Source: Cellulomonas hominis (GTDB taxonomy: Bacteria > Actinomycetota > Actinomycetes > Actinomycetales > Cellulomonadaceae). From it: DNA of 64,000 nt. A program made the position numbers and the translations under genes. The notes beneath the pieces were generated by a model that was given only the letters and a program-made list of their open reading frames with translations, was not told the origin of the DNA and did not search any database. Where the stretch lies: NCBI RefSeq assembly GCF_901521055.1, contig NZ_CABEGA010000029.1, positions 1-64,000 of the forward strand. Reading direction: 5' to 3'. Shown piece after piece: positions 1 through 64,000 of this stretch (positions are counted from its first letter, which is position 1; each line of letters opens with the position of its first letter).

Positions 1-186
1 CCTGCTGCACCTCGTGGTTCACCGCCATGGACGCCTTGACGTAGTCGATCTCCTCCTGGCAGGTGAAGTCGGCCCTCGCCGCGTTCACCGACAAGGAGAT
101 CGCGATGGCGACGGCCGACTTCACCTGCCAGGAGGAGATCGACTACGTCAAGGCGTCCATGGCGGTGAACCACGAGGTGCAGCAGG
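1..186. repeat. Near-perfect inverted repeat at the window edge
   Basis: Bases 1-74 are the exact reverse complement of 113-186. The match continues to 80/107 with one mismatch (75 against 112), leaving a central loop of about 26 bases. The right arm lies in the reading frame of the following small gene, so the left arm looks like a flipped copy of coding sequence. The arms may extend left of the window. A fold-back chimera at a contig end is the simplest reading; a true inverted duplication is the alternative. Confidence 0.9.
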
Positions 187-257
187 AGTTCGTCGACACC
201 CACCGCGACGAGCTCGAGGCGTGGGCCGAGGCCGCCACCGCCGCGCGGGACGCCTGA
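63..257 (+). CDS. C-terminal part of a small hypothetical protein (probably truncated)
   Basis: The frame ends with TGA at 255-257, one base before the next gene's GTG. The readable protein runs from about residue 7 (ALAAFTDKEIA) to a Glu/Ala-rich helical end containing TCQEEIDYVKASMAV and EFVDTHRDELEAW. This looks like the C-terminal end of a secreted protein or lipoprotein of the kind often found directly before actinobacterial MacA-like adaptors (family memory, not checked). The true start is lost because the inverted repeat at 1-186 interrupts the frame near 63-80; the GTG at 63 is only the first available start. Expected to be co-transcribed with the export genes downstream. Confidence 0.5.
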   Translation: MKSALAAFTDKEIAMATADFTCQEEIDYVKASMAVNHEVQQEFVDTHRDELEAWAEAATAARDA

Positions 258-258
258 C

Positions 259-1971
259 GTGCGGGCAGGGCACGAGACCGGCACCGAGGACCTGGGCGAG
301 CCGGATGCCGGGCGTCGCGGTGCCCTCGGCACGTGGTGGCGCAACGGCAACCGCACCCTGCCCCTGCTGGGCGCCGTCGCGGTCGTCAGCCTGGTGGCGG
401 GGCTGGGGCTGAGCCGGCTGGTGATCAACCCGGCCGACGCGGCGGCCCGCACCGCGCCGCCCGCCGCCGGCCCGATCACCGTCCCGGTCGAGAGCCGGGA
501 GCTCAGCAACGACGTGACCATCCGCGGCGACGTGGTGTTCGACGGGGCCGCCGAGGTCCGGGTCGAGACGGCGGACCTGGGCGAGCGCGCGGTCGTCACC
601 GGCCAGGTCCCGGAGGTCGGCGCGACGTTCGACCCCGGCTCCGTCGCCCTGGAGATCGCCGGGCGGCCCGTCATCGTGCTGCCCGGTGCCCTGCCGACCT
701 ACCGGACCCTGCGCGTCGGTGTCTCCGGGCCGGACGTGCTGCAGCTCAAGGCCGCCCTCGGGGCCCTGGGCATCGGCGCGGGCGACCCGACCTCCGACGA
801 CTACGACGCGGCGACGGCCGCCGGCGTGGCGGCCCTGTACCAGCGGGTCGGCTACCCCGTGGCGCCGGCCTCGGACGAGGAGACGGAGGCGGTCGACGCC
901 GCCGAGCAGGCCGTGCGCTCCGCCCAGGCGGAGGTCGCCGCCGCCGAGGGCGCCCTCGGCGGCGCCGGTCGCGGCGGCACGACGGCCGCGCAGGTCGCGG
1001 AGGCCGACGCGGCGGTCCGCGCCGCGCAGCGCGCCCGCGAGGTCGCCGAGGCCGCGCTCGCCGACCTGCAGGCCGGGTGCGGCACGGGGGCGGTCACGGA
1101 GTGCGGGTCCGCCGCGTTCGCCGCCGCGCGCAACGCCGTCGCGGACGCCGCCGACCAGGTGGGTGTGGCCGCCGCCGCCCGGGCGCAGCTCGACGCCGCG
1201 CCCGACACCTCCGCGGAGCGCGCGGCCGTGACCGCGGCCCGCCAGGCGCTCGCCGACGCCCGGACGGCGCTGACCGAGGCGCAGCAGCAGACCCTGACGA
1301 CCCTGCCCGCGAGCGAGGTCGTGTACCTCGAGACGCTGCCCCGGCGCGTCGACTCCGTGGACGTCCGCCGCGGCGGCACCGTCGACGGCCCGGTGATGAG
1401 CGTCTCGGGCGCCACCCTGCAGGTGGAGGCGAGCGCCGCCCGCGCCGACGCCGCCCTGCTCACGGTCGGCGCCACCGGCACCGTCGTCGCCGGGGACCTG
1501 GAGGTCCCGGTCACCGTCACCGAGATCCGCGCGGCCGGCGACGACCCGGGCTCCGGCGGCTCGGGCGAGGGCGAGGGCGGCGAGGGCGACGGCGGGTCCG
1601 GTGACGGCGAGTCGTCCGCCGGCCGCTCCACGGTCGTGCTCGTCCCCGGCGAGCTCCCGCCCGAGCAGGTCGCGGCGCTCCAGGGCAGCAACGTCCGGGT
1701 GACCATCCCGGTGTCGTCCACGGGCGGCGCGGTGCTCGCCGTCCCGCTCGCCGCCCTCACGGCCGGCCCGGGAGGCGAGTCGCGCGTGGAGGTCATGGAC
1801 GACGACGGCACCACCGCGCTGGTCGAGGTGACCACCGGCCTGGCCGCCGACGGGTACGTCGAGGTCACGGGCGTCGAGCGGGACCTGTCCGAGGGCGAGC
1901 TCGTCGTCATCGGCGAGGCCGGCTCCGGCGACCAGGCGACCGCCGGCCCGACGTCCGGGTCGGACGGGTGA
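259..1971 (+). CDS. MacA-like membrane fusion / peptidoglycan-binding adaptor of an ABC exporter
   Basis: A 570-residue protein. It has one N-terminal membrane anchor (about 33-54), a barrel-like region (about 70-145), a PG_binding_1-type repeat (about 151-200, with GPDVLQLKAALGALG) and a long Ala/Glu-rich coiled-coil hairpin (about 207-350). It closes with a beta-barrel domain. Two cysteines, 274 and 282, sit near the hairpin tip and could form a disulfide. A Gly/Glu/Asp/Ser-rich stretch (about 430-460) breaks the C-terminal domain. The GTG start follows the previous stop by one base, and its end overlaps the ATPase start (GTGA). The role inferred from context is to couple the ATPase-permease pair at 1968-3952 to the cell wall side; the substrate is unknown. 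Confidence 0.85.
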   Translation: MRAGHETGTEDLGEPDAGRRGALGTWWRNGNRTLPLLGAVAVVSLVAGLGLSRLVINPADAAARTAPPAAGPITVPVESRELSNDVTIRGDVVFDGAAEVRVETADLGERAVVTGQVPEVGATFDPGSVALEIAGRPVIVLPGALPTYRTLRVGVSGPDVLQLKAALGALGIGAGDPTSDDYDAATAAGVAALYQRVGYPVAPASDEETEAVDAAEQAVRSAQAEVAAAEGALGGAGRGGTTAAQVAEADAAVRAAQRAREVAEAALADLQAGCGTGAVTECGSAAFAAARNAVADAADQVGVAAAARAQLDAAPDTSAERAAVTAARQALADARTALTEAQQQTLTTLPASEVVYLETLPRRVDSVDVRRGGTVDGPVMSVSGATLQVEASAARADAALLTVGATGTVVAGDLEVPVTVTEIRAAGDDPGSGGSGEGEGGEGDGGSGDGESSAGRSTVVLVPGELPPEQVAALQGSNVRVTIPVSSTGGAVLAVPLAALTAGPGGESRVEVMDDDGTTALVEVTTGLAADGYVEVTGVERDLSEGELVVIGEAGSGDQATAGPTSGSDG

Positions 1972-2696
1972 CGGAGCTCGACGCCCGGCTCGACCCCGTC
2001 GAGCCGGGCGACCTGGCGCCGCCGCCGCCCGTCGTGGAGCTGCGGCAGGTCACCCGCGTGTTCCCCGGCGACCCGCCGGTGCACGCCCTGCACGCCAGCG
2101 ACCTGCGCGTGGACGCCGGCGACTACCTCTCCGTCGTGGGGCCCTCCGGCTCGGGCAAGTCGACGCTGCTCAACCTGCTGGGGCTGCTGGACCGGCCGAG
2201 CTCGGGCGAGTACCTGCTGGACGGCGTCCCGACCGGCACCTCCTCCGAGGCGGTGCGCTCGGCCCTGCGCGGCGGCCGCATCGGCTTCGTGTTCCAGTCG
2301 TTCCACCTGCTCCCGCACCGCACGGTGCTCGACAACGTCCTGCTGGCCACCCTGTACAGCGGCGTGCCGCGCGCCGAGCGCCGGGAGCGGGCCCTCGCGG
2401 CGCTCGACCGGGTGCACCTGTCCCACCGGCTCGGGTTCCGGCCGACCGTCCTGTCCGGCGGGGAGCGGCAGCGGGTGGCCGTCGCCCGGGCCGTCGTCAC
2501 GTCCCCGCAGGTGCTGCTGGCGGACGAGCCGACCGGCAACCTCGACACGCACAACTCCGCCGACGTCCTGGACCTGTTCGACGAGCTGCACGCCGACGGC
2601 CTCACCCTCGTCGTCATCACCCACGACGCCGCCGTGTCCGCCCGGGCGCAGCGGCGGGTGCGCATCGCCGATGGCCGCCTGAGCGAGCTCGCATGA
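1968..2696 (+). CDS. MacB/LolD-type ABC transporter ATP-binding protein
   Basis: A 242-residue nucleotide-binding subunit. It shows Walker A (GPSGSGKST), a Q-loop (FVFQSFHLL), the signature (LSGGERQRVAVARA), Walker B (LLADEPTGNLD) and the H-loop (VITHD). The PTGNLD form and an FtsX-like partner gene are typical of the MacB/LolD branch, which moves substrates across the envelope without classic permeation. GTG start overlapping the adaptor stop; its stop overlaps the permease ATG, so the three genes are translationally coupled. Confidence is high for family and low for substrate. Confidence 0.95.
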   Translation: MTELDARLDPVEPGDLAPPPPVVELRQVTRVFPGDPPVHALHASDLRVDAGDYLSVVGPSGSGKSTLLNLLGLLDRPSSGEYLLDGVPTGTSSEAVRSALRGGRIGFVFQSFHLLPHRTVLDNVLLATLYSGVPRAERRERALAALDRVHLSHRLGFRPTVLSGGERQRVAVARAVVTSPQVLLADEPTGNLDTHNSADVLDLFDELHADGLTLVVITHDAAVSARAQRRVRIADGRLSELA

Positions 2697-3952
2697 GGGG
2701 CGCCGTGCTGACCGCCCCGCCCCGGCCGCCCCGCGCGGACCGGTTCGGGCTGCGGGACCTGGTCGGGGAGGCCGCCGCCGGCGTCGACGCGCGGCCCGGG
2801 CGGCTGTTCCTCACCATCCTCGGGACGGTGCTCGGCATCGCGTCCGTCGTGGTGACCGTGGGGCTCGCGCAGACCGCGGCGGGGCAGATCGCCCGCCAGT
2901 TCGACGCCGTCGCCGCCACGCAGGCCATGGCCACCGCGAGCACCACCCGCACGGCCGACGGGTCCCAGCGGGCGAACGCCCCCCTGCCGTGGGACGCCGA
3001 CGAGCGCGCCGGGCGGCTGGCCGGGGTCGAGGCCGCCGGCCTGGTCGCGGCCGTCGACACCGGGGACGCCACCGTCACCGCCGTGCCCGTGAACGACCCG
3101 TCCCAGCCGGAGCCGGTGTCCCCGCCGGTCCTCGCGGGCAGCGGCGGGCTGCTCGACGCCGTCCGCGGGACCGTCGTCACGGGCCGGTTCTTCGACGCCG
3201 GCCACGACGCGCGCGCGGACCGGGTCGTCGTGCTCGGCGCCCGCGCGGCGGACCGGCTCGGCGTCGCGCGGGTGGACCGCCAGCCGTCGGTGTTCATCGG
3301 CGACCGCTCCTACACGGTCATCGGCGTGGTCGACGACGTGCGGCGCCGCAGCGACCTCCTGGACGCCGTGATCCTGCCGCTCGGCACCGCGCGGGCCGAC
3401 TTCGGGCTCGCCGCACCCGAGGAGCTGCACCTGCGGATCGCGGTCGGCGCGGGGCCGGTCGTCGGCGACCAGGTGCCCGTCGCGCTGAGCCCGAACGCCC
3501 CGGAGACCGTCACCATGCAGGTCCCCGCGAGCGGCTCCCGCGTCCAGGAGTCGGTCCAGGCGGACGTCAACACGATCTTCCTCGCGCTCGGCGGCGTCGC
3601 CCTGCTCATCGGCGGGCTCGGCATCGCGAACGTCACGCTGCTGTCCGTGATGGAGCGCGTCGGGGAGATCGGCCTGCGGCGGGCCCTCGGCGCGCGGCGG
3701 CGGGACATCGGAGCGCAGTTCATGCTCGAGTCCGTCGCCGTCGGCCTGCTCGGCGGGCTCATCGGGGCGGCGCTCGGCGTCGCGACGGTCGTGATCGTGT
3801 CGGCCGCGCAGTCCTGGACGCCGATCCTCGACACGGCGGTCGTGCTGGCGTCCGCCGCCGGCGGCGGGGTCATCGGGCTGCTGGCGGGGATCTACCCGGC
3901 GCTGAAGGCGGCCTCGGTCGAGCCGATCACCGCGCTGCGCGGCGGCGTCTAG
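2693..3952 (+). CDS. MacB/FtsX-family ABC transporter permease
   Basis: A 419-residue permease. One membrane segment near the N-terminus (FLTILGTVLGIASVVVTVGLA, read around residues 44-64) is followed by a large extracytoplasmic MacB_PCD-like domain (about 70-285). Three C-terminal membrane segments make up the FtsX domain, with the usual motif GLGIANVTLLSVMERVGEIG. Last gene of the adaptor-ATPase-permease operon (ATGA overlap with the ATPase gene). It converges on hspR with 21 bases between stops. In Gram-positives such systems export peptides, antibiotics or lipids; nothing here fixes the substrate. Confidence 0.93.
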   Translation: MRGAVLTAPPRPPRADRFGLRDLVGEAAAGVDARPGRLFLTILGTVLGIASVVVTVGLAQTAAGQIARQFDAVAATQAMATASTTRTADGSQRANAPLPWDADERAGRLAGVEAAGLVAAVDTGDATVTAVPVNDPSQPEPVSPPVLAGSGGLLDAVRGTVVTGRFFDAGHDARADRVVVLGARAADRLGVARVDRQPSVFIGDRSYTVIGVVDDVRRRSDLLDAVILPLGTARADFGLAAPEELHLRIAVGAGPVVGDQVPVALSPNAPETVTMQVPASGSRVQESVQADVNTIFLALGGVALLIGGLGIANVTLLSVMERVGEIGLRRALGARRRDIGAQFMLESVAVGLLGGLIGAALGVATVVIVSAAQSWTPILDTAVVLASAAGGGVIGLLAGIYPALKAASVEPITALRGGV

Positions 3953-3973
3953 GCGCAGCGTCGTCCGGGCGTG

Positions 3974-4405
3974 TCAGCGACCGCCCGGCCGCCAGAGCAC
4001 GATCGCCCCGGCCTGCCGCTCGGCGTCGCCGGCGGGCTCCCGCGCGGCGCGCCGCTGCCCGCGGCCCATCGCCACCACGTCCCCGGACGGGTGCGCGGTG
4101 AACACCCGGCGCCCGGGCTCGGCGAACGCCCGCAGGTACTCGACCTGCCGGCGCAGCCGCTCCACCTCGTTCTCCAGCTCGAGGATCCGCTTGATCCCCG
4201 CGAGGTTCACGCCCTCCTCCTGGGAGAGGCGCTGCACCTCGCGGAGCGTGGCGATGTCCCGCAGGGAGTACCGGCGGCCGCGCCCGCGGGTCCGGCCGGG
4301 CTGCACGAGCCCCAGCCGGTCGTACTGCCGCAGGGTCTGCGGGTGCATCCCCGCGAGCTCGGCGGCCACGGAGATCACGTAGACCTGTGCCTCGTCGGAC
4401 ACCAT
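3974..4405 (-). CDS. hspR: Heat-shock repressor HspR (MerR family)
   Basis: A 143-residue MerR-type regulator. The N-terminal winged helix begins VYVISVAAELAGMHPQTLRQ and continues with YDRLGLVQPGRTRGRGRRYS, followed by a dimerisation coiled coil (about 75-100). It is the last gene of dnaK-grpE-dnaJ-hspR, the order known from Streptomyces and mycobacteria. There HspR, with DnaK as co-repressor, represses its own operon through HAIR sites, and two such sites lie before dnaK here (8175-8195 and 8238-8258). The ATG at 4405 is preferred over the upstream GTG at 4414 because a GGAGG motif sits eight bases before it. Confidence 0.95.
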   Translation of the reverse strand: MVSDEAQVYVISVAAELAGMHPQTLRQYDRLGLVQPGRTRGRGRRYSLRDIATLREVQRLSQEEGVNLAGIKRILELENEVERLRRQVEYLRAFAEPGRRVFTAHPSGDVVAMGRGQRRAAREPAGDAERQAGAIVLWRPGGR

Positions 4406-4451
4406 CACGACCACCTCCCCCGGATCCGTCGGGCGACCGGTGCCGCCCGCC

Positions 4452-5456
4452 TCACTCCTTGGCGCGCGCGAGCAGCTCGGCCCGCGGGTCCTCGCCGGAC
4501 GTCGCGATGCCGAACGCCTGCACGGCCTCCTTCGCCGCGGCGCTCAGCCGCTGCGGCACGACCACCTGGACCGTGACGAGCAGGTCCCCGGTGCCGGCGG
4601 GCGTCTTCACGCCGCGGCCCTTGACCCGCAGGGTGCGCCCGGACGGGGTGCCCGCGGGGATCTTCAGCCGCACGGAGCCGCCGTCGAGCGTCGGCACGGC
4701 CACCTCGGCGCCGAGCGCCGCCTCGTCGAACGCGACCGGCAGCGTCACCCGCAGGTTGCTGCCGTCGAGCGCGAACACCGGGTGCGGGGTCACGCGGACG
4801 GTCACCTCGAGGTCACCGGCGGGTGCGCCGTTCTCCCCGGGCCGGCCCTTGCCGCGCAGCCGGATCTTCTGCCCGTCGCGCACGCCGGCCGGGATGCGGG
4901 CCTTCACGGTCCGCCCCTCGACGCCCAGCGCCACGGTCGAGCCCTCGACCGCCTGCCGGAACGGCAGGGTCGTCACGGCGGACAGGTCGGCGCCGCGTCG
5001 GCCGCCGCGGGGCTGGCCGAAGCCGCCACCGCCGCCGCCGAACAGCCCGCCCAGCAGGTCCTCGAACCCGCCGTTGCTGCCGCCGCCCGTGGTCGCACCC
5101 TGCGGGAACCGCACGCGGCTGCCGCCGCCGGCACCGCCGAACACGCCGCCGAACAGGTCCTCGAAGCCGCCGGCCTGCGCGCCCCCGGGGCCACCGGCAC
5201 CGGCGCGGAACCGCGCCCCGCCGGCCATCGCGCGCAGCTGGTCGTACTGCTGGCGCTGCTCCGGGTCGGACAGCACGGCGTACGCCTCGCCGACCTCCTT
5301 GAACTTCGACTCCGCGACGGCGTCCCCCGGGTTGTGGTCGGGGTGCATCGTCCGGGCGAGCTTGCGGTACGCCTTCTTGATCGTCGCGGCGTCGGCGTCC
5401 TTGGAGACGCCGAGCACGGCGTAGAAGTCCTTCTCCAGCCAGTCCTGCCCGCTCAT
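4452..5456 (-). CDS. dnaJ: DnaJ/CbpA-type co-chaperone without zinc finger
   Basis: A 334-residue J-domain protein. It has an N-terminal J domain with HPD (MHPDHNPGD), a Gly/Phe-rich stretch (about 75-160, many GGGFG-like runs) and two C-terminal substrate-binding beta domains. The CXXCXGXG zinc-finger repeats of classical DnaJ are absent, so it is a type II (CbpA-like) protein even though it sits in the dnaK operon. It stimulates DnaK ATPase and delivers substrates. The ATG at 5456 is chosen over the GTG at 5459 because the AGGAGG motif ends about four bases before the ATG. A strong hairpin separates it from grpE. Confidence 0.95.
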   Translation of the reverse strand: MSGQDWLEKDFYAVLGVSKDADAATIKKAYRKLARTMHPDHNPGDAVAESKFKEVGEAYAVLSDPEQRQQYDQLRAMAGGARFRAGAGGPGGAQAGGFEDLFGGVFGGAGGGSRVRFPQGATTGGGSNGGFEDLLGGLFGGGGGGFGQPRGGRRGADLSAVTTLPFRQAVEGSTVALGVEGRTVKARIPAGVRDGQKIRLRGKGRPGENGAPAGDLEVTVRVTPHPVFALDGSNLRVTLPVAFDEAALGAEVAVPTLDGGSVRLKIPAGTPSGRTLRVKGRGVKTPAGTGDLLVTVQVVVPQRLSAAAKEAVQAFGIATSGEDPRAELLARAKE

Positions 5457-5547
5457 CACGCCTCCTTCCTCGTCGTCGTCCCGCTCATCCTGGCCTGTGC
5501 CGGCGCCTGCGCGGGCCGTTCCGCGGTCAGGGGCGGGGTGAACCCGG

Positions 5548-5581
5548 CGGGCACGGTCGCGTGGGTGCGCGACCGTGCCCG
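5548..5581 (-). terminator. Strong hairpin between grpE and dnaJ
   Basis: A 14-bp perfect stem (CGGGCACGGTCGCG pairing with its complement) closes a six-base loop in the 145-base gap between grpE and dnaJ. There is no U-run after it. It could be a partial terminator or an mRNA processing/stability element that lowers dnaJ-hspR expression relative to dnaK-grpE. Confidence 0.6.
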
Positions 5582-5601
5582 GCGGGTCCTGCTGCTGCTC
5601 G

Positions 5602-6240
5602 TCACGCCTCCGGGTCGACCACGGCCACCCGGGCGGCCCGCACGATGCGGTCGCCCATCCGGTAGCCGGGCTGGAGGACCTGCTGCACGGTGGGCTCCGT
5701 GACGTCGGCCGAGTGGCCGTGCATCAGGGCCTCGTGCACCGTCGGGTCGAACGCCTCGCCGGCGGAGCCGAACCGCTCGATGCCGAACCGGCCGAGCGTC
5801 GCCTCCAGCTTCTCGGCGATCGACGCGAACGGTCCGACCAGGTCGCCGTGCTGGCGGGCGAGCTCGATGTCGTCGAGGACGCTGATCAGCGCCTCGGCGA
5901 CCGCGGCGACGCCCTGGTCCCGGGCGGAGGCCGCCTCGGTCTTGGACCGCTTCACGTAGGCCGAGTACTGCTGCTCGAGGTTGAAGTAGTCGGCGTTGCG
6001 CCGCTGCAGCTCGTCCAGCCGCTCGGCGGCCAGCTTCTGCGCCTCCACCAGGCCCTCCAGCACCACGGCCTCCTCGGCGGCGTTCGCCGCCTCCTCGGCC
6101 TCGGCGAGGACCTGCTCCTCGGGCGTCGGCTCGCGCAGCTGCCCCGTCTCCGGGTCGATGCGGCGCTTGTCGGTCACGCGGGGGCCCTCCTCGGGGTCGG
6201 GCTGACCCGACCCCGAGGCGGCGGTGAACTCGTCGCTCAC
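5602..6240 (-). CDS. grpE: Nucleotide exchange factor GrpE
   Basis: A 212-residue GrpE. An acidic disordered N-terminus is followed by a long helix (about 45-115, with [22 protein letters not shown]) and a C-terminal beta domain containing [20 protein letters not shown] and [14 protein letters not shown], which are family hallmarks. It releases ADP from DnaK. The GTG start overlaps the dnaK stop (GTGA), so translation is coupled. Second gene of the HspR-controlled operon. Confidence 0.96.
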
Positions 6241-8099
6241 TTCTTCTCACCCTCGTCGTCGACGATCTCGGCGTCCACCACGTCGTCGTCCTGCGACGCA
6301 CCGGCGTCCGCCGCGCCCTCGGCCGGCTGCTCACCGGCGGGGGCCTGCTGGTTCGCGGAGTACAGCGCCTCGCCGATCTTCTGGCTGGCGGTGACCAGGG
6401 CGGTCTGCTTGGCGGTGACCTCGGCGAGGTCGGTGCCCTCCAGCGCCTTCTTCAGGCCGTCCACCGCGGAGCGGACCTCGGACTTCACGTCGTCGGACAG
6501 CTTGTCGTCGTTGTCGGTCAGCAGCTTCTCCGTGGAGTACACGAGCTGCTCGGCGGAGTTGCGGGTCTCCGCCTCCTCGCGACGCTGCTTGTCCTCGGCG
6601 GCGTGCGCCTCGGCCTCCTTGACCATGCGGTCGATCTCGTCCTTCGGCAGGCCGGAGCCGCCGGAGATCGTCATCGACTGCTCCTTGCCCGTGCCGCGGT
6701 CCTTGGCGGACACGTGCACGATGCCGTTCGCGTCGATGTCGAAGGTGACCTCGACCTGCGGGACGCCGCGCGGGGCCGGCGCGATGCCGGTCAGCTCGAA
6801 CGTGCCCAGCGGCTTGTTGTCCCGCGCGAACTCGCGCTCGCCCTGGAACACCTGGATCAGCACCGACGGCTGGTTGTCCTCGGCCGTCGAGAAGATCTCG
6901 CTGCGCTTGGTCGGGATGGCCGTGTTGCGCTCGATGAGCTTGGTCATCACGCCGCCCTTGGTCTCGATGCCGAGGCTCAGCGGGGTGACGTCGATCAGCA
7001 GGACGTCCTTGCGGTCGCCCTTGATGACACCGGCCTGCAGGGCGGCACCGACGGCCACGACCTCGTCCGGGTTGACGCCCTTGTTGGGCTCCTGGCCACC
7101 GGTGAGCTCGCGCACGACGTCGGCGACGGCCGGCATGCGCGTCGAGCCGCCGACGAGGACGACGTGGTCGATGTCCGCGACCTTGATGCCGGCGTCGCGG
7201 ATGACCGCGTGGAACGGCGCCTTGGTGCGCTCGAGCAGGTCGGCCGTCATCTGCTGGAACTGCGCCCGGGTGAGCTTCTCGTCCAGGTGGATGGGGCCGT
7301 TCTCGCTCATCGACAGGTACTGCAGGCTGATGCTGGTGCTGGTCGCGGACGACAGCTCCTTCTTGGCCTGCTCCGCCGCCTCGCGCAGCCGCTGCACGGC
7401 GATCTTGTCCTTCGACAGGTCGACACCGGTGGAGTTCTTCACCTGGCCGACCAGCCAGTCGACGATCCGGTTGTCCCAGTCGTCGCCGCCGAGGCGGTTG
7501 TCGCCGGAGGTCGCGCGGACCTCGATGGTCGAGAAGTCGTCGTCCTTGCCCACCTCGAGCAGGGAGACGTCGAACGTGCCGCCGCCGAGGTCGAAGACGA
7601 GGATGAGCTCGTCCTCCTTGCCCTTCTCGAGGCCGTAGGCGAGGGCCGCCGCGGTGGGCTCGTTGACGATGCGCAGGACGTTCAGGCCCGCGATCTGGCC
7701 GGCGTCCTTGGTCGCCTGGCGCTCGGCGTCGTTGAAGTACGCCGGGACGGTGATGACCGCGTCGGTGACGGGCTCGCCCAGGTACTCCTCGGCGTCGCGC
7801 TTCAGCTTGCCGAGGACGCGGGCGGAGATCTCCGGCGCGGAGTACTTCTTGTCGTCGATCTCGACGGTCCAGTCCGTGCCCATGTGGCGCTTGACGGACG
7901 AGATGGTCCGGTCGACGTTGGTGACGGCCTGGCGCTTGGCGACCTCGCCGACCAGCACCTCGCCGGTCTTGGAGAACGCGACGACCGACGGGGTCGTGCG
8001 GGCGCCCTCGGCGTTGGCGATGACGGTGGGCTCGCCACCCTCGAGGACGGCGACCACCGAGTTCGTGGTGCCCAGGTCGATACCGACTGCTCGTGCCAT
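6237..8099 (-). CDS. dnaK: Chaperone DnaK (Hsp70)
   Basis: A 620-residue Hsp70. It starts [18 protein letters not shown] and has the ATPase motifs [14 protein letters not shown] and [13 protein letters not shown], then a substrate-binding domain and an acidic end ([17 protein letters not shown]). The ATG at 8099 is supported by a GAAGGAAGAGG ribosome-binding region and by the conserved N-terminus; the open frame extends further upstream but that part is not conserved. First gene of the heat-shock operon. Two HAIR operators lie 76-160 bases upstream. Confidence 0.98.
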
Positions 8100-8174
8100 G
8101 TGAGTGCCTCTTCCTTCGTCGTGCTGCGTCGCCCGGCGCTCGCGTCGCGCACGGGACGCGGCGCTCCGGACTGC

Positions 8175-8195
8175 CTTGAGCCTGCTGCACTCAAG
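8175..8195. promoter_or_regulatory. HAIR operator 1 (HspR site)
   Basis: CTTGAGC-N7-ACTCAAG, one base away from the HAIR consensus CTTGAGT-N7-ACTCAAG. It lies 76 bases before the dnaK start. Confidence 0.92.
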
Positions 8196-8237
8196 TCTGC
8201 GACGCGGCCGCGCTCCTGGCAACTTCCCGGCGTCGAA

Positions 8238-8258
8238 CTTGAGTCCACCCCGCTCAAC
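8238..8258. promoter_or_regulatory. HAIR operator 2 (HspR site)
   Basis: CTTGAGT-N7-GCTCAAC. The left half is perfect and the right half differs at two positions. Its centre is 63 bases from HAIR 1, about six helical turns, which would allow cooperative HspR binding on one DNA face. Confidence 0.85.
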
Positions 8259-8286
8259 ATGGCGACGGCGGCGGGCATTCCCGGGA

Positions 8287-9516
8287 TCATGACCCTGACG
8301 GCCGCACCGCCGCCCGCGGCCGGCCGTAGGCGAGTCGCCGGAGGGCCACCTCGAACGGGCCCCGGCGCCCGGCCCGACGCAGCGCGACGGCGACCGCCAC
8401 CGTGACCAGCCACACCCCGACGGCGAGCAGGGCGGCCTGCGCGGTGGAGATGCGTCCGCCCAGGCCCAGCCCCCAGTCGCTCAGGAGCGGCGCGAAGATC
8501 ACCGACTGCAGCAGGTAGCAGGTGAGGGACCGCTCACCCACGGCCGTGACCGCGGACACGGCGCCCCGGCCGGTCCGCCCGCCCCACACCGCGGCGACCC
8601 AGCCGAACAGGCACACGTAGCCCAGGCCCATCACGTCCCCGGCGACGTGGTGGACCAGCTCGGCGAGCGCCAGCGGCGTGTGCCCCGGACGCCACACCTG
8701 CGCGACGGCCAGCGCGTACGGGAGGCTGCCGAGGAGGCTCAGCGCGGCCGCCCCCGCGGCGACCTGCCCGAGCCGGCGTCGGTGCTCGGCCGGCCGCGTG
8801 AGCCAGCCGGCTCGCGCCAGGAGGATCCCGACCACCAGGTGCGGGACGAACATCAGCGTCAGCGTGTACAGGGACGTCACGGTCGCCGTCGCGCCGACGC
8901 GCTCCAGCGCCGAGGACAGGTACGTCGTCGTCGCCTCCGCCCCGGCGACGTCGCCGCCCCCGGGGTCCGAGGGCAGGAGCAGGACGAGCCCTCCGACCGT
9001 CATCGAGACGGCGTACGCGACCCCGGCCCACCACAGCAGTGCCGTGCGGGAGCGGTGCAGGAAGAGCAGCGCCACCAGACCGGCGGCTCCGTACGGGGCC
9101 AGGATGTCGCCGCCGTAGAGCAGGGCCGCGTGCAGCAGCCCGAGCACGACGAGTCCCACGCCGCGGCGCGCGAGGACCCCGCGGGTCGCCCTCCGGTCGG
9201 CACCCCGCGCGGCGAGCCGCCCCGCGATCGTGGCCAGCCCGAAGCCGTAGAGGATCGCGAACATGGGCCTGCTGTGGCTGTCGGCGACGAGCGTGACGAC
9301 GCCGTCGACGAGGTGGTCCAGCGCCGAGCCGCCGGCCGGGCGCCCACCGGCCTCGTTCCAGCCGTCGTCCGGCCAGAGGTAGCCCCACACGTTCGCCGAC
9401 GCGATCAGCAGCAGCAGCATCCCGCGGGCCAGGTCCGGCGCGAGGGAGCGCGGCGGAGGTGGGGACGCAGGGGCGTCTCGCGGCTTCGGTGCCGTCAGGG
9501 TCTCGTCGTGGCTCAT
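8287..9516 (-). CDS. DUF418-family polytopic membrane protein
   Basis: A 409-residue protein with about nine to ten hydrophobic segments. Features typical of DUF418/YeiB-like proteins are an N-terminal [20 protein letters not shown], then [20 protein letters not shown] and, near the end, [20 protein letters not shown]. Its biochemical role is unknown; the family is loosely grouped with acyltransferase-like membrane proteins. Start ATG at 9516. The gap before it contains a direct repeat (9556-9592) that the neighbouring AraC-type regulator might bind. Confidence 0.85.
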
Positions 9517-9555
9517 GTCCGTGACGCTAGGGACGCGGGAGGAGCAGCCCCATGG

Positions 9556-9592
9556 GGCAGACCCCCGGATGCGCAGGGAGGCAGACCCACGG
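9556..9592. promoter_or_regulatory. Direct repeat, candidate AraC-family site upstream of the DUF418 gene
   Basis: GGCAGACCCCCGG (9556-9568) and GGCAGACCCACGG (9580-9592) match at 12 of 13 bases and are 24 bases apart, a little over two helical turns. AraC-type activators commonly bind such spaced direct repeats. A 12-bp palindrome GCCCCATGGGGC (9547-9558) overlaps the first copy. The target and the regulator are inferred from position only. Confidence 0.5.
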
Positions 9593-9653
9593 GTGGCGCC
9601 CGAGGTCGCGCCCCTGGCGACCGTCCGTCGAGCCGGCGTGACCGCACGTGCGC

Positions 9654-10538
9654 TCAGCCAGCCTCCACCGGCAGCCAGAGCTCGACCGTCGCGGTGCTGA
9701 AGTCCTCCGCGCGGTCGAGCACCGCGACGACCTCGGGGCCGGGTCGCAGGCGCCACGGGTTCGACGGGAACCACTCGGTCGCCGTCGCCACCCACAGGTC
9801 CTGGAGCGCCGCGGGGTAGGGGCCGGCGGCACGGAAGACCGCCCACGACCCGGCCCCGACCGCGAGCACGTCGAGGTCGCCGGGGACGTCCACCGCGTCC
9901 GTGACGGCCACGCCGTGCAGGTACGTCAGGTCGGTGCCCTCCCGGCGGTCGGGGTCGAGGTCGGCGCTCACGGCGAGCAGGCCGCGGGGCTCCGTGTCGC
10001 CGAGGGCCTTCAGCCGCAGGTGCTCCTGCGGGTCCAGCGAGGCGACGTGCCGCTGCACGGCGGGGTTGACGCCCTCGTGGACGAGGGGGACCCGGGTGGC
10101 ATGCCCCGCCAGGCGGAAGTCGGGGCGGGAGACGATGCGGACGTCCATGGGAGACGCTCCTTCGACGGTCAGGCGGAACCTCAGGCGAGGCTGGGCGCGG
10201 AAGGGGCCACCGTCACGTCGTGCCCTGCCCGGGCTGACCCCGTGCACGGCGTGGAACGCGCGGCCGAACGCCTCGGCCGACCCGTACCCGTAGCGCACGG
10301 CGATGCTCAGCAGGTCCTCCGACCGGCCGACGACGTCCGCTGCGGCCACCGTCATCCGCCGGCGGCGCACGTACTCCGACAGCGGCATCCCCGCCAGCGA
10401 CGAGAACATGCGCCGCAGGTGGTACTCGGTCGTCCCGACGGCGGTGGCCAGGCGGGCGACGTCGAGCTCCTCGGTGCGGTCGGCCTCGGTGAGGTCGGCC
10501 TCGACGAGGTCCACGAGCCGGTTGAGCGAGGTGATCAC
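9654..10538 (-). CDS. AraC-family regulator with C-terminal GyrI-like ligand domain
   Basis: A 294-residue regulator. The N-terminal third holds two helix-turn-helix motifs (LATAVGTTEYHLRRMFSSLA and SIAVRYGYGSAEAFGRAFHA). The C-terminal half (about 125-294, with MDVRIVSRPDFRLAGHATRV) is a GyrI-like small-molecule-binding domain, as in Rob- and BmrR-type drug sensors. The GTG at 10538 is preferred because a GGAAGGGAG sequence lies just before it; the open frame begins 25 codons earlier. It is transcribed in the same direction as the DUF418 gene, 137 bases away. Confidence 0.85.
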   Translation of the reverse strand: MITSLNRLVDLVEADLTEADRTEELDVARLATAVGTTEYHLRRMFSSLAGMPLSEYVRRRRMTVAAADVVGRSEDLLSIAVRYGYGSAEAFGRAFHAVHGVSPGRARRDGGPFRAQPRLRFRLTVEGASPMDVRIVSRPDFRLAGHATRVPLVHEGVNPAVQRHVASLDPQEHLRLKALGDTEPRGLLAVSADLDPDRREGTDLTYLHGVAVTDAVDVPGDLDVLAVGAGSWAVFRAAGPYPAALQDLWVATATEWFPSNPWRLRPGPEVVAVLDRAEDFSTATVELWLPVEAG

Positions 10539-10637
10539 GGTGCTCCCTTCCGCCCACGACTCTGCCGCGCGCGGACGTCGCCGGACCCGATCATCGCGGT
10601 CCGGTGCGATCAAGCGCCCGGTGCCCGGCGCGACGGG

Positions 10638-11051
10638 TCAGTCGACGTCGAGCGACAGCAGCAGGATCTCCCGGTCCACTGCAGCGGGCGGCCCCCACAC
10701 CGTCAGTCCCTCGTCGGTCCGCAGCCAGGCGGCCGTCCCGTCGCCGCCCCAGTTCGAGGCGGCCCACTCCTCGCCGGGCCGGTCCGTGCTGCTGGCCGAC
10801 CCGTTCGCGACGCCGACCTCGATCGTCTGCCCGTCGGGGAACGTCAGCGTCCAGCCGCGCAGGTCGCACGTCGTGTGCTCGGCGAGCTCCTCGACGGGGA
10901 GCACCCGCACGTGCCGGCACAGCGGCAGCGTGCCGCGGACGTCCACGCCGGTCGGGGCGCAGCCGGCTACCACGAGCACCGACAGCGCGAGCGTCACCAG
11001 GACCGGACCCGCGCCGTCCCCGCGCACCGCCCTCGCCAGCGCCGTCCTCAT
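10638..11051 (-). CDS. Putative small lipoprotein
   Basis: A 137-residue protein with a signal sequence ending in a lipobox (LVVAGC, Cys about 30), so it is predicted to be lipid-anchored on the outer face of the membrane. The mature part has two further cysteines (CRHVRV, TTCDLRGW) and no recognised domain. Start ATG at 11051. It is divergent from the DHFR-like gene at 11198 with a 146-base gap. Function unknown. Confidence 0.7.
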   Translation of the reverse strand: MRTALARAVRGDGAGPVLVTLALSVLVVAGCAPTGVDVRGTLPLCRHVRVLPVEELAEHTTCDLRGWTLTFPDGQTIEVGVANGSASSTDRPGEEWAASNWGGDGTAAWLRTDEGLTVWGPPAAVDREILLLSLDVD

Positions 11052-11197
11052 CGCGACCCCACCCACGGCGCGATCGTACGGCTCACGCCGCCGACGCCGA
11101 GGCAGAACCGGGGTCCGCACCTGGCCGTGGGCGGCACCGCGCGAGTAGCGTTCCGCGCCTGGGTCCGGAGCAGCACCCACGGCGAGGAGCAGCAGCG

Positions 11198-11779
11198 ATG
11201 ACGGCGACCTACACCTTCGACGTGTTCATGAGCCTCGACGGCTACGGCTCCTACGGGCCGCCCGGGGACTGGGGCGGGTACTGGGGCAAGCAGGGCCCGG
11301 AGCTGCTCGACCGCCGCAGCGCGCTGTACGACGGCGAGCAGCGCACGGTGTTCGGGGCCACGACGTTCCGCCAGTTCGTGACGATGCTCGCCGAGAGCAC
11401 CGAGGAGTCCGAGGTCCGCGACGCCTGGGTCGACCGGATGCGGCACCTGCCGGCGACGGTGGTGTCCTCGACCCTCCGGGAGCCGCTGGACTGGCCCGAC
11501 GCGACGGTGGTGGACGGCGACGCGGTCGAGGTCGTGACCCGGCTGAAGGCGGAGTCCGACGTGCCGCTGCGGTCGCACGGGAGCCTGTCGCTGAACCGGG
11601 CGCTGCTCGCCGCCGGCCTGGTCGACCGGCTGCACGTCACGGTGTTCCCGGTGGTCACGGGCAGGAGCGGGACGAGCCCGGTGCTCGCCGGCGCCCCTGA
11701 CCTGGACCTCGAGCTGCTGGAGAGCCGGCTGCTCGACGGGCGCACGCAAGAGCTGGTCTACCGGCCCGCCGCGCGCTGA
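11198..11779 (+). CDS. Dihydrofolate reductase / RibD C-terminal-domain family protein
   Basis: A 193-residue protein of the RibD_C/DHFR-like fold. It shows FDVFMSLDGYGSYGPPGDWG at the N-terminus, VFGATTFRQFV, LRSHGSLSLNRALLAAGLVD and LHVTVFPVVTGR. These flavin- or NADPH-linked reductase-like proteins are common stand-alone genes in actinobacteria, mostly without a known substrate. It is not the housekeeping DHFR, which is shorter and has different N-terminal motifs. Start ATG at 11198. Confidence 0.85.
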   Translation: MTATYTFDVFMSLDGYGSYGPPGDWGGYWGKQGPELLDRRSALYDGEQRTVFGATTFRQFVTMLAESTEESEVRDAWVDRMRHLPATVVSSTLREPLDWPDATVVDGDAVEVVTRLKAESDVPLRSHGSLSLNRALLAAGLVDRLHVTVFPVVTGRSGTSPVLAGAPDLDLELLESRLLDGRTQELVYRPAAR

Positions 11780-11796
11780 CGGCGGGCCGGCAGCCG

Positions 11797-12519
11797 TCAC
11801 CTCAGGTGCCGGTCGAGGAACCGGGCGCCGTCCGCCAGCTCGAACCGCGGCGTGCCGAGGTGCCCGCCGGGGTTGGCGTGCAGCGTCTTCTCGGCGCTGC
11901 CGAACGCGTCGAACAGGCCGAGGGCCCGGTCCCGCGGGTTGCCCTCGTCGTCCCACTGCAGCAGGAGCAGCAGCGGGACCGTCACCCGAGGGGCCAGCTC
12001 CCGGACGGCGCGCGGCACGTAGCCCCCGGCGAACAGGCAGGCGGCCGCGACGCGCGGCTCGGCGACGGCCAGGCGGATGCCCAGCGCCGCCCAGCCGGAG
12101 TACCCGACGGGTCCGGTGATCCCGGGCAGCGTGAGCAGGGCGTCCAGGGTCGCCCGCCACTCCGGCACCGCGCCGTCGACCAGCGGGCCGACGAGGGACT
12201 CGAGGATCTCGTCGACCGGCTCGCCGGCCTGCAGGGCCCGGCGCAGATCGGCCCGGGCCCGCTGGGCGGCGGCGGGCACGGGCCGCTCGCCGCAGCCCGC
12301 CGCGTCGATGGAGGCGACCGCGTAGCCGTGCTCCGCCGCGTGGAACCGGGCGCGCGCCACGAGCCTGGCGTCCGACCGGGGCAGCCCGTTGTTGTGCGCG
12401 ATGAGGACCAGCGGAGCCGCGGCGGGCCCGCGGGTCCAGAGGGTGCCGGGGATGTCGCCGAACGCGAAGTCGCGCTCGAGGACGCCGCCGTCGAGGGGTC
12501 GTTCAGAGGTGAAGTGCAT
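11797..12519 (-). CDS. Alpha/beta hydrolase (dienelactone-hydrolase-like)
   Basis: A 240-residue alpha/beta hydrolase. It contains the oxyanion-region strand PLVLIAHNNGLPRSDARL and a nucleophile elbow PVGYSGWAALGIRLAV. Candidate Asp and His sit in GLFDAFGS and NPGGHLGTPRF. The elbow reads G-Y-S-G-W, so the last Gly of GxSxG is Trp, which is unusual. Start ATG at 12519, preceded by TGAGAGG. Substrate unknown. Confidence 0.75.
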   Translation of the reverse strand: MHFTSERPLDGGVLERDFAFGDIPGTLWTRGPAAAPLVLIAHNNGLPRSDARLVARARFHAAEHGYAVASIDAAGCGERPVPAAAQRARADLRRALQAGEPVDEILESLVGPLVDGAVPEWRATLDALLTLPGITGPVGYSGWAALGIRLAVAEPRVAAACLFAGGYVPRAVRELAPRVTVPLLLLLQWDDEGNPRDRALGLFDAFGSAEKTLHANPGGHLGTPRFELADGARFLDRHLR

Positions 12520-12659
12520 GGTCGTGCCTCTCAGGAGCGTGGACGGCGCTCCCGGACGACCTACCGCCCGACCGTGACCCCGCAGGGGAGCACCCATGTC
12601 GTCGCTGCGTCCACGGGTACCACCTCCTCGGTCTCTCGCACGGTTCCGGCAGGCTAGCC

Positions 12660-12707
12660 GCGGGGCGGGCGGCCGGGACAGCACATTTCCCGGCCGCGCC
12701 GCCCCGC
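12660..12707 (-). terminator. Terminator hairpin after the four-CSD gene
   Basis: A stem of about 19 pairs with one bulged base and a short loop, starting 17 bases beyond the stop of the cold-shock-domain gene. Very GC-rich; no clear U-run. Confidence 0.7.
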
Positions 12708-12723
12708 ACCGCCCCGCGCGAGG

Positions 12724-13677
12724 TCAGGCCAGGTCGACGCGGTCGGCCTGCGGCCCGCGGTCGCTCTGCCGCACCTGGTACCGGACCCGGTCGCCCTCGT
12801 AGAGCGCGTCGGTGTTCTGCAGGACCGACACGTGCACGAACAGGTCCGGCCCGCCGTCGTCGGGCGTGATGAAGCCGAAGCCGCGGTCCGCGTCGTAGCG
12901 CGCGACCACGCCGGCGCCACCGCGCGCCGAGCCCCGGGACGCCGTGGGGCGACCCGACGCGCCACGGCCTGCCCCGCCACCCGGCGCGCCACGCCCGCGG
13001 GACGCCGAGCCGCCCACGAGCCGCACGTCCTGGGCCTGCGTGCCCTTCTCGCCGACGGTGACGCGGTACGTCACGCGGTCGCCCTCGGCCAGCTCGGTGG
13101 CGCCCCCGGCCAGCGACCGGGCGTGCACGAAGACGTCGTCGCCGCCGGTGTCGGGCGTGACGAAGCCGAAGCCCTTGCCCGCGTCGTACCAGGTCACGGT
13201 GCCGTCGGCGCCGTCGGACGGCACGCCCTGCCGGCGGGCGTCGGCGCCGAGCGGCAGCAGGTGGTCGGCCTGCGGGCCCTTCTCGCCCTCGACGACGAGG
13301 AACGCGACGCGCTGCCCCTCCTCGATCACCCCGCCGCCCACGATCGCGGAGCTGTGCACGAAGATCTGGTCGTCGCCGCCGTCGGGCGTCAGGAAGCCGT
13401 AGCCCTTGGCCGGCTCGTACCAGGCGACCGTGCCGAGCCGGCCGAGGGCCGCGTCGACGGCGCTCCCGCCCGTGACCCGGACCTGCCGGGCCTGCGGGCC
13501 GCGGTCACCCTCGCCGACCTCGAACTCGACGGTCTGCCCCTCCCGGAGCGACGACGTCCCGTCGTCGTTGCCGACGATCTCGGACGCGTGCACGAACAGG
13601 TCCTCGGCGTCGTCGTCGAGGGCGAGGAAGCCGAACCCCCGCTCGGCGTCGAACCAGCGGACAGTTCCCTGGGGCAC
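12724..13677 (-). CDS. Protein with four tandem cold-shock domains
   Basis: A 317-residue protein made of four cold-shock domains at about 3-69, 81-144, 158-221 and 255-316. Each has RNP1 (GFGFL, GYGFL, GFGFV, GFGFI) and RNP2 (DLFVH, QIFVH, DVFVH, DLFVH). A 33-residue Gly/Arg/Ser-rich linker (222-254) separates domains 3 and 4 and resembles RGG-type disordered RNA-binding tails. Ordinary bacterial Csp proteins are one domain of about 67 residues. The GTG at 13677 is chosen because ACGAGGAG lies seven bases before it and the domain begins at once; the open frame starts 12 codons earlier. Likely an RNA or single-stranded DNA chaperone in the cytoplasm. Confidence 0.93.
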
Positions 13678-13796
13678 GGTGGTACTCCTCGTGGTGATGG
13701 CGGTTGCTGCCACCCAGTGTCCCCCGACGCGATCGCAGACGCGTCACCGCCGCCGGCCGGACCCGCCGCGGGGTCCCAGGGCGGTAGCGTCGCCGC

Positions 13797-14186
13797 GTGG
13801 TCCGACGCCGCACGCTCTCCTCCGCCACGGCCTCGCCGTCGACCCGCGCGCGCTACGCGAGGCGCCGTCGCCGCCGGGTCGCCCTCGCGGACAACGACCT
13901 GAGCCCGGCGGAGTGGGACGACCTCGTCGCGGCCTGGGGCGGGTGCGCCTACTGCGGGGCGCGGACCACCGCGCTGCAACGGGACTGCGTGCTGCCGATC
14001 TCGCGCGGCGGTCGCTACACGCTCGGCAACGTCGTCCCGGCGTGCGCCTCCTGCAACGCGAGCAAGCACAACGACGAGGTCACCGGGTGGCTCCGGCGCA
14101 AGAAGCTCGACGAGCGGGCCTTCCTGGTCCGGCACGCGACGATCGTCCGGGCCCTGCTCCCGGCCGAGCCGGCCGAGCCCGCCTGA
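13797..14186 (+). CDS. HNH-endonuclease-like protein with altered catalytic His
   Basis: A 129-residue protein with an Arg-rich N-terminus and a zinc-bound HNH/beta-beta-alpha-metal fold: CAYC, then RDCVLPISRGGRYTLGNVVP and CASCNASK. In the usual motif (DHVxPxSRGG) the Asp is followed by the catalytic His; here that residue is Cys. It may therefore be catalytically weak or have another role such as nucleic-acid binding. GTG start at 13797, divergent from the four-CSD gene with a 119-base gap. Confidence 0.75.
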   Translation: MVRRRTLSSATASPSTRARYARRRRRRVALADNDLSPAEWDDLVAAWGGCAYCGARTTALQRDCVLPISRGGRYTLGNVVPACASCNASKHNDEVTGWLRRKKLDERAFLVRHATIVRALLPAEPAEPA

Positions 14187-14251
14187 GCCGTCCTGAGTCG
14201 TCGTCAGCCCGGTGTGACCGGACGCACCGTCGGTTCCGCGACCCCTCCGCG

Positions 14252-14257
14252 TACGAT
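14252..14257 (+). promoter_or_regulatory. Candidate -10 element (TACGAT) before the SDR gene
   Basis: TACGAT lies 55 bases before the ATG at 14312, in the 125-base gap after the HNH gene. No convincing -35 was found. Confidence 0.35.
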
Positions 14258-14311
14258 CTTCGGGGCCCCGCGCGACCGCGGCGCCCTCTCCCCTCCCAGG
14301 ACGGACGGCGC

Positions 14312-15874
14312 ATGAGCGCGCAGACGACCACGCCCGGGCAGCACCCCGGCGAGGCCCCCGACGGCACGACGGATGCGACGGCTCCCGAGCTGCCCGGTGT
14401 CGACGTGCCCGGTGCCGAGCTGCCCGGCGTCGACCCCGCGGACTTCGCGACGTTCCTGCGGGTCGCCGACCAGGTCGCCGCGCTCGACCAGACGCACCCG
14501 CAGCACGCCGCTGCCCGCCGCGCTGCCTCCGGCATGTTCAAGGCCGCCAAGAAGCACCGCCGGACCGAGAAGCGCCGCGCGATCTCGGACGCCGACGCCG
14601 CGGTCGTCGCCGCGACCGCGACCGGCAGCCCGGGCCGGATCGACGACGAGACCAACGGCCTGGGGCTGACGTCCGCGGCGACCGGCGCCACCGCCGGCGT
14701 CCTGCTGCGCCCGCGGGCCTGCTACGTCTGCAAGCAGGACTACACCGTCGTCGACGCGTTCTACCACCAGCTCTGCCCGGACTGCGCGGCGCTGCACCAC
14801 GCCAAGCGGGACGCCCGCACGGACCTGACCGGCCGCCGCGCGCTGCTCACCGGCGGGCGCGCCAAGATCGGCATGTACATCGCGCTGCGGCTGCTGCGCG
14901 ACGGCGCGGACCTGACGATCACCACGCGGTTCCCCCGTGACGCGGTCCGCCGGTTCAGCGCGATGGAGGACGCGGGCGACTGGCTGCACCGCCTGCACGT
15001 CGTCGGGATCGACCTGCGCGACCCGGCGCAGGTGGTCTCGCTCGCCGACCACGTCGCCGCGCAGGGGCCTCTGGACATCCTCATCAACAACGCCGCGCAG
15101 ACCGTCCGCCGCTCACCCGGCGCGTACGCGCGGATCGCCGAGGCCGAGCTGGCGCCGCTCGCCGACGACGCCGCGCGGATGATCACGACGTTCGGACGCA
15201 CGAGCGACGCCCACCCGCGCGCGCTCGCCGGGTCCGTCAGCGAGCTCACCAGCCCGGCCCTGGCGATCGAGCGGGCGGCGCGGGAGGCGGACGAGCTCGT
15301 CGCGCAGTCGCTGACCGCGCAGGCCGCGAGCCTCGAGCGGCTCGTCGCGGGCACCTCCATCGACGCCGGCGGGCTGGTGCCCGACGTCGCCGAGTCGAAC
15401 AGCTGGGTCGCGACGGTCGACGAGGTCGACCCGATGGAGCTGCTCGAGGTGCAGCTCTGCAACCAGACCGCGCCGTTCATCCTGGTCAGCCGCCTGCGCC
15501 CGGCCCTCGCCGCGTCGCCCGCCCGCCGGACCTACATCGTCAACGTCTCCGCCATGGAGGGCGTGTTCTCCCGCGGCTACAAGGGCCCCGGGCACCCGCA
15601 CACCAACATGAGCAAGGCCGCGCTCAACATGCTGACCCGCACGAGCGCGGGCGAGATGCTGGCCGACGGCATCCTCATGACGGCCGTCGACACCGGCTGG
15701 ATCACGGACGAGCGGCCGCACCCCACGAAGGTGCGGCTCGCGGAGGAGGGCTTCCACGCCCCGCTCGACCTGGTCGACGGCGCGGCGCGGGTCTACGACC
15801 CGATCGTCCGCGGCGAGGCCGGCGAGGACCTGTACGGCTGCTTCCTCAAGGACTACGCGCGCTCGCAGTGGTGA
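14312..15874 (+). CDS. SDR-fold oxidoreductase-like protein with zinc-finger N-terminus and no catalytic Tyr
   Basis: A 520-residue protein. The N-terminal 130 residues hold an ELPGVD repeat, a basic stretch and a two-knuckle cysteine motif (CYVC and CPDC about 18 residues apart) that probably binds zinc. The rest is a short-chain dehydrogenase fold: nucleotide loop ALLTGGRAKIG, DILINNAAQTV, and NMSKAALNML. In the YxxxK site the Tyr position is Thr (T-N-M-S-K). A long insert (about 285-370) interrupts the fold. It may be a divergent reductase or a non-catalytic NAD(P)-binding protein. Start ATG at 14312; it converges on the amidotransferase gene with 16 bases between. Confidence 0.8.
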   Translation: MSAQTTTPGQHPGEAPDGTTDATAPELPGVDVPGAELPGVDPADFATFLRVADQVAALDQTHPQHAAARRAASGMFKAAKKHRRTEKRRAISDADAAVVAATATGSPGRIDDETNGLGLTSAATGATAGVLLRPRACYVCKQDYTVVDAFYHQLCPDCAALHHAKRDARTDLTGRRALLTGGRAKIGMYIALRLLRDGADLTITTRFPRDAVRRFSAMEDAGDWLHRLHVVGIDLRDPAQVVSLADHVAAQGPLDILINNAAQTVRRSPGAYARIAEAELAPLADDAARMITTFGRTSDAHPRALAGSVSELTSPALAIERAAREADELVAQSLTAQAASLERLVAGTSIDAGGLVPDVAESNSWVATVDEVDPMELLEVQLCNQTAPFILVSRLRPALAASPARRTYIVNVSAMEGVFSRGYKGPGHPHTNMSKAALNMLTRTSAGEMLADGILMTAVDTGWITDERPHPTKVRLAEEGFHAPLDLVDGAARVYDPIVRGEAGEDLYGCFLKDYARSQW

Positions 15875-15890
15875 CCGGGCCGCGCCGCGC

Positions 15891-16730
15891 TCACGCCACG
15901 GAGACCGCCGGCGCGAACGGCAGCAGCTCCTCCTGCCCGTCCTCGACCACGAGGCAGGTGCTCTCCGGCACCTCGAGCCACGCACCGCGCAGGTCGCCGA
16001 GCGGCTCCGAGACCACCACCCGCGTGTCGTCGGACAGCCCGTGCAGCACCGGGTTGTCCGGGTACTGGGCGCGCAGCACGGAGACGTCGCGGTTCCGGAA
16101 CAGCGACCGCGACCGCCCCTCGGAGGAGTAGCGGCAGGCCCACAGCCGCTGCCCGTCCGTGACGGTGACGGTGCCCTGCATCGGGAACGCGATCCCGTGC
16201 TTGTGCCCGACGTCCTCGACCAGCCCGACGGCCGCCGCGAGGGCGGCCGGCGGGTCGTCCGTCAGGCCCATCGAGAGCGCGAGGAAGAACAGCGTCTCGG
16301 AGTCCGTGGACCCCTCGATCAGCGGGAACAGGCTCGGGTCGACGGCCATCTGCAGGTCCCGCTTGAGCGTGCTGAACGCCGTGATGCCCCCGTTGTGCAT
16401 CCCCAGCCACTGGCCGTACCGGAACGGGTGGCAGTTGGTCCGCTGCACCGGGGTGCCCGTCGTCGCCCGCACGTGCGCGAACACGACGCCCGACCGGATG
16501 TGCAGCGAGAGCTCGCGGAGGTTCTGGTCGCTCCACGCCGGCTCGACGCTGCGGAACAGCCCGGGGATCGGCGAGTGCTCGTCGTACCAGCCGACGCCGA
16601 AGCCGTCGCCGTTGATCGGCTCGACCCCCAGGTGGCTCTCGCGGCTCTGCATCACGAGCGAGTTGGCAGGCTTGTACAGCAGCTCGTCGAGCGTCACGGG
16701 CGAACCCATGTAAGCGATCCAGCGACACAT
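15891..16730 (-). CDS. Class II glutamine amidotransferase (EgtC/YafJ-like)
   Basis: A 279-residue N-terminal-nucleophile hydrolase. Met-Cys-Arg-Trp start places the catalytic Cys at residue 2 after Met removal. Glutamine-binding motifs GDGFGVGWY, FAHVRATTG and MHNGGI are present. The ATG at 16730 is fixed by the need for Cys2 and by an AGGAGG ribosome site. It resembles EgtC, but no egtA, egtB or egtD gene is nearby, so the acceptor is unknown. Confidence 0.88.
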   Translation of the reverse strand: MCRWIAYMGSPVTLDELLYKPANSLVMQSRESHLGVEPINGDGFGVGWYDEHSPIPGLFRSVEPAWSDQNLRELSLHIRSGVVFAHVRATTGTPVQRTNCHPFRYGQWLGMHNGGITAFSTLKRDLQMAVDPSLFPLIEGSTDSETLFFLALSMGLTDDPPAALAAAVGLVEDVGHKHGIAFPMQGTVTVTDGQRLWACRYSSEGRSRSLFRNRDVSVLRAQYPDNPVLHGLSDDTRVVVSEPLGDLRGAWLEVPESTCLVVEDGQEELLPFAPAVSVA

Positions 16731-16805
16731 GTCGGCCTCCTGGCGTGGGGTCCGCGCCGGTGCGGACCCGGTGCGCCTCACTGTGCACCGTGCCCTCGCA
16801 GGGGC

Positions 16806-17471
16806 TCAGGCCTCCGGGTCGAACCGCGACGGCACGAGGTCGGCCAGCAGGGCGCGGTGCGCCCACCTCGCCCACGCCAGGCTGCTCCACCCGGCACGCC
16901 GGACGAGGGCGTTCCACGTCTCCGGGCCGAGGACCAGCGTGACCAGGTCCGTGGCCTGCTCCGCGGAAAGGCCGGGGCGCAGCACCCCGTCCCGCTCGCA
17001 GGCCTCGACGAGGGCACGGTGCACCTCCCGGCGCCGCCCCTCGTCGCGGGCCCACGCGTCGGCGAGCACCGACTCCCCCGCGGCGCCGAGCCGGACGAGG
17101 TCCAGCACCGGGCCCGCGCGGCCCATGAGCTCTGCCGAGCCCCGGACGTGCAGGAACACGCGGCGCACCGGGTCGGGCTCGTCCGCCACGGCCCGCACCC
17201 ACGGCTGGTCGGCGAGGTCCCGGGAGGCGTCGCGCCGGTCCGCCCCGTCGACGGCGTGGTCGAGGCACCCGACGAGGATGTCGGCCTTGGTCGGGTAGGA
17301 GTAGTAGACGGTCTGCACGCCGACCCCTGCCTCCCGGGCGACGGCGGTGATGGCGGTGCCGCCGTACCCGTCGGCGAGGAACAGCCGGGTCGCCGCGGCG
17401 GCGACGCGCGCGCGGGTCGCGACGGCGCGCCGGGTGCGGCCGTCGACCGGGGCGGTGTCGCTGCTGCTCAC
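16806..17471 (-). CDS. TetR-family transcriptional regulator
   Basis: A 221-residue regulator. The N-terminal helix-turn-helix reads RLFLADGYGGTAITAVAREA, then VGVQTVYYSYPTKADILVGC; the C-terminal half is a variable ligand/dimer domain. GTG start at 17471. A palindrome GTAGC-AGC-GCTAC lies about 10 bases before the start and is a candidate autoregulatory operator. The regulated gene is unclear; neighbours are the amidotransferase downstream and the 3' end of mntH upstream. Confidence 0.9.
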   Translation of the reverse strand: MSSSDTAPVDGRTRRAVATRARVAAAATRLFLADGYGGTAITAVAREAGVGVQTVYYSYPTKADILVGCLDHAVDGADRRDASRDLADQPWVRAVADEPDPVRRVFLHVRGSAELMGRAGPVLDLVRLGAAGESVLADAWARDEGRRREVHRALVEACERDGVLRPGLSAEQATDLVTLVLGPETWNALVRRAGWSSLAWARWAHRALLADLVPSRFDPEA

Positions 17472-17479
17472 GCTGCAAA

Positions 17480-17496
17480 CGGTAGCAGCGCTACGG
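17480..17496. promoter_or_regulatory. Palindrome, candidate TetR operator
   Basis: GTAGC-AGC-GCTAC (17482-17494), with one more matching outer pair, just upstream of the tetR start. A further TTCGGTAGT (17503-17511) and its inverted counterpart ACTACCGAA near 17625-17633 lie in the same gap. Confidence 0.5.
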
Positions 17497-17637
17497 AATC
17501 CATTCGGTAGTACTGCTCCAACAACACCGAGAGGACACCCCTCGCCTGTCGACGCAACGGCTCGCAGAGGCGCGTTCTGCCATCTCGGCGCAGGTCAGGG
17601 CGTGGGCGTTGTTTCCGGAGCGGCACTACCGAAAGGC

Positions 17638-18876
17638 TCATGCGCCCGTCGCGAGGAGCACCAGCAGCGCGACGTTGAGCACCACCACCAGCGCCACCAC
17701 CACGACGAGCGCCGCCTGCAGCCTCGGGCCGTTCGCGTGCGCGCCCATGAGGGACCGGTCACGGTTCAGCCGCACCAGCGGGATCGCGGCGAACGGGATG
17801 CCGAAGCTCAGCACCACCTGGCTGACCACGAGCGTCCACGTCGGGTCGGCGCCGACCCCGAGCAGCACCAGCGCCGGGACCAGCGTGATCGCCCGCCGCA
17901 GCAGCAGCGGGATCCGCCGGTGGATCAGGCCCTCCATCACCGCGGCGCCGGCGTAGCAGCCGACCGACGTCGAGGCCAGCCCGGAGGCCAGCAGCCCGAG
18001 GGCGAACACCACGCCGATGCCGCCGCCCAGCGCCCCGGAGATGGCGGCGTGCGCGCCCTCGATCGTGTCGGTGCCCTCGACGCCGCGCAGGTTCGCCGCG
18101 GCGAGCAGCAGCAGGCCGATGTTCACCGTGCCGGCCACCGTCAGCGCCGACCCGACGTCCCACCGCGTCGCGCGCAGCAGCCGGTCGCGGGTGCCGGCGT
18201 CCGGGACGGGCCCGAAGCGGTCCCGGCTGAGCGCCGAGTGCACGTAGATCGCGTGCGGCATCACGGTCGCGCCCAGCATCGACGCCGCCAGCAGCACCGA
18301 GTCCGTCCCGGCGAACCGCGGGACGAGGCCCCCGAGCATGCCGGCAGGGTCGGGCGGGCCGACCAGCAGGCCGCACAGGAAGCCCACGACGATGACGAGC
18401 AGCAGCCCGGCGATCACCGCCTCGAACCGCCGCTGCCCGTACCGGTTCTGCGTGGCGAGCAGCAGCATCGAGACCACCCCGACGATGACGCCGCCGAGCA
18501 CGAGCGGCAGCCCGAACAGCAGGTGCAGCGCGATCGCGCCGCCGACGACCTCCGCGATGTCGGTCGCCGCCGCCACCACCTCGGCCTGCGCCCAGTACGC
18601 GAGGCGCGGCCCGCGGCGCAGCCGCCGGCCCAGGACGCCGGGCAGGGACTCCCCCGTGACGATGCCGAGCTTGGCGGACTGGTACTGCACGAGGACGGCC
18701 ATCGCGTTCGCGGCGACGAGGACCCACAGCAGCAGGTACCCGTAGCGGGCGCCGGCCGTGAGGTTCGCGGCCACGTTCCCGGGGTCGACGTACGCGATCG
18801 CCGCGACGAACGCGGGTCCGAGCAGCGGCAGCAGCCGCCCCCGCGAGGCCGTGCTCCGGTCAGCTGTGGTGGTCAC
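17638..18876 (-). CDS. mntH: Nramp-family manganese transporter MntH
   Basis: A 412-residue transporter with about eleven membrane segments. The metal-site motifs are YVDPGNVAANL in helix 1 and MLGATVMPHAIYVHS in helix 6. It imports Mn2+ with protons. GTG start at 18876, preceded by GGAGG. A perfect 18-bp palindrome sits directly before the ribosome site with TAGACT as a possible -10, so repression by a DtxR/MntR-type metal sensor is likely (inference). Confidence 0.95.
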   Translation of the reverse strand: MTTTADRSTASRGRLLPLLGPAFVAAIAYVDPGNVAANLTAGARYGYLLLWVLVAANAMAVLVQYQSAKLGIVTGESLPGVLGRRLRRGPRLAYWAQAEVVAAATDIAEVVGGAIALHLLFGLPLVLGGVIVGVVSMLLLATQNRYGQRRFEAVIAGLLLVIVVGFLCGLLVGPPDPAGMLGGLVPRFAGTDSVLLAASMLGATVMPHAIYVHSALSRDRFGPVPDAGTRDRLLRATRWDVGSALTVAGTVNIGLLLLAAANLRGVEGTDTIEGAHAAISGALGGGIGVVFALGLLASGLASTSVGCYAGAAVMEGLIHRRIPLLLRRAITLVPALVLLGVGADPTWTLVVSQVVLSFGIPFAAIPLVRLNRDRSLMGAHANGPRLQAALVVVVALVVVLNVALLVLLATGA

Positions 18877-18886
18877 CGCACCTCCA

Positions 18887-18904
18887 AGTTCGGGTGTCCG
18901 AACT
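18887..18904. promoter_or_regulatory. Perfect 18-bp palindrome before mntH (candidate MntR operator)
   Basis: AGTTCGG-GTGT-CCGAACT lies between a possible -10 (TAGACT on the minus strand, 18906-18911) and the mntH ribosome-binding site. The position fits a metal-responsive repressor site. Confidence 0.65.
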
Positions 18905-18953
18905 CAGTCTAGGGGCGCGCTGTCCCGGGCCGCACGGCCGGCACCCCGGCGCG

Positions 18954-19646
18954 TCAGGCCGCGGCAGGCTCCAGCTCGCGGCGCCACCGGCCGGCGACCC
19001 GCCGGAAGCCCACCCGCTCGAGGTAGGCGCCGGTGTCGCGGGCGTCGTCCGCGACGACCAGCGCGCGCAGGCCCGTGCCGGCGAACACCCCGCTGCGCCG
19101 GTACACGAACTCGCCCGGCGTGAAGTCGCGGAATCGCGGCGTGACGTAGTCGAGCTCCACCTCGCCGACCTCGCCGCCGGTGTCGCGGACCACTACGACG
19201 CCCACGGTCTCGTCGCCCCGGAGCACCAGGTACGCCCACCGTCGCCCGGTCGCCTCGGCGCCGGTCGCCCCGGCACCGGTCGCCTCGGCACCGGGGGCCT
19301 CGGCACCGGGGGCCGGCACCGCGAACGACGGGTAGAAGCCGGCGATGTCGTCGGCGTGCACGCCCAGGACGTGCCGCAGGTAGTGGTCGCCGGCGCCGAC
19401 GGGCACGACCTCGTACACCTCGGCGTCGTGCCGCTCGCGGGTCAGCCGCCACAGCCAGTACGCGTCGATGACGGCGATGACGGCGTTCATCACCGCGAAC
19501 GGCCAGATCCCGACGACGGCGTTGTAGGCCGCCGCGATCACGGACCCGGCGAAGTTCATCCAGCGGAATCGCAGGACACGCGCCTGCATCAGCGACACGA
19601 CGACGAGGGCGGAACCGACCCACCCGATGATCTCCAGCAGCGGCAT
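18954..19646 (-). CDS. Membrane protein with YgjV-like N-terminus and GNAT-like C-terminus
   Basis: A 230-residue protein. The first 85 residues hold about three membrane helices of the YgjV/Imp-type (LLEIIGWVGSALVVVSLMQA, FRWMNFAGSVIAAAYN). A soluble part follows, with strands such as VVPVGAGDHYLRHVLGV and a GNAT-like end (VADDARDTGAYLERVGFRRV). Between them lies a repeat of five-residue units (APGAE/ATGAE type) coded by a 15-bp minisatellite. ATG start at 19646. Function unknown. Confidence 0.7.
   Translation of the reverse strand: MPLLEIIGWVGSALVVVSLMQARVLRFRWMNFAGSVIAAAYNAVVGIWPFAVMNAVIAVIDAYWLWRLTRERHDAEVYEVVPVGAGDHYLRHVLGVHADDIAGFYPSFAVPAPGAEAPGAEATGAGATGAEATGRRWAYLVLRGDETVGVVVVRDTGGEVGEVELDYVTPRFRDFTPGEFVYRRSGVFAGTGLRALVVADDARDTGAYLERVGFRRVAGRWRRELEPAAA
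19252..19311. repeat. 15-bp minisatellite, four units, inside a CDS
   Basis: Four units of the type GCCTCGGCACCGGGG (positions 19252, 19267, 19282, 19297), the last two identical. They code for A-P/T-G-A-E repeats on the minus strand and keep the frame. Confidence 0.85.
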
Positions 19647-19771
19647 GGCGCGACGGTACCGGTTCGGCGCGCCGCGGCACGCGGGACGTGAATCAGTGGC
19701 GTCACTACGAGAACCCGCGACGGCCCGAATTGCCCTCGACCACGCCCGCGCGGCGGGCCGACGATGGCCGC

Positions 19772-20926
19772 ATGGCCACCGACGCCCTGCCCTCCGCCGC
19801 CACCGCCCGGACGAGCCCGCCCGTGCACCTCGCGCCGCTCCCGGTCCCCGCCGCGCTGGACGCCCCGGACGCCTGGCTCCTGCACGGCATGGTCGAGGCG
19901 GCCAACGCGGCGCGGCTCGCGACCTTCGGGAACCTCGACGAGGCCCGCCTCCCCGGTGAGACCCTGGCGAGCCTGCAGCACCAGGAGTACGAGCAGAAGC
20001 TCCGGTTCGTCGCGCTCGACGCGCCGGAGCCCGACGGGCCGGCGGACCCCGCGCGGGTGCTCGGCTACGCCGCGCTGAACCTGCCCCGGCAGGACAACAC
20101 GCACACGGCGTACGTGCAGGTCGACGTCCGGCCCGAGCACCGCGGCCGGGGTGTGGGCTCCGCGCTGCACGACCTCGCGCTCGCCACCGCACGGGAGCAC
20201 GGCCGCACGACGGTCACCGCCGCCACCGACCAGGCCTCCGAGCCGGAGGCGGGGCCCGGCACGGTCGTCCCGGGGACCGGCACCGGGCGGGTGCGCGCCA
20301 CCGACCCGGGCGTCGCGTTCCTCCTGCACCGCGGGTGGCAGCTCGAGCAGGTGGAGCGGCGCTCGATGCTGGACGTCCCCGTGCCGCCGATCGCGCTCGC
20401 CACGCACGCGGACGCCGCCGCCCGCGCGGCCGGGCCCGACTACCGCGTGGTGACGTGGGAGCGGCGCTGCCCCGACGAGTGGGTCGACCACTTCGCCCAC
20501 CTGCAGACCCGGATGAGCACCGACGTCCCGCTGGGCGGGCTGGACCTGCGGGAGGACGCGTGGGACGCGGCGCGGGTGCGGGCCGCCGAGGAGCAGTACG
20601 CGGCGCGCGGGATGACGTACCGGGTGGCAGCGGCGGTGCACGAGCCCACCGGCGCCCTCGTCGCGTACACCGCCCTGGTCAGCCGCCCGGACACCGACGC
20701 GTACGTCTACCAGGACGACACCCTGGTCCTGCGCGAGCACCGCGGCCACCGCCTGGGCATGCTGGTGAAGACGGCGAACCTCGCCCGGCTCGCGCAGGTG
20801 CAGCCGGGCGCGCGGCGGGTCGGCACGTGGAACGCCGAGGAGAACGCGCACATGCTCGCGATCAACGTCGCCCTGGGCTTCCGGCCGGCCGGCGGGTCCG
20901 GGGAGTGGCAGCGGCGCCTGGACTGA
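19772..20926 (+). CDS. Two-domain GNAT N-acetyltransferase
   Basis: A 384-residue protein with two GNAT folds. The first has VDVRPEHRGRGVGSALHDLA, a canonical acetyl-CoA loop; the second has VLREHRGHRLGMLVKTANLA and NAEENAHMLAINVALGFRPA. Such double-GNAT proteins in actinobacteria resemble MshD-like enzymes, but the substrate here is unknown. The ATG at 19772 is preferred because the upstream frame lacks conserved sequence. Confidence 0.82.
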   Translation: MATDALPSAATARTSPPVHLAPLPVPAALDAPDAWLLHGMVEAANAARLATFGNLDEARLPGETLASLQHQEYEQKLRFVALDAPEPDGPADPARVLGYAALNLPRQDNTHTAYVQVDVRPEHRGRGVGSALHDLALATAREHGRTTVTAATDQASEPEAGPGTVVPGTGTGRVRATDPGVAFLLHRGWQLEQVERRSMLDVPVPPIALATHADAAARAAGPDYRVVTWERRCPDEWVDHFAHLQTRMSTDVPLGGLDLREDAWDAARVRAAEEQYAARGMTYRVAAAVHEPTGALVAYTALVSRPDTDAYVYQDDTLVLREHRGHRLGMLVKTANLARLAQVQPGARRVGTWNAEENAHMLAINVALGFRPAGGSGEWQRRLD

Positions 20927-20931
20927 GCGCG

Positions 20932-21972
20932 TCAGCCCCCGACGACCGCCACCGCACCCTCGTCCGCGACCAGGCGCACCGTCGCCCCCGCGTCGGGGAC
21001 CGTGCCGCCGGCCGGCAGCCCGGCGGTCACCCGCACGTCCTCCGGGTCGAGCACGGCGACGACCTCGACCCGGCCGCGCCGGGTGCGCCGGTCCGCGACG
21101 ACCGCCGACCGCAGCGGCGCCCCCTGCGGCGCGGGCTCGTCCGCACCGAGAACGCGCCACCCGCCGGGGGCGACGGCCAGGGTGCCGGGCACCAGGTCGC
21201 CCTCCAGCGCGGCGGCCGACCCCCACCCGGCGGCCGCGAGGAACGTCCGGTACCCCAGGAACTCCGCGACCTCGCGATCCGCCGGGCGCCGCCACAGCGC
21301 CTCGGGGGCGTCGACCTGCAGCAGCCGGCCCGCGGCCATCACCGCCACCCGGTCGGCGACCGTGAACGCCTCGTCCTGGTCGTGCGTGACGAACAGCGCG
21401 GTGGTGCCGGTGGCGACGAGGACGCGGCGCAGGTCGTCGGCCAGCCGCTCGCGCAGGGACCGGTCGAGCGCCGACAGCGGCTCGTCGAGCAGGAGCAGCC
21501 GCGGGCGGGGCGCGAGCGACCGGGCCAGGGCGACGCGCTGCCGCTCGCCCCCGGACAGCGTCGCCACCGGGCGGTCGCCGTAGCCGGGCAGCCCCACCAG
21601 GTCGAGCAGCTCGGCGACACGGGCGGCGCGGGCCGCGCGGTCGACCCCGGGCAGCCCGTACGCGACGTTGCCGGCGACGTCGCGGTGCGGGAACAGCTGG
21701 CCGTCCTGGAACACCAGCCCGAACCCGCGCCGGTGCACGGGCACGGGCGCCAGGTCCTCCCCCGCCCAGCGCAGGCTCCCGGCGGCGGGCGGTTCGAGGC
21801 CGGCGACCACGCGCAGCAGCGAGGACTTCCCGCAGCCGGACGGACCGAGCAGCGCGAGCACCTCCCCCGCGGGCACGTCGAGGCTCACCCCGTCGACGGC
21901 GACGACGTCGGGCGCCCCGCGGTGCGGCCCGGGGTACCGGACCACGACGTCGCGCACGTGCAGTCCGGTCAC
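20932..21972 (-). CDS. thiQ: Thiamine ABC transporter ATP-binding protein ThiQ-like
   Basis: A 346-residue importer ATPase: Walker A (GPSGCGKSS), signature (LSGGERQRVALARS), Walker B (LLLLDEPLSALD), H-loop (FVTHD). A C-terminal TOBE-like domain (about 240-346) makes it longer than enteric ThiQ. The GTG start overlaps the permease stop (GTGA). Substrate assignment comes from the TPP riboswitch before the operon. Confidence 0.88.
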   Translation of the reverse strand: MTGLHVRDVVVRYPGPHRGAPDVVAVDGVSLDVPAGEVLALLGPSGCGKSSLLRVVAGLEPPAAGSLRWAGEDLAPVPVHRRGFGLVFQDGQLFPHRDVAGNVAYGLPGVDRAARAARVAELLDLVGLPGYGDRPVATLSGGERQRVALARSLAPRPRLLLLDEPLSALDRSLRERLADDLRRVLVATGTTALFVTHDQDEAFTVADRVAVMAAGRLLQVDAPEALWRRPADREVAEFLGYRTFLAAAGWGSAAALEGDLVPGTLAVAPGGWRVLGADEPAPQGAPLRSAVVADRRTRRGRVEVVAVLDPEDVRVTAGLPAGGTVPDAGATVRLVADEGAVAVVGG

Positions 21973-23723
21973 AGCTCTCCTCCCACCGGCCCGCGCAACC
22001 GCTCCGCGAGCGCCATCACGCCCGCGGTCAGCCCGGCGAGCACCACGCCGGCCGCGAGCGCCATCCCGTAGTTGTCGGCACCCGGCTGGCCGATCAGCCG
22101 GAAGATCACGACCGGCAGCGTGGGCCGGTCCGGGCGGGCCAGGAACGCGGTCGCCCCGAACTCCCCGAGCGACACCGCGAACGCGAACCCGATCGCGAGC
22201 CCGACCGAGCGGGCCACCAGCGCGCCGTCGACGGTCGCGAGCACCCGGGCGGGCCCGGCGCCGAGCGTCCCGGCCGCCTCGCGCAGCCGGGGGTCGATCG
22301 CGCGCAGCACCGGCAGCACGGTCCGCACCACCAGCGGCACGGCGACGACAGCCTGCACGACCGGGACGAGCACGCCGCTGGTCCGCAGGTCGGTGGTGAT
22401 GCCGAACGGGTGGCCCAGCGTCAGCAGCGCGCCGAACCCGACCGTCACGGCCGACACCCCGAGCGGCAGCATGAACACCCCGTCCAGCACCCCGACGGCG
22501 CGGCGGGCGGCCGGCCGGCGGGGCCGTCGTGACACCACGAGCGCGACGAGGCACCCCACGACCAGGGCGATCAGCGCGGCGTCGACGGCCGCGCGCAGCG
22601 AGTTCCCCAGCGCCTCCCACACCGTCACGGTGAGCGCGTTGCGCCCGCCGGTCGTCCCGAGCGCCCGGTAGTGGTCGAGGCCCCAGCCGTCCGGGGTGCG
22701 CAACGACCCGGCGACCAGGTTCCCGAGCGGCAGGGCCAGCAGCAGGAGGACGACGGCGGTGACGGCACCGGGCAGCGGGTGCGGGCGCCCACCGGCGGCG
22801 GCCGCGGTCTCCACCAGGGACAGCGCGCGCTCCCGCCGGGCCCGGGCGCGTCCGGCGAGCGCCAGCGCCCCCGCCACGACGACCACCTGCACCACGGACA
22901 GCACCGCCGCGGCGCGCAGGTCGAGGAACTGCGTCGTCTGGATCCAGATCTCCGTCTCCACCGTCCCGAACCGCATGCCGCCCAGCACCAGCACGGTGCC
23001 GAACGCCGTGGCGCAGAACAGGAACACCAGCGAGGCGGCCGAGGCGATCGCCGGGGCCAGCGCGGGCAGCGTCACGGTGCAGAACGCCCGCGCGGGCGAC
23101 GCGCCCAGCGACCGGGCCGCCTGCTCCGGGCGCCGGTCCAGCCGCTCCCACATGCCGCCGACCGTGCGGACGACGACCGCGTAGTTGAAGAACACCAGGG
23201 CGGCGACGATGGCGGCGAACGTCCCGTCCAGGTGCAGGAACCCGAGCGGGCCGTTCTCCCGCAGCAGGGCGCGGAACGCGACGCCCACCACGACGGTGGG
23301 CAGCACGAACGGCACGGTGACGAACGCACGCAGCACCCCGCGGCCCGGGAACCGGCACCGGTAGAGCACGTAGGCCCCCGGGACGCCGAGCAGCACGGAC
23401 AGCACCGTGCCGATCGCGCCCTGGGCCAGGGTCAGGCCGACGATGCGCCAGGTGCGGGGCCGGGCGAACACCTCCGCGAACCCGGACAGGTCGAGCGACC
23501 CGTCCACCACGAAGCCCCGGGCGACCAGCGTCACCACCGGCCACGCGAAGAACACCCCGAGGAACACGAGCGGCACCGCGCCGGCGAGCGTCCACAGCGC
23601 CGTGCGGCCCACGACCCAGCCGCGGGCCGGGGGGCGGAGCGGCGGGAGGTCCGGGACCTGCGGACGCGCGGACGTCCCCGGCCGGCCGGAGCCGGTCGGG
23701 GACGGTCGCGTCGTCGTGCTCAT
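21969..23723 (-). CDS. thiP: Thiamine ABC transporter permease ThiP-like (fused two-domain)
   Basis: A 584-residue permease with two BinDPD_transp_1 domains in one chain and about twelve membrane segments, as in ThiP and FbpB. EAA-loop-like segments occur in both halves (RPEQAARSLGASPARAFCTV and IDPRLREAAGTLGAGPARVL). ATG start at 23723, four bases after the stop of the binding-protein gene. Second gene of the riboswitch-controlled operon. Confidence 0.9.
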   Translation of the reverse strand: MSTTTRPSPTGSGRPGTSARPQVPDLPPLRPPARGWVVGRTALWTLAGAVPLVFLGVFFAWPVVTLVARGFVVDGSLDLSGFAEVFARPRTWRIVGLTLAQGAIGTVLSVLLGVPGAYVLYRCRFPGRGVLRAFVTVPFVLPTVVVGVAFRALLRENGPLGFLHLDGTFAAIVAALVFFNYAVVVRTVGGMWERLDRRPEQAARSLGASPARAFCTVTLPALAPAIASAASLVFLFCATAFGTVLVLGGMRFGTVETEIWIQTTQFLDLRAAAVLSVVQVVVVAGALALAGRARARRERALSLVETAAAAGGRPHPLPGAVTAVVLLLLALPLGNLVAGSLRTPDGWGLDHYRALGTTGGRNALTVTVWEALGNSLRAAVDAALIALVVGCLVALVVSRRPRRPAARRAVGVLDGVFMLPLGVSAVTVGFGALLTLGHPFGITTDLRTSGVLVPVVQAVVAVPLVVRTVLPVLRAIDPRLREAAGTLGAGPARVLATVDGALVARSVGLAIGFAFAVSLGEFGATAFLARPDRPTLPVVIFRLIGQPGADNYGMALAAGVVLAGLTAGVMALAERLRGPVGGEL

Positions 23724-23727
23724 GCGG

Positions 23728-24834
23728 TCAGCCGGTCACCAGGTCGGTCCACTCGCGGAGCCAGGCGTCCCGGTTCGCGGCGATCTCGGCCGGCGCCACC
23801 TCGTGCGGCGCGTCGGACAGGGGCGCCCACTGCTCCCACTCCTGCGGCAGGTCGACCGCGGAGCTGACCGGGTACATGTACATGGAGCCGGGGATGTCCG
23901 CCTGGACCTCGTCCGACAGCAGCCAGTCGATCAGCTGCTGCGCGCCCTCGGGGTTCTGCGCCCCGGCGAGGACGCCCGCGTACTCGACCTGGCGGAAGCA
24001 CGTGTCGAGGAGCGCGCCCGTGGTCGGCTCGCCGCCGCCCTCGGGGATCGTCTCGGGCGGGGAGGAGGCGTAGGACAGCGCGATGGGCCGCGGGCCGCCG
24101 CCCCCGCCGCCGGAGAAGTCCGTGTAGTACGCGTCGGACCAGCCCTCGGCGACCTTCAGCCCGTTCGCCGTCAGGTCCGTCCAGTACTGCTGCCACCCGT
24201 CCTCGCCGAACGCGCCGACGGTCGCCAGCAGGAACGCCAGGCCCGGGCTGCTCGTCGCGGCGTTGGTGACCACCGTGAGGTCCTTGTACCGCGGGTCCGT
24301 CAGGTCCTCGAGCGTCGTCGGCTCGGGGATCCCCTGGGCGGTGAACCAGGCGTGGTCCACGTTGAGGCACACGTCGCCCTTGTCGATCGCGGTCAGCGAG
24401 CCGGAGTCGTCGGGCGCGAGCGCCGCGGCGTCCTCGGCCGCGGGGACCTGCGACGTGTACGGCTCCAGGACGCCCTCCTCGATCGCCCGCGACGCGAAGG
24501 TCGTGTCGATCCCGTACACCGCGTCGCCCAGCGGGGCGTCCTTGGTGAGGATCAGCTGGTTGACCAGCGCCCCGCCGTCACCGGGCGCGACCTGCTGCAC
24601 GGTGAGGCCGGACTCCTGCTCGAACTGCTCCAGCAGGCCGTCGCTCACGTGGAACGAGTCGTGCGTGACCAGCGTGACGGTCCCGGCGCCGCCGGACGCG
24701 TCGCCCGACGCCTCCGGGTCCGACCCGCCGCCCGTGACGGAGCACGCGGTCAGCGCGAGGGCCGTCGCCGCGAGGGCGGCCGAGGCCGCGGTGGTGCGCC
24801 GGGACGTCCGGCGGTGTGCGCGCGTGCGCGCCAT
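23728..24834 (-). CDS. thiB: Thiamine ABC transporter substrate-binding lipoprotein ThiB/TbpA-like
   Basis: A 368-residue lipoprotein: signal peptide ending in a lipobox (LALTACS, Cys about 31), then a periplasmic-binding-protein fold beginning TVTLVTHDSFHVSDGLLEQF, as in TbpA/ThiB. Also seen are GIDTTFASRA and GLAFLLATVGAFGEDGWQQY. It should capture thiamine or its phosphates for ThiP-ThiQ. The ATG at 24834 is chosen for the GAGGAGG ribosome site and the signal peptide; the longer frame runs back into the riboswitch. Confidence 0.92.
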   Translation of the reverse strand: MARTRAHRRTSRRTTAASAALAATALALTACSVTGGGSDPEASGDASGGAGTVTLVTHDSFHVSDGLLEQFEQESGLTVQQVAPGDGGALVNQLILTKDAPLGDAVYGIDTTFASRAIEEGVLEPYTSQVPAAEDAAALAPDDSGSLTAIDKGDVCLNVDHAWFTAQGIPEPTTLEDLTDPRYKDLTVVTNAATSSPGLAFLLATVGAFGEDGWQQYWTDLTANGLKVAEGWSDAYYTDFSGGGGGGPRPIALSYASSPPETIPEGGGEPTTGALLDTCFRQVEYAGVLAGAQNPEGAQQLIDWLLSDEVQADIPGSMYMYPVSSAVDLPQEWEQWAPLSDAPHEVAPAEIAANRDAWLREWTDLVTG

Positions 24835-24873
24835 GGTGTCCTCCTCGAGAAGCAGGAGGGGGTCGCCGCGCGT

Positions 24874-24899
24874 CGTCGCACCACGGTCGTGGCACGACG
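24874..24899 (-). promoter_or_regulatory. Hairpin between TPP riboswitch and thiB (possible expression platform)
   Basis: An 11-pair imperfect stem (CGTCGTGCCAC against GTGGTGCGACG in the RNA, two wobble pairs) with a four-base loop, downstream of the aptamer and about 40 bases before the thiB start. It may take part in switching; not proven. Confidence 0.4.
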
Positions 24900-24920
24900 G
24901 CACGAGGCGACTGAGATCCC

Positions 24921-25033
24921 GACTCCCTACGCCGGTGCTAACCGGATCAGGTGCGAGGGTCTGCGGTCCGTCCGCACTCTCAGCGTCGGTCGGGCGCCAC
25001 CTCGCGGTGGCTGTCCGGGACGCTCCCCTGTCG
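24921..25033 (-). ncRNA. TPP (thi-box) riboswitch
   Basis: Read on the minus strand, the leader contains the conserved parts of the TPP aptamer in order: ACAGGGGAGC, then GCTGAGAGTGCGG, then ACCCTCGCACCTGATC, then CCGGTTAGCACCGGCG and TAGGGAG. It sits about 87 bases upstream of thiB, so thiamine pyrophosphate should lower expression of thiBPQ. The variable P3 extension lies near 24985-25020. Confidence 0.95.
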
Positions 25034-25195
25034 TTCGCAGGCGAGAGTACACCGCCCGTGCGCACCCGGTCGGGGGCGACCGCCGGGCGCCCGTGACCTG
25101 CGGCGCGGCAGCCGCGGCGCTAGCGTGGGGCGAGCACCCGCCGGACGGCAGCCGCCGTCCGAGCCGTCCGCGCACAGCCCGACGCAGGAGGTCCC

Positions 25196-25483
25196 GTGGC
25201 CGACGAAGAGACCCAGTCCACCCTCGCGAAGGTCACCGGCCTCATCGTGGCCGGCGCCGTGGCCTGGATCGCCAGCAAGGCGGTCGACACCGCCTGGAAG
25301 GCCGCGGTCGGGCACAAGCCGCCGAAGCCCGAGGACGACGCCCCGGACATCCGGATCGGCGAGGTCGTGGCCGCGTCCGCGATCACCGCCGCTGCCGTGA
25401 CGATCGCGCGGGTGTTCGCCACCCGCGGGACCAAGAAGTTCGTCCAGCGCGTCGACAGGAACCGCCGCCTGCCGCAGCACTGA
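25196..25483 (+). CDS. DUF4235 small membrane protein
   Basis: A 95-residue protein with two hydrophobic segments (VTGLIVAGAVAWIASKAVDT and GEVVAASAITAAAVTIARVF). The KVTGLIVAGAVAWIASKAVD-type N-terminus fits DUF4235, a small actinobacterial family of unknown role. GTG start with AGGAGG directly upstream. Convergent with mnhG. Confidence 0.8.
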   Translation: MADEETQSTLAKVTGLIVAGAVAWIASKAVDTAWKAAVGHKPPKPEDDAPDIRIGEVVAASAITAAAVTIARVFATRGTKKFVQRVDRNRRLPQH

Positions 25484-25514
25484 GGTACCGCAGCACGGCC
25501 CTCGCACCCCGGGG

Positions 25515-25922
25515 TCAGCGGCCGTCGGCGTCCCGCCGGTGGTCCGACTCGCCGTCGCTGTCCCCGGTGTGCGACCCGGCGCGCTCCTGCGCCGCGGTCA
25601 GCTCGTCCACGACGAGCAGGTCCCGGCGCACCTTGCCTGTCCGGAACCCGGCGCGTCCGACGAGGTGCGCGGCGACCGGTGCCGTCAGCATCTGGAACAG
25701 CGCGACCAGGACGAGCGCCCACACGGCGCTGCCGGACCGCAGCCGCAGCGACAGCCCGATCAGCACGAGCACCAGCCCGAGCACCTGCGGCTTGGTGCCC
25801 GCGTGCATCCGGGACAGCAGGTCGGGGAACCGCAGCACGCCCACGCCGGCGGCGAACGCGAGCAGCGCGCCGCCCAGCAGGCACACGGCGGCGGCCACGT
25901 CGGCGACGGCGTCCCAGCTCAT
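25515..25922 (-). CDS. mnhG: Mrp antiporter subunit G
   Basis: A 135-residue MrpG/MnhG: three membrane helices with GVLRFPDLLSRMHAGTKPQV, the family signature. A 30-residue hydrophilic tail with several acidic residues follows (after about 102). Last gene of the operon; its ATG overlaps the mnhF stop. Confidence 0.93.
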   Translation of the reverse strand: MSWDAVADVAAAVCLLGGALLAFAAGVGVLRFPDLLSRMHAGTKPQVLGLVLVLIGLSLRLRSGSAVWALVLVALFQMLTAPVAAHLVGRAGFRTGKVRRDLLVVDELTAAQERAGSHTGDSDGESDHRRDADGR

Positions 25923-26542
25923 CGGGTCCCTCCCTGGTCGTGGTCGCGGCGGCGGCCCGCCACCGGGTCGTCCTCGGCCCCGTGCATCCCGGCGTCCCGC
26001 GCGGCGGCGTCGTCCCGGTCGTCCTCGCGGGCGACGGCCTCACCGGCGTCGTCCTTGCGGGCGACCGACCGCTCCTCGTCGTCGCGCCCGCCGTCCTCAC
26101 CGACGGCGGCGTGCTCCGCCCGGGCCTCGTGGGCCTCGCGGGCGGGCGCCGGCGCCTCGACGGGCGAGGCGTCGGCCTCCCGGGCGCGGCGGGCGCGTCG
26201 CTGCGCCTGGGCCTCCTCCTCGGCGCGGATCCGCTCGGCCTCCTCCTGGGCGATCTCCTCGCGGGACCGCACCCGGCCCTCGCCGGCCGGTTCGACGGAC
26301 GCGAAGCGGGAGATCGTCACCGACCCGACGAAGCCGACCAGGGACAGCACCACGAGGATCGGGACGACGTCGGTGCGCCGCTCCACCGACGCGTACAGCG
26401 CCAGCGCCGCGACCACGACGGTCACCAGGATGTCCAGCGCGACGGTCCGGTCCAGCATCGACGGCCCGCGCTCGGCGCGGATCAGCGCGAGCGCCCCGGC
26501 CGCGGTGAGCAGGACCGCGCAGATCACGACGACGGCGGTCAT
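25919..26542 (-). CDS. mnhF: Mrp antiporter subunit F with long charged C-terminal tail
   Basis: A 207-residue protein. Residues 1-85 are a normal MrpF with three helices (LIRAERGPSMLDRTVALDIL is the hallmark). From about 86 onward there is an extra tail of about 120 residues, rich in Glu, Arg, Ala and Asp, with predicted helical and coiled segments (EEIAQEEAERIRAEEEAQAQ). Usual MrpF length is about 90, so more than half of this protein is extension. ATGA overlaps on both sides. Confidence 0.9.
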   Translation of the reverse strand: MTAVVVICAVLLTAAGALALIRAERGPSMLDRTVALDILVTVVVAALALYASVERRTDVVPILVVLSLVGFVGSVTISRFASVEPAGEGRVRSREEIAQEEAERIRAEEEAQAQRRARRAREADASPVEAPAPAREAHEARAEHAAVGEDGGRDDEERSVARKDDAGEAVAREDDRDDAAARDAGMHGAEDDPVAGRRRDHDQGGTR

Positions 26543-27135
26543 GCGCGCACCTCCGTGCGGTCGGGTCCGGCCGGGCCGGTCCGTCGGCGCCGCGGCTCCA
26601 GGCCGGCGGCGCGCATCTCGGCGTCCGAGGCGAAGGCCCGCAGCACGCGCTCCTCCTGGTCGAGCACCGACTGCCGCGCCGCCTCGACGCCTCCCGACTG
26701 CTCGACGTCCAGCACGTGCAGGTACAGCATCCCCGTGAGGCGGTGCGCCTCGACGACGAGCGAGCCCGGCACCAGCGAGCACAGCTCGGCGGTCATCGTC
26801 AGGTAGAGGTCCGAGTGGCTGCGCAGCTGCACGCCGATGACGGCGCCGTGCGGGGTGTGCCGGGGGCGCAGCGCGACCCACGAGACCTCGACGGACGCCC
26901 GCACGAGGTCCCACGCGAATCGCGCGACCAGCACGACGAGGCCCCACGGGTGCACCCGGCCGTGGAAGTCGATCGGGGTCATCCGCAGCAGGCCGGTCAC
27001 CAGCACCGCGACCACGGCGCCGGCGAGCACGTTGCCCACCGTGAAGTCGCCCCAGAGCAGCACCCAGACCACGACGAGCCAGATCATCGTGGGCCACTGG
27101 GTGGCGAGCCGCCGGCGGCGGGGGTGCAGGCTCAC
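26539..27135 (-). CDS. mnhE: Mrp antiporter subunit E
   Basis: A 198-residue MrpE with N-terminal helices (TMIWLVVVWVLLWGDFTVGN) and the conserved soluble part LTMTAELCSLVPGSLVVEAH and YLHVLDVEQSGG. GTG start overlapping the mnhD stop. It belongs to the antiporter complex; its exact role is not settled in the family. Confidence 0.92.
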   Translation of the reverse strand: MSLHPRRRRLATQWPTMIWLVVVWVLLWGDFTVGNVLAGAVVAVLVTGLLRMTPIDFHGRVHPWGLVVLVARFAWDLVRASVEVSWVALRPRHTPHGAVIGVQLRSHSDLYLTMTAELCSLVPGSLVVEAHRLTGMLYLHVLDVEQSGGVEAARQSVLDQEERVLRAFASDAEMRAAGLEPRRRRTGPAGPDRTEVRA

Positions 27136-28760
27136 GGGCCCTCCCCCTCGGCGTCGGCGGGCACGGCCTCGGCGGGCGCCGAGTCATCAGCCACGGTGGC
27201 GTCAGGCACGGTGTCCTCGTGCGCCGCCTCGGCGACGTCCGCGGACTCGCCCTCGCCGCGCCCGCCCTCGGGCAGCACCGCCTCGACGTACCCGGACCGG
27301 TCGGACAGCGCCTCGGAGGCGCGCTCCGCGTACCCGTACAGCGGGCCGGCGCCGATCGTCAGCGCGAGGCCGAGCCCCACCAGGGCCGCGGCGGAGCCGA
27401 CCATCCCGACGGGCAGGTGCGTGTCGGGCAGCGGCTCGGGCGGCGTCTGCCAGAACGCCTTGTTCCACGCCTTGATCAGCGCGTACAGCGTCAGCAGGGA
27501 GGTCAGCACTCCGCCGACGACCAGCGCCAGCGCCAGCGGCGTGCCGTCCTGGACGCCCGCCTGCAGCAGCCCGACCTTCCCGAGGAACCCGGACAGCGGC
27601 GGGATGCCGCCGAGGTTCATCGCCGGGATGAAGAACAGGATCGCCAGCACCGGCGCGATCTTCGCGAGCCCGCCCAGGGACTCCAGCGACGTCGACCCGC
27701 CCCGCCGCTCGATCAGCCCCGCGACCAGGAACAGGCCGGTCTGCACGATGATGTGGTGCGCCACGTAGTAGATGGCCGCGGCCCAGCCGGACTGCGACGC
27801 GAGCGCGATGCCGAAGATCATGTAGCCGATGTGGCTGACCAGCGTGAACGAGAGCAGCCGCTTGAGGTCGTCCTGCGCGACGGCGCCCAGGATGCCGACC
27901 ACCATCGTCGCGAGCGCCGCCCACATGAGCACGTCGTCCATGCGGCCCTCGGGGAACAGCAGGGACTGCGTGCGGATGATCGCGTACACGCCGACCTTGG
28001 TCAGCAGGCCGGCGAACACGGCCGTGACCGGCGCGGGTGCGGTCGGGTACGAGTCGGGCAGCCACGCCGACAGCGGGAAGATCGCCGCCTTGATCCCGAA
28101 CGCCAGCAGCAGCATCACCTGCAGCACCAGGCGCACGCCGGGGTCGATCTCGGGCAGCCGCTCCGCGAGCTGCGCCAGGTTCACCGTCCCCGTCGCGGCG
28201 TAGATCATGGCGATCGCCACCAGGAACAGCAGCGACGAGAGCAGCGCGACGACGACGTAGATGCTGCCCGCGCGGATCCGCTCCCCCGTGCCGCCGAGCG
28301 TGAGCAGCACGTAGGAGGCCGCGAGCAGGATCTCGAAGCCGACGTAGATGTTGAACAGGTCCCCGGACAGGAACGCGTTCGCGACGCCCGCCGCCAGGAT
28401 CAGGTACGTGGGGTGGTAGATCGACACGGGCGCGGCCTCGTCGCCGTCGGCCTCGCCCTGCGCCAGCGAGTACAGCTGGACGCACAGCGTGACCGCCGCG
28501 GAGACGGTCAGCATCAGCGCCGACAGCCGGTCCGCGACCAGGTCGATGCCGACGGGCGCCGCCCAGCCGCCGATGTCGACCACGAGCGGCCCGTCGTCGG
28601 CGAGCACGAGCAGGCTCGCCGCGACCACCAGCACGATGCTGAGCGCGGCGACGCTGATGATCCGCTGCAGCCGGGGCCGGCGGTACAGCGCGAGCGCGAG
28701 CCCCGCGCCGAACAGCGGCACGACGACGGGCAGCGGCACCAGCCAGGTGAACTCGTTCAT
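27132..28760 (-). CDS. mnhD: Mrp antiporter subunit D
   Basis: A 542-residue proton-channel-like subunit related to NuoL/M/N, with about 14 membrane helices. Motifs include LLFLVAIAMIYAATGTVNLA, LPDSYPTAPAPVTAVFAGLL and a conserved Lys in helix 7 context (IKAAIFPLSAWLPDSYP). The last 50 residues form an acidic tail (GEGESADVAEAAHEDTV). ATG start overlapping the mnhC stop. Confidence 0.95.
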   Translation of the reverse strand: MNEFTWLVPLPVVVPLFGAGLALALYRRPRLQRIISVAALSIVLVVAASLLVLADDGPLVVDIGGWAAPVGIDLVADRLSALMLTVSAAVTLCVQLYSLAQGEADGDEAAPVSIYHPTYLILAAGVANAFLSGDLFNIYVGFEILLAASYVLLTLGGTGERIRAGSIYVVVALLSSLLFLVAIAMIYAATGTVNLAQLAERLPEIDPGVRLVLQVMLLLAFGIKAAIFPLSAWLPDSYPTAPAPVTAVFAGLLTKVGVYAIIRTQSLLFPEGRMDDVLMWAALATMVVGILGAVAQDDLKRLLSFTLVSHIGYMIFGIALASQSGWAAAIYYVAHHIIVQTGLFLVAGLIERRGGSTSLESLGGLAKIAPVLAILFFIPAMNLGGIPPLSGFLGKVGLLQAGVQDGTPLALALVVGGVLTSLLTLYALIKAWNKAFWQTPPEPLPDTHLPVGMVGSAAALVGLGLALTIGAGPLYGYAERASEALSDRSGYVEAVLPEGGRGEGESADVAEAAHEDTVPDATVADDSAPAEAVPADAEGEGP

Positions 28761-29272
28761 CGGCCCGCCTGCCCCTGCTCGCCGGCGCCCGCGGGCACGG
28801 GGCCGCCGTCGTCGTCGGTCTCGTCGCGGGTCTCCGCGGCCTCCTCGTCGAGCGTGGTCGTGGTGTCCTCGGTGTCGGCGTCCTCGAAGGCGCGCTCGTC
28901 GCGGGCCGCGAGGCGGGCGATGCGGCGGTCCTCGACGTCGTCCTGCACCTCGTCGTGCCGGTGCAGCTGCCAGGACCGGTAGGCCATCGCCAGCAGGAAC
29001 GCCGTCATGCCGAGCGTGATGACGATCGCGGTCAGCACCATGGCCTGCGGGAGGGGGTCGCTCATCCGCCCCTCCTGCTCCAGGCCGACGATGGGCGGCC
29101 GGCCCGCGGCACCCCCCGCGACCAGGAACAGCAGGTTCGCGCCGTTGCCGATGAGGATGACGCCCAGCAGGACGCGGGACAGGCTCCGCTCGAGCAGCAG
29201 GTACACCCCGGCGGTCACCAGGACGACGATGACGCCGACCAGCACCAGGTTCGGGCTCATGTCGATGCTCAT
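28757..29272 (-). CDS. mnhC: Mrp antiporter subunit C with acidic tail
   Basis: A 171-residue NuoK-like subunit: three helices (VLVGVIVVLVTAGVYLLLER, VLLGVILIGNGANLLFLVAG, and one near 75-95 after PLPQAMVLTAIVI). A tail of about 65 residues, strongly acidic (EDADTEDTTTTLDEEAAETR), follows. Typical MrpC is about 110-115 residues. ATG at 29272 overlaps the mnhAB stop. Confidence 0.93.
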   Translation of the reverse strand: MSIDMSPNLVLVGVIVVLVTAGVYLLLERSLSRVLLGVILIGNGANLLFLVAGGAAGRPPIVGLEQEGRMSDPLPQAMVLTAIVITLGMTAFLLAMAYRSWQLHRHDEVQDDVEDRRIARLAARDERAFEDADTEDTTTTLDEEAAETRDETDDDGGPVPAGAGEQGQAGR

Positions 29273-32200
29273 GCCGGGCTCCCGTCGCCGTGCCGCGCGC
29301 CGGCAGCGCCGGACCTGCCGGAGGGTGCGCCGCCGTCCCCGACCAGGCCCGCCGCCGCGGCGTCCACCGTCACCTGCTCGCCCGGGTCCGCGTCGCCGCC
29401 CACGGCGCTGTCGACGTCGCCCTCGCCGTCCGCCTCCGCCTGCCGGTCGATCTCGGCCCCGAGGCTGCGCAGGATGTCGAGGACCAGCCCGACGACCACC
29501 AGGTAGACGCCGATGTCGAAGAACAGGGACGTCACGAGGTGCAGGTCGCCGATCAGCGGCAGGTGGATGTCGATGATCCACGACTGCAGCACCGTGCCGC
29601 CGAAGACCAGCGCGCCCAGGCCCACGCCGGCCGAGAGGAACAGGCCGCTGCCGAGCAGCAGACCGGGCTGCACGGGCGCCGCCTCGCCGAGCTCGTACCG
29701 GCCGCCCGCGAGATAGCGGACGATCAGCGCGATGCCCGTGACCAGGCCCGCCGCGAACCCGCCGCCGGGGGCGTTGTGCCCGGAGAACAGCAGGAACAGC
29801 GAGTACACGATCATCGTGTGGAACAGCAGGCGGACGACCACCTCGAAGACGACGGACCGTCGCCGCGGCGCCAGGGTCCGCCCGGCCCGCAGCCACTCGC
29901 CCGAGCGGTACGAGGGACGCTCCTGCGCCGGGCGGCGCACCGCGGCCATCGGGTCCTCGCCGCCGCCCCACACCTGGCGCTGCTCCGGGGCGTCGCCCGC
30001 GCGGAAGATCGCCCCGCCGCGGCGCCGGAGGAACACCAGCGAGGCCACGCCCGTCGCCGCCACGAGCAGCACCGAGATCTCGCCCATCGTGTCCCACGCG
30101 CGGATGTCGACGAGGGTCACGTTCACGATGTTCTTGCCGCCGCCGAACGCGTACGCCTCCTCGGCGAAGTCGACCGACACGGGCTCGTGCACCCGGGCGC
30201 CGGGCACGACGAGCGCCAGCGCGCCGACGGTCAGCCCCACGGCGAGCCCGATGCCGAGCCGCACCCAGCGGGAGCCGACCAGCGGGCGGTCCGAGAAGTA
30301 CGGCGGCAGCCGGCGCATGACCAGCACGAACACCACCAGGGTGACGGTCTCGACCAGCACCTGCGTGAGCGCCAGGTCCGGGGCGCCGTGCAGCAGGAAC
30401 AGCGCCGCGACGCCGTACCCGGAGACGCCCAGCAGGATGACCGCCTTGAGCCGGCGGCGGGCGCGGGCGACCAGCACCGCGGCGACGGCGACGAACAGCC
30501 CGACGACGAGCTGCGCGGGGCCGTCCCAGGGGCGCGTCTGCGCGGGCAGCCGCGTGTACGCGACCAGCGGGACGGCGACCGCCACGACGAACACCACGAG
30601 GATCCCGCCCAGGTAGAACGGCAGCGAGCCGCGCTGGGTGAGGGCGGTGACGTCGGCGGCGACGTCGTCCAGGCGGCGCATCAGCCGCCGGTACACCCGG
30701 TCGGCCTCCGGCACGTGCGGCACCGCGGCCTGGGCGACCTCGACCGGGCGGCGCGCGAGGAACAGCAGCACACCGGTGACCAGCACCGCCACGGTGATCC
30801 CGAGCGCGGGGGTGACGCCGGCCCAGAGCACCAGGTGCCCGGGCTCGCCGGCCGGGTACGCGTCGGCCTGCGGGGCGAGCAGCTCCTCGCCGAGCCCCGG
30901 CAGCAGCGCCACCGCGAGCCCGAGGACGGCGAGCAGCAGGGCCGGCCACACGAGCAGCAGAGAGGGGCGGCCGACCGGGGCGGGCTCGGCGCGGTCGTCG
31001 TCCGGGTGGGCGGAGTGGTCGACCGGCTCCTTCGCGTCCTTCCCGTCCTTGCCCGCGTCGCGCGCGGCGGACAGGGCGCGGACGGCGGCCGGGGACAGCA
31101 CCGGCTTCGTCGCGAACGCGCCCCACCACAGCCGCAGGCCGTACGCGACGGTGAGGGCGGAGCCGACCGCGACGGCGGCCAGGACCACCAGGCTGAGGGT
31201 GTCGCCGCCGTGCAGGAACGCCTCGAGCGCCGCCTCCTTCGCCACGTACCCGGCGAACGGCGGCGCGCCGATCATCGAGAGCGTCGCCAGCCCGCCGGCC
31301 AGCGCGGTGACGGGCAGCGCGCGGCCCACCCCGGACAGGCGGCGCAGGTCACGGGTGCCGGTCGCCGCGTCGACCACGCCGACCACGAGGAACAGCGCCG
31401 CCTTGAACATCGCGTGCGCGCCGACGAGCGCCAGGCCCGCCAGCGCGGTCGCGCGGGTGCCGAACCCGATCAGCAGCACGATCAGCCCCAGCTGGCTGAC
31501 GGTTCCGAACGCGAGGATGAGCTTGAGGTCGTGCTGCCGCAGCGCGCGGTACCCCCCGAGCAGCAGCGTCCCGCAGCCGAGCACCACGACGATCCAGCGC
31601 CAGGCGGGCAGGTCCGAGTAGGCGGGGGCGAACCGCGCGACCAGGTAGACGCCTGCCTTCACCATCGCCGCGGCGTGCAGGTAGGCACTCACCGGCGTCG
31701 GCGCGGCCATCGCCGCGGGCAGCCAGAAGTGCAGCGGGATCAGCGCCGACTTGCTGATCGCCCCCACCAGCACGCAGACCACGCCGGCCGTCACCAGGCC
31801 GCCGTGCGGCGGGTCGGCGATCAGCGCGGACAGCCGGTACGTCCCGGCGGCCTCGCCGAGCATGACGAGGCCCAGCAGCATCGTCAGGCCGCCGGCCGTC
31901 GTGACGACGATCGCCTGCATGGCCGCCCGGCGGCTCGCCTTGCGCTCGTGGTAGTGCCCGATGAGCAGGTAGGAGAAGACCGTCGTCAGCTCCCAGAACA
32001 CGAACAGCAGCAGGGTGTCGTCGGCGGTGACGAGCCCGAGCATCGCCCCGGCGAACGCGACCAGCACCCCGCTGAACCGGCCGAGGCCGCTGGCGTGCTC
32101 CTTGAAGTACGCGGAGCAGTACACGAGGACCACCGCGCCGACGCCCCCGACCAGCAGCGTCATCAGCCACGACAGCGTGTCGAGCCGGAACGCGAGATCC

Positions 32201-32397
32201 AGGCCCAGGCCGGGGATCCACTGCACGACCTGCGTGGGTCCGTCGCCGTCCACCACCGCGCCCGTGAGCGACAGCGCCCACACCGCGGCGGACAGCGGCG
32301 CGAGCGCGAGCACCCAGAACGCCTTCCGGCCGATCCACGCGACGAGCGCGGGCGCGACGAGGGCTGCGACGAGGTGCACCGCGAGGAGCTGCAGCAC
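29269..32397 (-). CDS. mnhA: Mrp antiporter subunit A fused to subunit B
   Basis: A 1042-residue protein. The NuoL-like MrpA part spans about 1-780 (LDTLSWLMTLLVGGVGAVVL, FVFWELTTVFSYLLIGHYHE, WLPAAMAAPTPVSAYLHAAA), followed by an MbhE-like region. An MrpB domain (about 845-985) contains FHTMIVYSLFLLFSGHNAPG and ends in an acidic disordered tail of about 55 residues. The A-B fusion is common in Gram-positives. Together with C-G it makes a full Na+(K+)/H+ antiporter for pH and salt homeostasis. GTG at 32397 is preferred over the upstream frame because the hydrophobic N-terminus begins there. Confidence 0.94.
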   Translation of the reverse strand: MLQLLAVHLVAALVAPALVAWIGRKAFWVLALAPLSAAVWALSLTGAVVDGDGPTQVVQWIPGLGLDLAFRLDTLSWLMTLLVGGVGAVVLVYCSAYFKEHASGLGRFSGVLVAFAGAMLGLVTADDTLLLFVFWELTTVFSYLLIGHYHERKASRRAAMQAIVVTTAGGLTMLLGLVMLGEAAGTYRLSALIADPPHGGLVTAGVVCVLVGAISKSALIPLHFWLPAAMAAPTPVSAYLHAAAMVKAGVYLVARFAPAYSDLPAWRWIVVVLGCGTLLLGGYRALRQHDLKLILAFGTVSQLGLIVLLIGFGTRATALAGLALVGAHAMFKAALFLVVGVVDAATGTRDLRRLSGVGRALPVTALAGGLATLSMIGAPPFAGYVAKEAALEAFLHGGDTLSLVVLAAVAVGSALTVAYGLRLWWGAFATKPVLSPAAVRALSAARDAGKDGKDAKEPVDHSAHPDDDRAEPAPVGRPSLLLVWPALLLAVLGLAVALLPGLGEELLAPQADAYPAGEPGHLVLWAGVTPALGITVAVLVTGVLLFLARRPVEVAQAAVPHVPEADRVYRRLMRRLDDVAADVTALTQRGSLPFYLGGILVVFVVAVAVPLVAYTRLPAQTRPWDGPAQLVVGLFVAVAAVLVARARRRLKAVILLGVSGYGVAALFLLHGAPDLALTQVLVETVTLVVFVLVMRRLPPYFSDRPLVGSRWVRLGIGLAVGLTVGALALVVPGARVHEPVSVDFAEEAYAFGGGKNIVNVTLVDIRAWDTMGEISVLLVAATGVASLVFLRRRGGAIFRAGDAPEQRQVWGGGEDPMAAVRRPAQERPSYRSGEWLRAGRTLAPRRRSVVFEVVVRLLFHTMIVYSLFLLFSGHNAPGGGFAAGLVTGIALIVRYLAGGRYELGEAAPVQPGLLLGSGLFLSAGVGLGALVFGGTVLQSWIIDIHLPLIGDLHLVTSLFFDIGVYLVVVGLVLDILRSLGAEIDRQAEADGEGDVDSAVGGDADPGEQVTVDAAAAGLVGDGGAPSGRSGAAGARHGDGSPA

Positions 32398-32699
32398 GTC
32401 CGCTCCGTCCTGTCGTGGGCGGGTGGTCGGTCGGTCGGGCCCACCGGCCCGGGCCCGCGCCGCGAGGGCGGACGCACCGGCGGCCGGCGGTGGTGTGGTG
32501 TTGTCAGCGGGCGTCGAGAGGCAGGTACAGCGACGCACGGCGACGCGCTGCGCGCAAGCGAGCAGGTGCCGACCGTGGTCGAGGGATTACCTGCACTCTA
32601 TCAACCGATGGCTCAGCGGCCCGGGTGAGGTGCGCCACCGGGGGGGCCGACCAGGACCTCCGGGCACCGGGGCCACGGGCGGGCGGTTAGCGTGGGCGG
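32398..32699. other. Divergent intergenic region between mnhA and the Fe-S oxidoreductase gene
   Basis: Holds the promoters of two divergent transcription units. The only structure seen is a pair of inverted 7-mers, GCAGGTA (about 32521) and TACCTGC (about 32587). No clear -10/-35 pair or known operator was recognised. Confidence 0.5.
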
Positions 32700-34958
32700 G
32701 TGGACGCGCTCCGGATCACCTGCCTCGCCGTGGTGGTGGCCGCCACGGTCGTCGGCGTCGCGGTGTTCGCCCGCGGAGCGCTCCGCCTGACGCGCACGAT
32801 CCGGATGGGCCGCCCCGCCCCGGGCCGCCTCGCACCCGTCGGCCGGCGGACCCGGCAGGTGGTGCGCGAGATGCTCGGGCACGGCCGGTTCCAGCACACC
32901 CCGGTCGTGAAGGTCGCCCACTGGACCGTCATGGTGTCGTTCCCGGTGCTGTTCTTCACGCTCGTCACCGGGTACGCGCAGGTGGTCGAGCCCCGGGCGA
33001 CGCTGCCGCTGCTCGGGCACCTCGCGCCGTGGGAGTGGCTGACCGAGGGCATCGCGTGGCTGTCGCTCGCCGGCATCCTCGCCCTGATCGCCGTCCGGGT
33101 CCGCACGACCCCCCGGGACCTCCCGCCCACCCCGGCGCGCGCGATCGCCGCCGCGGGCGCCGGGCGGGGCGACGGCACGGGACCGGCCGCCACGGAGCCC
33201 GCGCGACGCTCCCGGTTCTTCGGGTCGCACACCGGCCAGGCCGTGGTCGTCGAGGCGACCGTGCTGCTGGTCGTGCTCGCCGTGCTCCTGCTGCGCGGCC
33301 TCGAGCACGAGCTCGCCGTGCGCGACGGCTCCGCGCTCGCGAGCGTCTGGCACTTCCCGACCACCGCGTGGATCGGCGGGCTCTGGTCCGGCGCCGCGAC
33401 CTCCGCGGTGGAGGCGGCGGTCGTCGTGTGCGCGACCGTGAAGATCGTCGTCTCGATGACGTGGTTCGTCGTCGTGGGCCTGCAGCCGACGATGGGCGTC
33501 GCGTGGCACCGGTTCCTGGCGGTGCTCAACGTGTACGCGCGCCGCACCCCGGACGGCGCCCCCGCGCTCGGCCCGCTGCCGCCCGTGCGGGTCGGCGACC
33601 GCGACCTCGACGTCGCGGCCCTCGAGGACCTGCCGGACGACGCGCGGCTCGGCGTGCGCGCGGTCGAGGACCTCACCTGGAAGGGCCTGCTGGACGTCAC
33701 CACGTGCACCGAGTGCGGCCGCTGCCAGGACCAGTGCCCGGCGTGGGCGACCGGCAAGCCGCTGTCCCCCAAGCTCGTCACGCTCGCGCTGCGCGACCAC
33801 GCCGCGGCGACCGCCCCCTACCTGCGCGCCGCCCGCGCCGGGCAGGACGTCGAGCCGGGGCACGTCGACGTCGACCTGGTGGCCTCCGGGATCATCGACG
33901 CCGACGCGCTGTGGGCGTGCACGACCTGCGGCGCGTGCGTCCAGCAGTGCCCCGTCGACATCGAGCACGTCGACACCATCGTCGACATCCGCCGCTACCA
34001 GACCCTCATGGAGTCGGCGTTCCCCGCCGAGCTCGGCGGGACGTTCACGAAGCTCGAGCGGCGCGGCAACCCGTGGGGGCTCCCCGCCCGCCAGCGGCTG
34101 GACTGGGCGAAGGACCTGGACTTCGACGTGCCCGTCGTCGGGGCGGACGTCGGGTCGGCGGCCGAGGTCGACTACCTGTTCTGGGTCGGCTGCGCCGGCG
34201 CCTACGAGGAGAAGGCCCGCCGCACGACCCGCGCCGTCGCGGAGCTGCTGCACACCGCCGGGGTCTCCTTCGCGGTGCTCGGGGACGGCGAGGGCTGCAC
34301 CGGCGACCCGGCCCGGCGCGCGGGCAACGAGGTGCTCTACCAGATGCTCGCGTCCGCGAACGTGGAGACCCTCACCGCCGCGCAGGCCCGTGCCGTGGTC
34401 GTCACGTGCGCGCACTGCTTCAACACGCTGTCCCGGGAGTACCCGCAGCTCGGCGGCCGGTACGACGTGGTCCACCACACCGAGCTGCTGAACCGGCTCG
34501 TCGCGGAGGGCCGGCTCACCCCCGTCGACCGCTCCCCGGGCACGGACGCCCAGCGCGTGACCTACCACGACCCGTGCTACCTCGGCCGGCACAACGAGGT
34601 GTACGAGCCGCCGCGGGAGCTGCTCGCCGCGATCCCCGGCGTCGAGGCCGTCGAGATGCCCCGCACGCGCGAGCGCTCCTTCTGCTGCGGCGCCGGCGGG
34701 GCGCGGATGTGGATGGAGGAGTCGATCGGCACGCGCATCGGGACGGCCCGTGCCGCCGAGGCGGTGGCGACCGGGGCGGACGTGGTCGCGACGGCCTGCC
34801 CCTACTGCACGGTCATGCTGACCGACGGGGTGGCTGCGGCGGCCTCCCCGGCTGCCTCGGGCACGACCGGGGACGGCGTGGACCGCGCGGGGGTCGGCGT
34901 CCCGGAGGTCACCGACATCGCGCTGCTGCTGCTCGACCGGGTGCGCGCGGCGGGTTGA
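32700..34958 (+). CDS. Membrane-anchored (Fe-S)-binding oxidoreductase (HdrD/GlpC-like)
   Basis: A 752-residue protein. The N-terminal 280 residues contain about five to six membrane helices, NarI/HdrE-like. Two 4Fe-4S motifs follow ([12 protein letters not shown] from about 336 and [12 protein letters not shown] from about 407). Two CCG-type domains come next ([15 protein letters not shown] at about 662). This matches the mycobacterial Rv0338c-type iron-sulfur reductase family. It probably passes electrons between a soluble donor and membrane quinone; donor and acceptor unknown. GTG start at 32700. It converges on a small gene with one base between stops. Confidence 0.88.
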
Positions 34959-34959
34959 G

Positions 34960-35169
34960 TCAGCGGCGTGGCCACGGCCAGCGCCACCGTCGCTGCCTGC
35001 GCGGCACGACGAACGGCTGGCTGTACGGCAGCGGCGTGTGCGCCATCCGCATGATCCACGCCGGTGTCTCCCGACCGGCCTTCGCGTTGGCCCGCACGAG
35101 GATGCGCGCGGCGTACACGTCCGACTCCTCCACCGCCCGCGTCAGCCGGACACCGTCGTCGGGAGTCAC
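34960..35169 (-). CDS. Small hypothetical protein, second of a coupled pair
   Basis: 69 residues starting with GTG that overlaps the stop of the gene upstream (GTGA). The central part (SDVYAARILVRANAKAGRET) is helical, and the end is very basic and Trp-rich (RRQRRWRWPWPRR). No family recognised. The tight coupling to the membrane protein gene at 35166 argues that it is real. Confidence 0.6.
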   Translation of the reverse strand: MTPDDGVRLTRAVEESDVYAARILVRANAKAGRETPAWIMRMAHTPLPYSQPFVVPRRQRRWRWPWPRR

Positions 35170-35537
35170 CGGGCCACCTCGGGCTCGTCCCCGGCCGGCG
35201 GCACCGCGGTCGAGCCGTCCGCGGTCGAGCCGTCCTCGGTCGAGCCGTCCTCGGTCGCGCCGTCCTCGGTCATGTCGTCCAGCCGGGCGACGGCGAACCT
35301 CGCCAGGACGTCGACCTCCTCGAAGCCGGCAAGAGCGCTGCTCGAGAGCGCGTCGGTCAGCGCGAGCCCAACCGCCCGCTGCGCCGGGGTCCCGGCCATC
35401 ACGTGGTCGAGCGACCACTGCGCCCGGCGCCACCACTCCGCGCGCCGGTCGGCGCGGTCACGCTGGACGATCGCGCCGATCCCGACGAGCAGCGCCACGG
35501 TCGGTGCGAGCAGCACCACCCACGCCGTCGAGGTCAT
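35166..35537 (-). CDS. Small membrane protein with repeated acidic tail
   Basis: 123 residues: one N-terminal membrane helix (STAWVVLLAPTVALLVGIGA), a helical cytoplasmic part (RRAEWWRRAQWSLDHVMAGT) and a tail of TEDGS-type repeats coded by a 15-bp minisatellite. ATG at 35537. No family recognised. Its partner is the 69-residue basic protein coded just downstream; an acidic-basic pair might interact (inference). Confidence 0.65.
   Translation of the reverse strand: MTSTAWVVLLAPTVALLVGIGAIVQRDRADRRAEWWRRAQWSLDHVMAGTPAQRAVGLALTDALSSSALAGFEEVDVLARFAVARLDDMTEDGATEDGSTEDGSTADGSTAVPPAGDEPEVAR
35206..35280. repeat. 15-bp minisatellite, five units, inside a CDS
   Basis: Units at 35206, 35221, 35236, 35251 and 35266 of the form GCGGTCGAGCCGTCC; the first two are identical and the last is degenerate. 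They code for TEDGS/TADGS repeats on the minus strand. Confidence 0.85.
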
Positions 35538-35634
35538 CGGCCTCTCGCTCCGTCGTCCATCACGGCACCGTAGCCAGGGCCCAGAGCGCGAGCGCAAGTC
35601 CACTTCCCGCGCCTGGGGACGCCGGGCTCCGTCC

Positions 35635-37191
35635 TCAGCCCGCCGTCGCCCGCCGGAGGGTCACGAACGACACGACCGCCGCCGCCACCGCCACGACCGC
35701 GCCGACCGCCGCCGCGTGCTGCGTCCCCGCGTCGAACGCCAGCCGCGCCGACTCGAGCAGCGCGTCCCCGGTGGTCGCGTCGAGCCCGTCCGCGACGGAC
35801 ACCGCGCCGCCGAGCGTCTCCCCGGCGGCCTCCGCCTGGTCCGCGGTGAGCGTGCCCGGCAGGCCGACCCGCGCCCGGTAGGTGGCGTTGAGCACCGACC
35901 CGAGCAGCGCCACGCCGAGCGTGGTCCCGAGCTCGTAGGCGGTCTCCGAGATCGCCGACGCCGCACCCGCCTTCTCCGGCGGGACGGCGGTGGTGATCTG
36001 GTCGTTGGTCAGCGTCTCCGCGAGCCCGACCCCGACCCCCATGACGACGAACGTCACGGCGACGGTGACGGGCGTGGGGACGTCCCCGACGAGCGTGAGG
36101 ACCCCGTAGCCGACCGCGGCCAGCAGGAAGCTCGACCCGATCAGCGTCCCCGGGCGCACGTACCGCACCAGCCGCACGGCCAGCAGGCCCGCGAGCACGG
36201 ACGCCGCCAGCCCGGGCACCAGCACGAGCCCGGCGTCCATCGGGCTGAGGCCCGCGGCGAGCTGCAGGAACTGCGAGACGACGACGAGCAGCCCGGAGAA
36301 GCCCAGCACCGACAGGAGGTTCGCCGCGACCGCGCCCGAGAACGTCGGCCGGGTGAACAGCGCCACGTCGAGCATCGGTGACGCGAGCCGGCGCTGCCGG
36401 CGCACGAACGCCCAGCCCGCCGCGAGGCCGACCAGCACCCCGGCGACGGTCGAGCCGGTCACGCCGTGCTCCCCCACCGCGATCACCGCGTGCACCAGGG
36501 GCAGCATCGTGGCGAGCGACAGCACGATGCTCCACGGGTCCAGCGGGCCGGGCGCCGGGTCCTTCGACTCCGGCACGAGCAGCAGCGCGAGCGGCAGCAG
36601 CACCAGGAGCACCGGCACGTTGAGCAGGAAGACGGACCCCCACCAGAAGTGGGTGAGCAGCGCACCGCCGACGACCGGCCCCAGCGCGGCACCCCCCGCG
36701 AAGGCGGACGCCCAGATCGCGATGGCCAGCCGGCGCTGCCCGCGCTCGAGGAACACGTTCCGGATCAGCGACAGGGTGGACGGCATGAGCGTCGCGCCGA
36801 AGACGCCGAGCAGGGCCCGGGACGCGATGAGGAGCGCGGGGCTGGTCGACCACGCCGCGAGCAGCGACACCAGCGCGAACCCGGTGGCCCCGACGAGCAG
36901 CAGCCGGCGCCGGCCCACCCGGTCGCCGAGGCTCCCCATGGGCACCAGCAGGCCCGCGAGCATCAGGGGGTACGCGTCGACGATCCACAGCAGCTCGGAG
37001 CCCGACGCCCCGAGGGCGGCCGTGATCGAGGGCAGCGCGAAGCTGAGGACGGTGTTGTCGACCGAGATGAGCAGCACGGGCAGCATCAGCACGACGAGCA
37101 CCGCCCAGGGGCGGACGGGGCGCCCGCGGTGCGTCAGCGGAGCGGGCGTGGCGGTGCGGGCGGAGGGGCCGGTGGTGGCCGGGGCGGACAT
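35635..37191 (-). CDS. MFS drug efflux transporter, DHA2 (14-helix) family
   Basis: A 518-residue transporter with about 14 helices. Family motifs: LDxTVxNVALP-like VDNTVLSFALPSITAAL, LGDRVGRRRLLLVG (motif A), GPVVGGALLTHFWWGSVFLL (motif C region). It resembles QacA/SmvA/EmrB pumps that export cationic drugs. ATG at 37191. It is divergent from the tetR gene at 37276, with a perfect palindrome in the 84-base gap. Confidence 0.93.
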   Translation of the reverse strand: MSAPATTGPSARTATPAPLTHRGRPVRPWAVLVVLMLPVLLISVDNTVLSFALPSITAALGASGSELLWIVDAYPLMLAGLLVPMGSLGDRVGRRRLLLVGATGFALVSLLAAWSTSPALLIASRALLGVFGATLMPSTLSLIRNVFLERGQRRLAIAIWASAFAGGAALGPVVGGALLTHFWWGSVFLLNVPVLLVLLPLALLLVPESKDPAPGPLDPWSIVLSLATMLPLVHAVIAVGEHGVTGSTVAGVLVGLAAGWAFVRRQRRLASPMLDVALFTRPTFSGAVAANLLSVLGFSGLLVVVSQFLQLAAGLSPMDAGLVLVPGLAASVLAGLLAVRLVRYVRPGTLIGSSFLLAAVGYGVLTLVGDVPTPVTVAVTFVVMGVGVGLAETLTNDQITTAVPPEKAGAASAISETAYELGTTLGVALLGSVLNATYRARVGLPGTLTADQAEAAGETLGGAVSVADGLDATTGDALLESARLAFDAGTQHAAAVGAVVAVAAAVVSFVTLRRATAG

Positions 37192-37231
37192 GGTGGTGAC
37201 CTCGTTCGTCGGGGCTGGACGACGGTTACTG

Positions 37232-37247
37232 TACCGTCTGGACGGTA
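37232..37247. promoter_or_regulatory. 16-bp perfect palindrome, candidate TetR operator of the MFS/TetR pair
   Basis: TACCGTC-TG-GACGGTA lies midway between the divergent MFS gene and tetR gene and could control both promoters. Confidence 0.75.
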
Positions 37248-37275
37248 TAGCGTCACGGCCGGTACGGTCATTCCC

Positions 37276-37791
37276 ATGTCCGCGACCCGCGACCGCCTGC
37301 TCGACGCGTTCGAGGGCCTGCTGATCGCCCACGGACCGCGCGCCGCCACGCTGGACGCGGTCGCCGCCGCGGCCGAGGTGTCGAAGGGCGGGCTGCTCTA
37401 CCACTTCCCCAGCAAGGCGGCCCTGGTGCAGGGGCAGCGCGAGCGCCTCGCGCTGCTGGGGGAGGCCGACGTCGCCGCGATGCGCACGGCACCCGAGGGC
37501 GCGGCGGAGTACTACCTGCGCGGGTCGACGGAGTCCGGCGGCCCGCTGGATCGCGCGCTGATCGCGGCCGTCCGGCTCGCCGAGGAGTCCGACGACGACG
37601 CCACGGCGGTGCTCGACGAGCTCCGTGGCCGCTGGTACGAGGCCCTGCTCGCCGAGCTCGAGGACCCCGCGGTGGCCCACGTCGTCCAGCTCGTCGGGGA
37701 CGGGATGTACTACAACGCGGTCACCGGGGTCCGGGACGACACGGCACTGGCCGACGCCCGCGCGGTGCTCGCCCGCCTGCGCGACCGCTGA
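37276..37791 (+). CDS. TetR-family regulator of the adjacent MFS pump
   Basis: A 171-residue regulator: HTH AATLDAVAAAAEVSKGGLLY followed by HFPSKAALVQG, and a short ligand domain (TetR_C-type, with DGMYYNAVTG). Start ATG at 37276. The divergent arrangement and shared palindrome suggest that it represses itself and the pump, with induction by a pump substrate. Confidence 0.9.
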   Translation: MSATRDRLLDAFEGLLIAHGPRAATLDAVAAAAEVSKGGLLYHFPSKAALVQGQRERLALLGEADVAAMRTAPEGAAEYYLRGSTESGGPLDRALIAAVRLAEESDDDATAVLDELRGRWYEALLAELEDPAVAHVVQLVGDGMYYNAVTGVRDDTALADARAVLARLRDR

Positions 37792-37825
37792 GGCCCGCGG
37801 GCGGCACTCGCCCACGGCAGCACGA

Positions 37826-37859
37826 CGAGAGCCCCGCGGCAGGTGCCGCGGGGCTCTCG
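37826..37859. terminator. Bidirectional terminator hairpin
   Basis: A 15-bp perfect stem (CGAGAGCCCCGCGGC and complement) with a four-base loop. It lies 35 bases after the tetR stop on the plus strand and about 21 bases after the stop of the 31-residue ORF on the minus strand, so it can serve both. Confidence 0.85.
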
Positions 37860-37880
37860 GAGGTCATGGCGTCCGGCGCG

Positions 37881-37976
37881 TCAGATGCGCACGCGCCGGG
37901 GGTTGCTCACCGACGTCCAGGCGATCTCCTCGCGCTGCGCGTCCGCCGCCTGCTGGTCCTTGGTCGTGTGCTCCAT
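37881..37976 (-). CDS. Candidate 31-residue small protein
   Basis: An ATG at 37976 preceded by GAGGGGGG with a six-base spacer opens a frame of 31 codons ended by TGA, with a strong terminator directly after. The peptide starts MEHTTKDQQAADAQREEIAW and ends SNPRRVRI; it is hydrophilic, without a signal peptide, membrane segment or cysteine. No family recognised. The combination of ribosome site, frame and terminator in an otherwise empty stretch is the evidence; expression is unproven. Confidence 0.55.
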   Translation of the reverse strand: MEHTTKDQQAADAQREEIAWTSVSNPRRVRI

Positions 37977-38110
37977 GACTCGCCCCCCTCGATCCGGATC
38001 CGTTCACCCATCCTGCTGGGCGAATTGCCCGGTTGCACCCCCTGCGGGTGAACAGCACGTAAAACATGGCGAGGATCACTCACCCCGGCCCGGCCCGCCG
38101 GCCGCACGCG

Positions 38111-38566
38111 TCAGACGACCGCGGCCACCGGGAGCGCGTGCAGCGCACCGACGAGCGGCGCCAGCTCGGGCGTGGCCTCCCCCTGCGCGAGCGCGTCCGC
38201 GAGCGCCACGTCGTGCGTCGGCCGGGCAGCCCGGAGCAGGGCCTCGCCGGCCGGCGTCAGCTCGGTGTAGATCCCGCGCCGGTCGTCCTGGCACAGGACG
38301 CGGGTCAGCAGCCCGCGGTCCTCCAGCCGCGTCACCAGCCTGGTGGTGGCGCTGGCGCTGAGCGCGGCGGCGCGGGCGAGCTGCTGCATCCGCATGTGCC
38401 AGCCGTCCTGGCGCGACAGCGCGTCGAGCACCGTGAACTCCACGACCGACAGCTCGTGGCCGGACTGGAGCGCGCGCTCGAGCGCCCCCTCGATCAGCCC
38501 GTGCAGCGCCGCGAGCGAGCGCCAGCCCTGCGCGCGCACCTGCACCGCGTCGTCGGCGATCCCCAT
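38111..38566 (-). CDS. MarR-family transcriptional regulator
   Basis: A 151-residue winged-helix protein: ELSVVEFTVLDALSRQDGWH, MQQLARAAALSASATTRLVT and RLEDRGLLTRVLCQDDRRGI (the recognition helix and DR wing). ATG at 38566 with GAGGAGG upstream. It is divergent from the MFS gene at 38693; a 23-bp perfect palindrome in the gap is the likely operator. Confidence 0.92.
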   Translation of the reverse strand: MGIADDAVQVRAQGWRSLAALHGLIEGALERALQSGHELSVVEFTVLDALSRQDGWHMRMQQLARAAALSASATTRLVTRLEDRGLLTRVLCQDDRRGIYTELTPAGEALLRAARPTHDVALADALAQGEATPELAPLVGALHALPVAAVV

Positions 38567-38637
38567 GAGTCCTCCTCGTCCGGCGGTCATCGTAGCGCGC
38601 TTGCGCCGATAGGGCGCGCGTGCAAGCATCGGCTCTT

Positions 38638-38660
38638 GCGTCTGCAACTAGTGCAGACGC
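38638..38660. promoter_or_regulatory. 23-bp palindrome, candidate MarR operator
   Basis: GCGTCTGCA-ACTAG-TGCAGACGC: nine-base perfect arms around a five-base centre, placed between the divergent marR and MFS genes, 32 bases before the MFS ATG. Confidence 0.8.
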
Positions 38661-38692
38661 GGGATGTTGCACTCACCAGCACGGAGGCCCGG

Positions 38693-39898
38693 ATGCCACT
38701 CGCCCTGCTCGCCCTCGCCGTCGGCGGCTTCGGGATCGGGCTCACAGAGTTCGTCATCATGGGCCTGCTGCCCGAGGTGGCCGCGGACTTCGGGGTCACG
38801 GAGCCGGTCGCCGGCTACCTCATCTCCGGCTACGCGATCGCCGTGGCCGTGGGCGCGGTGGGCCTGACCGCCGCCGTCACCCGGTTCGACCGCAAGCGGG
38901 TGCTCGTCGGGCTCATGGTCCTGTTCATCGCGGGCAACCTGCTGTCCGCGCTGGCCCCCACCTACGGCGTCATGATGGGCGGCCGCATCCTGGCCGCCCT
39001 GTGCCACGGCGCCTTCTTCGGGATCGGCGCGGTCGTCGCGGCGGGCCTGGTCGCACCGGAACGGCGCGCGGGTGCCGTCGCCACCATGTTCGCGGGCCTG
39101 ACCACCGCCAACGTGCTGGGCGTGCCGTTCGGCACGCTGCTCGGCCAGGAGCTCGGGTGGCGCTCGACGTTCTGGGCCATCACGGCGATCGGTGTCGTGG
39201 CGCTGGTCGGCATCCTCCTGCTGGTGCCCGCCGCCTCCGCCCAGGACGGCGCACCGGTCACGAGCGTCCGCGCCGAGCTCGCGGCGTTCCGGGAGCCGCA
39301 GGTCTGGTGGTCCGTGGTCATCACCGTGCTCGGCTACGGCGGCATGTTCGGCGGGTTCACCTACATCGCGTTCACGCTGACGGACGTCTCCGGCTTCGCC
39401 TCCTCCACCGTCCCGTGGTTGCTGGTGGTGTTCGGCGTCGGCATGTTCGCCGGCAACCTGCTCGGCGGGCGCGGTGCGGACCGCGCGCTCACCCCGACGC
39501 TGGTCGGCGTGCTCGTCGCGCTCACGCTCGTGCTCGTCGCCTTCGCCCTCACGGCGGGCAGCCGGCCCCTCACCGTCGTCTGGCTCGTGCTGATGGGCGC
39601 GTTCGGGTTCGCCGCCGTCCCGGGCCTGCAGATGCGGATCATGCGGCACGCCGCCGGTGCCCCCACCCTCGCGTCCGGCGCCAACATCGCGGCGTTCAAC
39701 ATCGGCAACGCGCTCGGCGCCTGGATCGGCGGCCTGACCATCGGGGCCGGGCTGGGCTACACCTCACCGCTCTGGGCCGGCGCGGCCATCACGGTGCTCG
39801 GCGTCGTGGCGCTGCTCGCCGCGTCCGGCTTCGAGCGTCGCGCCGCCGCGTCGCCGGCCGTCCCGCCCGCCGCCGAACCGGCCGTCGCGGCCTCCTGA
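38693..39898 (+). CDS. MFS transporter, DHA1 (12-helix) family, AraJ/YdhP-like
   Basis: A 401-residue transporter with 12 helices: GIGLTEFVIMGLLPEVAADF (the AraJ/YdhP-type N-terminus), MMGGRILAALCHGAFFGIGA, NVLGVPFGTLLGQELGWRST. It probably exports a small molecule and is controlled by the divergent MarR regulator. ATG at 38693; the open frame runs far upstream but only as an antisense shadow of marR. Confidence 0.92.
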   Translation: MPLALLALAVGGFGIGLTEFVIMGLLPEVAADFGVTEPVAGYLISGYAIAVAVGAVGLTAAVTRFDRKRVLVGLMVLFIAGNLLSALAPTYGVMMGGRILAALCHGAFFGIGAVVAAGLVAPERRAGAVATMFAGLTTANVLGVPFGTLLGQELGWRSTFWAITAIGVVALVGILLLVPAASAQDGAPVTSVRAELAAFREPQVWWSVVITVLGYGGMFGGFTYIAFTLTDVSGFASSTVPWLLVVFGVGMFAGNLLGGRGADRALTPTLVGVLVALTLVLVAFALTAGSRPLTVVWLVLMGAFGFAAVPGLQMRIMRHAAGAPTLASGANIAAFNIGNALGAWIGGLTIGAGLGYTSPLWAGAAITVLGVVALLAASGFERRAAASPAVPPAAEPAVAAS

Positions 39899-40049
39899 CC
39901 GCCGGGACCACCGTCCCGCACGTGGGTGCCGCGGGGCATGGCATCCCGCGCGCGACCCCCGCCCGTCGTCCCCAGGGAGACGGCGGGGCTCGATCCGGAC
40001 GGACGGGGCGTGCCACGATGGCCGGGCAGCCGACCCGTCAGGTGGTGAC

Positions 40050-43000
40050 ATGACGACGACCTCCGTGCCCGCGACAGCCTCGTCCGCGAGCCCCGCAGCA
40101 CCCGTCCCGATCCCGTACGCCGAGCCGCCCGCCGCCGTCCTGGCGCAGCTGCGCTCGGACCCGGGCGGCCTGGGCGCCGCCGAGGCGGAGCGCCGGCTCG
40201 CCGACGTGGGCCGGAACCGGCTCCCCGCGCCGTCCCGGCCCAGCGCCCTGCGCCGGCTCCTCGGGCACTTCGACGACATCCTCATCTACATCCTGCTGGC
40301 GTCGGCGGTGCTCAAGGCGATCCTCGGCGACTGGATCGACTTCACGGTGATCCTCGCGGTGGCCGTGATCAACGCCGCCGTCGGGTTCCTCCAGGAGGGC
40401 CAGGCCGAGCGGGCGCTCGACGGCATCCGCACGATGCTCTCGCTGGACGCCCAGGTGCGGCGCGACGGCGAGTGGCGGGTCGTCGACGCCGAGACCCTGG
40501 TGCCGGGAGACGTCGTCCGGGTCCGCTCGGGCGACCGCGTCCCCGCGGACCTCCGCCTGATCGAGGCGACGAACCTCCAGGTCGAGGAGGCCGCGCTCAC
40601 CGGCGAGTCGGTCCCCGCCGCGAAGCACGTCGACGCGGTCGGCGCCGACGCCGGACTGGGCGACCGGGCCTCGATGCTCTACTCGAGCACCATCGTCGCG
40701 GTGGGCACCGGCGTGGGCGTCGTCACCGCGACCGGCTCCGGCACGGAGATCGGGCGCATCCAGTCGATGATCGCCGAGGTCGACCACCTCGACACCCCGC
40801 TGTCCCGGCAGCTCGCGAAGTTCGGCCGGACGCTGTCGCTCGGCATCCTCGCGATGGCGGCGTTCATGCTGGTGGTCGGCCGGGTCATCCACCAGTGGGA
40901 CATCCCCGAGCTCGTGTCGGCCGCCATCGGCTTCGCGGTGGCGGCGGTCCCCGAGGGCCTGCCCGCCCTGGTGACGGTCACGCTCGCGCTCGGGGTGCAG
41001 CAGATGGCCCGCCGCAACGCGATCACGCGCAAGCTCACCGCGGTCGAGGCTCTGGGCTCGGTGACGACGATCTGCTCCGACAAGACCGGCACGCTCACCA
41101 AGAACGAGATGACCACGCGGACCGTCGTGACCGCCGCCGCGACGTACCAGGTGGAGGGCCTCGGCTACGCGCCGGAGGGGCGCGTCACGCTCGACGGCGC
41201 CGCCGCCCCGCTCGACGCGCACCCCGATCTCAGGGCCCTGGTCACGGCCGCGGCCGCCGCGAACGACGCGCGCATCGTGCAGGAGAACGGGCAGTGGAAG
41301 GTCGTCGGGCAGCCCACCGAGGGAGCGATCGCCACCCTCGCGCTCAAGGCCGGCGCGGACGTCTCCGGGGTGGAGCGGCTGGCCGAGCTGCCGTTCGAGT
41401 CGGCGACGAAGTTCATGGCGACGCTCGACCGCGTGCCCGGCGCCGGTACCCGGGTCCGCACGGTCGGCGCGCCCGACCGGCTCCTGGACCGGTGCAGCCA
41501 CCAGCGGGGAGCCGACGGCCGTGCCGAGCCCCTGGACCGCGCCCACTGGGAGGGCGTCATCGACCGGCTCGGCGGCCAGGGCCTGCGCACGCTCGCGGCG
41601 GCGGAGCGGCCCGCCGCCGACGACGCCACGTCGCTCGACGCGGCCGACGTCGAGGAGGGCCTCGTCTTCCTGGGCGTGTTCGGCATCGTCGACCCCCCGC
41701 GGCCGGAAGCCGTGCAGGCCATCGCGGACTGCCACCGCGCGGGCATCCGCGTCAAGATGATCACCGGAGACCACGCCGGCACCGCGACCGCCATCGCCCG
41801 CGAGCTCGGGATCGTCGCGGCGGACGGCGACGTCCACGCCCTCACCGGGGCGGACCTGGAGGCGATGACCCAGGAGCAGCTGCGCACGCGCGTCCGGGAC
41901 GTCGACGTCTACGCGCGCACCAGCCCCGAGCACAAGATCCGCATCGTCCGCGCCCTCCAGTCGCACGGCGAGGTCGTGGCGATGACCGGGGACGGCGTGA
42001 ACGACGCACCCGCGCTCACCCGCGCGGACGTCGGCATCGCGATGGGCATCAAGGGCACCGAGGCGACCAAGGAGTCCGCCGAGATCGTCCTGGCCGACGA
42101 CAACTTCGCGACCATCGAGCGGGCCGTCGAGGAGGGGCGGCGGATCTACGACAACATCCGCAAGTCCGTCGTGTTCCTGCTGCCCACCAACGGGGCCCAG
42201 TCCCTGGTCATCCTGGTGGCGGTGCTGTTCGGCCTCACGCTGCCGCTGGCGCCCGTCCAGATCCTGTGGGTCAACCTCGTCACCGCCGTGACGCTCTCGC
42301 TCGCGCTGGCGTACGAGCCGGCCGAGCCCGGCGTCATGTCGCGTCCGCCGCGCAAGCCGGGCGGATCGGTGCTCTCGCGCGAGTCGCTCGAGCACGTCGT
42401 CGTCGCGTCGTTGCTCATCGGCGGCGCGACCCTCGGGGTCTTCGCGATCGAGCGCGCCCGCGGTACCGCCACGGACGTCGCCCAGACGACGGCGGTCACG
42501 ATGCTCGCCCTCGGGCAGCTCGCCTACCTGTTCAACTGCCGGTTCCTCGGCGAGTCGAGCCTCACGCCGCGGGTCCTCCGCGGGAACCGCGTCGTGTGGA
42601 TCGCGTCCGGCGCGCTCATCGTGCTGCAGCTGGTGTTCACGTACGTCCCGTTCATGAACTCCTGGTTCGACTCCGCACCCATCGGGCCGCGCGAGTGGGC
42701 GCTCACGCTCGGGTTCGCGATCATCGTCTTCCTGCTGATCGAGGCGATGAAGGCCGTCACCCGCGCGCAGGACGCCCGCCGGCACGCGCGCTTGGCTGCC
42801 GCTGCCGGCCCCGGCGCAGTGACCGTCGAGGAGGCCGGTGCGCGGCTGCCGGAGCTGCTCCGGTCCGTGGAGCACGGCGACGAGGTCACGCTGACCCGCG
42901 ACGGGAAGCCGGTCGCGCGGATCGTCCCGGCGCGGGCCGCCCCGGCACGGCGCACCAGCGGCCGGCGGGGTCCGGCGGTCGCGCCCTCCGCGACCACCAC

Positions 43001-43346
43001 GGCGATCCAGCTCACGCCGCCGCCGGCGGACGAGACCCCGGACGCCGGCCCGGCGGACCGTCTGCCGGCCGACGCCCCCGCGGGCGCGGCGGCCGTGCCC
43101 GGCTCCTCCGCTGCCGGCGCCTCCGCGCTCGACGCTGCTCCCGCGGAGCCGGAGGTCCCCGGTGCGCGGGCGGCGGGCGGTCGACCGACGGGGTCGACCG
43201 ACGCGACGATCGTGCTGGAGCCCGTCGACCCGGACGGCACCCCCGCGCCCGGCACGCCGACCCGGCGACGCGAGCGCCGGAGCGCGACGGCGGCGACGGA
43301 GCAGCTCGGCCAGGTGGACCCGGAGGGACCGACGACGGCCGGCTGA
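40050..43346 (+). CDS. P2-type cation-transporting ATPase with C-terminal Phd-like segment
   Basis: A 1098-residue P-type ATPase. It has a Cation_ATPase_N domain (about 25-95), TGES (about 183), the M4 site PEGLP (301-305, calcium/manganese type), the phosphorylation site DKTGTLT (Asp344) and the hinge TGDGVNDAP, with about ten membrane helices ending near 905. The nucleotide-domain KGAP motif reads VGAP (Val472). After the last helix, residues about 924-963 (AGARLPELLRSVEHGDEVTL then TRDGKPVARIVP) look like a Phd/YefM antitoxin domain. A Pro/Ala-rich disordered tail follows to the end. Usual length is about 900, so nearly 200 residues are extra. Confidence 0.9.
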   Translation: MTTTSVPATASSASPAAPVPIPYAEPPAAVLAQLRSDPGGLGAAEAERRLADVGRNRLPAPSRPSALRRLLGHFDDILIYILLASAVLKAILGDWIDFTVILAVAVINAAVGFLQEGQAERALDGIRTMLSLDAQVRRDGEWRVVDAETLVPGDVVRVRSGDRVPADLRLIEATNLQVEEAALTGESVPAAKHVDAVGADAGLGDRASMLYSSTIVAVGTGVGVVTATGSGTEIGRIQSMIAEVDHLDTPLSRQLAKFGRTLSLGILAMAAFMLVVGRVIHQWDIPELVSAAIGFAVAAVPEGLPALVTVTLALGVQQMARRNAITRKLTAVEALGSVTTICSDKTGTLTKNEMTTRTVVTAAATYQVEGLGYAPEGRVTLDGAAAPLDAHPDLRALVTAAAAANDARIVQENGQWKVVGQPTEGAIATLALKAGADVSGVERLAELPFESATKFMATLDRVPGAGTRVRTVGAPDRLLDRCSHQRGADGRAEPLDRAHWEGVIDRLGGQGLRTLAAAERPAADDATSLDAADVEEGLVFLGVFGIVDPPRPEAVQAIADCHRAGIRVKMITGDHAGTATAIARELGIVAADGDVHALTGADLEAMTQEQLRTRVRDVDVYARTSPEHKIRIVRALQSHGEVVAMTGDGVNDAPALTRADVGIAMGIKGTEATKESAEIVLADDNFATIERAVEEGRRIYDNIRKSVVFLLPTNGAQSLVILVAVLFGLTLPLAPVQILWVNLVTAVTLSLALAYEPAEPGVMSRPPRKPGGSVLSRESLEHVVVASLLIGGATLGVFAIERARGTATDVAQTTAVTMLALGQLAYLFNCRFLGESSLTPRVLRGNRVVWIASGALIVLQLVFTYVPFMNSWFDSAPIGPREWALTLGFAIIVFLLIEAMKAVTRAQDARRHARLAAAAGPGAVTVEEAGARLPELLRSVEHGDEVTLTRDGKPVARIVPARAAPARRTSGRRGPAVAPSATTTAIQLTPPPADETPDAGPADRLPADAPAGAAAVPGSSAAGASALDAAPAEPEVPGARAAGGRPTGSTDATIVLEPVDPDGTPAPGTPTRRRERRSATAATEQLGQVDPEGPTTAG

Positions 43347-43353
43347 CCGCGGC

Positions 43354-45231
43354 TCAGCCGCCCGCCGCGTCCTCCCGCAGCGCGGGCGCCAGCGTGAGCG
43401 CCGCCTGGACCAGCGCCAGGTGGCTGAGCGCCTGCGGCAGGTTGCCGAGGAAGTCCCCCGTCCTGGCGTCCACCATCTCCGGCCACACGCCCACGTCGTT
43501 CGCGAGACCCAGGAGCTCGTCCATCCACTCCCGCGCCTCGTCGGTGCGGCCGACCAGCGCGAGCGCGGACACCCCCCAGAACGCGCACGCGACGAACGCC
43601 CCCTCCTCGTCCTGCATGCCGGAGTACCGGTGCAGCAGCGGCCCGTCGCCGAGCTCGGCCCGCAGCGCGTCGACCGTCCGGCTCATCCGCTCCCCGGTGT
43701 CGAACCCGCTGCGCGCGTGCAGCAGGATCGAGGCGTCCAGGGCGTCGCTGCCGGGGTGCATGACGTACGCGCCGCGCTCCGGCGACCAGCAGTTCTGCTC
43801 GACCCAGGCGCGGATCCGCTCCGCCTCCGCGCGCCAGCGGTCGGCGTCGCCGGGGATCTGCCCGGCCTCCGCCAGGTGCACGGCGCACTGCAGCGCCTGC
43901 CAGCACCCGAGCTTCGAGGTGGTGTGGTGCTGGTCGTCGGGCAGCTCCCACATGCCGGCGTCCGGGCGCTGCCACGCGTCGCACGCCTCGTCCGCCACGG
44001 CCGCGAGCAGCCGCGCGGTGTCGGCGTCCAGCAGGTTCCCGGCGTCGACGTAGCCCCGCACGACGGCCAGCACGTCCCCGTACACCCCGAGCTGCCGCTG
44101 CCCGTCCGCGCGGTTGCCGGTGACCACGGGGCCGATCCCCCGCCAGCCCGGCACGTCGGTCCGCTCCCGCTCGGGCGGCAGCCCGCCGCCGAGCGTGAAG
44201 AACACCTGCAGCCCGTGCTCCCGCAGGGTCCGGAGCACCCACGAGATCGAGGCGTGCACCTCCTCCCGGAGCCCGAAGCCGATCCAGGCGTCGAGCGTGT
44301 ACGCGGCGTCCCGGACCCACGCGTACCGGTAGTCCCAGTTCTTCCCGCCCGCGCGGCTCTCCGGCAGCGACGTCGTCCCCGCGGCGGCGATCGCGCCCGT
44401 CGGGGAGTACAGCAGGAGCTTCAGCGCGAGGGCGCTGCGCTGCACGGCCTTGCCCCACGGCCCGTCGTAGTGGAACTCCCGCGTCCAGGCCCGCCAGTTC
44501 TCGATCGTGCGGTCGACGCCGCGGTCCACGTCCGCGGGGTCGGGCAGCAGCACCGGCTCACGCTCGGTACCCACGACCGCGACGAGGTGCCGGGAGCCGG
44601 CCGTCGCCTCGAAGACGCCGGTGCACGCGCGGTCGTCGGACGTCGTGGTCATCTCGCCGAGCGTCCGAACGGACAGGGTCAGGCCGTCGGCCCGGAGCAC
44701 CGGCCCGTGCAGCGTCGTCTGCACCCAGGGGGAGGCGGTCCCGAGCACCGTCCCGGGCGCGACGCGCCACGCCATCGGGACGGACCCGGACAGGCCGTCC
44801 ACACGGCGGGCGAGCTCCGTCCACGGCAGCCGCCCCGCCACGCCCGTGTTCATCGCGTCGGTCACCCGCACCGAGCCGCCGTCCGTCACGTAGGTGGTGA
44901 CGAGCACGTTCGTCCCGACCACGTACTGGCGCCGCAGCCGGAACGGGACCGTGGGGGCGAGCTCGACCCGCCCGCCCCCGTCCGCGTCGAGCAGCGCCGC
45001 GAACACCGGCGGCGTGTCGAGGTCGGGCAGGGGGAACCAGTCGACCCGGCCGTCGTCGGCGACCAGGGCGAGGGTGCGCCCGTCCCCCAGCGCCGCGTAC
45101 GCGCGCAGGTCCGCGTACCCGTCGGTGCGGGGGGTCGGGTCGCGCAGGTCCTCCGCGGCGGCGTGCCCGGAGCCCTCGGTCGCGTGCCCCGCGTCGCCGT
45201 CGAGGTTCTGCAGCCCCGGCTGCTCGGTCAC
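43354..45231 (-). CDS. Glycoside hydrolase family 15 protein (glucoamylase/trehalase-like)
   Basis: A 625-residue GH15 enzyme with an N-terminal beta-sandwich (DGRVDWFPLPDLDTPPVFAA) and an (alpha/alpha)6 barrel. Barrel motifs are GGKNWDYRYAWVRDAAYTLD, MQDEEGAFVACAFW and EMVDARTGDFLGNLPQALSH. In actinobacteria this subfamily includes trehalases. No signal peptide, so cytoplasmic. GTG start at 45231. It lies 19 bases downstream of the SDR gene in the same direction and may share its transcript. Confidence 0.9.
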   Translation of the reverse strand: MTEQPGLQNLDGDAGHATEGSGHAAAEDLRDPTPRTDGYADLRAYAALGDGRTLALVADDGRVDWFPLPDLDTPPVFAALLDADGGGRVELAPTVPFRLRRQYVVGTNVLVTTYVTDGGSVRVTDAMNTGVAGRLPWTELARRVDGLSGSVPMAWRVAPGTVLGTASPWVQTTLHGPVLRADGLTLSVRTLGEMTTTSDDRACTGVFEATAGSRHLVAVVGTEREPVLLPDPADVDRGVDRTIENWRAWTREFHYDGPWGKAVQRSALALKLLLYSPTGAIAAAGTTSLPESRAGGKNWDYRYAWVRDAAYTLDAWIGFGLREEVHASISWVLRTLREHGLQVFFTLGGGLPPERERTDVPGWRGIGPVVTGNRADGQRQLGVYGDVLAVVRGYVDAGNLLDADTARLLAAVADEACDAWQRPDAGMWELPDDQHHTTSKLGCWQALQCAVHLAEAGQIPGDADRWRAEAERIRAWVEQNCWSPERGAYVMHPGSDALDASILLHARSGFDTGERMSRTVDALRAELGDGPLLHRYSGMQDEEGAFVACAFWGVSALALVGRTDEAREWMDELLGLANDVGVWPEMVDARTGDFLGNLPQALSHLALVQAALTLAPALREDAAGG

Positions 45232-45250
45232 GCGCGCTCCCGGTCCGCCG

Positions 45251-46144
45251 TCACGGGGTCGGCGTCCCCCCGTTGACGTTCAGGGTCTCGCCGCTGACGT
45301 AGCTGGACTCCGGCGACGCGAGGAACACGTACGCGGGCGCCAGCTCGGCGGGCTGCCCGGCGCGCTCGAACGGCGTCTGCTTCCCGAAGTCCGGCAGCTT
45401 CTCCGGCGGCTGGCCGCCCGCGGTCTGCAGCGGGGTCCAGATCGGGCCCGGGGCGACCACGTTGACGCGGATGCCCTTCGGGGCGAGCTGCTGCGCGAGC
45501 GCCTTCGACATCGTGTTGATCGCGGCCTTCGTGGTCGCGTAGTCGACCAGGATCGGCGACGGGTTGTACGCCTGGATCGACGACGTGTTGATGATGCTCG
45601 CGCCCTTCGGCAGGTGCGGGAGCGCCTCCTGGATGATCCAGAACATCGCGTGCACGTTGGTCCGGAACGTCAGGTCGAACGACTCCGACGTCAGGTCCGC
45701 GAGGTCCTCGACGTACTGCTGCCGCCCCGCGATGTTCGCGACGACGTCCAGCCCGCCCAGCTCGTCGACGGCGGTCCGCACCAGCGAGCGGGCGTACGAC
45801 TCGTCCGCGATGTCACCCGGGGCCAGGACGATCGTCCGGCCGGCCGCACGCACGACCTCGGCGACGTGGTCGGCGTCCTCCTGCTCCTCGGGCAGGTAGC
45901 TGAGCACGATGTCCGCGCCCTCCCGCGCGAACGCGATCGCCACAGCTCGCCCGATGCCCGAGTCACCGCCCGTGACCAGCGCCTTGCGGCCCGTCAGCCG
46001 GCCGGTCCCCCGGTAGGTGTCCTCGCCGTGGTCGGCCTGCGGGCGGAGGTCCGCGTCGAGCCCCGGTCCGTCCTGGCTCTGCGCGGGCGGCTCCGGCATC
46101 CGGTACTGGGTGATCGGGTCCTGGAAGGTGAACTGGTCGGCCAT
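45251..46144 (-). CDS. SDR oxidoreductase, YghA/YdaD-like general stress type
   Basis: A 297-residue classical SDR with an N-terminal extension of the stress-related kind ([20 protein letters not shown]). It has [19 protein letters not shown], catalytic Ser ([11 protein letters not shown]) and YATTK (Tyr and Lys), and the C-terminal [14 protein letters not shown](P)H-dependent; substrate unknown. ATG at 46144 with AGGAC upstream. Confidence 0.92.
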
Positions 46145-46264
46145 GCGAGGTCCTCCGTGCTCGGACGGGTGCGAACGCGCCACGCCCGCCGCAGTCGTGC
46201 TCGGCGGGCGTGCGCCGCCATCGTCGGACGGGGCCCAGCGGGCCGCAACCGCGGGCGGAGAGCG

Positions 46265-47380
46265 TCAGAGGTCCACCGGGTCGACCAGGAACCCGGCCAT
46301 GTCGGCGATCTCCCCGCCGACGTCGGCGTGCACCTCCCGGGCAACCCCACGGACCACCCGGGCGGCGCGGCCGCGGGCGACGCGGTGCGGCAGCGACGGC
46401 CGCTCGGACTCCAGCTGCTCGACGTCCGGGGGCTCCCACCGCACGCGGTACGCGACGACCTCGCCCTGGGCCCAGTCCAGCGCGGACAGCACGACCGGGA
46501 CGTCCAGCTCCGCGGCGACCTCGACGACGACGATCCCGTCGACCCCGAGGTCGATCTGGACGCCGAACGCCTCGGACGGCGGCGGGTTCGCGCGCATGTG
46601 CGCGTCGTAGGCGTCGGCCTCCGCGTGCAGCCGGCGCCGCTCCTCGGGGTCGGCGACGCCCGCACCGGCCCGGTCCCGGGCGGCGAGGGCAGCGCCCGCC
46701 TCCTCGGGCGTGGCGCGCACGGGGACGTCCACGTCCGTCGCGACACCGGGTCCGTCGAGCCGGGCCCGGGGCGCGACGCGCCGCACCGCGGTGAGGACGA
46801 CCCTCGGCTCCACCCAGCGGTCGGTGAGCACGGCGAGGTCGAGCGCCGCGTCCATCTCGGGCTCCAGGACGACCCCGGACTCGACCCGCAGGGCGCCGCC
46901 CAGGCGGCGGGCGGCGGCGACGAGCCACTGGACCACCCGCTGCTCCTCACGGACCGGCCCCGCGGTGCCGAACGCGCGGCGCAGGCCGTCGCGGTCACCG
47001 CCGAACGCCGGGCCCTCCGCGCGCTCGCGCGGGCAGTCCACCACCCAGGCGGTCCGGCTGCCGGTCGGCAGACCCCAGCGCGCGACCTGCGCCGGTTCCA
47101 GCGCGTACGGGCCGGTGAGCGTCGAGAGCCGGCCGAGCCGCAGCACTCCCGGCGTCGCGAGCGGCACCACGCCCCGGGCGGCGCCGGAGGCACGCCGGCC
47201 GGACGGCACCCGTGGGGGGCGCTCCCAGCGCGCGGACGGGAACCGGCTGGCGGCGAGCACCTCGACCTCGTCCGGCGCGACGCCCTCGGGCAGCACCAGG
47301 AGGTGCCGGCCGGGCGGGGGCGTCACGGCGGCACGCGCGCCGGCCGCGACCTCCGGCAGCGGGGGGAGCAGGCTGGTCAC
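46265..47380 (-). CDS. Uncharacterised protein downstream of dcd
   Basis: A 371-residue protein with no recognised domain. It is rich in Val, Pro, Arg and Asp; the central part has AWVVDCPRERAEGPAFGGDR and WLVAAARRLGGALRVESGVV, and the end is acidic. No signal peptide or membrane helix. The GTG at 47380 lies 14 bases after the dcd stop; longer starts would lie inside dcd. Probably co-transcribed with dcd. Confidence 0.7.
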   Translation of the reverse strand: MTSLLPPLPEVAAGARAAVTPPPGRHLLVLPEGVAPDEVEVLAASRFPSARWERPPRVPSGRRASGAARGVVPLATPGVLRLGRLSTLTGPYALEPAQVARWGLPTGSRTAWVVDCPRERAEGPAFGGDRDGLRRAFGTAGPVREEQRVVQWLVAAARRLGGALRVESGVVLEPEMDAALDLAVLTDRWVEPRVVLTAVRRVAPRARLDGPGVATDVDVPVRATPEEAGAALAARDRAGAGVADPEERRRLHAEADAYDAHMRANPPPSEAFGVQIDLGVDGIVVVEVAAELDVPVVLSALDWAQGEVVAYRVRWEPPDVEQLESERPSLPHRVARGRAARVVRGVAREVHADVGGEIADMAGFLVDPVDL

Positions 47381-47394
47381 GTCCGGGACCGCCG

Positions 47395-47970
47395 TCAGAC
47401 CTGCGTGCGGTGGAAGTTCTGCCAGGACCGCGAGGCGGTCGGGCCGCGCTGACCCTGGTAGCGGGAGCCGGTCGCCCCGGAGCCGTACGGCTGCAGCGCC
47501 GGCGACGACAGCCGGAAGAAGCACATCTGCCCGATCTTCATCCCGGGCCAGAGCGTGATCGGCAGCGTCGCCACGTTCGACAGCTCGAGCGTCACGTGCC
47601 CGGTGAAGCCCGGGTCGATGAACCCCGCGGTCGAGTGGGTGAGCAGGCCCAGCCGGCCGAGGGACGACTTCCCCTCCAGGCGGGCCGCGATGTCGTCGGG
47701 CAGCGTGACCTGCTCGTACGTCGCCCCGAGCACGAACTCCCCGGGGTGCAGCACGAACGGCTCGTCCGGGTCGACCTCGACCAGCCGCGTGAGGTCGGGC
47801 TGGTCCTGCGACGGGTCGATGACCGGGTACTTGTGGTTGTCGAACAGCCGGAAGAACCGGTCCAGGCGCACGTCGATGCTCGACGGCTGCAGCATCGCGG
47901 GGTCGTAGGGGTCGAGGACCACCCGTCCGGAGTCGAGCTCGGCGGTGATGTCGCGGTCGGAGAGCAGCAC
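47395..47970 (-). CDS. dcd: dCTP deaminase, probably bifunctional deaminase/dUTPase
   Basis: A 191-residue homotrimeric Dcd: [40 protein letters not shown], and the active-site segment [20 protein letters not shown]. The [11 protein letters not shown] form is that of the actinobacterial bifunctional enzyme, which turns dCTP into dUMP. Makes precursors for dTMP synthesis. GTG start at 47970. Confidence 0.95.
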
Positions 47971-48075
47971 GGGACCACGGTACCGACCCGGTGCGGGCCG
48001 GAGGTCCTTCCCGGCGGCAGCGCGGCTCCGGTAGCGTCGTGACATCGCCCAGGGAGCTGATCCCCGTGGAAGTCG

Positions 48076-48117
48076 AGGGCCCGGGACCATGTCCGGAGGA
48101 CGTGGCGCCCGGGCCCT
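48076..48117 (-). terminator. Long terminator-like hairpin after the DUF3800-like gene
   Basis: Outer 10-bp stem AGGGCCCGGG/CCCGGGCCCT, and an inner seven-pair stem (CATGTCC/GGACGTG, one wobble) with a GGA loop. It begins eight bases after the stop at 48126. Confidence 0.65.
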
Positions 48118-48125
48118 ACGCACGC

Positions 48126-48656
48126 CTAGACGTCGACGACCGCAGTGACGATGCCGGACGCACGCCGCCGCCACTCCCCGCCACGCGCCCACGACCAGGC
48201 GACGACGTCCGGCACCGACAGCAGCGGCTCCTGGCCCGCACGCAGGTGCTCGTACCGGAGCGTGTCGCGGCACCCTGCGGCGCGCGTGAGCTCGATGAGG
48301 TCGCGTCGGTCGCGGGCGTCCTGCGTCTCGTCGGACTCGATCACGAGCCGGTCGCTCCGCCCGGCGACGTCAGCGACGAGCCGGGCAAGGCAGGCCCGTC
48401 GGCGCTCGATCTGCGTCGACGCAGGTGAGGCAGCTGCGCGGTAGAGCGTCGTGGCGACATCGAGCCGTCCGAGCGCGGACAGGATCGTCCGCCGGCGGCG
48501 GTCCGGCTCGTGGCGCATGTGCAGGCGGTTCTGCCGCGGGGGCACGAGCGCGCGGACGGCGGACCGCGCCGCCGGGACACGTCCGGGCTCGACCATCGTC
48601 GCCGCGAGCAGGTAGTCGGCGGCCTTCGACTCGTCGACGTACACGTGGACCGTCAC
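48126..48656 (-). CDS. DUF3800-like protein (RNase H-type fold, putative)
   Basis: A 176-residue protein starting [20 protein letters not shown]. The VDES strand with an early Asp-Glu is typical of DUF3800 proteins, which have a ribonuclease H-like fold. A later segment [20 protein letters not shown] supplies further acidic residues. No ribosome site is strong; GTG at 48656. Some DUF3800 proteins are linked to mobile or defence genes, but no such gene is near here. Confidence 0.65.
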
Positions 48657-48800
48657 GGCGGGCAGCCACGGGTGGAGGGCATGCCGGGACGCTAGGCGCC
48701 GCCGGGCGCCGCTGAGTGGGACCTCCGCTCCGGCCGGCCCGCGGTTCCGCGGTGTGCCGGAGGCCCCGAGGGTCCTGGCGGAGCCGCCTCGGACGGGCGC

Positions 48801-48806
48801 TATGCT
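48801..48806 (+). promoter_or_regulatory. Candidate -10 element of the cellobiose phosphorylase promoter
   Basis: TATGCT lies 18 bases before the CebR/CelR-like operator and 66 bases before the ATG. The tRNA-Gly gene has the same TATGCT upstream (51561-51566). Confidence 0.5.
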
Positions 48807-48823
48807 GACCGGCGTCGCGGGTG

Positions 48824-48837
48824 TGGGAGCGCTCCCG
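48824..48837. promoter_or_regulatory. CebR/CelR-type operator before the cellobiose phosphorylase gene
   Basis: TGGGAGCGCTCCCG differs by one end base from the 14-bp palindrome TGGGAGCGCTCCCA recognised by cellobiose-responsive LacI-family repressors CebR/CelR in Streptomyces and Thermobifida. It sits just after the candidate -10, which fits repression released by cellobiose. Confidence 0.88.
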
Positions 48838-48871
48838 CGCGGCAGAGCACCCGACACCGAGAGGCGCAACG

Positions 48872-51373
48872 ATGCGGTACGGCCACTTCGACGACGAGGC
48901 ACGCGAGTACGTCATCACGACGCCGCACACGCCCTACCCGTGGATCAACTACCTCGGCTCGGAGGAGTTCTTCTCCCTGCTCTCGCACACGGGCGGCGGC
49001 TACTCGTTCTACCGCGACGCGAAGATGCGCCGCCTCACGCGCTACCGGTACAACAACATCCCCACCGACGAGGGCGGCCGCTACTTCTACGTCAACGACG
49101 GCGGCGACGTCTGGACCCCCGGCTGGCTGCCGGTGAAGGCGGACCTCGACCACTTCGAGACGCGGCACGGCCTCGGCTACTCCCGGATCACCGGCGAGCG
49201 CGGCGGCCTGCGCGTCGACACGCTGTTCTTCGTGCCGCTCGGCGAGACCGCCGAGGTGCAGCACGTGACGCTCACCAACACCTCCGACGCCGAGAAGACC
49301 GTCAGCCTGTTCTCGTTCGTCGAGTTCTGCCTGTGGAACGCCCAGGACGACCAGACCAACTACCAGCGCAACCTGTCGCTGGCCGAGGTCGAGGTGGAGC
49401 TGGACGGCCCGAGCGGCTCCGCGATCTACCACAAGACCGAGTACCGCGAGCGGCGCGACCACTACGCCGTGTACGGCGTGAACACCCGGGCCGACGGCTT
49501 CGACACGGACCGTGACACGTTCGTGGGTCCCTGGAACGGGCTCGGCGAGGCGGCCGTCCCCCGCGCCGGCAGGTCGGCGGGCTCCGTGGCCTCCGGCTGG
49601 TACCCGATCGGGTCGCACCAGGTCGACGTCACGCTCGCGCCCGGCGAGAGCCGCTCGCTCACCTACGTGCTCGGCTACGTCGAGAACCCGCACGAGGAGA
49701 AGTGGGCGCCGGCCGACGAGGCCGCGGGCGTCAAGGCGCTGCAGGTGGTGAACAAGGAGCGGGCGCACGCGCTGCTCGCCCGGTTCGCGACCACCGAGCA
49801 GACGCTGGCGGCGTTCGAGGCGCTGCGCGCGTACTGGACCGACCTGCTGTCCACCTACTCGGTGCGCTCCACCGACGAGAAGCTGGACCGGATGGTCAAC
49901 ATCTGGAACCAGTACCAGTGCATGGTCACGTTCAACATGTCCCGCTCGGCGTCGTACTTCGAGACCGGCATCGGCCGCGGCATGGGCTTCCGCGACTCGA
50001 ACCAGGACCTGCTGGGCTTCGTGCACCTGGTCCCGGAGCGCGCGCGGCAGCGGATCATCGACATCGCGTCGACGCAGTTCCCCGACGGCTCGGCCTACCA
50101 CCAGTACCAGCCGCTGACGAAGCGCGGGAACAACGACATCGGGTCCGGCTTCAACGACGACCCGCTGTGGCTGATCCTCGGCGTCGCGGCCTACATCAAG
50201 GAGACCGGTGACACCGGGATCCTCGACGAGCCCGTGCCGTTCGACAACGAGCCCGGCTCCGAGGTCCCGCTGTTCGAGCACCTGACCCGCTCGTTCCGGT
50301 TCACCGTCGAGAACCGCGGCCCGCACGGGCTGCCGCTGATCGGCCGCGCCGACTGGAACGACTGCCTCAACCTCAACTGCTTCTCGACCGAGCCGGGCGA
50401 GTCCTTCCAGACGACCGAGAACCAGGCGGGCGGCGTCGCCGAGTCCGTGTTCATCGCCGCGATGTTCGTGCACATCGGCCCGGAGTACGCCGAGCTCGCC
50501 GAGCGCCGCGGGCTCACCGAGCTGGCCGCGAGCGCCCGCGCCGACGTCGAGGCCATGCGCGCCGCGGTGCTGGAGCACGGCTGGGACGGCGAGTGGTTCC
50601 TGCGCGCGTACGACTTCTACGGCAACCCGATCGGCACGGACGCGAAGCCGGAGGGCAAGATCTGGATCGAGCCGCAGGGCTTCGCCGTCATGGCGGGCAT
50701 CGGCGTCGACTCCACCGACCCCACCGCCCCGGAGCACGCCGCCAGCCCCGCGGTCCGCGCGCTGGACTCGGTCGAGGAGCACCTGGCGACCCCGCACGGC
50801 ATGGTCCTGCAGCACCCCGCCTACACGAGCTACCAGATCGAGCTCGGCGAGGTCTCCACCTACCCGCCCGGGTACAAGGAGAACGGCGGCATCTTCTGCC
50901 ACAACAACCCGTGGGTGATCATCGGCGAGACCGTCGTCGGCCGCGGCGAGAAGGCGTTCGACTACTACCGCCGGATCACGCCCGCGTACCGCGAGGACAT
51001 CTCCGACGTCCACAAGCTCGAGCCCTACGTGTACGCGCAGATGATCGCGGGCAAGGAGGCAATCCGGCACGGCGAGGCGAAGAACTCGTGGCTCACCGGC
51101 ACCGCGGCGTGGAACTTCGTGGCCGTCTCGCAGCACCTCCTCGGCGTGCGGCCCGCGTACGACGGCCTGGTCGTCGACCCGCAGATCGGCCCGGACGTGC
51201 CGTCGTTCACCGTGACCCGTGTGGCCCGCGGTGCCCGGTACGAGATCACGGTGACCAACTCCGGGACGCCGGGCGCGCGCGGCCGGCTGGTCGTGGACGG
51301 CGCGCCGGTCGAGGGCTCGACGGTCCCCTACGCCCCCGCGGGCAGCACGGTGCGCGTCGAGGTCACCGTCTGA
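48872..51373 (+). CDS. cbp: Cellobiose phosphorylase (GH94)
   Basis: An 833-residue enzyme that converts cellobiose and phosphate to alpha-glucose 1-phosphate and glucose in the cytoplasm. It begins [20 protein letters not shown] and contains [16 protein letters not shown] with the general acid at Asp494, [15 protein letters not shown], and [11 protein letters not shown]. From memory the sequence closely follows the characterised Cellulomonas enzymes, which are about 822 residues. The gene stands alone: no beta-glucosidase or sugar ABC genes are adjacent. Control by a cellobiose-sensing repressor is suggested by the operator at 48824. Confidence 0.97.
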
Positions 51374-51405
51374 CGCGGTCGTGCGGCGCCGGGGTCGTCC
51401 GGTCG

Positions 51406-51496
51406 GCACGAGGTCGTCACACGAGCACGAGGTCGTCACACGAGCACGAGGTCGTCACTCCTGCGTGACGACCTCGTGCCGAGGTGACGACCTCGG
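51406..51496. repeat. Palindromic repeat element, copy A
   Basis: Three tandem copies of GCACGAGGTCGTCAC at 51406, 51425 and 51444 (period 19). An inverted copy GTGACGACCTCGTGC follows (51465-51479), then a smaller hairpin (51480-51495, CGAGGT/ACCTCG). The third copy and the inverted copy form a 15-bp perfect stem with a six-base loop. Lies between the cellobiose phosphorylase gene and tRNA-Gly. A related copy is at 61420-61489. Confidence 0.92.
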
Positions 51497-51597
51497 CGAC
51501 CGACGGCGACCGACGGGGGCGGACGGGGCGGACCGGGCCCGGGCGGGGCGGCGGACCCGCTATGCTGGACGCGCGTTCCCCCGGCGACGGGGGTCAC

Positions 51598-51671
51598 GCG
51601 GGTGTAGTTCAATGGTAGAACTTCAGCTTCCCAAGCTGATAGCGCGGGTTCGATTCCCGTCACCCGCTCCA
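51598..51671 (+). tRNA. tRNA-Gly (anticodon CCC)
   Basis: Acceptor stem GCGGGTG/CACCCGC, D-loop TAGTTCAATGGTAGA, anticodon stem CAGC/GCTG with loop TTCCCAA (anticodon CCC, reads GGG), T-arm GCGGGTTCGATTCCCGT and encoded CCA end. TATGCT at 51561-51566 is a likely -10. Confidence 0.97.
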
Positions 51672-51809
51672 CCGAGGGCCAGGCCGGCAGTGTCCGGACC
51701 TGGCCTTCGTCGTCCCCGCCCTGCGCGACTGAGTGGTCCCCCTACGCAGGCCGGAGGGGCCCGCGGCCGTCGCTACGGTTCCGTCGCAAGCGCCGACGGA
51801 AGGGCACCC

Positions 51810-52439
51810 ATGAACCCCCGCCAGATCTCCCGGATCGACCTGCGCCTGCCTCGACGCTGGTGCGGGTGGCGCCCCGGCGACGGTCTCCGGGCCGCGCACC
51901 GGGCGGCCGACGCGCTCACCGCCGGACCGGTCGCGGCGGCGCGGCTGCGGTCCGCCCTGGAGGCCGTCGACCGGGTCGTCGCGGGGCACGGCGGCCGGCC
52001 GGTCCGCGCGGGCGCGTGGGTCCCCGACCCGAGCGGCGACGTCGTGGCGGGGCTGGCGTGCGAGCTGCTGGCGGACGTCCCCGCCGGCCCCGACGCCGCG
52101 GGCACCTACCTGGACCTGGTCCGGCGCCGGGTCCGCCGCTCGCACCGCACGCCGACGCGGGTGGGGTACCACGCGGTCACCCGGCGCGACCTCCCGGCGG
52201 GACCGGCGGTCGTCGCGCTGCGCAGCCACGGGGCCCACCGGCACGAGGTCGTGTGGACGGTGTTCCCGCCTGGTGCCGCGGAGGCCGTCGAGCTGCGGTT
52301 CGACACGCTCGACCAGGACCGCTACCCGCACCTCGTCGACGCCGCGGACGGCATCGCGCAGGAGCTCCGCGTCACCCTCACCGCCCCGTCGGTCGCCGGC
52401 GCGTCGGCGGGTCGCCCCGGGGAGCTCGGCCCGCGCTGA
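51810..52439 (+). CDS. Hypothetical protein
   Basis: A 209-residue protein starting MNPRQISRIDLRLPRRW. It is Ala/Arg/Val-rich, with no membrane segment or known motif; the middle (VPDPSGDVVAGLACELLADV) and the end (AVELRFDTLDQDRYPHLVDA) look like a mixed alpha/beta fold. ATG at 51810, preceded by GAAGGG. Its last 62 bases overlap the 3' end of the convergent Lrp gene. Confidence 0.65.
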   Translation: MNPRQISRIDLRLPRRWCGWRPGDGLRAAHRAADALTAGPVAAARLRSALEAVDRVVAGHGGRPVRAGAWVPDPSGDVVAGLACELLADVPAGPDAAGTYLDLVRRRVRRSHRTPTRVGYHAVTRRDLPAGPAVVALRSHGAHRHEVVWTVFPPGAAEAVELRFDTLDQDRYPHLVDAADGIAQELRVTLTAPSVAGASAGRPGELGPR

Positions 52440-52899
52440 CCACGGGCTCGACCCGCCGCTTGCGCAGGTGCTCGTAGACCACGGACGTGCGGACGTCGGC
52501 GATCTCGGGGCGTTCGGTCAGCCGGTCGATCACGAAGGCGTAGAGGCTCTCGTTGTCCGGGACGGCCACGTGCACCAGGAAGTCCTCGGTGCCGCTCGTG
52601 ACGAACACCCCGAGCGTCTCGGGCAGCCCCACCACCCACGACCGGAAGCCCTCGATGTTGCGCCGCGACGGCGGCCGGATGCGGACGGCGACGAGGGCCT
52701 GCACGGGCCGGCCGATCTCCGCGAGGTCCACCTCGAGCGTCGCGCCGCGGATCACGCCGCGGTCGCGGAGCGCCCGGGTGCGGTCGAGGGCGGTCGTCGG
52801 CGCGACACCCACGGCGGCGGCCACGTCCCGGTTGGTGCGCCGTGCATCGTCCTGCAGCTCCCGCAGGATCGCCGTGTCGAGTGCGTCGAGATCGGCCAT
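52378..52899 (-). CDS. Lrp/AsnC-family transcriptional regulator
   Basis: A 173-residue regulator: N-terminal HTH (LDALDTAILRELQDDARRTN, AAAVGVAPTTALDRTRALRD) and a RAM ligand domain (about 65-145, with LVHVAVPDNESLYAFVIDRL). ATG at 52899. Divergent from the DUF2000 gene. A palindrome CCGTATGACGTACGG lies just upstream of its start. The 3' end overlaps the preceding gene by 62 bases on the opposite strand. Confidence 0.9.
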   Translation of the reverse strand: MADLDALDTAILRELQDDARRTNRDVAAAVGVAPTTALDRTRALRDRGVIRGATLEVDLAEIGRPVQALVAVRIRPPSRRNIEGFRSWVVGLPETLGVFVTSGTEDFLVHVAVPDNESLYAFVIDRLTERPEIADVRTSVVYEHLRKRRVEPVVSAGRAPRGDPPTRRRPTGR

Positions 52900-52912
52900 G
52901 CGACGAGCGTAT

Positions 52913-52927
52913 CCGTATGACGTACGG
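52913..52927. promoter_or_regulatory. 15-bp palindrome between lrp and the DUF2000 gene
   Basis: CCGTA-TGACG-TACGG, flanked by a second inverted pair CGAGC/GCTCG (52904-52908, 52928-52932). Candidate Lrp-type site in a gap of only 49 bases. Confidence 0.5.
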
Positions 52928-52948
52928 GCTCGTTGCTGTGCCGTCGCC

Positions 52949-53404
52949 GTGGGCTTCGACCCCGAGGAGATCCGCACCGGCGAGCCGACCCGCGCCGCCC
53001 GGCTCAAGTGGGTCGTCGTCGTCGACGACCAGCTGGCCCCGGGTCAGGCCGCCAACGCCGTCGTGTGCGTCACGGCGGCCACCGCCTCGGGCGTGACCGG
53101 CCTGCTCGGCCCCGACGCCGCCGACGCGGACGGCACCGTGCACCCCGGGCTCCCCTGGGCGGGCTGCACCGTGCTGGGCGCGTCCCGCGCCGAGCTCGCC
53201 GCGGTGCGGGCGAAGGCCCACGCGGCCCCGGGCGTGCACGTGAGCGACATGCCCGCCGCCGCCCAGCGCACGCGCGTGTACGACGAGTACCTCGCGGAGG
53301 TCGCCGCCCGCCCGTCCGAGGACCAGGAGTACCTCGCGGTCAGCCTCGTCGGGCCGCGCAACCGGGTGGACAAGGTGGTGGGCCGGCTGCGCCTGCTCGG
53401 CTGA
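52949..53404 (+). CDS. DUF2000-family protein
   Basis: A 151-residue protein: RLKWVVVVDDQLAPGQAANA at the N-terminus and LVGPRNRVDKVVGRLRLLG at the end fit DUF2000, a family of unknown function often beside AsnC-type regulators. GTG at 52949 is the likely start; an in-frame ATG at 52898 would overlap the divergent regulator. Probably regulated by that neighbour. Confidence 0.78.
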   Translation: MGFDPEEIRTGEPTRAARLKWVVVVDDQLAPGQAANAVVCVTAATASGVTGLLGPDAADADGTVHPGLPWAGCTVLGASRAELAAVRAKAHAAPGVHVSDMPAAAQRTRVYDEYLAEVAARPSEDQEYLAVSLVGPRNRVDKVVGRLRLLG

Positions 53405-53500
53405 GCGGACCCCCGGCTGCCACACTGGGCCGCGCGCCGCCCACGCGGCGATCCGCGGGCTCGACGCGCCCGGGAGGCGACGGACGCGCGGAGGCGGCGG

Positions 53501-56029
53501 ATGACGGACGTGCTGTCCACCGGCGGCGTCGGCCTGCGCCCTGCTGCCGTGGACCCGTCGGGTGCCGGCCCCGACCGCCTCCCCGCGCTGCGGGAGGCCG
53601 CCGATCGGCTGCTCGCGGACCACGGCGTCACCTACGGCTCCCCGGCGGACGACGACGGGGACGGGGACGCCGCCGCGAGCGCCTGGCGCCTCGACCCGCT
53701 CCCGGTCGTGCTGGACGACGCGGACTGGGCTCCCCTGGAGGCGGCGCTCGTGCAGCGGGCGGAGCTGCTCGACGCCGTGCTGGCCGACCTCTACGGCCCG
53801 CGGCTGCTGCTCCGGGACGACCTGCTGCCGCCCGAGCTCGTCCTCGGGCACCCCGGGTTCCTGCGCGCGGTCGACGGCCTGCACCTGCCGGGCGGGCACG
53901 ACCTCGTGCTCACCGCGACCGACCTGTGCCGCGCGCCCGACGGCTCGTGGGTCGCGGTGTCGGACCACACGCAGGCCCCGTCCGGTGCGGGCTACGCGAT
54001 GGAGGACCGCCGCGTCGTCGCGCAGGTGCTGGCCGACGTGTACCGGCAGACCCCCATCGCCCGGATCGGCCCGTTCTTCCACGCGCTGCGACAGGGACTC
54101 GCGCACGCCGCCCCGCCCGGGGACCACGAGCCACGGGTCGTCCTGCTCACCTCCGGCCCGTCCTCCGCGACGGCGTTCGACCAGGCGTACCTCGCGTCGA
54201 TGCTGGGGCTGCCGCTCGTCGAGGGCAGCGACCTGGTGGTCCGCGACGGGCGCCTGTGGCTGCGGGGGCTCGGCGGGCGGGAGCCGGTGGACGTGGTGCT
54301 GCGCCGCGTCGACGCGGACTGGTGCGATCCGCTGGACCTGCGCGCCGGGAGCCGCCTCGGGGTGCCCGGGCTCGTCCGCGCGGTGCAGGCGGGCACGGTG
54401 AGCGTCGTGAACCCGCTGGGCGCCTCGGTGCTGGAGAACCCGGGCCTGCTGGCGCACCTGCCGGCGCTCGCCCGGACGGTCCTCGGGCGGGACCTGCTGC
54501 TGCCGCAGGCCGCCACCACCTGGTGCGGGCGCCCCGAGGGGCTCGCGCACGTGCTCGCGCACCTGGACCGCCTCGTGCTCGAGCCCGTCGCCCGGGGGAC
54601 CGACCCGGTGCAGGGCTGGACGCTGGACGCCGCCGCCCGCGAGCGCCTGCGCGACCGCATCGCCGCCGAGCCCGCCGCGTGGGTCGGGCAGGAGCCCGTC
54701 GGGGGCGCCGCGCGGTCCCGGTCCGCGGTGCTGCGGACGTTCGCGGTCGCGGCACCCGACGGCTACCGCGTGATGGCCGGCGGGCTGGCGCGGCTGGCGC
54801 CCGACGACGACCACCCCGTCGTGTCGCACGCGCACGGCGCCGTGGCGCGGGACGTGTGGGTGCTGTCCGGCGGTGCCGACCCCGCGCCGGACGAGGCGCC
54901 GGACGAGGCGGCGGACGAGGCGCCGGACGGCGCCGGCACGGCCGCCCGGGCGGGCAGGGCCCCCGGGAGCGGCATCGCGCCGCGCTCGGCGGAGAGCCTG
55001 TTCTGGCTGGGCCGGTACACCGAGCGGGCCGACGGCACCGTCCGGGTCCTGCGCGCCCTCGCCGACCGCTGGGACGACTTCCACCGCACGCCCGCCAGCC
55101 CCGGCGGCCGCGCGCTCGCGGTGCTGCTCGACGCGGTCGGCGCCCGCGCGCCCGGGTCCTCCGACGACGACCGCCCGGACCTGCACGCCCTGCTCGTGGA
55201 CCGGGCGCTGCCGGGCAGCGTCGCGTTCGCGGTCCGCCGGCTGGCCGAGGCGCAGGCCGTCGTCCGGGACCAGATGTCGGCGGACCTCTGGCTGCCGCTG
55301 GCCAGCATGGCCCGCACGCTGGCCGCCCAGCGGCGCACCGCCGCCGCCGGGACCCCCCGGCCGACCGACCTGCGCGCCGCCCTGGACCGCATGCTGGAGG
55401 CGCTGCTCGCGGTCGCGGGGATCGAGGGCGAGGGGCTGGTCCGGGACGTCGGGTGGCGGCTGCTCGACGCCGGCCGCCGGGTCGAGCGCGCGCAGGCCCT
55501 CGTCGCCGCGCTCGCCGCCACGGTCACCGCACCGCGGCCGCCGGACGTCGAGGCGCTCGTGCTGGAGTCGGTGCTCCTCGCGCACGAGTCGGCCATCACC
55601 TACCGGCGGCGCTACCAGACCCGACCCGCGGTCCCGGGCGTGCTGGACCTGCTCCTGCTGGACGCGGACAACCCGCGGTCGCTCGCCTACCAGCTCGACC
55701 GGCTGCGGGACGACCTGGCCCGGGTGCCGGCCCCCGCGGGCGCGACGGAGCAGCAGGACCGGCTGCTCGCCGACGTCCGGGACCTGCTCGCGGAGCTGGA
55801 CCCCGTGGCGGTGGGCGCGGCCGCGGTCGTCCCCACGGCCGCCACGGCGGCACCGGCCACCGGGCGCGAGCGGCTCGCCGAGATCCTGGACTCGCTCGCG
55901 TGGCGGCTGCGGGCGATCGCCGACGAGGTCGCCCGGGTGCACTTCGCGCAGCCCGCCCCGGCGCGGTCCGTGGCCGAGGAGTGGGGCGTCGGCGCCTCGC
56001 CGCAGGACCGGTCGGGGACGGGGGCGTGA
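53501..56029 (+). CDS. Circularly permuted ATP-grasp fused to alpha-E domain protein
   Basis: An 842-residue fusion. Residues about 60-460 are a CP_ATPgrasp_1 domain (DUF404/DUF407: VLADLYGPRLLLRDDLLPPE, DHTQAPSGAGYAMEDRRVVA, VVNPLGASVLENPGLLAHLP). A PDEA-type repeat linker (about 465-485) leads to an alpha-E domain (DUF403, about 500-815: RSAESLFWLGRYTERADGTV). In most genomes these are two adjacent genes. They occur with a transglutaminase gene and are predicted, not proven, to form peptide or amide bonds. ATG with GGAGGCGGCGG upstream; the stop overlaps the next start. Confidence 0.92.
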   Translation: MTDVLSTGGVGLRPAAVDPSGAGPDRLPALREAADRLLADHGVTYGSPADDDGDGDAAASAWRLDPLPVVLDDADWAPLEAALVQRAELLDAVLADLYGPRLLLRDDLLPPELVLGHPGFLRAVDGLHLPGGHDLVLTATDLCRAPDGSWVAVSDHTQAPSGAGYAMEDRRVVAQVLADVYRQTPIARIGPFFHALRQGLAHAAPPGDHEPRVVLLTSGPSSATAFDQAYLASMLGLPLVEGSDLVVRDGRLWLRGLGGREPVDVVLRRVDADWCDPLDLRAGSRLGVPGLVRAVQAGTVSVVNPLGASVLENPGLLAHLPALARTVLGRDLLLPQAATTWCGRPEGLAHVLAHLDRLVLEPVARGTDPVQGWTLDAAARERLRDRIAAEPAAWVGQEPVGGAARSRSAVLRTFAVAAPDGYRVMAGGLARLAPDDDHPVVSHAHGAVARDVWVLSGGADPAPDEAPDEAADEAPDGAGTAARAGRAPGSGIAPRSAESLFWLGRYTERADGTVRVLRALADRWDDFHRTPASPGGRALAVLLDAVGARAPGSSDDDRPDLHALLVDRALPGSVAFAVRRLAEAQAVVRDQMSADLWLPLASMARTLAAQRRTAAAGTPRPTDLRAALDRMLEALLAVAGIEGEGLVRDVGWRLLDAGRRVERAQALVAALAATVTAPRPPDVEALVLESVLLAHESAITYRRRYQTRPAVPGVLDLLLLDADNPRSLAYQLDRLRDDLARVPAPAGATEQQDRLLADVRDLLAELDPVAVGAAAVVPTAATAAPATGRERLAEILDSLAWRLRAIADEVARVHFAQPAPARSVAEEWGVGASPQDRSGTGA

Positions 56030-56973
56030 CCGGCCGCCGCTACGAGCTCGTCCACACGACGACCTACCGCTACCCCGGCCCCGTGACCACCTCCTACGGC
56101 CGGGCGCTCCTGCTGCCCCGCGACCTGCCCGACCAGCGGCGCCACACCGCCGCCGTCACCGTGGACCCCGCCCCCGCCGACGCCGCCGAGCACCGGGACT
56201 GGTTCGGCAACACCTCGTCGTACTTCGCCGTCACCACCGCGCACACCACGCTCACCGTCACTGCCGCCGCGACGCTCACCGTGAGCCGCCGGCGCGCCGA
56301 GGTCGCCGCGCTCCCGGGGCTCGCGTGGGAGGCGGTGGCGCGGCTGGTGGCGGACGGCGGGACGGGCCCGGACGGCGTGCCGCTCGTGGACCGGCGGGAG
56401 GCGCTGCTGCCGTCGCGGCACGTCCTGCCGTCGGACCCGGTGCGCGCGTGGGCGGCGGCCTCGTTCACGCCCGGGCGCGCGTACCCCGAGGTGCTCGCGG
56501 ACCTCGCGCACCGCATCCGCACGGAGCTGACGTACCGGTCCGGGTCCACGACGATCGCCACGACGCAGGCGGAGCTGCTGGAGTCCCGCACCGGCGTCTG
56601 CCAGGACTTCGCGCACCTCATGCTCGCCGCGCTGCGGTCGTACGGGCTGCCCGCGCGGTACACGAGCGGGTACGTCGAGACGCTGCCACCCCCCGGCCGC
56701 CCGAAGATCCGCGGCGCCGACGCGTCGCACGCCTGGGTGTCCGCCTGGGTGCCGGGCGCGGGGTGGGTGGAGGTCGACCCGACGAACGACCAGTTCGTCG
56801 GGGACCGGTACGTCGTGCTGGGCTGGGGACGGGACTACGGCGACGTCCCGCCGCTGCGGGGGGTCATCTTCACGGAGGGCGGCGGCGCACGCCCGGAGGT
56901 GTCGGTGGACCTGCACCCCCTCGACGCCGACCCGGACCCGGCGTCCGCCCCGACGTCCGTCCCCATGCCCTGA
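56026..56973 (+). CDS. Transglutaminase-like cysteine peptidase
   Basis: A 315-residue protein with an N-terminal beta domain (YELVHTTTYRYPGPVTTSYG) and a transglutaminase core. The catalytic triad is Cys192 (TGVCQDFAH), His235 (ADASHAWVS) and Asp251 (VEVDPTND). No signal peptide, so cytoplasmic. GTG start overlaps the ATP-grasp gene stop (GTGA). It is expected to hydrolyse or transfer an amide made by the upstream protein; substrate unknown. Confidence 0.93.
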   Translation: MTGRRYELVHTTTYRYPGPVTTSYGRALLLPRDLPDQRRHTAAVTVDPAPADAAEHRDWFGNTSSYFAVTTAHTTLTVTAAATLTVSRRRAEVAALPGLAWEAVARLVADGGTGPDGVPLVDRREALLPSRHVLPSDPVRAWAAASFTPGRAYPEVLADLAHRIRTELTYRSGSTTIATTQAELLESRTGVCQDFAHLMLAALRSYGLPARYTSGYVETLPPPGRPKIRGADASHAWVSAWVPGAGWVEVDPTNDQFVGDRYVVLGWGRDYGDVPPLRGVIFTEGGGARPEVSVDLHPLDADPDPASAPTSVPMP

Positions 56974-57188
56974 GCGGACCCCGGCCTGCGTCCACCGGGC
57001 GTGCACACGGCGTCCACAGGCCGCGCCCGCACGTCACGCTCGGCCCGTGACCCCGTGCACAAGCTGGGGACAACTCCTGTGGACTGAACCGGACATATCG
57101 CCCTTTGGGGTGGTGGGGAGGGCCGTTCGGGCGACGCCGCCCTGTGGACAAGTGGACATCCCTGTGGGCAACCGTCCCCGGGCACCAA

Positions 57189-57225
57189 GAAGGGCCCCTC
57201 GGAGTAAGCGTCCGAGGGGCCCTTC
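57189..57225. terminator. Terminator hairpin 1 (loop GTAAGCG)
   Basis: A 15-bp perfect stem around GTAAGCG, 215 bases after the transglutaminase gene. Same loop and inner stem as the hairpin at 57727. Confidence 0.85.
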
Positions 57226-57726
57226 CCTGACCGTCGTCCTCTCGTCCCCGACGGGTCGGGGACCGGCGACCGCGCTGACGGTGCGGCTCCGTCCCGGCAC
57301 CCGGTGGCGACCCCAGGGGGACACCGCCGCGGGCGGGACGGCGACGATCCGGCCTTCGGGCCTCCTACGAACCGCTGCGTCGTCATCCGCAGCCCTCCAG
57401 GTCGCCCTGGCGGGGTGGTCCGTCGTTCTCCGTCCGGCCTCGACCCCGCCGGTGACGCCGCCGCGCGAGCCCCGTCGAGCGGGTCCTCCCGCGGCGGGCA
57501 GTACGTCCGCCGAGATCGATGGAGCAGTTCTAGTCCCGCCCTCCGGAGCGCCGCAAGGGTCTGACGGACCGGATTCTCGTCCACCGCGCCGTGCACATGT
57601 TGTCCACAGGCTCACCCGCGTGAACGTGCGGAGATCACAGCCCTGTGCACAACATCTGTGGACGACGGAGGCGTCGGCGCGCCTCCGCAGCGGGCTCTGC
57701 GCGCGCCCGTAGCGTCGCCCGCAGAG

Positions 57727-57761
57727 CGAGGCCCCTCGGAGTAAGCGTCCGAGGGGCCTCG
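57727..57761. terminator. Terminator hairpin 2 (loop GTAAGCG)
   Basis: A 14-bp perfect stem CGAGGCCCCTCGGA with loop GTAAGCG. It lies 49 bases beyond the stop of the DinB-like gene (minus strand). Confidence 0.85.
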
Positions 57762-57810
57762 TCGCGCTCCGGGGCCCCGGACCCGGTCCGGAGCCGTAGC
57801 CGCTGCCGGG

Positions 57811-58389
57811 TCAGGCGCGCACGTCGTGCAGGTGGTGCACCACGTCGTGCAGGAAGTACTGCCCCAGGGTCGTCACGGTGAACGACGAGCCGTTCGACCG
57901 CCGGCCCGACCGGTCCCACTCGTCGGGACGGACCGCGGCGAACCGGGCGGCCAGTGCCGCGGCGGCGTCGGCGAGCTCGTCGGCGACGCGGCCCGGGTCC
58001 TGCAGGTCGTACCGCTCGGCGACGGCGGTGGCGTCCTGGTCCCAGTTCGGGAACTCCGGGTCGTCCTGCTCCAGCATCAGCCGCAGCCGCTCGCCGAACA
58101 CCCGGTGCACGTCGCGCACGTGGGCGCCGTACTCGAGGGTCGACCACACGGTCGGGGCGGGCCGCTCCCGCACGTCGAGCCGGTTCAGCGCCGCCCGCCA
58201 CCGCGGGACGAGGTCGTGCACGGTGCCGGCGATGTCCGGTCCCGCGACGTCCGCGCCGGTGAAGCCGCACTCGGGGCAGCGCTCCCGCAGGACCCAGGTC
58301 CAGTCCTTGGCGTCGGGCTCGGCCGGGGTGTACGCGTCCGCGGCGGACGGAGGCTGGTCGGGTGCGGGGGCGGCGTCTGCAGTCACCAC
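57811..58389 (-). CDS. DinB-superfamily protein
   Basis: A 192-residue protein. After a disordered N-terminus and a CPECGF motif it has a four-helix bundle of the DinB/YfiT type with metal-ligand-like histidines (STLEYGAHVRDVHRVF; YFLHDVVHHLHDV near the end). Such proteins are often mycothiol- or bacillithiol-dependent transferases. GTG or ATG-type start at 58389. Divergent from heme oxygenase. Confidence 0.82.
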   Translation of the reverse strand: MVTADAAPAPDQPPSAADAYTPAEPDAKDWTWVLRERCPECGFTGADVAGPDIAGTVHDLVPRWRAALNRLDVRERPAPTVWSTLEYGAHVRDVHRVFGERLRLMLEQDDPEFPNWDQDATAVAERYDLQDPGRVADELADAAAALAARFAAVRPDEWDRSGRRSNGSSFTVTTLGQYFLHDVVHHLHDVRA

Positions 58390-58456
58390 CGCACGCTAAC
58401 CCGCGCGGCCTGCGGCACGGGAGCCCTTCCGCCGACCCCCGTCACCGGAGTACAAC

Positions 58457-58475
58457 AGAGGGTAGGCAATCCTTA
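58457..58475. promoter_or_regulatory. DtxR/IdeR-type iron box before heme oxygenase
   Basis: A 19-bp site containing GGGTAGGCAATCCTTA matches the iron-box consensus (TTAGGTTAGGCTAACCTAA) at 13 of 19 positions, 64 bases before the heme oxygenase ATG. Confidence 0.7.
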
Positions 58476-58538
58476 CTTCATCCGGTACGTTCTGACACGA
58501 CGTCATATCGACGTCCGCCGACCGGCCCAGGAGCCTTG

Positions 58539-59246
58539 ATGACCACCACGCACGACCTGCCCGCCGCGGTGCCGCACGCCGTCCTGGCGGGAACCGGGGA
58601 CGCCGCGGCGACGCCGCCCCTGTCGCTCCTGCTGCGCGAGGGCACGCGCGCGGAGCACGAGGCGGCCGAGGGCGCCGCCTTCGTCGACGACCTGCTCACC
58701 GGCCGCCTCACCACCGCGGCGTACGTCGACCTCGCCCTCCAGCTCCACACGGTCTACGTCGCGCTCGAGGAGGTCGCCGAGGACGTCCGCCGCACGCCGG
58801 AGGGCGCCGGCGTCGTGTTCGACGAGCTGCGCCGCGCCCCGGCCATCGCCGCCGACCTGGAGCACCTCGTCGGTCCAGGGTGGCGCGCGCAGGCCGCTCC
58901 CCTGCCCGCGACGGCCGCGTACGCCGACCGCATCCGCGCCGGTGGGTCCTCCGTCGGCCGGTACGTGGCGCACTCGTACACGCGCTACCTCGGCGACCTG
59001 TCGGGCGGGCAGGTCATCGGCCGGATGGTCCAGCGGCACTACGGCGTGGCGGACGCGGGGGTCGGGTTCTACGCGTTCCCGCAGATCCCGAAGCCGAAGC
59101 CGTTCAAGGACCTGTACCGCGAGCGCGTCGACGCCCTGGGGTTCACGACCGCCGAGCGGGAGGCCGTGGTCGAGGAGGCCCGCGCCGCGTTCCGGCACAA
59201 CCGCGCCCTGTTCGCCGCGCTCGGCGAGGTGCACCGGGCGGCCTGA
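58539..59246 (+). CDS. Heme oxygenase (biliverdin-producing)
   Basis: A 235-residue HmuO/HO-1-type enzyme: LSLLLREGTRAEHEAAEGAA holds the proximal His, YTRYLGDLSGGQVIGRMVQR is the distal-helix signature, and FYAFPQIPKPKPFKDLYRER is typical. It opens heme to biliverdin, CO and iron. ATG at 58539 with CAGGAGCC upstream. An iron box in the promoter suggests expression in low iron. No heme ABC genes are adjacent. Confidence 0.95.
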   Translation: MTTTHDLPAAVPHAVLAGTGDAAATPPLSLLLREGTRAEHEAAEGAAFVDDLLTGRLTTAAYVDLALQLHTVYVALEEVAEDVRRTPEGAGVVFDELRRAPAIAADLEHLVGPGWRAQAAPLPATAAYADRIRAGGSSVGRYVAHSYTRYLGDLSGGQVIGRMVQRHYGVADAGVGFYAFPQIPKPKPFKDLYRERVDALGFTTAEREAVVEEARAAFRHNRALFAALGEVHRAA

Positions 59247-59276
59247 CGTCCGGTTCGCCCGAGTTCCGCCCCGGGT

Positions 59277-59303
59277 GCTGACGTTCCGTGCGAGAATGTC
59301 AGC
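59277..59303. promoter_or_regulatory. Inverted repeat abutting the tetR start codon
   Basis: GCTGACGTTC and GAATGTCAGC (9 of 10 pairs) flank a seven-base centre and end directly at the ATG of the TetR gene. Candidate autoregulatory operator; no ribosome site is visible. Confidence 0.6.
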
Positions 59304-59933
59304 ATGCCCAAGATCATCGGCGGCTCGCTGCACGAGCACCGCGAGCAGACGCGGCTCAAGCTGTTCGGCGCGCTGTCCCGGCTCATGGCCGAGCGCGGGT
59401 TCGACGCGATCACCCTGGCGGACATCGCCCAGGCGGCCGGCGTGGGGCGCACCGCGGTGTACAACCACTTCGCCGACAAGGAGTCGATGCTCGTCGGCTT
59501 CATCATGCACGAGACGGCGCAGTACGTGGCGGCCCTCGAGGCGGAGCTCGCCGGCGTCGACGACCCCACCGACCAGCTGCGCGCCTACGTCCGCGCGCAG
59601 TGCGTCCTCAAGCGCGACTACCACCTGGCCCCCGGCCCGGACCTGCGGTCGGTGCTGTCCCGCAGCACGCAGCAGCGGGTGCGCGAGCACGTCGTCATGG
59701 TCGAGGCCATGCTCCGGCGCATCCTCGCCGCCGGCATCGAGTCCGGCGAGTTCCCCGAGCAGGACCTCGGCACCACGGTGTCCCTGGTCAACGCGTGCCT
59801 CAGCAGCCGCGCCCTGCCGGAGGAGGGCCCGGCCCGGGACCGGGCCATCGAGTCAACCGTCCTGTTCGTCCTGCGCGCCGTCGGCGCCGGCGACCGCGTC
59901 CGCGCCCGTCTGCCCGAGGCCGTCCCCGCCTGA
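59304..59933 (+). CDS. TetR-family transcriptional regulator
   Basis: A 209-residue regulator: LFGALSRLMAERGFDAITLA, DIAQAAGVGRTAVYNHFADK is the DNA-binding core; the C-terminal ligand domain is helical. ATG at 59304 has no ribosome site and directly follows an inverted repeat, so the mRNA may be leaderless. Target genes are not evident; heme oxygenase lies upstream in the same direction. Confidence 0.9.
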   Translation: MPKIIGGSLHEHREQTRLKLFGALSRLMAERGFDAITLADIAQAAGVGRTAVYNHFADKESMLVGFIMHETAQYVAALEAELAGVDDPTDQLRAYVRAQCVLKRDYHLAPGPDLRSVLSRSTQQRVREHVVMVEAMLRRILAAGIESGEFPEQDLGTTVSLVNACLSSRALPEEGPARDRAIESTVLFVLRAVGAGDRVRARLPEAVPA

Positions 59934-60026
59934 TCCGCCGCGTGAGGACGCGCCGTTCACCCGCACGGCGGCGCCCGTCCGGTGCGCCCGGGTGTGGTCG
60001 GGCCCGTGACGGGCGATGATGGGCGC

Positions 60027-61367
60027 GTGACCGACGCCCAGCCGCCGGCCCGGACGAGCGCGCCCCGCGGTGACGGGGACGACGCCCGGCACTTCGCCCT
60101 GCTCGCGCACCGCCTCGGCGGCTGCACCACGCTGCCCGAGGTCCACGAGGCCGCCGTCGTCGCCGCCCGGGACGTCCTGGGCGCCGGGGTCGCGGCCATC
60201 GCCCGCATCGAGCAGGACGACTGGGAGGTCCAGGCCGCCGAGCCGGCCGACGAGGTCGCCGCCGCGCAGGACGCCCTGAAGGACGGGGAGGCCGTGCGCG
60301 CCCTCGTCCGGCACCAGGAGACATGGCTCTCCGCGCCGGGCGACGACCCCGTGCGGCCGCACCCCGCGCTCGCCGCTCCCGTCGTGGTCAACGGAGACCT
60401 GTGGGGGCTGCTGTGCGCCGTCCGCGACGAGCGCGCGGCGGCGTTCACCCCCGACGACGCCGCCCGCGGCGAGGTGCTCGGCGCCCTGGTCGGCGCGCAC
60501 GTCGCCCGCCTGGACCTGGCCGAGCAGGTGCGGCACCTCGTCTCGGACGACGCGCTGACCGGGCTGAGCACGCGCCGGGTCGCCGACGAGGCCGCGCACG
60601 CCGCCATCGCGTCCGGCGACGAGACCTGCATCGTCATGTGCGACGTCGACGGCCTCAAGCGGGTGAACGACGAGCTCGGCCACGACGCCGGGGACGAGCT
60701 GCTGCGCAGCGTGGCCGGTGTGCTCCGCCGCGCGAGCAGCGGGCTGCCCGGGTCCACCGCCGCCCGCATCGGCGGCGACGAGTTCTGCATCGTGACGTCG
60801 GGGATCCCCCGGACGACCGTCGTGCAGGTGATGGACGCGACCGTCAACGACAGCGCGCTCCCGCACGGCGCCTCGCTGTCCTACGGCATCGCGTCCTCCG
60901 CGCGCGGCTCCCTGGGGGCCGCGCCGACGCCCCGGTCGCTGTTCCGGCGGGCCGACGCCGCGCAGTACCACGCCAAGCGCTCCCACGCGGCGGCGCGCGC
61001 ACGCCAGTACCGGGCCGACGACCCCGGCGCCGTGCTCAGCCGCACCGTGTCCGCCGCCGTCACCGCGCTCTCCGCGACCGGGCCCGCGGTGCTCACGCGG
61101 CTGTGCGCCCTGGCGGCCGCGACCACCGAGGCCATGGGCGGGTCCGGGTGGTCCGTCGCGCGCGAGCCCGGGCCCGAGGGCGAGGGGCGGGTGGTCGTCG
61201 CGCGCGGCGGGACGTCGTCGCTGCACGTGAGCGGGATGCGGCAGCTGGAGCTCACCCGCGGCCCGTGGACGGCCACCGTCGAGTCCACCCTGCCCGCGAC
61301 GGACGACGGCACCGTCGAGTCGACGCTGGACACGCTGGTGTCGCTGGCGGTGCTCGGCGCGTCCTGA
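60027..61367 (+). CDS. GAF-GGDEF diguanylate cyclase
   Basis: A 446-residue protein: GAF-like sensor (about 20-175), GGDEF domain (about 180-330) with an intact active site GGDEF (249-253) and DVDGLKRVNDELGHDAGDEL. It is followed by a further domain of about 100 residues. The allosteric RxxD site is not seen before GGDEF. It should make cyclic di-GMP from GTP in response to an unknown signal. GTG start at 60027. Confidence 0.9.
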   Translation: MTDAQPPARTSAPRGDGDDARHFALLAHRLGGCTTLPEVHEAAVVAARDVLGAGVAAIARIEQDDWEVQAAEPADEVAAAQDALKDGEAVRALVRHQETWLSAPGDDPVRPHPALAAPVVVNGDLWGLLCAVRDERAAAFTPDDAARGEVLGALVGAHVARLDLAEQVRHLVSDDALTGLSTRRVADEAAHAAIASGDETCIVMCDVDGLKRVNDELGHDAGDELLRSVAGVLRRASSGLPGSTAARIGGDEFCIVTSGIPRTTVVQVMDATVNDSALPHGASLSYGIASSARGSLGAAPTPRSLFRRADAAQYHAKRSHAAARARQYRADDPGAVLSRTVSAAVTALSATGPAVLTRLCALAAATTEAMGGSGWSVAREPGPEGEGRVVVARGGTSSLHVSGMRQLELTRGPWTATVESTLPATDDGTVESTLDTLVSLAVLGAS

Positions 61368-61419
61368 CGATCGCCCGAGCGCCGGCCGGTCGGCGGGCGC
61401 GGGGGTCGACGGGCGCGGC

Positions 61420-61489
61420 CGAGGTCGTCAGTCGTGCACGAGGTCGTCAGTCCTGCGGGACGACCTCGTGCCGGTGTGACGACCTCGGG
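61420..61489. repeat. Palindromic repeat element, copy B
   Basis: GAGGTCGTCAG units at 61421 and 61440 (period 19). The second is part of GCACGAGGTCGTC (61436-61448), which pairs with GACGACCTCGTGC (61459-61471), a 13-bp stem with a 10-base loop. A further GTGACGACCTCGG follows. Same architecture as copy A at 51406. It sits between two convergent genes. Confidence 0.92.
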
Positions 61490-61508
61490 CCGGCTCGGCG
61501 GCGCCGCG

Positions 61509-63497
61509 TCAGCCGTGCAGCGGGAGCGTCAGGGTCGCCGGGGCGGCCGCGGCGACGCGCACCGGCACGCCCCAGTCCTGGGAGTTCAGGTGGCAGGCGG
61601 GGAACTCGATCGCGGGGTCGGCGTCGCAGCTGGCCGCGCGGGCCGTCACGTGGAGCACGCCCTCGCCGACCTCCGGGTTGATCCGCAGCGTCCGGGTGAG
61701 CGGCACGTCGTCGCCCGCGCCGTCGAGCAGCAGCTCCGGCGGGGTGGCCGACACGCGCAGCATCGTGGACGCCCCGTACCGGTCGTCGTACTTCTGCCCC
61801 GCGGCGGGGGTGAACACGACGTCGAGCGCGAGCTCCCCGGGCGCGATCTCGGTGACGGGGCGCTGCGTCCGGTGCGCCCCGGAGTCGAGGACCTCGCCGG
61901 CCAGCGTGGCCGGCAGGGCCACCCGGGTGAGCCGGTGCGCCGCGGACTCCACGACGAGCAGCGTCACGCCGCCCGCCTCGGGGTCGGTCTGCACGACGAT
62001 GCCGCTGGGCTCCGCGAGCCCCGTCGCGAGGGTGCTGACCTCCCCCGGCGTGCCGGCGTCGCCGGGCGCGAACCGGCGGACCGCGCCGTTGTAGGTGTCG
62101 GCCACCACCACGGAGCCGTCGGGCAGCACCGCGACGCCCAGCGGGTGCTGCAGCAGCGCCTGGTCGGCGGAGCCGTCCCGGTGCCCGAAGTCGAACAGCC
62201 CCTCCCCGACGGCCGTGCCCACGGTGGCGGCGGCGTACGCGTCGGCGGGCCCGGCGCGACCGGCGTCCGGGGCCTCGACGCCCGGGTCGATCCAGCGCAG
62301 CGCCGACACCTCGGAGTCCGCCAGCCACAGCCGGCCGCCCGGGGCGAGCGCGACGCCGGAGGTCTGGGCGAACCAGGCCTCGCGGGGGTCGCCGTCGACG
62401 AGGCCCTCGTTCATCGTCCCGGCGACGGGCTCGACGGCACCGGCCACGGGGTCGAACGCCCAGAGCTGGTGGTTGCCCGCCATCGCGACGAGCGCCGTGC
62501 CGGTCTGCGGGGACCACGCCACGTCCCACGGGGACGACAGCGGCACCGACGTGGCCGCCCGCGGCGCGCCGTCGGTGCGCCACAGGTCCGTGCGCCCGGG
62601 CAGCGGCGACGGCACGGTCGGCTCCCCGACCAGGTACTGCGCGCCCGTGCCCGCGACGGTGGTCACCCGGCCGTCCGACAGGCGCACCCCGCGCAGGGCG
62701 TGGTTCACCGTGTCGGCGACCAGCACGTCGTACCCGACCGCCGCGGCGACGTCCTCCGGCAGCAGCGCCAGCCCGTTCGGCTCACTGAACCGGGCGTCGC
62801 CCGGCTCGCCGTCCACCAGGCCGCGCTCCCCCGACCCGATGCGGCGCAGCAGCGTCTCGCCGTCGGCGGCGAGCTCCGCCACCGAGTGGTGCCCGGCATC
62901 GGCGACCAGGAACGTCCCGCCCGGCAGGGCGACCGCCTTCGCGGGGAACCGCAGCGTCCCGGCGGTCGGCTCCGGCGGGACGTACGGGCCGGCGCCGCGG
63001 TGCAGCGTGCCCTTCGCGTCGTGCTCGGCGACGAGGTCCTCGACCAGGCGCTCGACGTTGGTCTGGTGCCCCTCGCCGGCCATCTGCGCGACGACGTAGC
63101 CCTCGGGGTCGATGACGACCAGCGTCGGCCAGGCGCGGGCCGTGTAGGCGGACCAGGTCACCAGCTCGGGGTCGTCCAGGACGGGGTGGTGCACCTCGTA
63201 CCGCTCGACCGCCGCGGCCAGGGCCACCGGGTCGGCCTCGTGCACGAACTTCGGCGAGTGCACCCCGACGATCACGAGGACGTCGCGGTACCGCTCCTCG
63301 AGCTCACGCAGCTCGTCCAGGACGTGCAGGCAGTTGATGCAGCAGAACGTCCAGAAGTCGAGCAGGACGATCTTGCCGCGGAGGTCCGCGAGCGCGACGT
63401 CCTGGCCGCCGGTGTTGAGCCAGCCGCGGCCGACGAGCTCGGACGCGCGGACCTTCGGGAGACGGGTGCTGCTGGTGGTCACGGGGACAGTCAACAC
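61509..63497 (-). CDS. NHLRC2-like thioredoxin-NHL repeat protein
   Basis: A 662-residue protein. An N-terminal thioredoxin-like domain (about 15-165) has FWTFCCINCLHVL with CCINC at 52-56. NHL beta-propeller repeats follow (about 180-520; LPGGTFLVADAGHHSVAEL, LPDGSVVVADTYNGAVRRF), then a C-terminal beta domain. This order and the CCINC motif match NHLRC2. No signal peptide is evident. GTG start at 63497. Probable redox role; partner unknown. Confidence 0.92.
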   Translation of the reverse strand: MLTVPVTTSSTRLPKVRASELVGRGWLNTGGQDVALADLRGKIVLLDFWTFCCINCLHVLDELRELEERYRDVLVIVGVHSPKFVHEADPVALAAAVERYEVHHPVLDDPELVTWSAYTARAWPTLVVIDPEGYVVAQMAGEGHQTNVERLVEDLVAEHDAKGTLHRGAGPYVPPEPTAGTLRFPAKAVALPGGTFLVADAGHHSVAELAADGETLLRRIGSGERGLVDGEPGDARFSEPNGLALLPEDVAAAVGYDVLVADTVNHALRGVRLSDGRVTTVAGTGAQYLVGEPTVPSPLPGRTDLWRTDGAPRAATSVPLSSPWDVAWSPQTGTALVAMAGNHQLWAFDPVAGAVEPVAGTMNEGLVDGDPREAWFAQTSGVALAPGGRLWLADSEVSALRWIDPGVEAPDAGRAGPADAYAAATVGTAVGEGLFDFGHRDGSADQALLQHPLGVAVLPDGSVVVADTYNGAVRRFAPGDAGTPGEVSTLATGLAEPSGIVVQTDPEAGGVTLLVVESAAHRLTRVALPATLAGEVLDSGAHRTQRPVTEIAPGELALDVVFTPAAGQKYDDRYGASTMLRVSATPPELLLDGAGDDVPLTRTLRINPEVGEGVLHVTARAASCDADPAIEFPACHLNSQDWGVPVRVAAAAPATLTLPLHG

Positions 63498-63566
63498 GAC
63501 GCGCGGGGACGGTGTGCCGCACCGTCCGGAGCGCGAGCGGACGGGTCGTCAGCCACGCCGCCGCGG

Positions 63567-63785
63567 TCAGGCCTGCGCCTCGACCGCCCCGACGACGCGC
63601 ACCCGCACGGCGACCCCGTCGACCGCGGCGGGCAGCCCGGCGGCGTCCGCACGCGACGCGACGCTGACCTGCAGCCGGTAGCCGTCGTCCCCCCGGGCCA
63701 GTCCGATGCCCCGGACCCCGTCCCGGCCCCCCAGGTCGCGTCGCAGGTGCTGCTTGGCAGCGCGGGCGCGGTCGATGTCGGCCAT
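63567..63785 (-). CDS. Small hypothetical protein downstream of the protease gene
   Basis: 72 residues: DIDRARAAKQHLRRDLGGRD, then VRGIGLARGDDGYRLQVSVA and a Val-rich end. The VRGIGLxRxxxGYxLxV pattern resembles the short domain often found at the start of small bacterial trypsin-like proteins. ATG at 63785, 42 bases after the stop of the protease gene, so probably one transcript. Confidence 0.65.
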   Translation of the reverse strand: MADIDRARAAKQHLRRDLGGRDGVRGIGLARGDDGYRLQVSVASRADAAGLPAAVDGVAVRVRVVGAVEAQA

Positions 63786-63827
63786 GCGGTCACCGCCCTC
63801 GCCCCTCGTGCCGGTCGCGGCGGGGCG

Positions 63828-64000
63828 TCAGGCGGGGGGCGGACCCACCAGCCGGGCGCCGAGCGCCGTGAGCACGGCGTCGATCGGGTTGACGTACGTC
63901 AGCCCGGTGCCATTCTCGCCCCCCGTCTCGGACCCCGCAAAGAGCAGCCCCAGGGCGACGCCGTCCGCCCGGTAGACGAGCGAGCCCGAGTCCCCGCCGC
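63828..64000 (-). CDS. Trypsin-like serine protease, C-terminal end (partial)
   Basis: The frame enters from the right window edge with [20 protein letters not shown], the Ser-containing GDSG motif of trypsin-like proteases, and ends [20 protein letters not shown], typical of the last helix. The His and Asp part lies outside the window. Stop at 63828. Confidence 0.8.

Follow-up and report, generated by a model that had tools for sequence, protein, structure and literature searches.

We report here that a P-type ATPase of Cellulomonas hominis carries a genuine Phd/YefM-type antitoxin segment fused to its C terminus, confirming what a first-pass annotation had proposed for this protein. The gene lies in a stretch of 64,000 nucleotides, referred to as the window, in which all coordinates are given. 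We consider it reasonably probable that the antitoxin-derived tail has been domesticated and, probably by self-associating, would regulate the pump.

Results

Pump core and antitoxin-type segment

The pump is a protein of 1098 amino acids encoded by the ORF at 40050-43346 (+), which begins with ATG and runs uninterrupted from the pump to the stop. The Pfam domains E1-E2_ATPase, Cation_ATPase_N, Cation_ATPase_C, and Hydrolase are all matched in the core, which also contains the DKTGT and GDGVND motifs, as in P2-type P-type ATPases (Table 1). Its nearest solved structures are Listeria LMCA1 (6zhf, 1.2e-152) and SPCA1/ATP2C1 (8iwp). These P2A-type ATPases resemble the pump core, with alignments running from residue 22/23 to 904/908, whereas the Phd tail is a feature of the C. 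hominis pump. The tail after the core comprises 193 residues.

Table 1. Features of the pump gene in the window
Feature	Position	Strand	Evidence
P2-type (IIA-like) P-type ATPase core, residues 1-905	40050..42764	+	Pfam domains, TIGR01522, 6zhf match
Juxtamembrane linker; its length and sequence vary within the clade	42765..42815	+	dN/dS 0.99 (all pairs) and 0.64 (L147-L152)
Phd/YefM N-terminal-type segment, residues 923-962	42816..42935	+	TIGR01552, PF02604, AF2 and Foldseek, dN/dS
Basic motif ARRTSGR	42945..42965	+	A, R, R, and last R invariant in 13/13; dN/dS 0.11
Motif TTAIQLTPP	42996..43022	+	TTAIQL and PP invariant in 13/13; dN/dS 0.10
Motif DATIVLEPV	43200..43226	+	T[IV]VL in 13/13; dN/dS 0.29 (all pairs) and 0.07 (L147-L152)
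Basic cluster RRRERRS close to the C terminus	43263..43283	+	Alignment; moderate conservation

TIGR01552 recognized the segment with 33.5 bits (2e-8), above its cut-off of 20.8. The Pfam search suggested in the first-pass annotation was borne out in part: PF02604 matched with its N-terminal half, but its score on the whole protein, 24.6 bits (2.2e-5), lies below the cut-off of 29.8; the 60-aa segment alone scored 30.1 bits. A six-frame scan of the pump's own genome gave 28.1 bits for the segment, below the cut-off. Both profiles were covered in their N-terminal half only (positions 4-43 of 74 for Pfam and 1-40 of 53 for TIGR), so that the C-terminal toxin-neutralizing region of Phd/YefM proteins is absent. 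Against an HMM of 15 antitoxin segments from the family, the fused tails (n = 13) scored 23.0-59.1 bits, and the best of 2600 shuffled tails reached 11.7 bits. This shuffle test is only partly independent because the 15 segments had been found via a model of the fused segments, and the curated libraries therefore provide the independent test: scanned singly at E 0.01, 12 of the 13 tails matched TIGR01552, and 12 matched PF02604. L157 and L158 were the weakest scorers (23 bits). Given these low scores and the one unmatched tail per library, the Phd fold may be drifting in some tails.

By prediction, the segment adopts the Phd fold. An AlphaFold2 (AF2) model computed from the single sequence had a mean pLDDT of 71.4, with 76-85 in the Phd part (blocks of ten), for which the order strand-helix-helix-strand-strand was predicted. 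Comparison of predicted structures, also proposed earlier, led to the same family, although at weak E-values (best 0.05, none <=0.001): the top 24 Foldseek matches were all Phd/YefM-type antitoxins or complexes thereof, with the N-domain of VapB46 first (TMt 0.85; rmsd 0.7 across 39 columns), and a truncated Phd was matched as well.

Selection and conserved motifs in the tail

The Phd segment and three motifs are constrained, and the linker and spacer are nearly neutral. In pooled pairwise comparisons over the 13 fused loci (Nei-Gojobori, JC), dN/dS of the Phd part was 0.42 over all pairs and 0.17 in the six-member subclade L147-L152; the corresponding values for TM7-10 were 0.23 and 0.18. Over all 13, the spacer gave 0.83 and the C-terminal end 0.61. 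Differences by codon position in the Phd part were 0.19, 0.14, and 0.38, consistent with coding constraint in the annotated frame. ARRTSGR and TTAIQLTPP were conserved more strongly than the Phd part, each motif value being pooled over pairs from only 7-9 codons. The end of the protein had been described as a Pro/Ala-rich tail; such a tail is present, but it also holds these motifs.

In its own genome, the pump tail was the sole match to the TTAIQL codon pattern, which was found in 16 of the 81 genomes of the genus; 13 of these are the fused pumps, and the three other places (L220, L223, L231) proved on reading to be unrelated frames. The stretch after the Phd half is probably disordered. Several relatives have RRRSRR in place of RRRERRS, and the contig of L151 ends before this cluster. 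In two close relatives (L154, L156), the T[IV]VL motif occurs twice in the tail (DDTVVLAPV).

Distribution and origin of the fusion

The pump is present at 63 places in 62 of the 81 genomes of the genus (E 1e-40), with two pumps, one fused and one unfused, in G096. A check of whether orthologous ATPases share the fusion had been proposed, and a reading of all 63 C termini found the Phd segment and tail in 13 and not in the other 50. The first 53 pumps extracted include all 13 with the whole tail, its parts in the same order, and 40 without it; the remaining 10 also lack it. Counted from ten residues before the alignment end (query residue 886-905), the stretch past the core spans 181-267 residues in the 13 fused pumps, with that of L151 (185 residues) running off the contig, and 13-39 residues in the 40 unfused ones.

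The fused pumps form a single clade in a quick tree (SH-aLRT 96). The tree also gives the one link that identifies the genus as Cellulomonas: L184 (G053), from within it, lies at zero distance from L037, a locus of Cellulomonas phragmiteti. Beside it are placed the unfused pumps L167-L169, at an unresolved fork with the long-branched L045. In L167-L169, a GH15 (glycosyl hydrolase family 15) gene is still found downstream of the pump, and no Phd reading frame was seen by eye in six-frame translations between the pump and the next gene. With one clade and such neighbors, the simplest history is a single gain of the fusion at the base of one branch within the genus.

A search of 396 genomes of the order identified the pump in 59 (E 1e-30), of which 47 are outside the genus, and all 48 pumps from these 47 genomes end soon past the last helix. 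Their C termini were read directly since a match may be interrupted at the linker, as in the fused pump of G076, in which it stopped at query residue 223. Like these 48, the 50 unfused pumps of the genus end a short way beyond the last helix. None of 58 C termini (the 48 from outside and the 10 from within the genus) scored above 3.3 bits with two models of the Phd segment. At 80 named pump loci, the C terminus was in the recognized frame in 77, with no comparable extension in any; the motif filter did not catch L054 and L056, and L067 is cut by a contig end. Matches beyond residue 960 at L050, L092, and L104 lie on the far side of the stop codon that closes the pump frame. At the family level (221 genomes), the segment lies within a pump only in the 13 among the matches listed. 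A widespread fusion was not seen at the depth searched, which covered the named loci and the order and family genomes.

None of 18 other loci at which long frames matched a 60-aa query, among the matches listed, was in a pump. On reading (12 had a tblastn match; L164, L210, L213, L214, L215, and L216 were read in place), they were standalone antitoxins within long GC-rich frames or chance frames of ABC-type, SbcC-type, or antisense nature. Plasmids contained no match to the segment plus TTAIQL stretch at E 1e-3, and in our searches of the open-access literature none of the titles listed described such an antitoxin-pump fusion.

Assembly and gene neighborhood

A frameshift or assembly error joining two genes, named earlier as the way in which the fusion could prove spurious, is ruled out: the frame is open, and 12 further genomes have the identical architecture. 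At L153 (G042:C1:1928000-1935500), in a single-contig genome, the pump lies in two frames, with a break between residues 759 and 761, around 3803; it was seen as two tblastn pieces, is located upstream of the tail, and is either a sequencing error or real.

Upstream of the pump is an MFS gene. Downstream are a convergent GH15 gene, then an SDR gene, and then a gene for a 419-aa protein, in agreement with the earlier statement that no toxin gene follows. No adjoining toxin gene was recognized, and the three downstream proteins had no PADLOC model match. The 419-residue protein, at 46265-47524 (-), had no Pfam match at 1e-5. Of the other 12 fused loci (L147-L158), 10 have GH15 downstream of the pump, L151 ending too early and L153 differing; in 9 of these 10, a gene with 25-30% identity to the SDR query is situated between the pump and GH15. 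At L153, the next gene recognized after the pump is the counterpart of the gene at 46265-47524.

Discussion

It had been suggested that the segment would equip a membrane pump with a DNA-binding or toxin-neutralizing module. Our results lend no support to this: judged from sequence, either activity is unlikely, given that the toxin half is missing, no toxin gene adjoins, and an arginine important in related antitoxins is lost. The column aligned with Arg10 of P1 Phd holds K or R in 17 of 19 standalone antitoxin segments and T in 2; 12 of the fused proteins have A there, and the remaining one has G. Rows were obtained for 27 of 34 given loci, and from these, two fused loci, five same-place duplicates, and L005, in which the column is uncovered, were left out of the count of standalone segments. 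Four of the seven loci without a row (L001, L002, L209, L213) align weakly and have K or R, and L006, L214, and L216 were not counted in this column. The second basic column, of Arg31 type, is kept in 12 of the 13 fused proteins and is Q in L157, a degree of retention unexpected under full loss of DNA binding. We take R10 and R31 of YefM to fall in these two columns, P1 Phd being the one protein aligned.

The Phd part might nevertheless bind DNA as a dimer, so that the pump would be tethered to a promoter or repress it as a membrane-bound regulator. The predicted N-terminal Phd-type fold and the retained Arg31-type residue are compatible with this, but the 0 of 13 fused proteins with K or R at the Arg10-type position, compared with 17 of 19 standalone relatives, speak against it. 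R10 and R31 of YefM are each described as essential for binding DNA (PMC4803016), and Lys8, Arg10, and Asn14 of Enterococcus faecalis Phd are placed close to DNA (PMC13034048). We regard DNA binding by the pump tail as very unlikely; operator binding has, by its sequence, probably been lost. Still less credible is that the segment neutralizes, or is controlled by, a toxin encoded elsewhere. Its antitoxin homology is what would favor such a role, but the profile match extends no further than position 43 of 74, whereas residues 52-79 of E. faecalis Phd contact the toxin (PMC13034048), and no toxin gene was recognized next to the pump. With DNA and toxin roles weakened, and the Phd N-terminal domain being a dimerization domain (PMC4803016), protein-protein association is the role that remains.

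We therefore favor the following sequence of events for a domesticated, regulatory tail. A P2-type cation pump would have acquired a cytosolic C-terminal tail consisting of the N-terminal, dimerizing half of a Phd/YefM antitoxin and a motif-bearing stretch. The antitoxin half would have shed its toxin-binding part and probably also operator binding. It would then serve as a protein-protein module through which pump monomers self-associate or dock onto a partner, and ARRTSGR, TTAIQLTPP, and T[IV]VL could be docking or phosphorylation sites that set the activity or location of the pump.

The tail could alternatively be a neutral appendage, that is, a fragment captured from an antitoxin, extended by low-complexity sequence and devoid of function. 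The near-neutral evolution of linker and spacer and the absence of the tail from 50 of the 63 pumps in the genus fit with this, but the dN/dS of the Phd part (0.42, and 0.17 in the subclade) and of the motifs (0.10-0.29), together with residues invariant over 13 genomes, make it improbable. Another possibility is that the motifs are the working part, providing kinase/FHA-type docking of a disordered tail, with the Phd fold a mere structural spacer. The two motifs conserved beyond the Phd part point in this direction, as do six FHA and six protein-kinase matches in the pump's own genome. Such numbers are, however, ordinary in bacteria of this kind. The Phd part is under constraint too, and the phosphosites are putative; we thus find it doubtful that the motifs act alone. 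The motifs with conserved Thr residues might be phosphorylated there, an idea for which we presume a kinase/FHA motif preference. Combining both elements, we would only tentatively suggest a genuine regulatory domain acquired from outside, in which the antitoxin half pairs two pump monomers while Ser/Thr kinases switch conserved threonines of the tail and FHA proteins recognize them.

Compared with Phd/YefM antitoxins (PF02604, TIGR01552; for example, P1 Phd and VapB46), the pump tail shares the N-terminal fold by profile and predicted structure. Unlike these antitoxins, it has no C-terminal toxin-binding half and no recognized adjoining toxin gene, has lost the Arg10-type residue, and is fused to a membrane pump. 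An antitoxin fold has thus moved out of the toxin-antitoxin setting, most simply in one event, and selection has maintained it as part of a membrane pump. Eukaryotic P-type ATPases provide a precedent for regulatory domains at a terminus: their cytosolic extensions include the C-terminal R domains of P3A H+-ATPases in plants and fungi and the calmodulin-binding tails of P2B pumps; these belong to a different pump class, the likeness is one of architecture, and regulation of the C. hominis pump is what we infer. Plant P3A pumps are possibly dimers and bind 14-3-3 proteins at the phosphorylated C terminus, and the plant and fungal C-terminal R domains are thought to have evolved independently (PMC10654040). 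If it exists, a kinase/FHA switch would be the bacterial equivalent of the way in which kinases and 14-3-3 proteins control plant H+-ATPases. Should the tail regulate the pump, the acquisition of regulatory domains by P-type ATPases could be addressed in a simple bacterial system. Unfused relatives from the same genus allow comparison.

Assignment of the pump to the P2A Ca2+-ATPases (PMR1/SERCA equivalog) is not supported by two curated profiles, TIGR01522 (613.1 bits; cut-off 798.3) and TIGR01116 (589.5 bits; cut-off 703.4), neither of which reached its cut-off, nor by the M6 position, where the Asp is absent. The ion of this broad bacterial pump subfamily may not be Ca2+. M5-M6 of the pump correspond to 42165-42320, with Ala at the position of the M6 Asp of LMCA1, which belongs to the Ca2+ site. 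The motif filter caught M6 in 98 of 131 pump rows and missed it in 33; in those 98, this position is A, S, or T and never D.

Follow-up and report, generated by a model that had tools for sequence, protein, structure and literature searches.

Two intergenic sites lie 10 kb apart in the window, by which we mean the whole 64,000-nucleotide stretch of Cellulomonas hominis DNA analysed here, and the question raised by their common design is what kind of element they represent. The initial annotation described direct units spaced 19 bp, followed by an inverted copy and a second small hairpin, and proposed a REP-like dispersed element, a terminator family or a protein-binding array. The two copies and the genes around them are located as follows.

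48821..51373, + strand: GH94 family gene, cellobiose phosphorylase-like, upstream of copy A
51391..51399, + strand: decayed direct unit GGGGTCGTC, read from the sequence, exactly 19 bp before the first unit of copy A
51410..51494, no strand assigned: copy A, five 9-bp units with a 19-bp period, three GAGGTCGTC and then two GACGACCTC
51428-51495: core 68-nt element within copy A
51598..51671, + strand: tRNA-Gly(CCC), downstream of copy A
59982..61367, + strand: GAF-GGDEF protein gene, upstream of copy B and convergent with the next gene
61420-61487: 68-nt element of copy B
61421..61486, no strand assigned: copy B, four units with a 19-bp period, two direct and two inverted
61509..63497, - strand: thioredoxin/NHL-repeat protein gene, flanking copy B opposite the GAF-GGDEF gene, convergent

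The direct units of copy A (GAGGTCGTC) begin at 51410, 51429 and 51448 and its inverted units (GACGACCTC) at 51467 and 51486, in steps of exactly 19 bp, and GGGGTCGTC at 51391 prolongs this register upstream. In copy B, with the same 19-bp steps, the direct units are at 61421 and 61440 and the inverted ones at 61459 and 61478. These exact positions bear out the shared design that had been annotated, with three direct units in copy A and two in copy B, and the inverted stems measure 15 bp in copy A and 13 bp in copy B, matching the 13-15 bp given. The second small hairpin fared less well: the inverted unit assigned to it is present, but it pairs with the outer direct unit, and each copy is one nested palindrome with no separate hairpin. 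Both copies fold as RNA far better than shuffled sequences (z = -7.4 on the + strand and -7.6 on the - strand for copy A; -7.5 and -8.4 for copy B). With at most one mismatch, ACGAGGTCGTC occurs 31 times in the window against 4.6 expected. The two sites do lie at the 3' ends of genes, copy A after the GH94 gene, its first intact unit beginning 37 bp past the stop codon, and copy B after the GAF-GGDEF gene. The context of copy A is tandem and non-convergent, the GH94 gene and the tRNA-Gly both being on the + strand. Among known RNA families, a search of the window at Rfam gathering scores returned only tRNA and one TPP riboswitch (24907-25039, - strand).

The annotation had also allowed that the two matches were due to chance or local duplication, with no further copies in the genome. 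In the 4.07 Mb C. hominis genome (G000), the inverted pair occurs 36 times exactly, compared with 0 for a reversed control pattern, and a covariance model derived from these occurrences recovers 40 strong full-length copies and two weak ones. The same architecture also recurs beyond this species and beyond its genus. With so many copies genome-wide, and nothing found in its favour, the idea that the two sites resemble each other by chance or through local duplication is refuted. The element is about 68 nt long and consists of GAGGTCGTC units every 19 bp, the final two inverted, with the consensus CGAGGTCGTCA-N5-GCACGAGGTCGTCAGTCCTGCGGGACGACCTCGTGC-N5-TGACGACCTCG. The outer units are 94-100% conserved even though they were absent from the search pattern, and the linkers vary freely. 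Covariation in the element alignment does not exceed that of shuffles, and constraint on structure alone, as for a terminator or ncRNA, was rejected on this ground, the invariant pairs being uninformative either way. Since the units are invariant, the linkers free and covariation absent, the alignment suggests that the unit sequence itself is recognized, by a protein, and the annotated protein-binding array is thus plausible.

Gene contexts, assigned with home-made codon-based gene calls, show that the G000 copies are mostly intergenic. Of 30 classified copies, 18 lie between convergent genes, although gaps of this type account for about 15% of the intergenic sequence (p = 2e-8); in a second genome, G021, the count is 9 of 20 against about 15% expected. 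Copies in a tandem context are mostly near the 3' end of the upstream gene. The G000 assembly comprises 105 contigs, and on four of them (C12, C14, C19 and C49) a copy is found about 150 bp or less from the end. This suggests that short-read assemblies are interrupted at the arrays and that the copy numbers are lower bounds. At one site (near position 2778 of C35:11400-16900), at least four direct 19-bp units precede the inverted ones, a tandem unit expansion. Two copies (C22:44727 and C49:119) have nearly identical flanks, so one of the two belongs to a larger duplication and is no independent insertion.

A search of other Cellulomonas genomes returned the same element in further species, and the same four-unit 19-bp layout, with species-specific linkers, also occurs in Sanguibacter suarezii, a strain labelled Cellulosimicrobium and related MAGs. 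The spread is patchy: 8 of the 82 genus genomes have at least eight copies of the pattern, and the others have 0-4. A REP-like dispersed element was therefore right in kind: the 40 copies are mostly intergenic, palindromic, associated with 3' ends and patchy across species.

Two of the 40 G000 elements (C14:85-152 and C14:1185-1252) flank a gene outside the window, C14:96-1082, and the downstream array overlaps the final codons of this gene. In Sanguibacter suarezii and in a Cellulomonas MAG, one gene likewise lies between two elements, and the three bracketed genes are mutually homologous, the C14 product being 68% identical to that of the MAG. The C14 protein is predicted to comprise an AbiEi-antitoxin-like part, which contains a winged helix, at the N terminus and a PD-(D/E)XK nuclease domain of the Vsr/I-Bth0305I type at the C terminus (model pLDDT 91.5). 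The best PDB fold matches are Rv2827c, which is of the AbiEi type, the catalytic domain of I-Bth0305I (TM 0.74 on target) and Vsr (TM 0.53 on target); these matches are domain-level, with E < 0.001 for the best one only. Residues D238, E249-x-D251-G, E271 and R274, the expected Vsr-like active site, are invariant across 37 relatives. PADLOC AbiEi models match the G000 protein with a best E of 9.6e-10, Pfam AbiEi_4 is found in 15 of the 37 relatives, and the MTES_1575 REase and AbiEi models agree with the fold. A sequence-profile search against solved structures gave no matches. The neighbours at the Cellulomonas locus, named by eye, are nagB or DUF2200 on one side and DUF3039 on the other. Phage and plasmid records nearly lack the gene, with one weak match each, and at this locus it seems to be vertically inherited and no ordinary mobile gene. 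A second paralogue in G000 (C15:24966) is without clear matched arrays.

Of the 82 genus genomes, 70 contain a relative of the gene, as do 141 of the 197 genomes sampled across Actinomycetia. To compare the surroundings of these relatives, we counted the 8-mers shared by the two flanks of a gene and called the flanks matched at a score of at least 6; this score was devised after the first examples had been seen and was applied unchanged to the controls and the class-level sample. Matched flanks are found for 43 of 71 genus relatives (p = 6e-27) and for 12 of 29 relatives in the class-wide sample (p = 4e-9), in each case compared with 6 of 235 ordinary genes. Mismatched flank pairs score at least 6 in 5% of cases, and about 40% of relatives are without a matched repeat by this crude score. 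The flank motifs vary from gene to gene and include GAGGTCGTC, GAGTTCGCC, CGAGATCGG, CTACGAAC, GGTAGTCG and others. At the orthologous locus, where the gene lies between nagB/DUF2200 and DUF3039, both flanks share a motif in most of 12 species, and the motif is species-dependent. Similar proteins tend to have similar motifs (Mantel rho 0.31, 0 of 2000 permutations), so that motif and protein diverge together; since the shared ancestry of the whole locus feeds this correlation, it describes pairing and not specificity as such.

The dispersed copies can also be compared with the motifs of the genes in the same genomes. G021 contains 24 CGAGATCGG palindromes and G022 contains 36, and the nuclease genes of both genomes carry CGAGATCGG; there are 14-24 further copies in G005, G049 and G065 and 0-1 elsewhere. 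G055 contains two dispersed subtypes, GTTCGGCA and GTTCGGTG (also given as GAGTTCGGCA and GAGTTCGGTG), and each of these motifs also flanks one of two genes in that genome. Six GTTCGG copies in G049 match one of its genes (L188), and the dispersed copies in G062 match the motif of its own broken gene. At that locus (G062:C1:1347443-1351985), the nuclease gene has a stop codon, and the flanking arrays and about nine dispersed arrays of the same motif persist, like orphan REPs. The correspondence has exceptions. Dispersed GAGGTCGTC copies in G049, G005 and G029 differ from the exact motif of the gene at the nagB/DUF2200-DUF3039 locus, and the MAG G056 has dispersed GAGGTCGTC copies and no detectable gene. 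GAGTTCGTGA brackets its genes and is hardly dispersed (3 and 2 copies); dispersal as a rule for every motif is ruled out, as this one is nearly restricted to its genes.

Orthologous sites show turnover. The convergent gap that holds copy B in C. hominis contains a different array family in G005, G022, G049 and G065 and yet other arrays in G016 and G071; in six species it measures only 1-18 bp. Species with 92-95% identical flanks have different families at one site. Between G056 and G057, whose flanks are 97-98% identical, the number of units shifts in 19-bp steps. No transposition event, target-site duplication, clean insertion junction or clean empty site was seen at the orthologous sites compared; one site in G062 (L123) that had been a candidate for a clean empty site was rejected as a collapsed array.

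On the whole, copies A and B probably belong to a REP-like population of non-autonomous palindromes whose partner, the bracketed C14 nuclease, propagates them. The AbiEi-like part of the protein would bind the GAGGTCGTC units, the nuclease would nick or cut at paired units or at an extruded hairpin, and repair would then copy the element into new intergenic sites. Copies would persist chiefly at 3' ends, where harm is least, and units would be gained or lost afterwards in 19-bp steps. Each nuclease subfamily would have its own unit sequence, and the two would co-diverge. The known binding of inverted repeats by AbiEi proteins supports the binding of the units, and it also admits a regulatory role.

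In such a role, the AbiEi-like protein would regulate genes or organize the nucleoid, and the arrays would be the sites to which it binds; those beside the gene would be operators, the dispersed ones would form a regulon or serve an architectural function, and no movement would be involved. AbiEi-type antitoxins bind inverted repeats at their own promoter, four of them in the case of Rv2827c (PMC7319586), and the upstream array lies between the nuclease gene and its upstream neighbour. The recognition of the units by a protein, suggested by their invariance, the variable linkers and the absence of covariation, is also consistent with regulation. However, the dispersed copies are located at 3' ends or between convergent genes and not at promoters, a second array follows the nuclease gene, and orthologous sites carry other families or nothing. 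A pure regulator would also have no need of the invariant nuclease residues, and we consider this explanation unlikely. The annotated terminator family holds as far as position and hairpin are concerned, given the convergent placement in G000 and G021 and the very strong hairpins on both strands. If the arrays were bidirectional terminators or stabilizers of mRNA 3' ends, spread by gene conversion or selection, the presence of an own motif around each nuclease gene would nevertheless be left unexplained. The hairpins of copies A and B are not followed by a T-rich tract, sequence is conserved and not pairing alone, and the sequence families are gene-specific. Many orthologous sites are near-empty, and several species have the same convergent gap, of 1-18 bp, with no hairpin. 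A dedicated terminator is thus quite improbable, and we rank a role of the nuclease in propagating or maintaining the repeats as most likely, followed by a regulator or nucleoid role and then by a terminator.

Classical REP/REPIN elements moved by a RAYT, an HUH tyrosine transposase, would account for tens of intergenic palindromes near 3' ends and for a dedicated gene with repeats on either side, which is the arrangement in REPtrons (PMC6006769, PMC8049555). The initial annotation had accordingly pointed to a linked REP-associated transposase, but a search for Y1_Tnp (PF01797) gave 0 matches in the G000 genome and was positive in 5 of 14 control genomes; what the element brackets instead is the gene of the AbiEi-Vsr-type nuclease. 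A RAYT is contradicted unless it lies in an assembly gap of the 105 contigs, and with a consensus that has no GTAG tag and a bracketed gene of unrelated fold, this origin is very hard to credit.

REP-like repeats are known chiefly in Proteobacteria and depend on RAYTs. A REPtron consists of dispersed palindromes and a chromosomal RAYT gene bracketed by its own palindrome, with an own repeat family for each gene and mainly vertical inheritance (PMC8049555, PMC6006769). The Cellulomonas system resembles it in the tens of intergenic palindromes per genome, in a gene bracketed by the same palindrome, in the own family of each gene, in the orphan repeats of gene-less genomes and in mostly vertical inheritance (PMC8049555, PMC6006769). 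In contrast, its enzyme combines an AbiEi-like domain with a predicted Vsr/I-Bth0305I-type nuclease in place of the HUH tyrosine transposase, the foot of its consensus palindrome bears no tag of the GTAG (or GGAG) type, and its units repeat with a 19-bp period, are nested in sets of four or more and occur in Actinobacteria. The lack of Y1_Tnp matches and of the GTAG tag, together with the unrelated fold of the enzyme, places the system outside the REPtron family. The CGTC-tagged REPs were described in five phyla without Actinobacteria, and no dedicated gene was found for them (Di Nocera 2013; PMC3733652). They share with the present elements dispersed palindromes, a CGTC-containing motif and the lack of a RAYT, but are shorter single palindromes (PMC3733652); the elements described here have a dedicated flanked gene, and other families of the Cellulomonas-type system are without CGTC. 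The N-terminal similarity to AbiEi and Rv2827c, antitoxins of AbiE type IV toxin-antitoxin systems, is seen by PADLOC, by Pfam models and in the fold. Unlike in AbiE, however, the AbiEi-like part is fused to a nuclease, the repeats lie on both sides of the gene and are dispersed, and no toxin gene was recognized beside the nuclease gene at the loci read, where neighbours were named by eye. Finally, the predicted catalytic domain resembles that of the Vsr-like homing endonuclease I-Bth0305I in its fold and conserved acidic residues, although the gene here is outside any intron or intein and is bracketed by palindromic arrays.

A broader proposition, for which we see the chances as even, is that the AbiEi-Vsr-type nucleases, common across Actinomycetia, form a separate repeat-propagating class without HUH transposases, each nuclease maintaining or spreading its own family of 19-bp-iterated palindromes. 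No earlier description of this pairing of nuclease and palindrome was found in the open-access full text of PubMed Central. Such a class would stand beside REP-RAYT as a product of convergence, and it would provide a role for a large multi-copy gene family. The propagation of the repeats by the C14 nuclease would give a high-GC actinobacterial repeat family a partner from an enzyme superfamily unrelated to RAYT, and would offer a candidate role for a common gene family annotated merely as AbiEi-like or DUF559-like. The many motif-gene pairs would amount to a large natural collection of matched protein-DNA specificities. As a warning for annotation, a palindrome located between two convergent genes of an actinobacterium may be an element of this kind and not a dedicated terminator.

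The start of contig C35 (positions 1-117) is 99% identical over 117 bp to the interior of the nuclease gene and runs into the DUF3039 gene; this fragment is probably an assembly chimera, with C35 adjoining C14. A further palindrome family, CGACGCGTCGAGC...GAGTAC, brackets another nuclease clade (the flanks of L190 and L195; L231, L232, L239 and L240) and fills the copy-B gap too, in four species.
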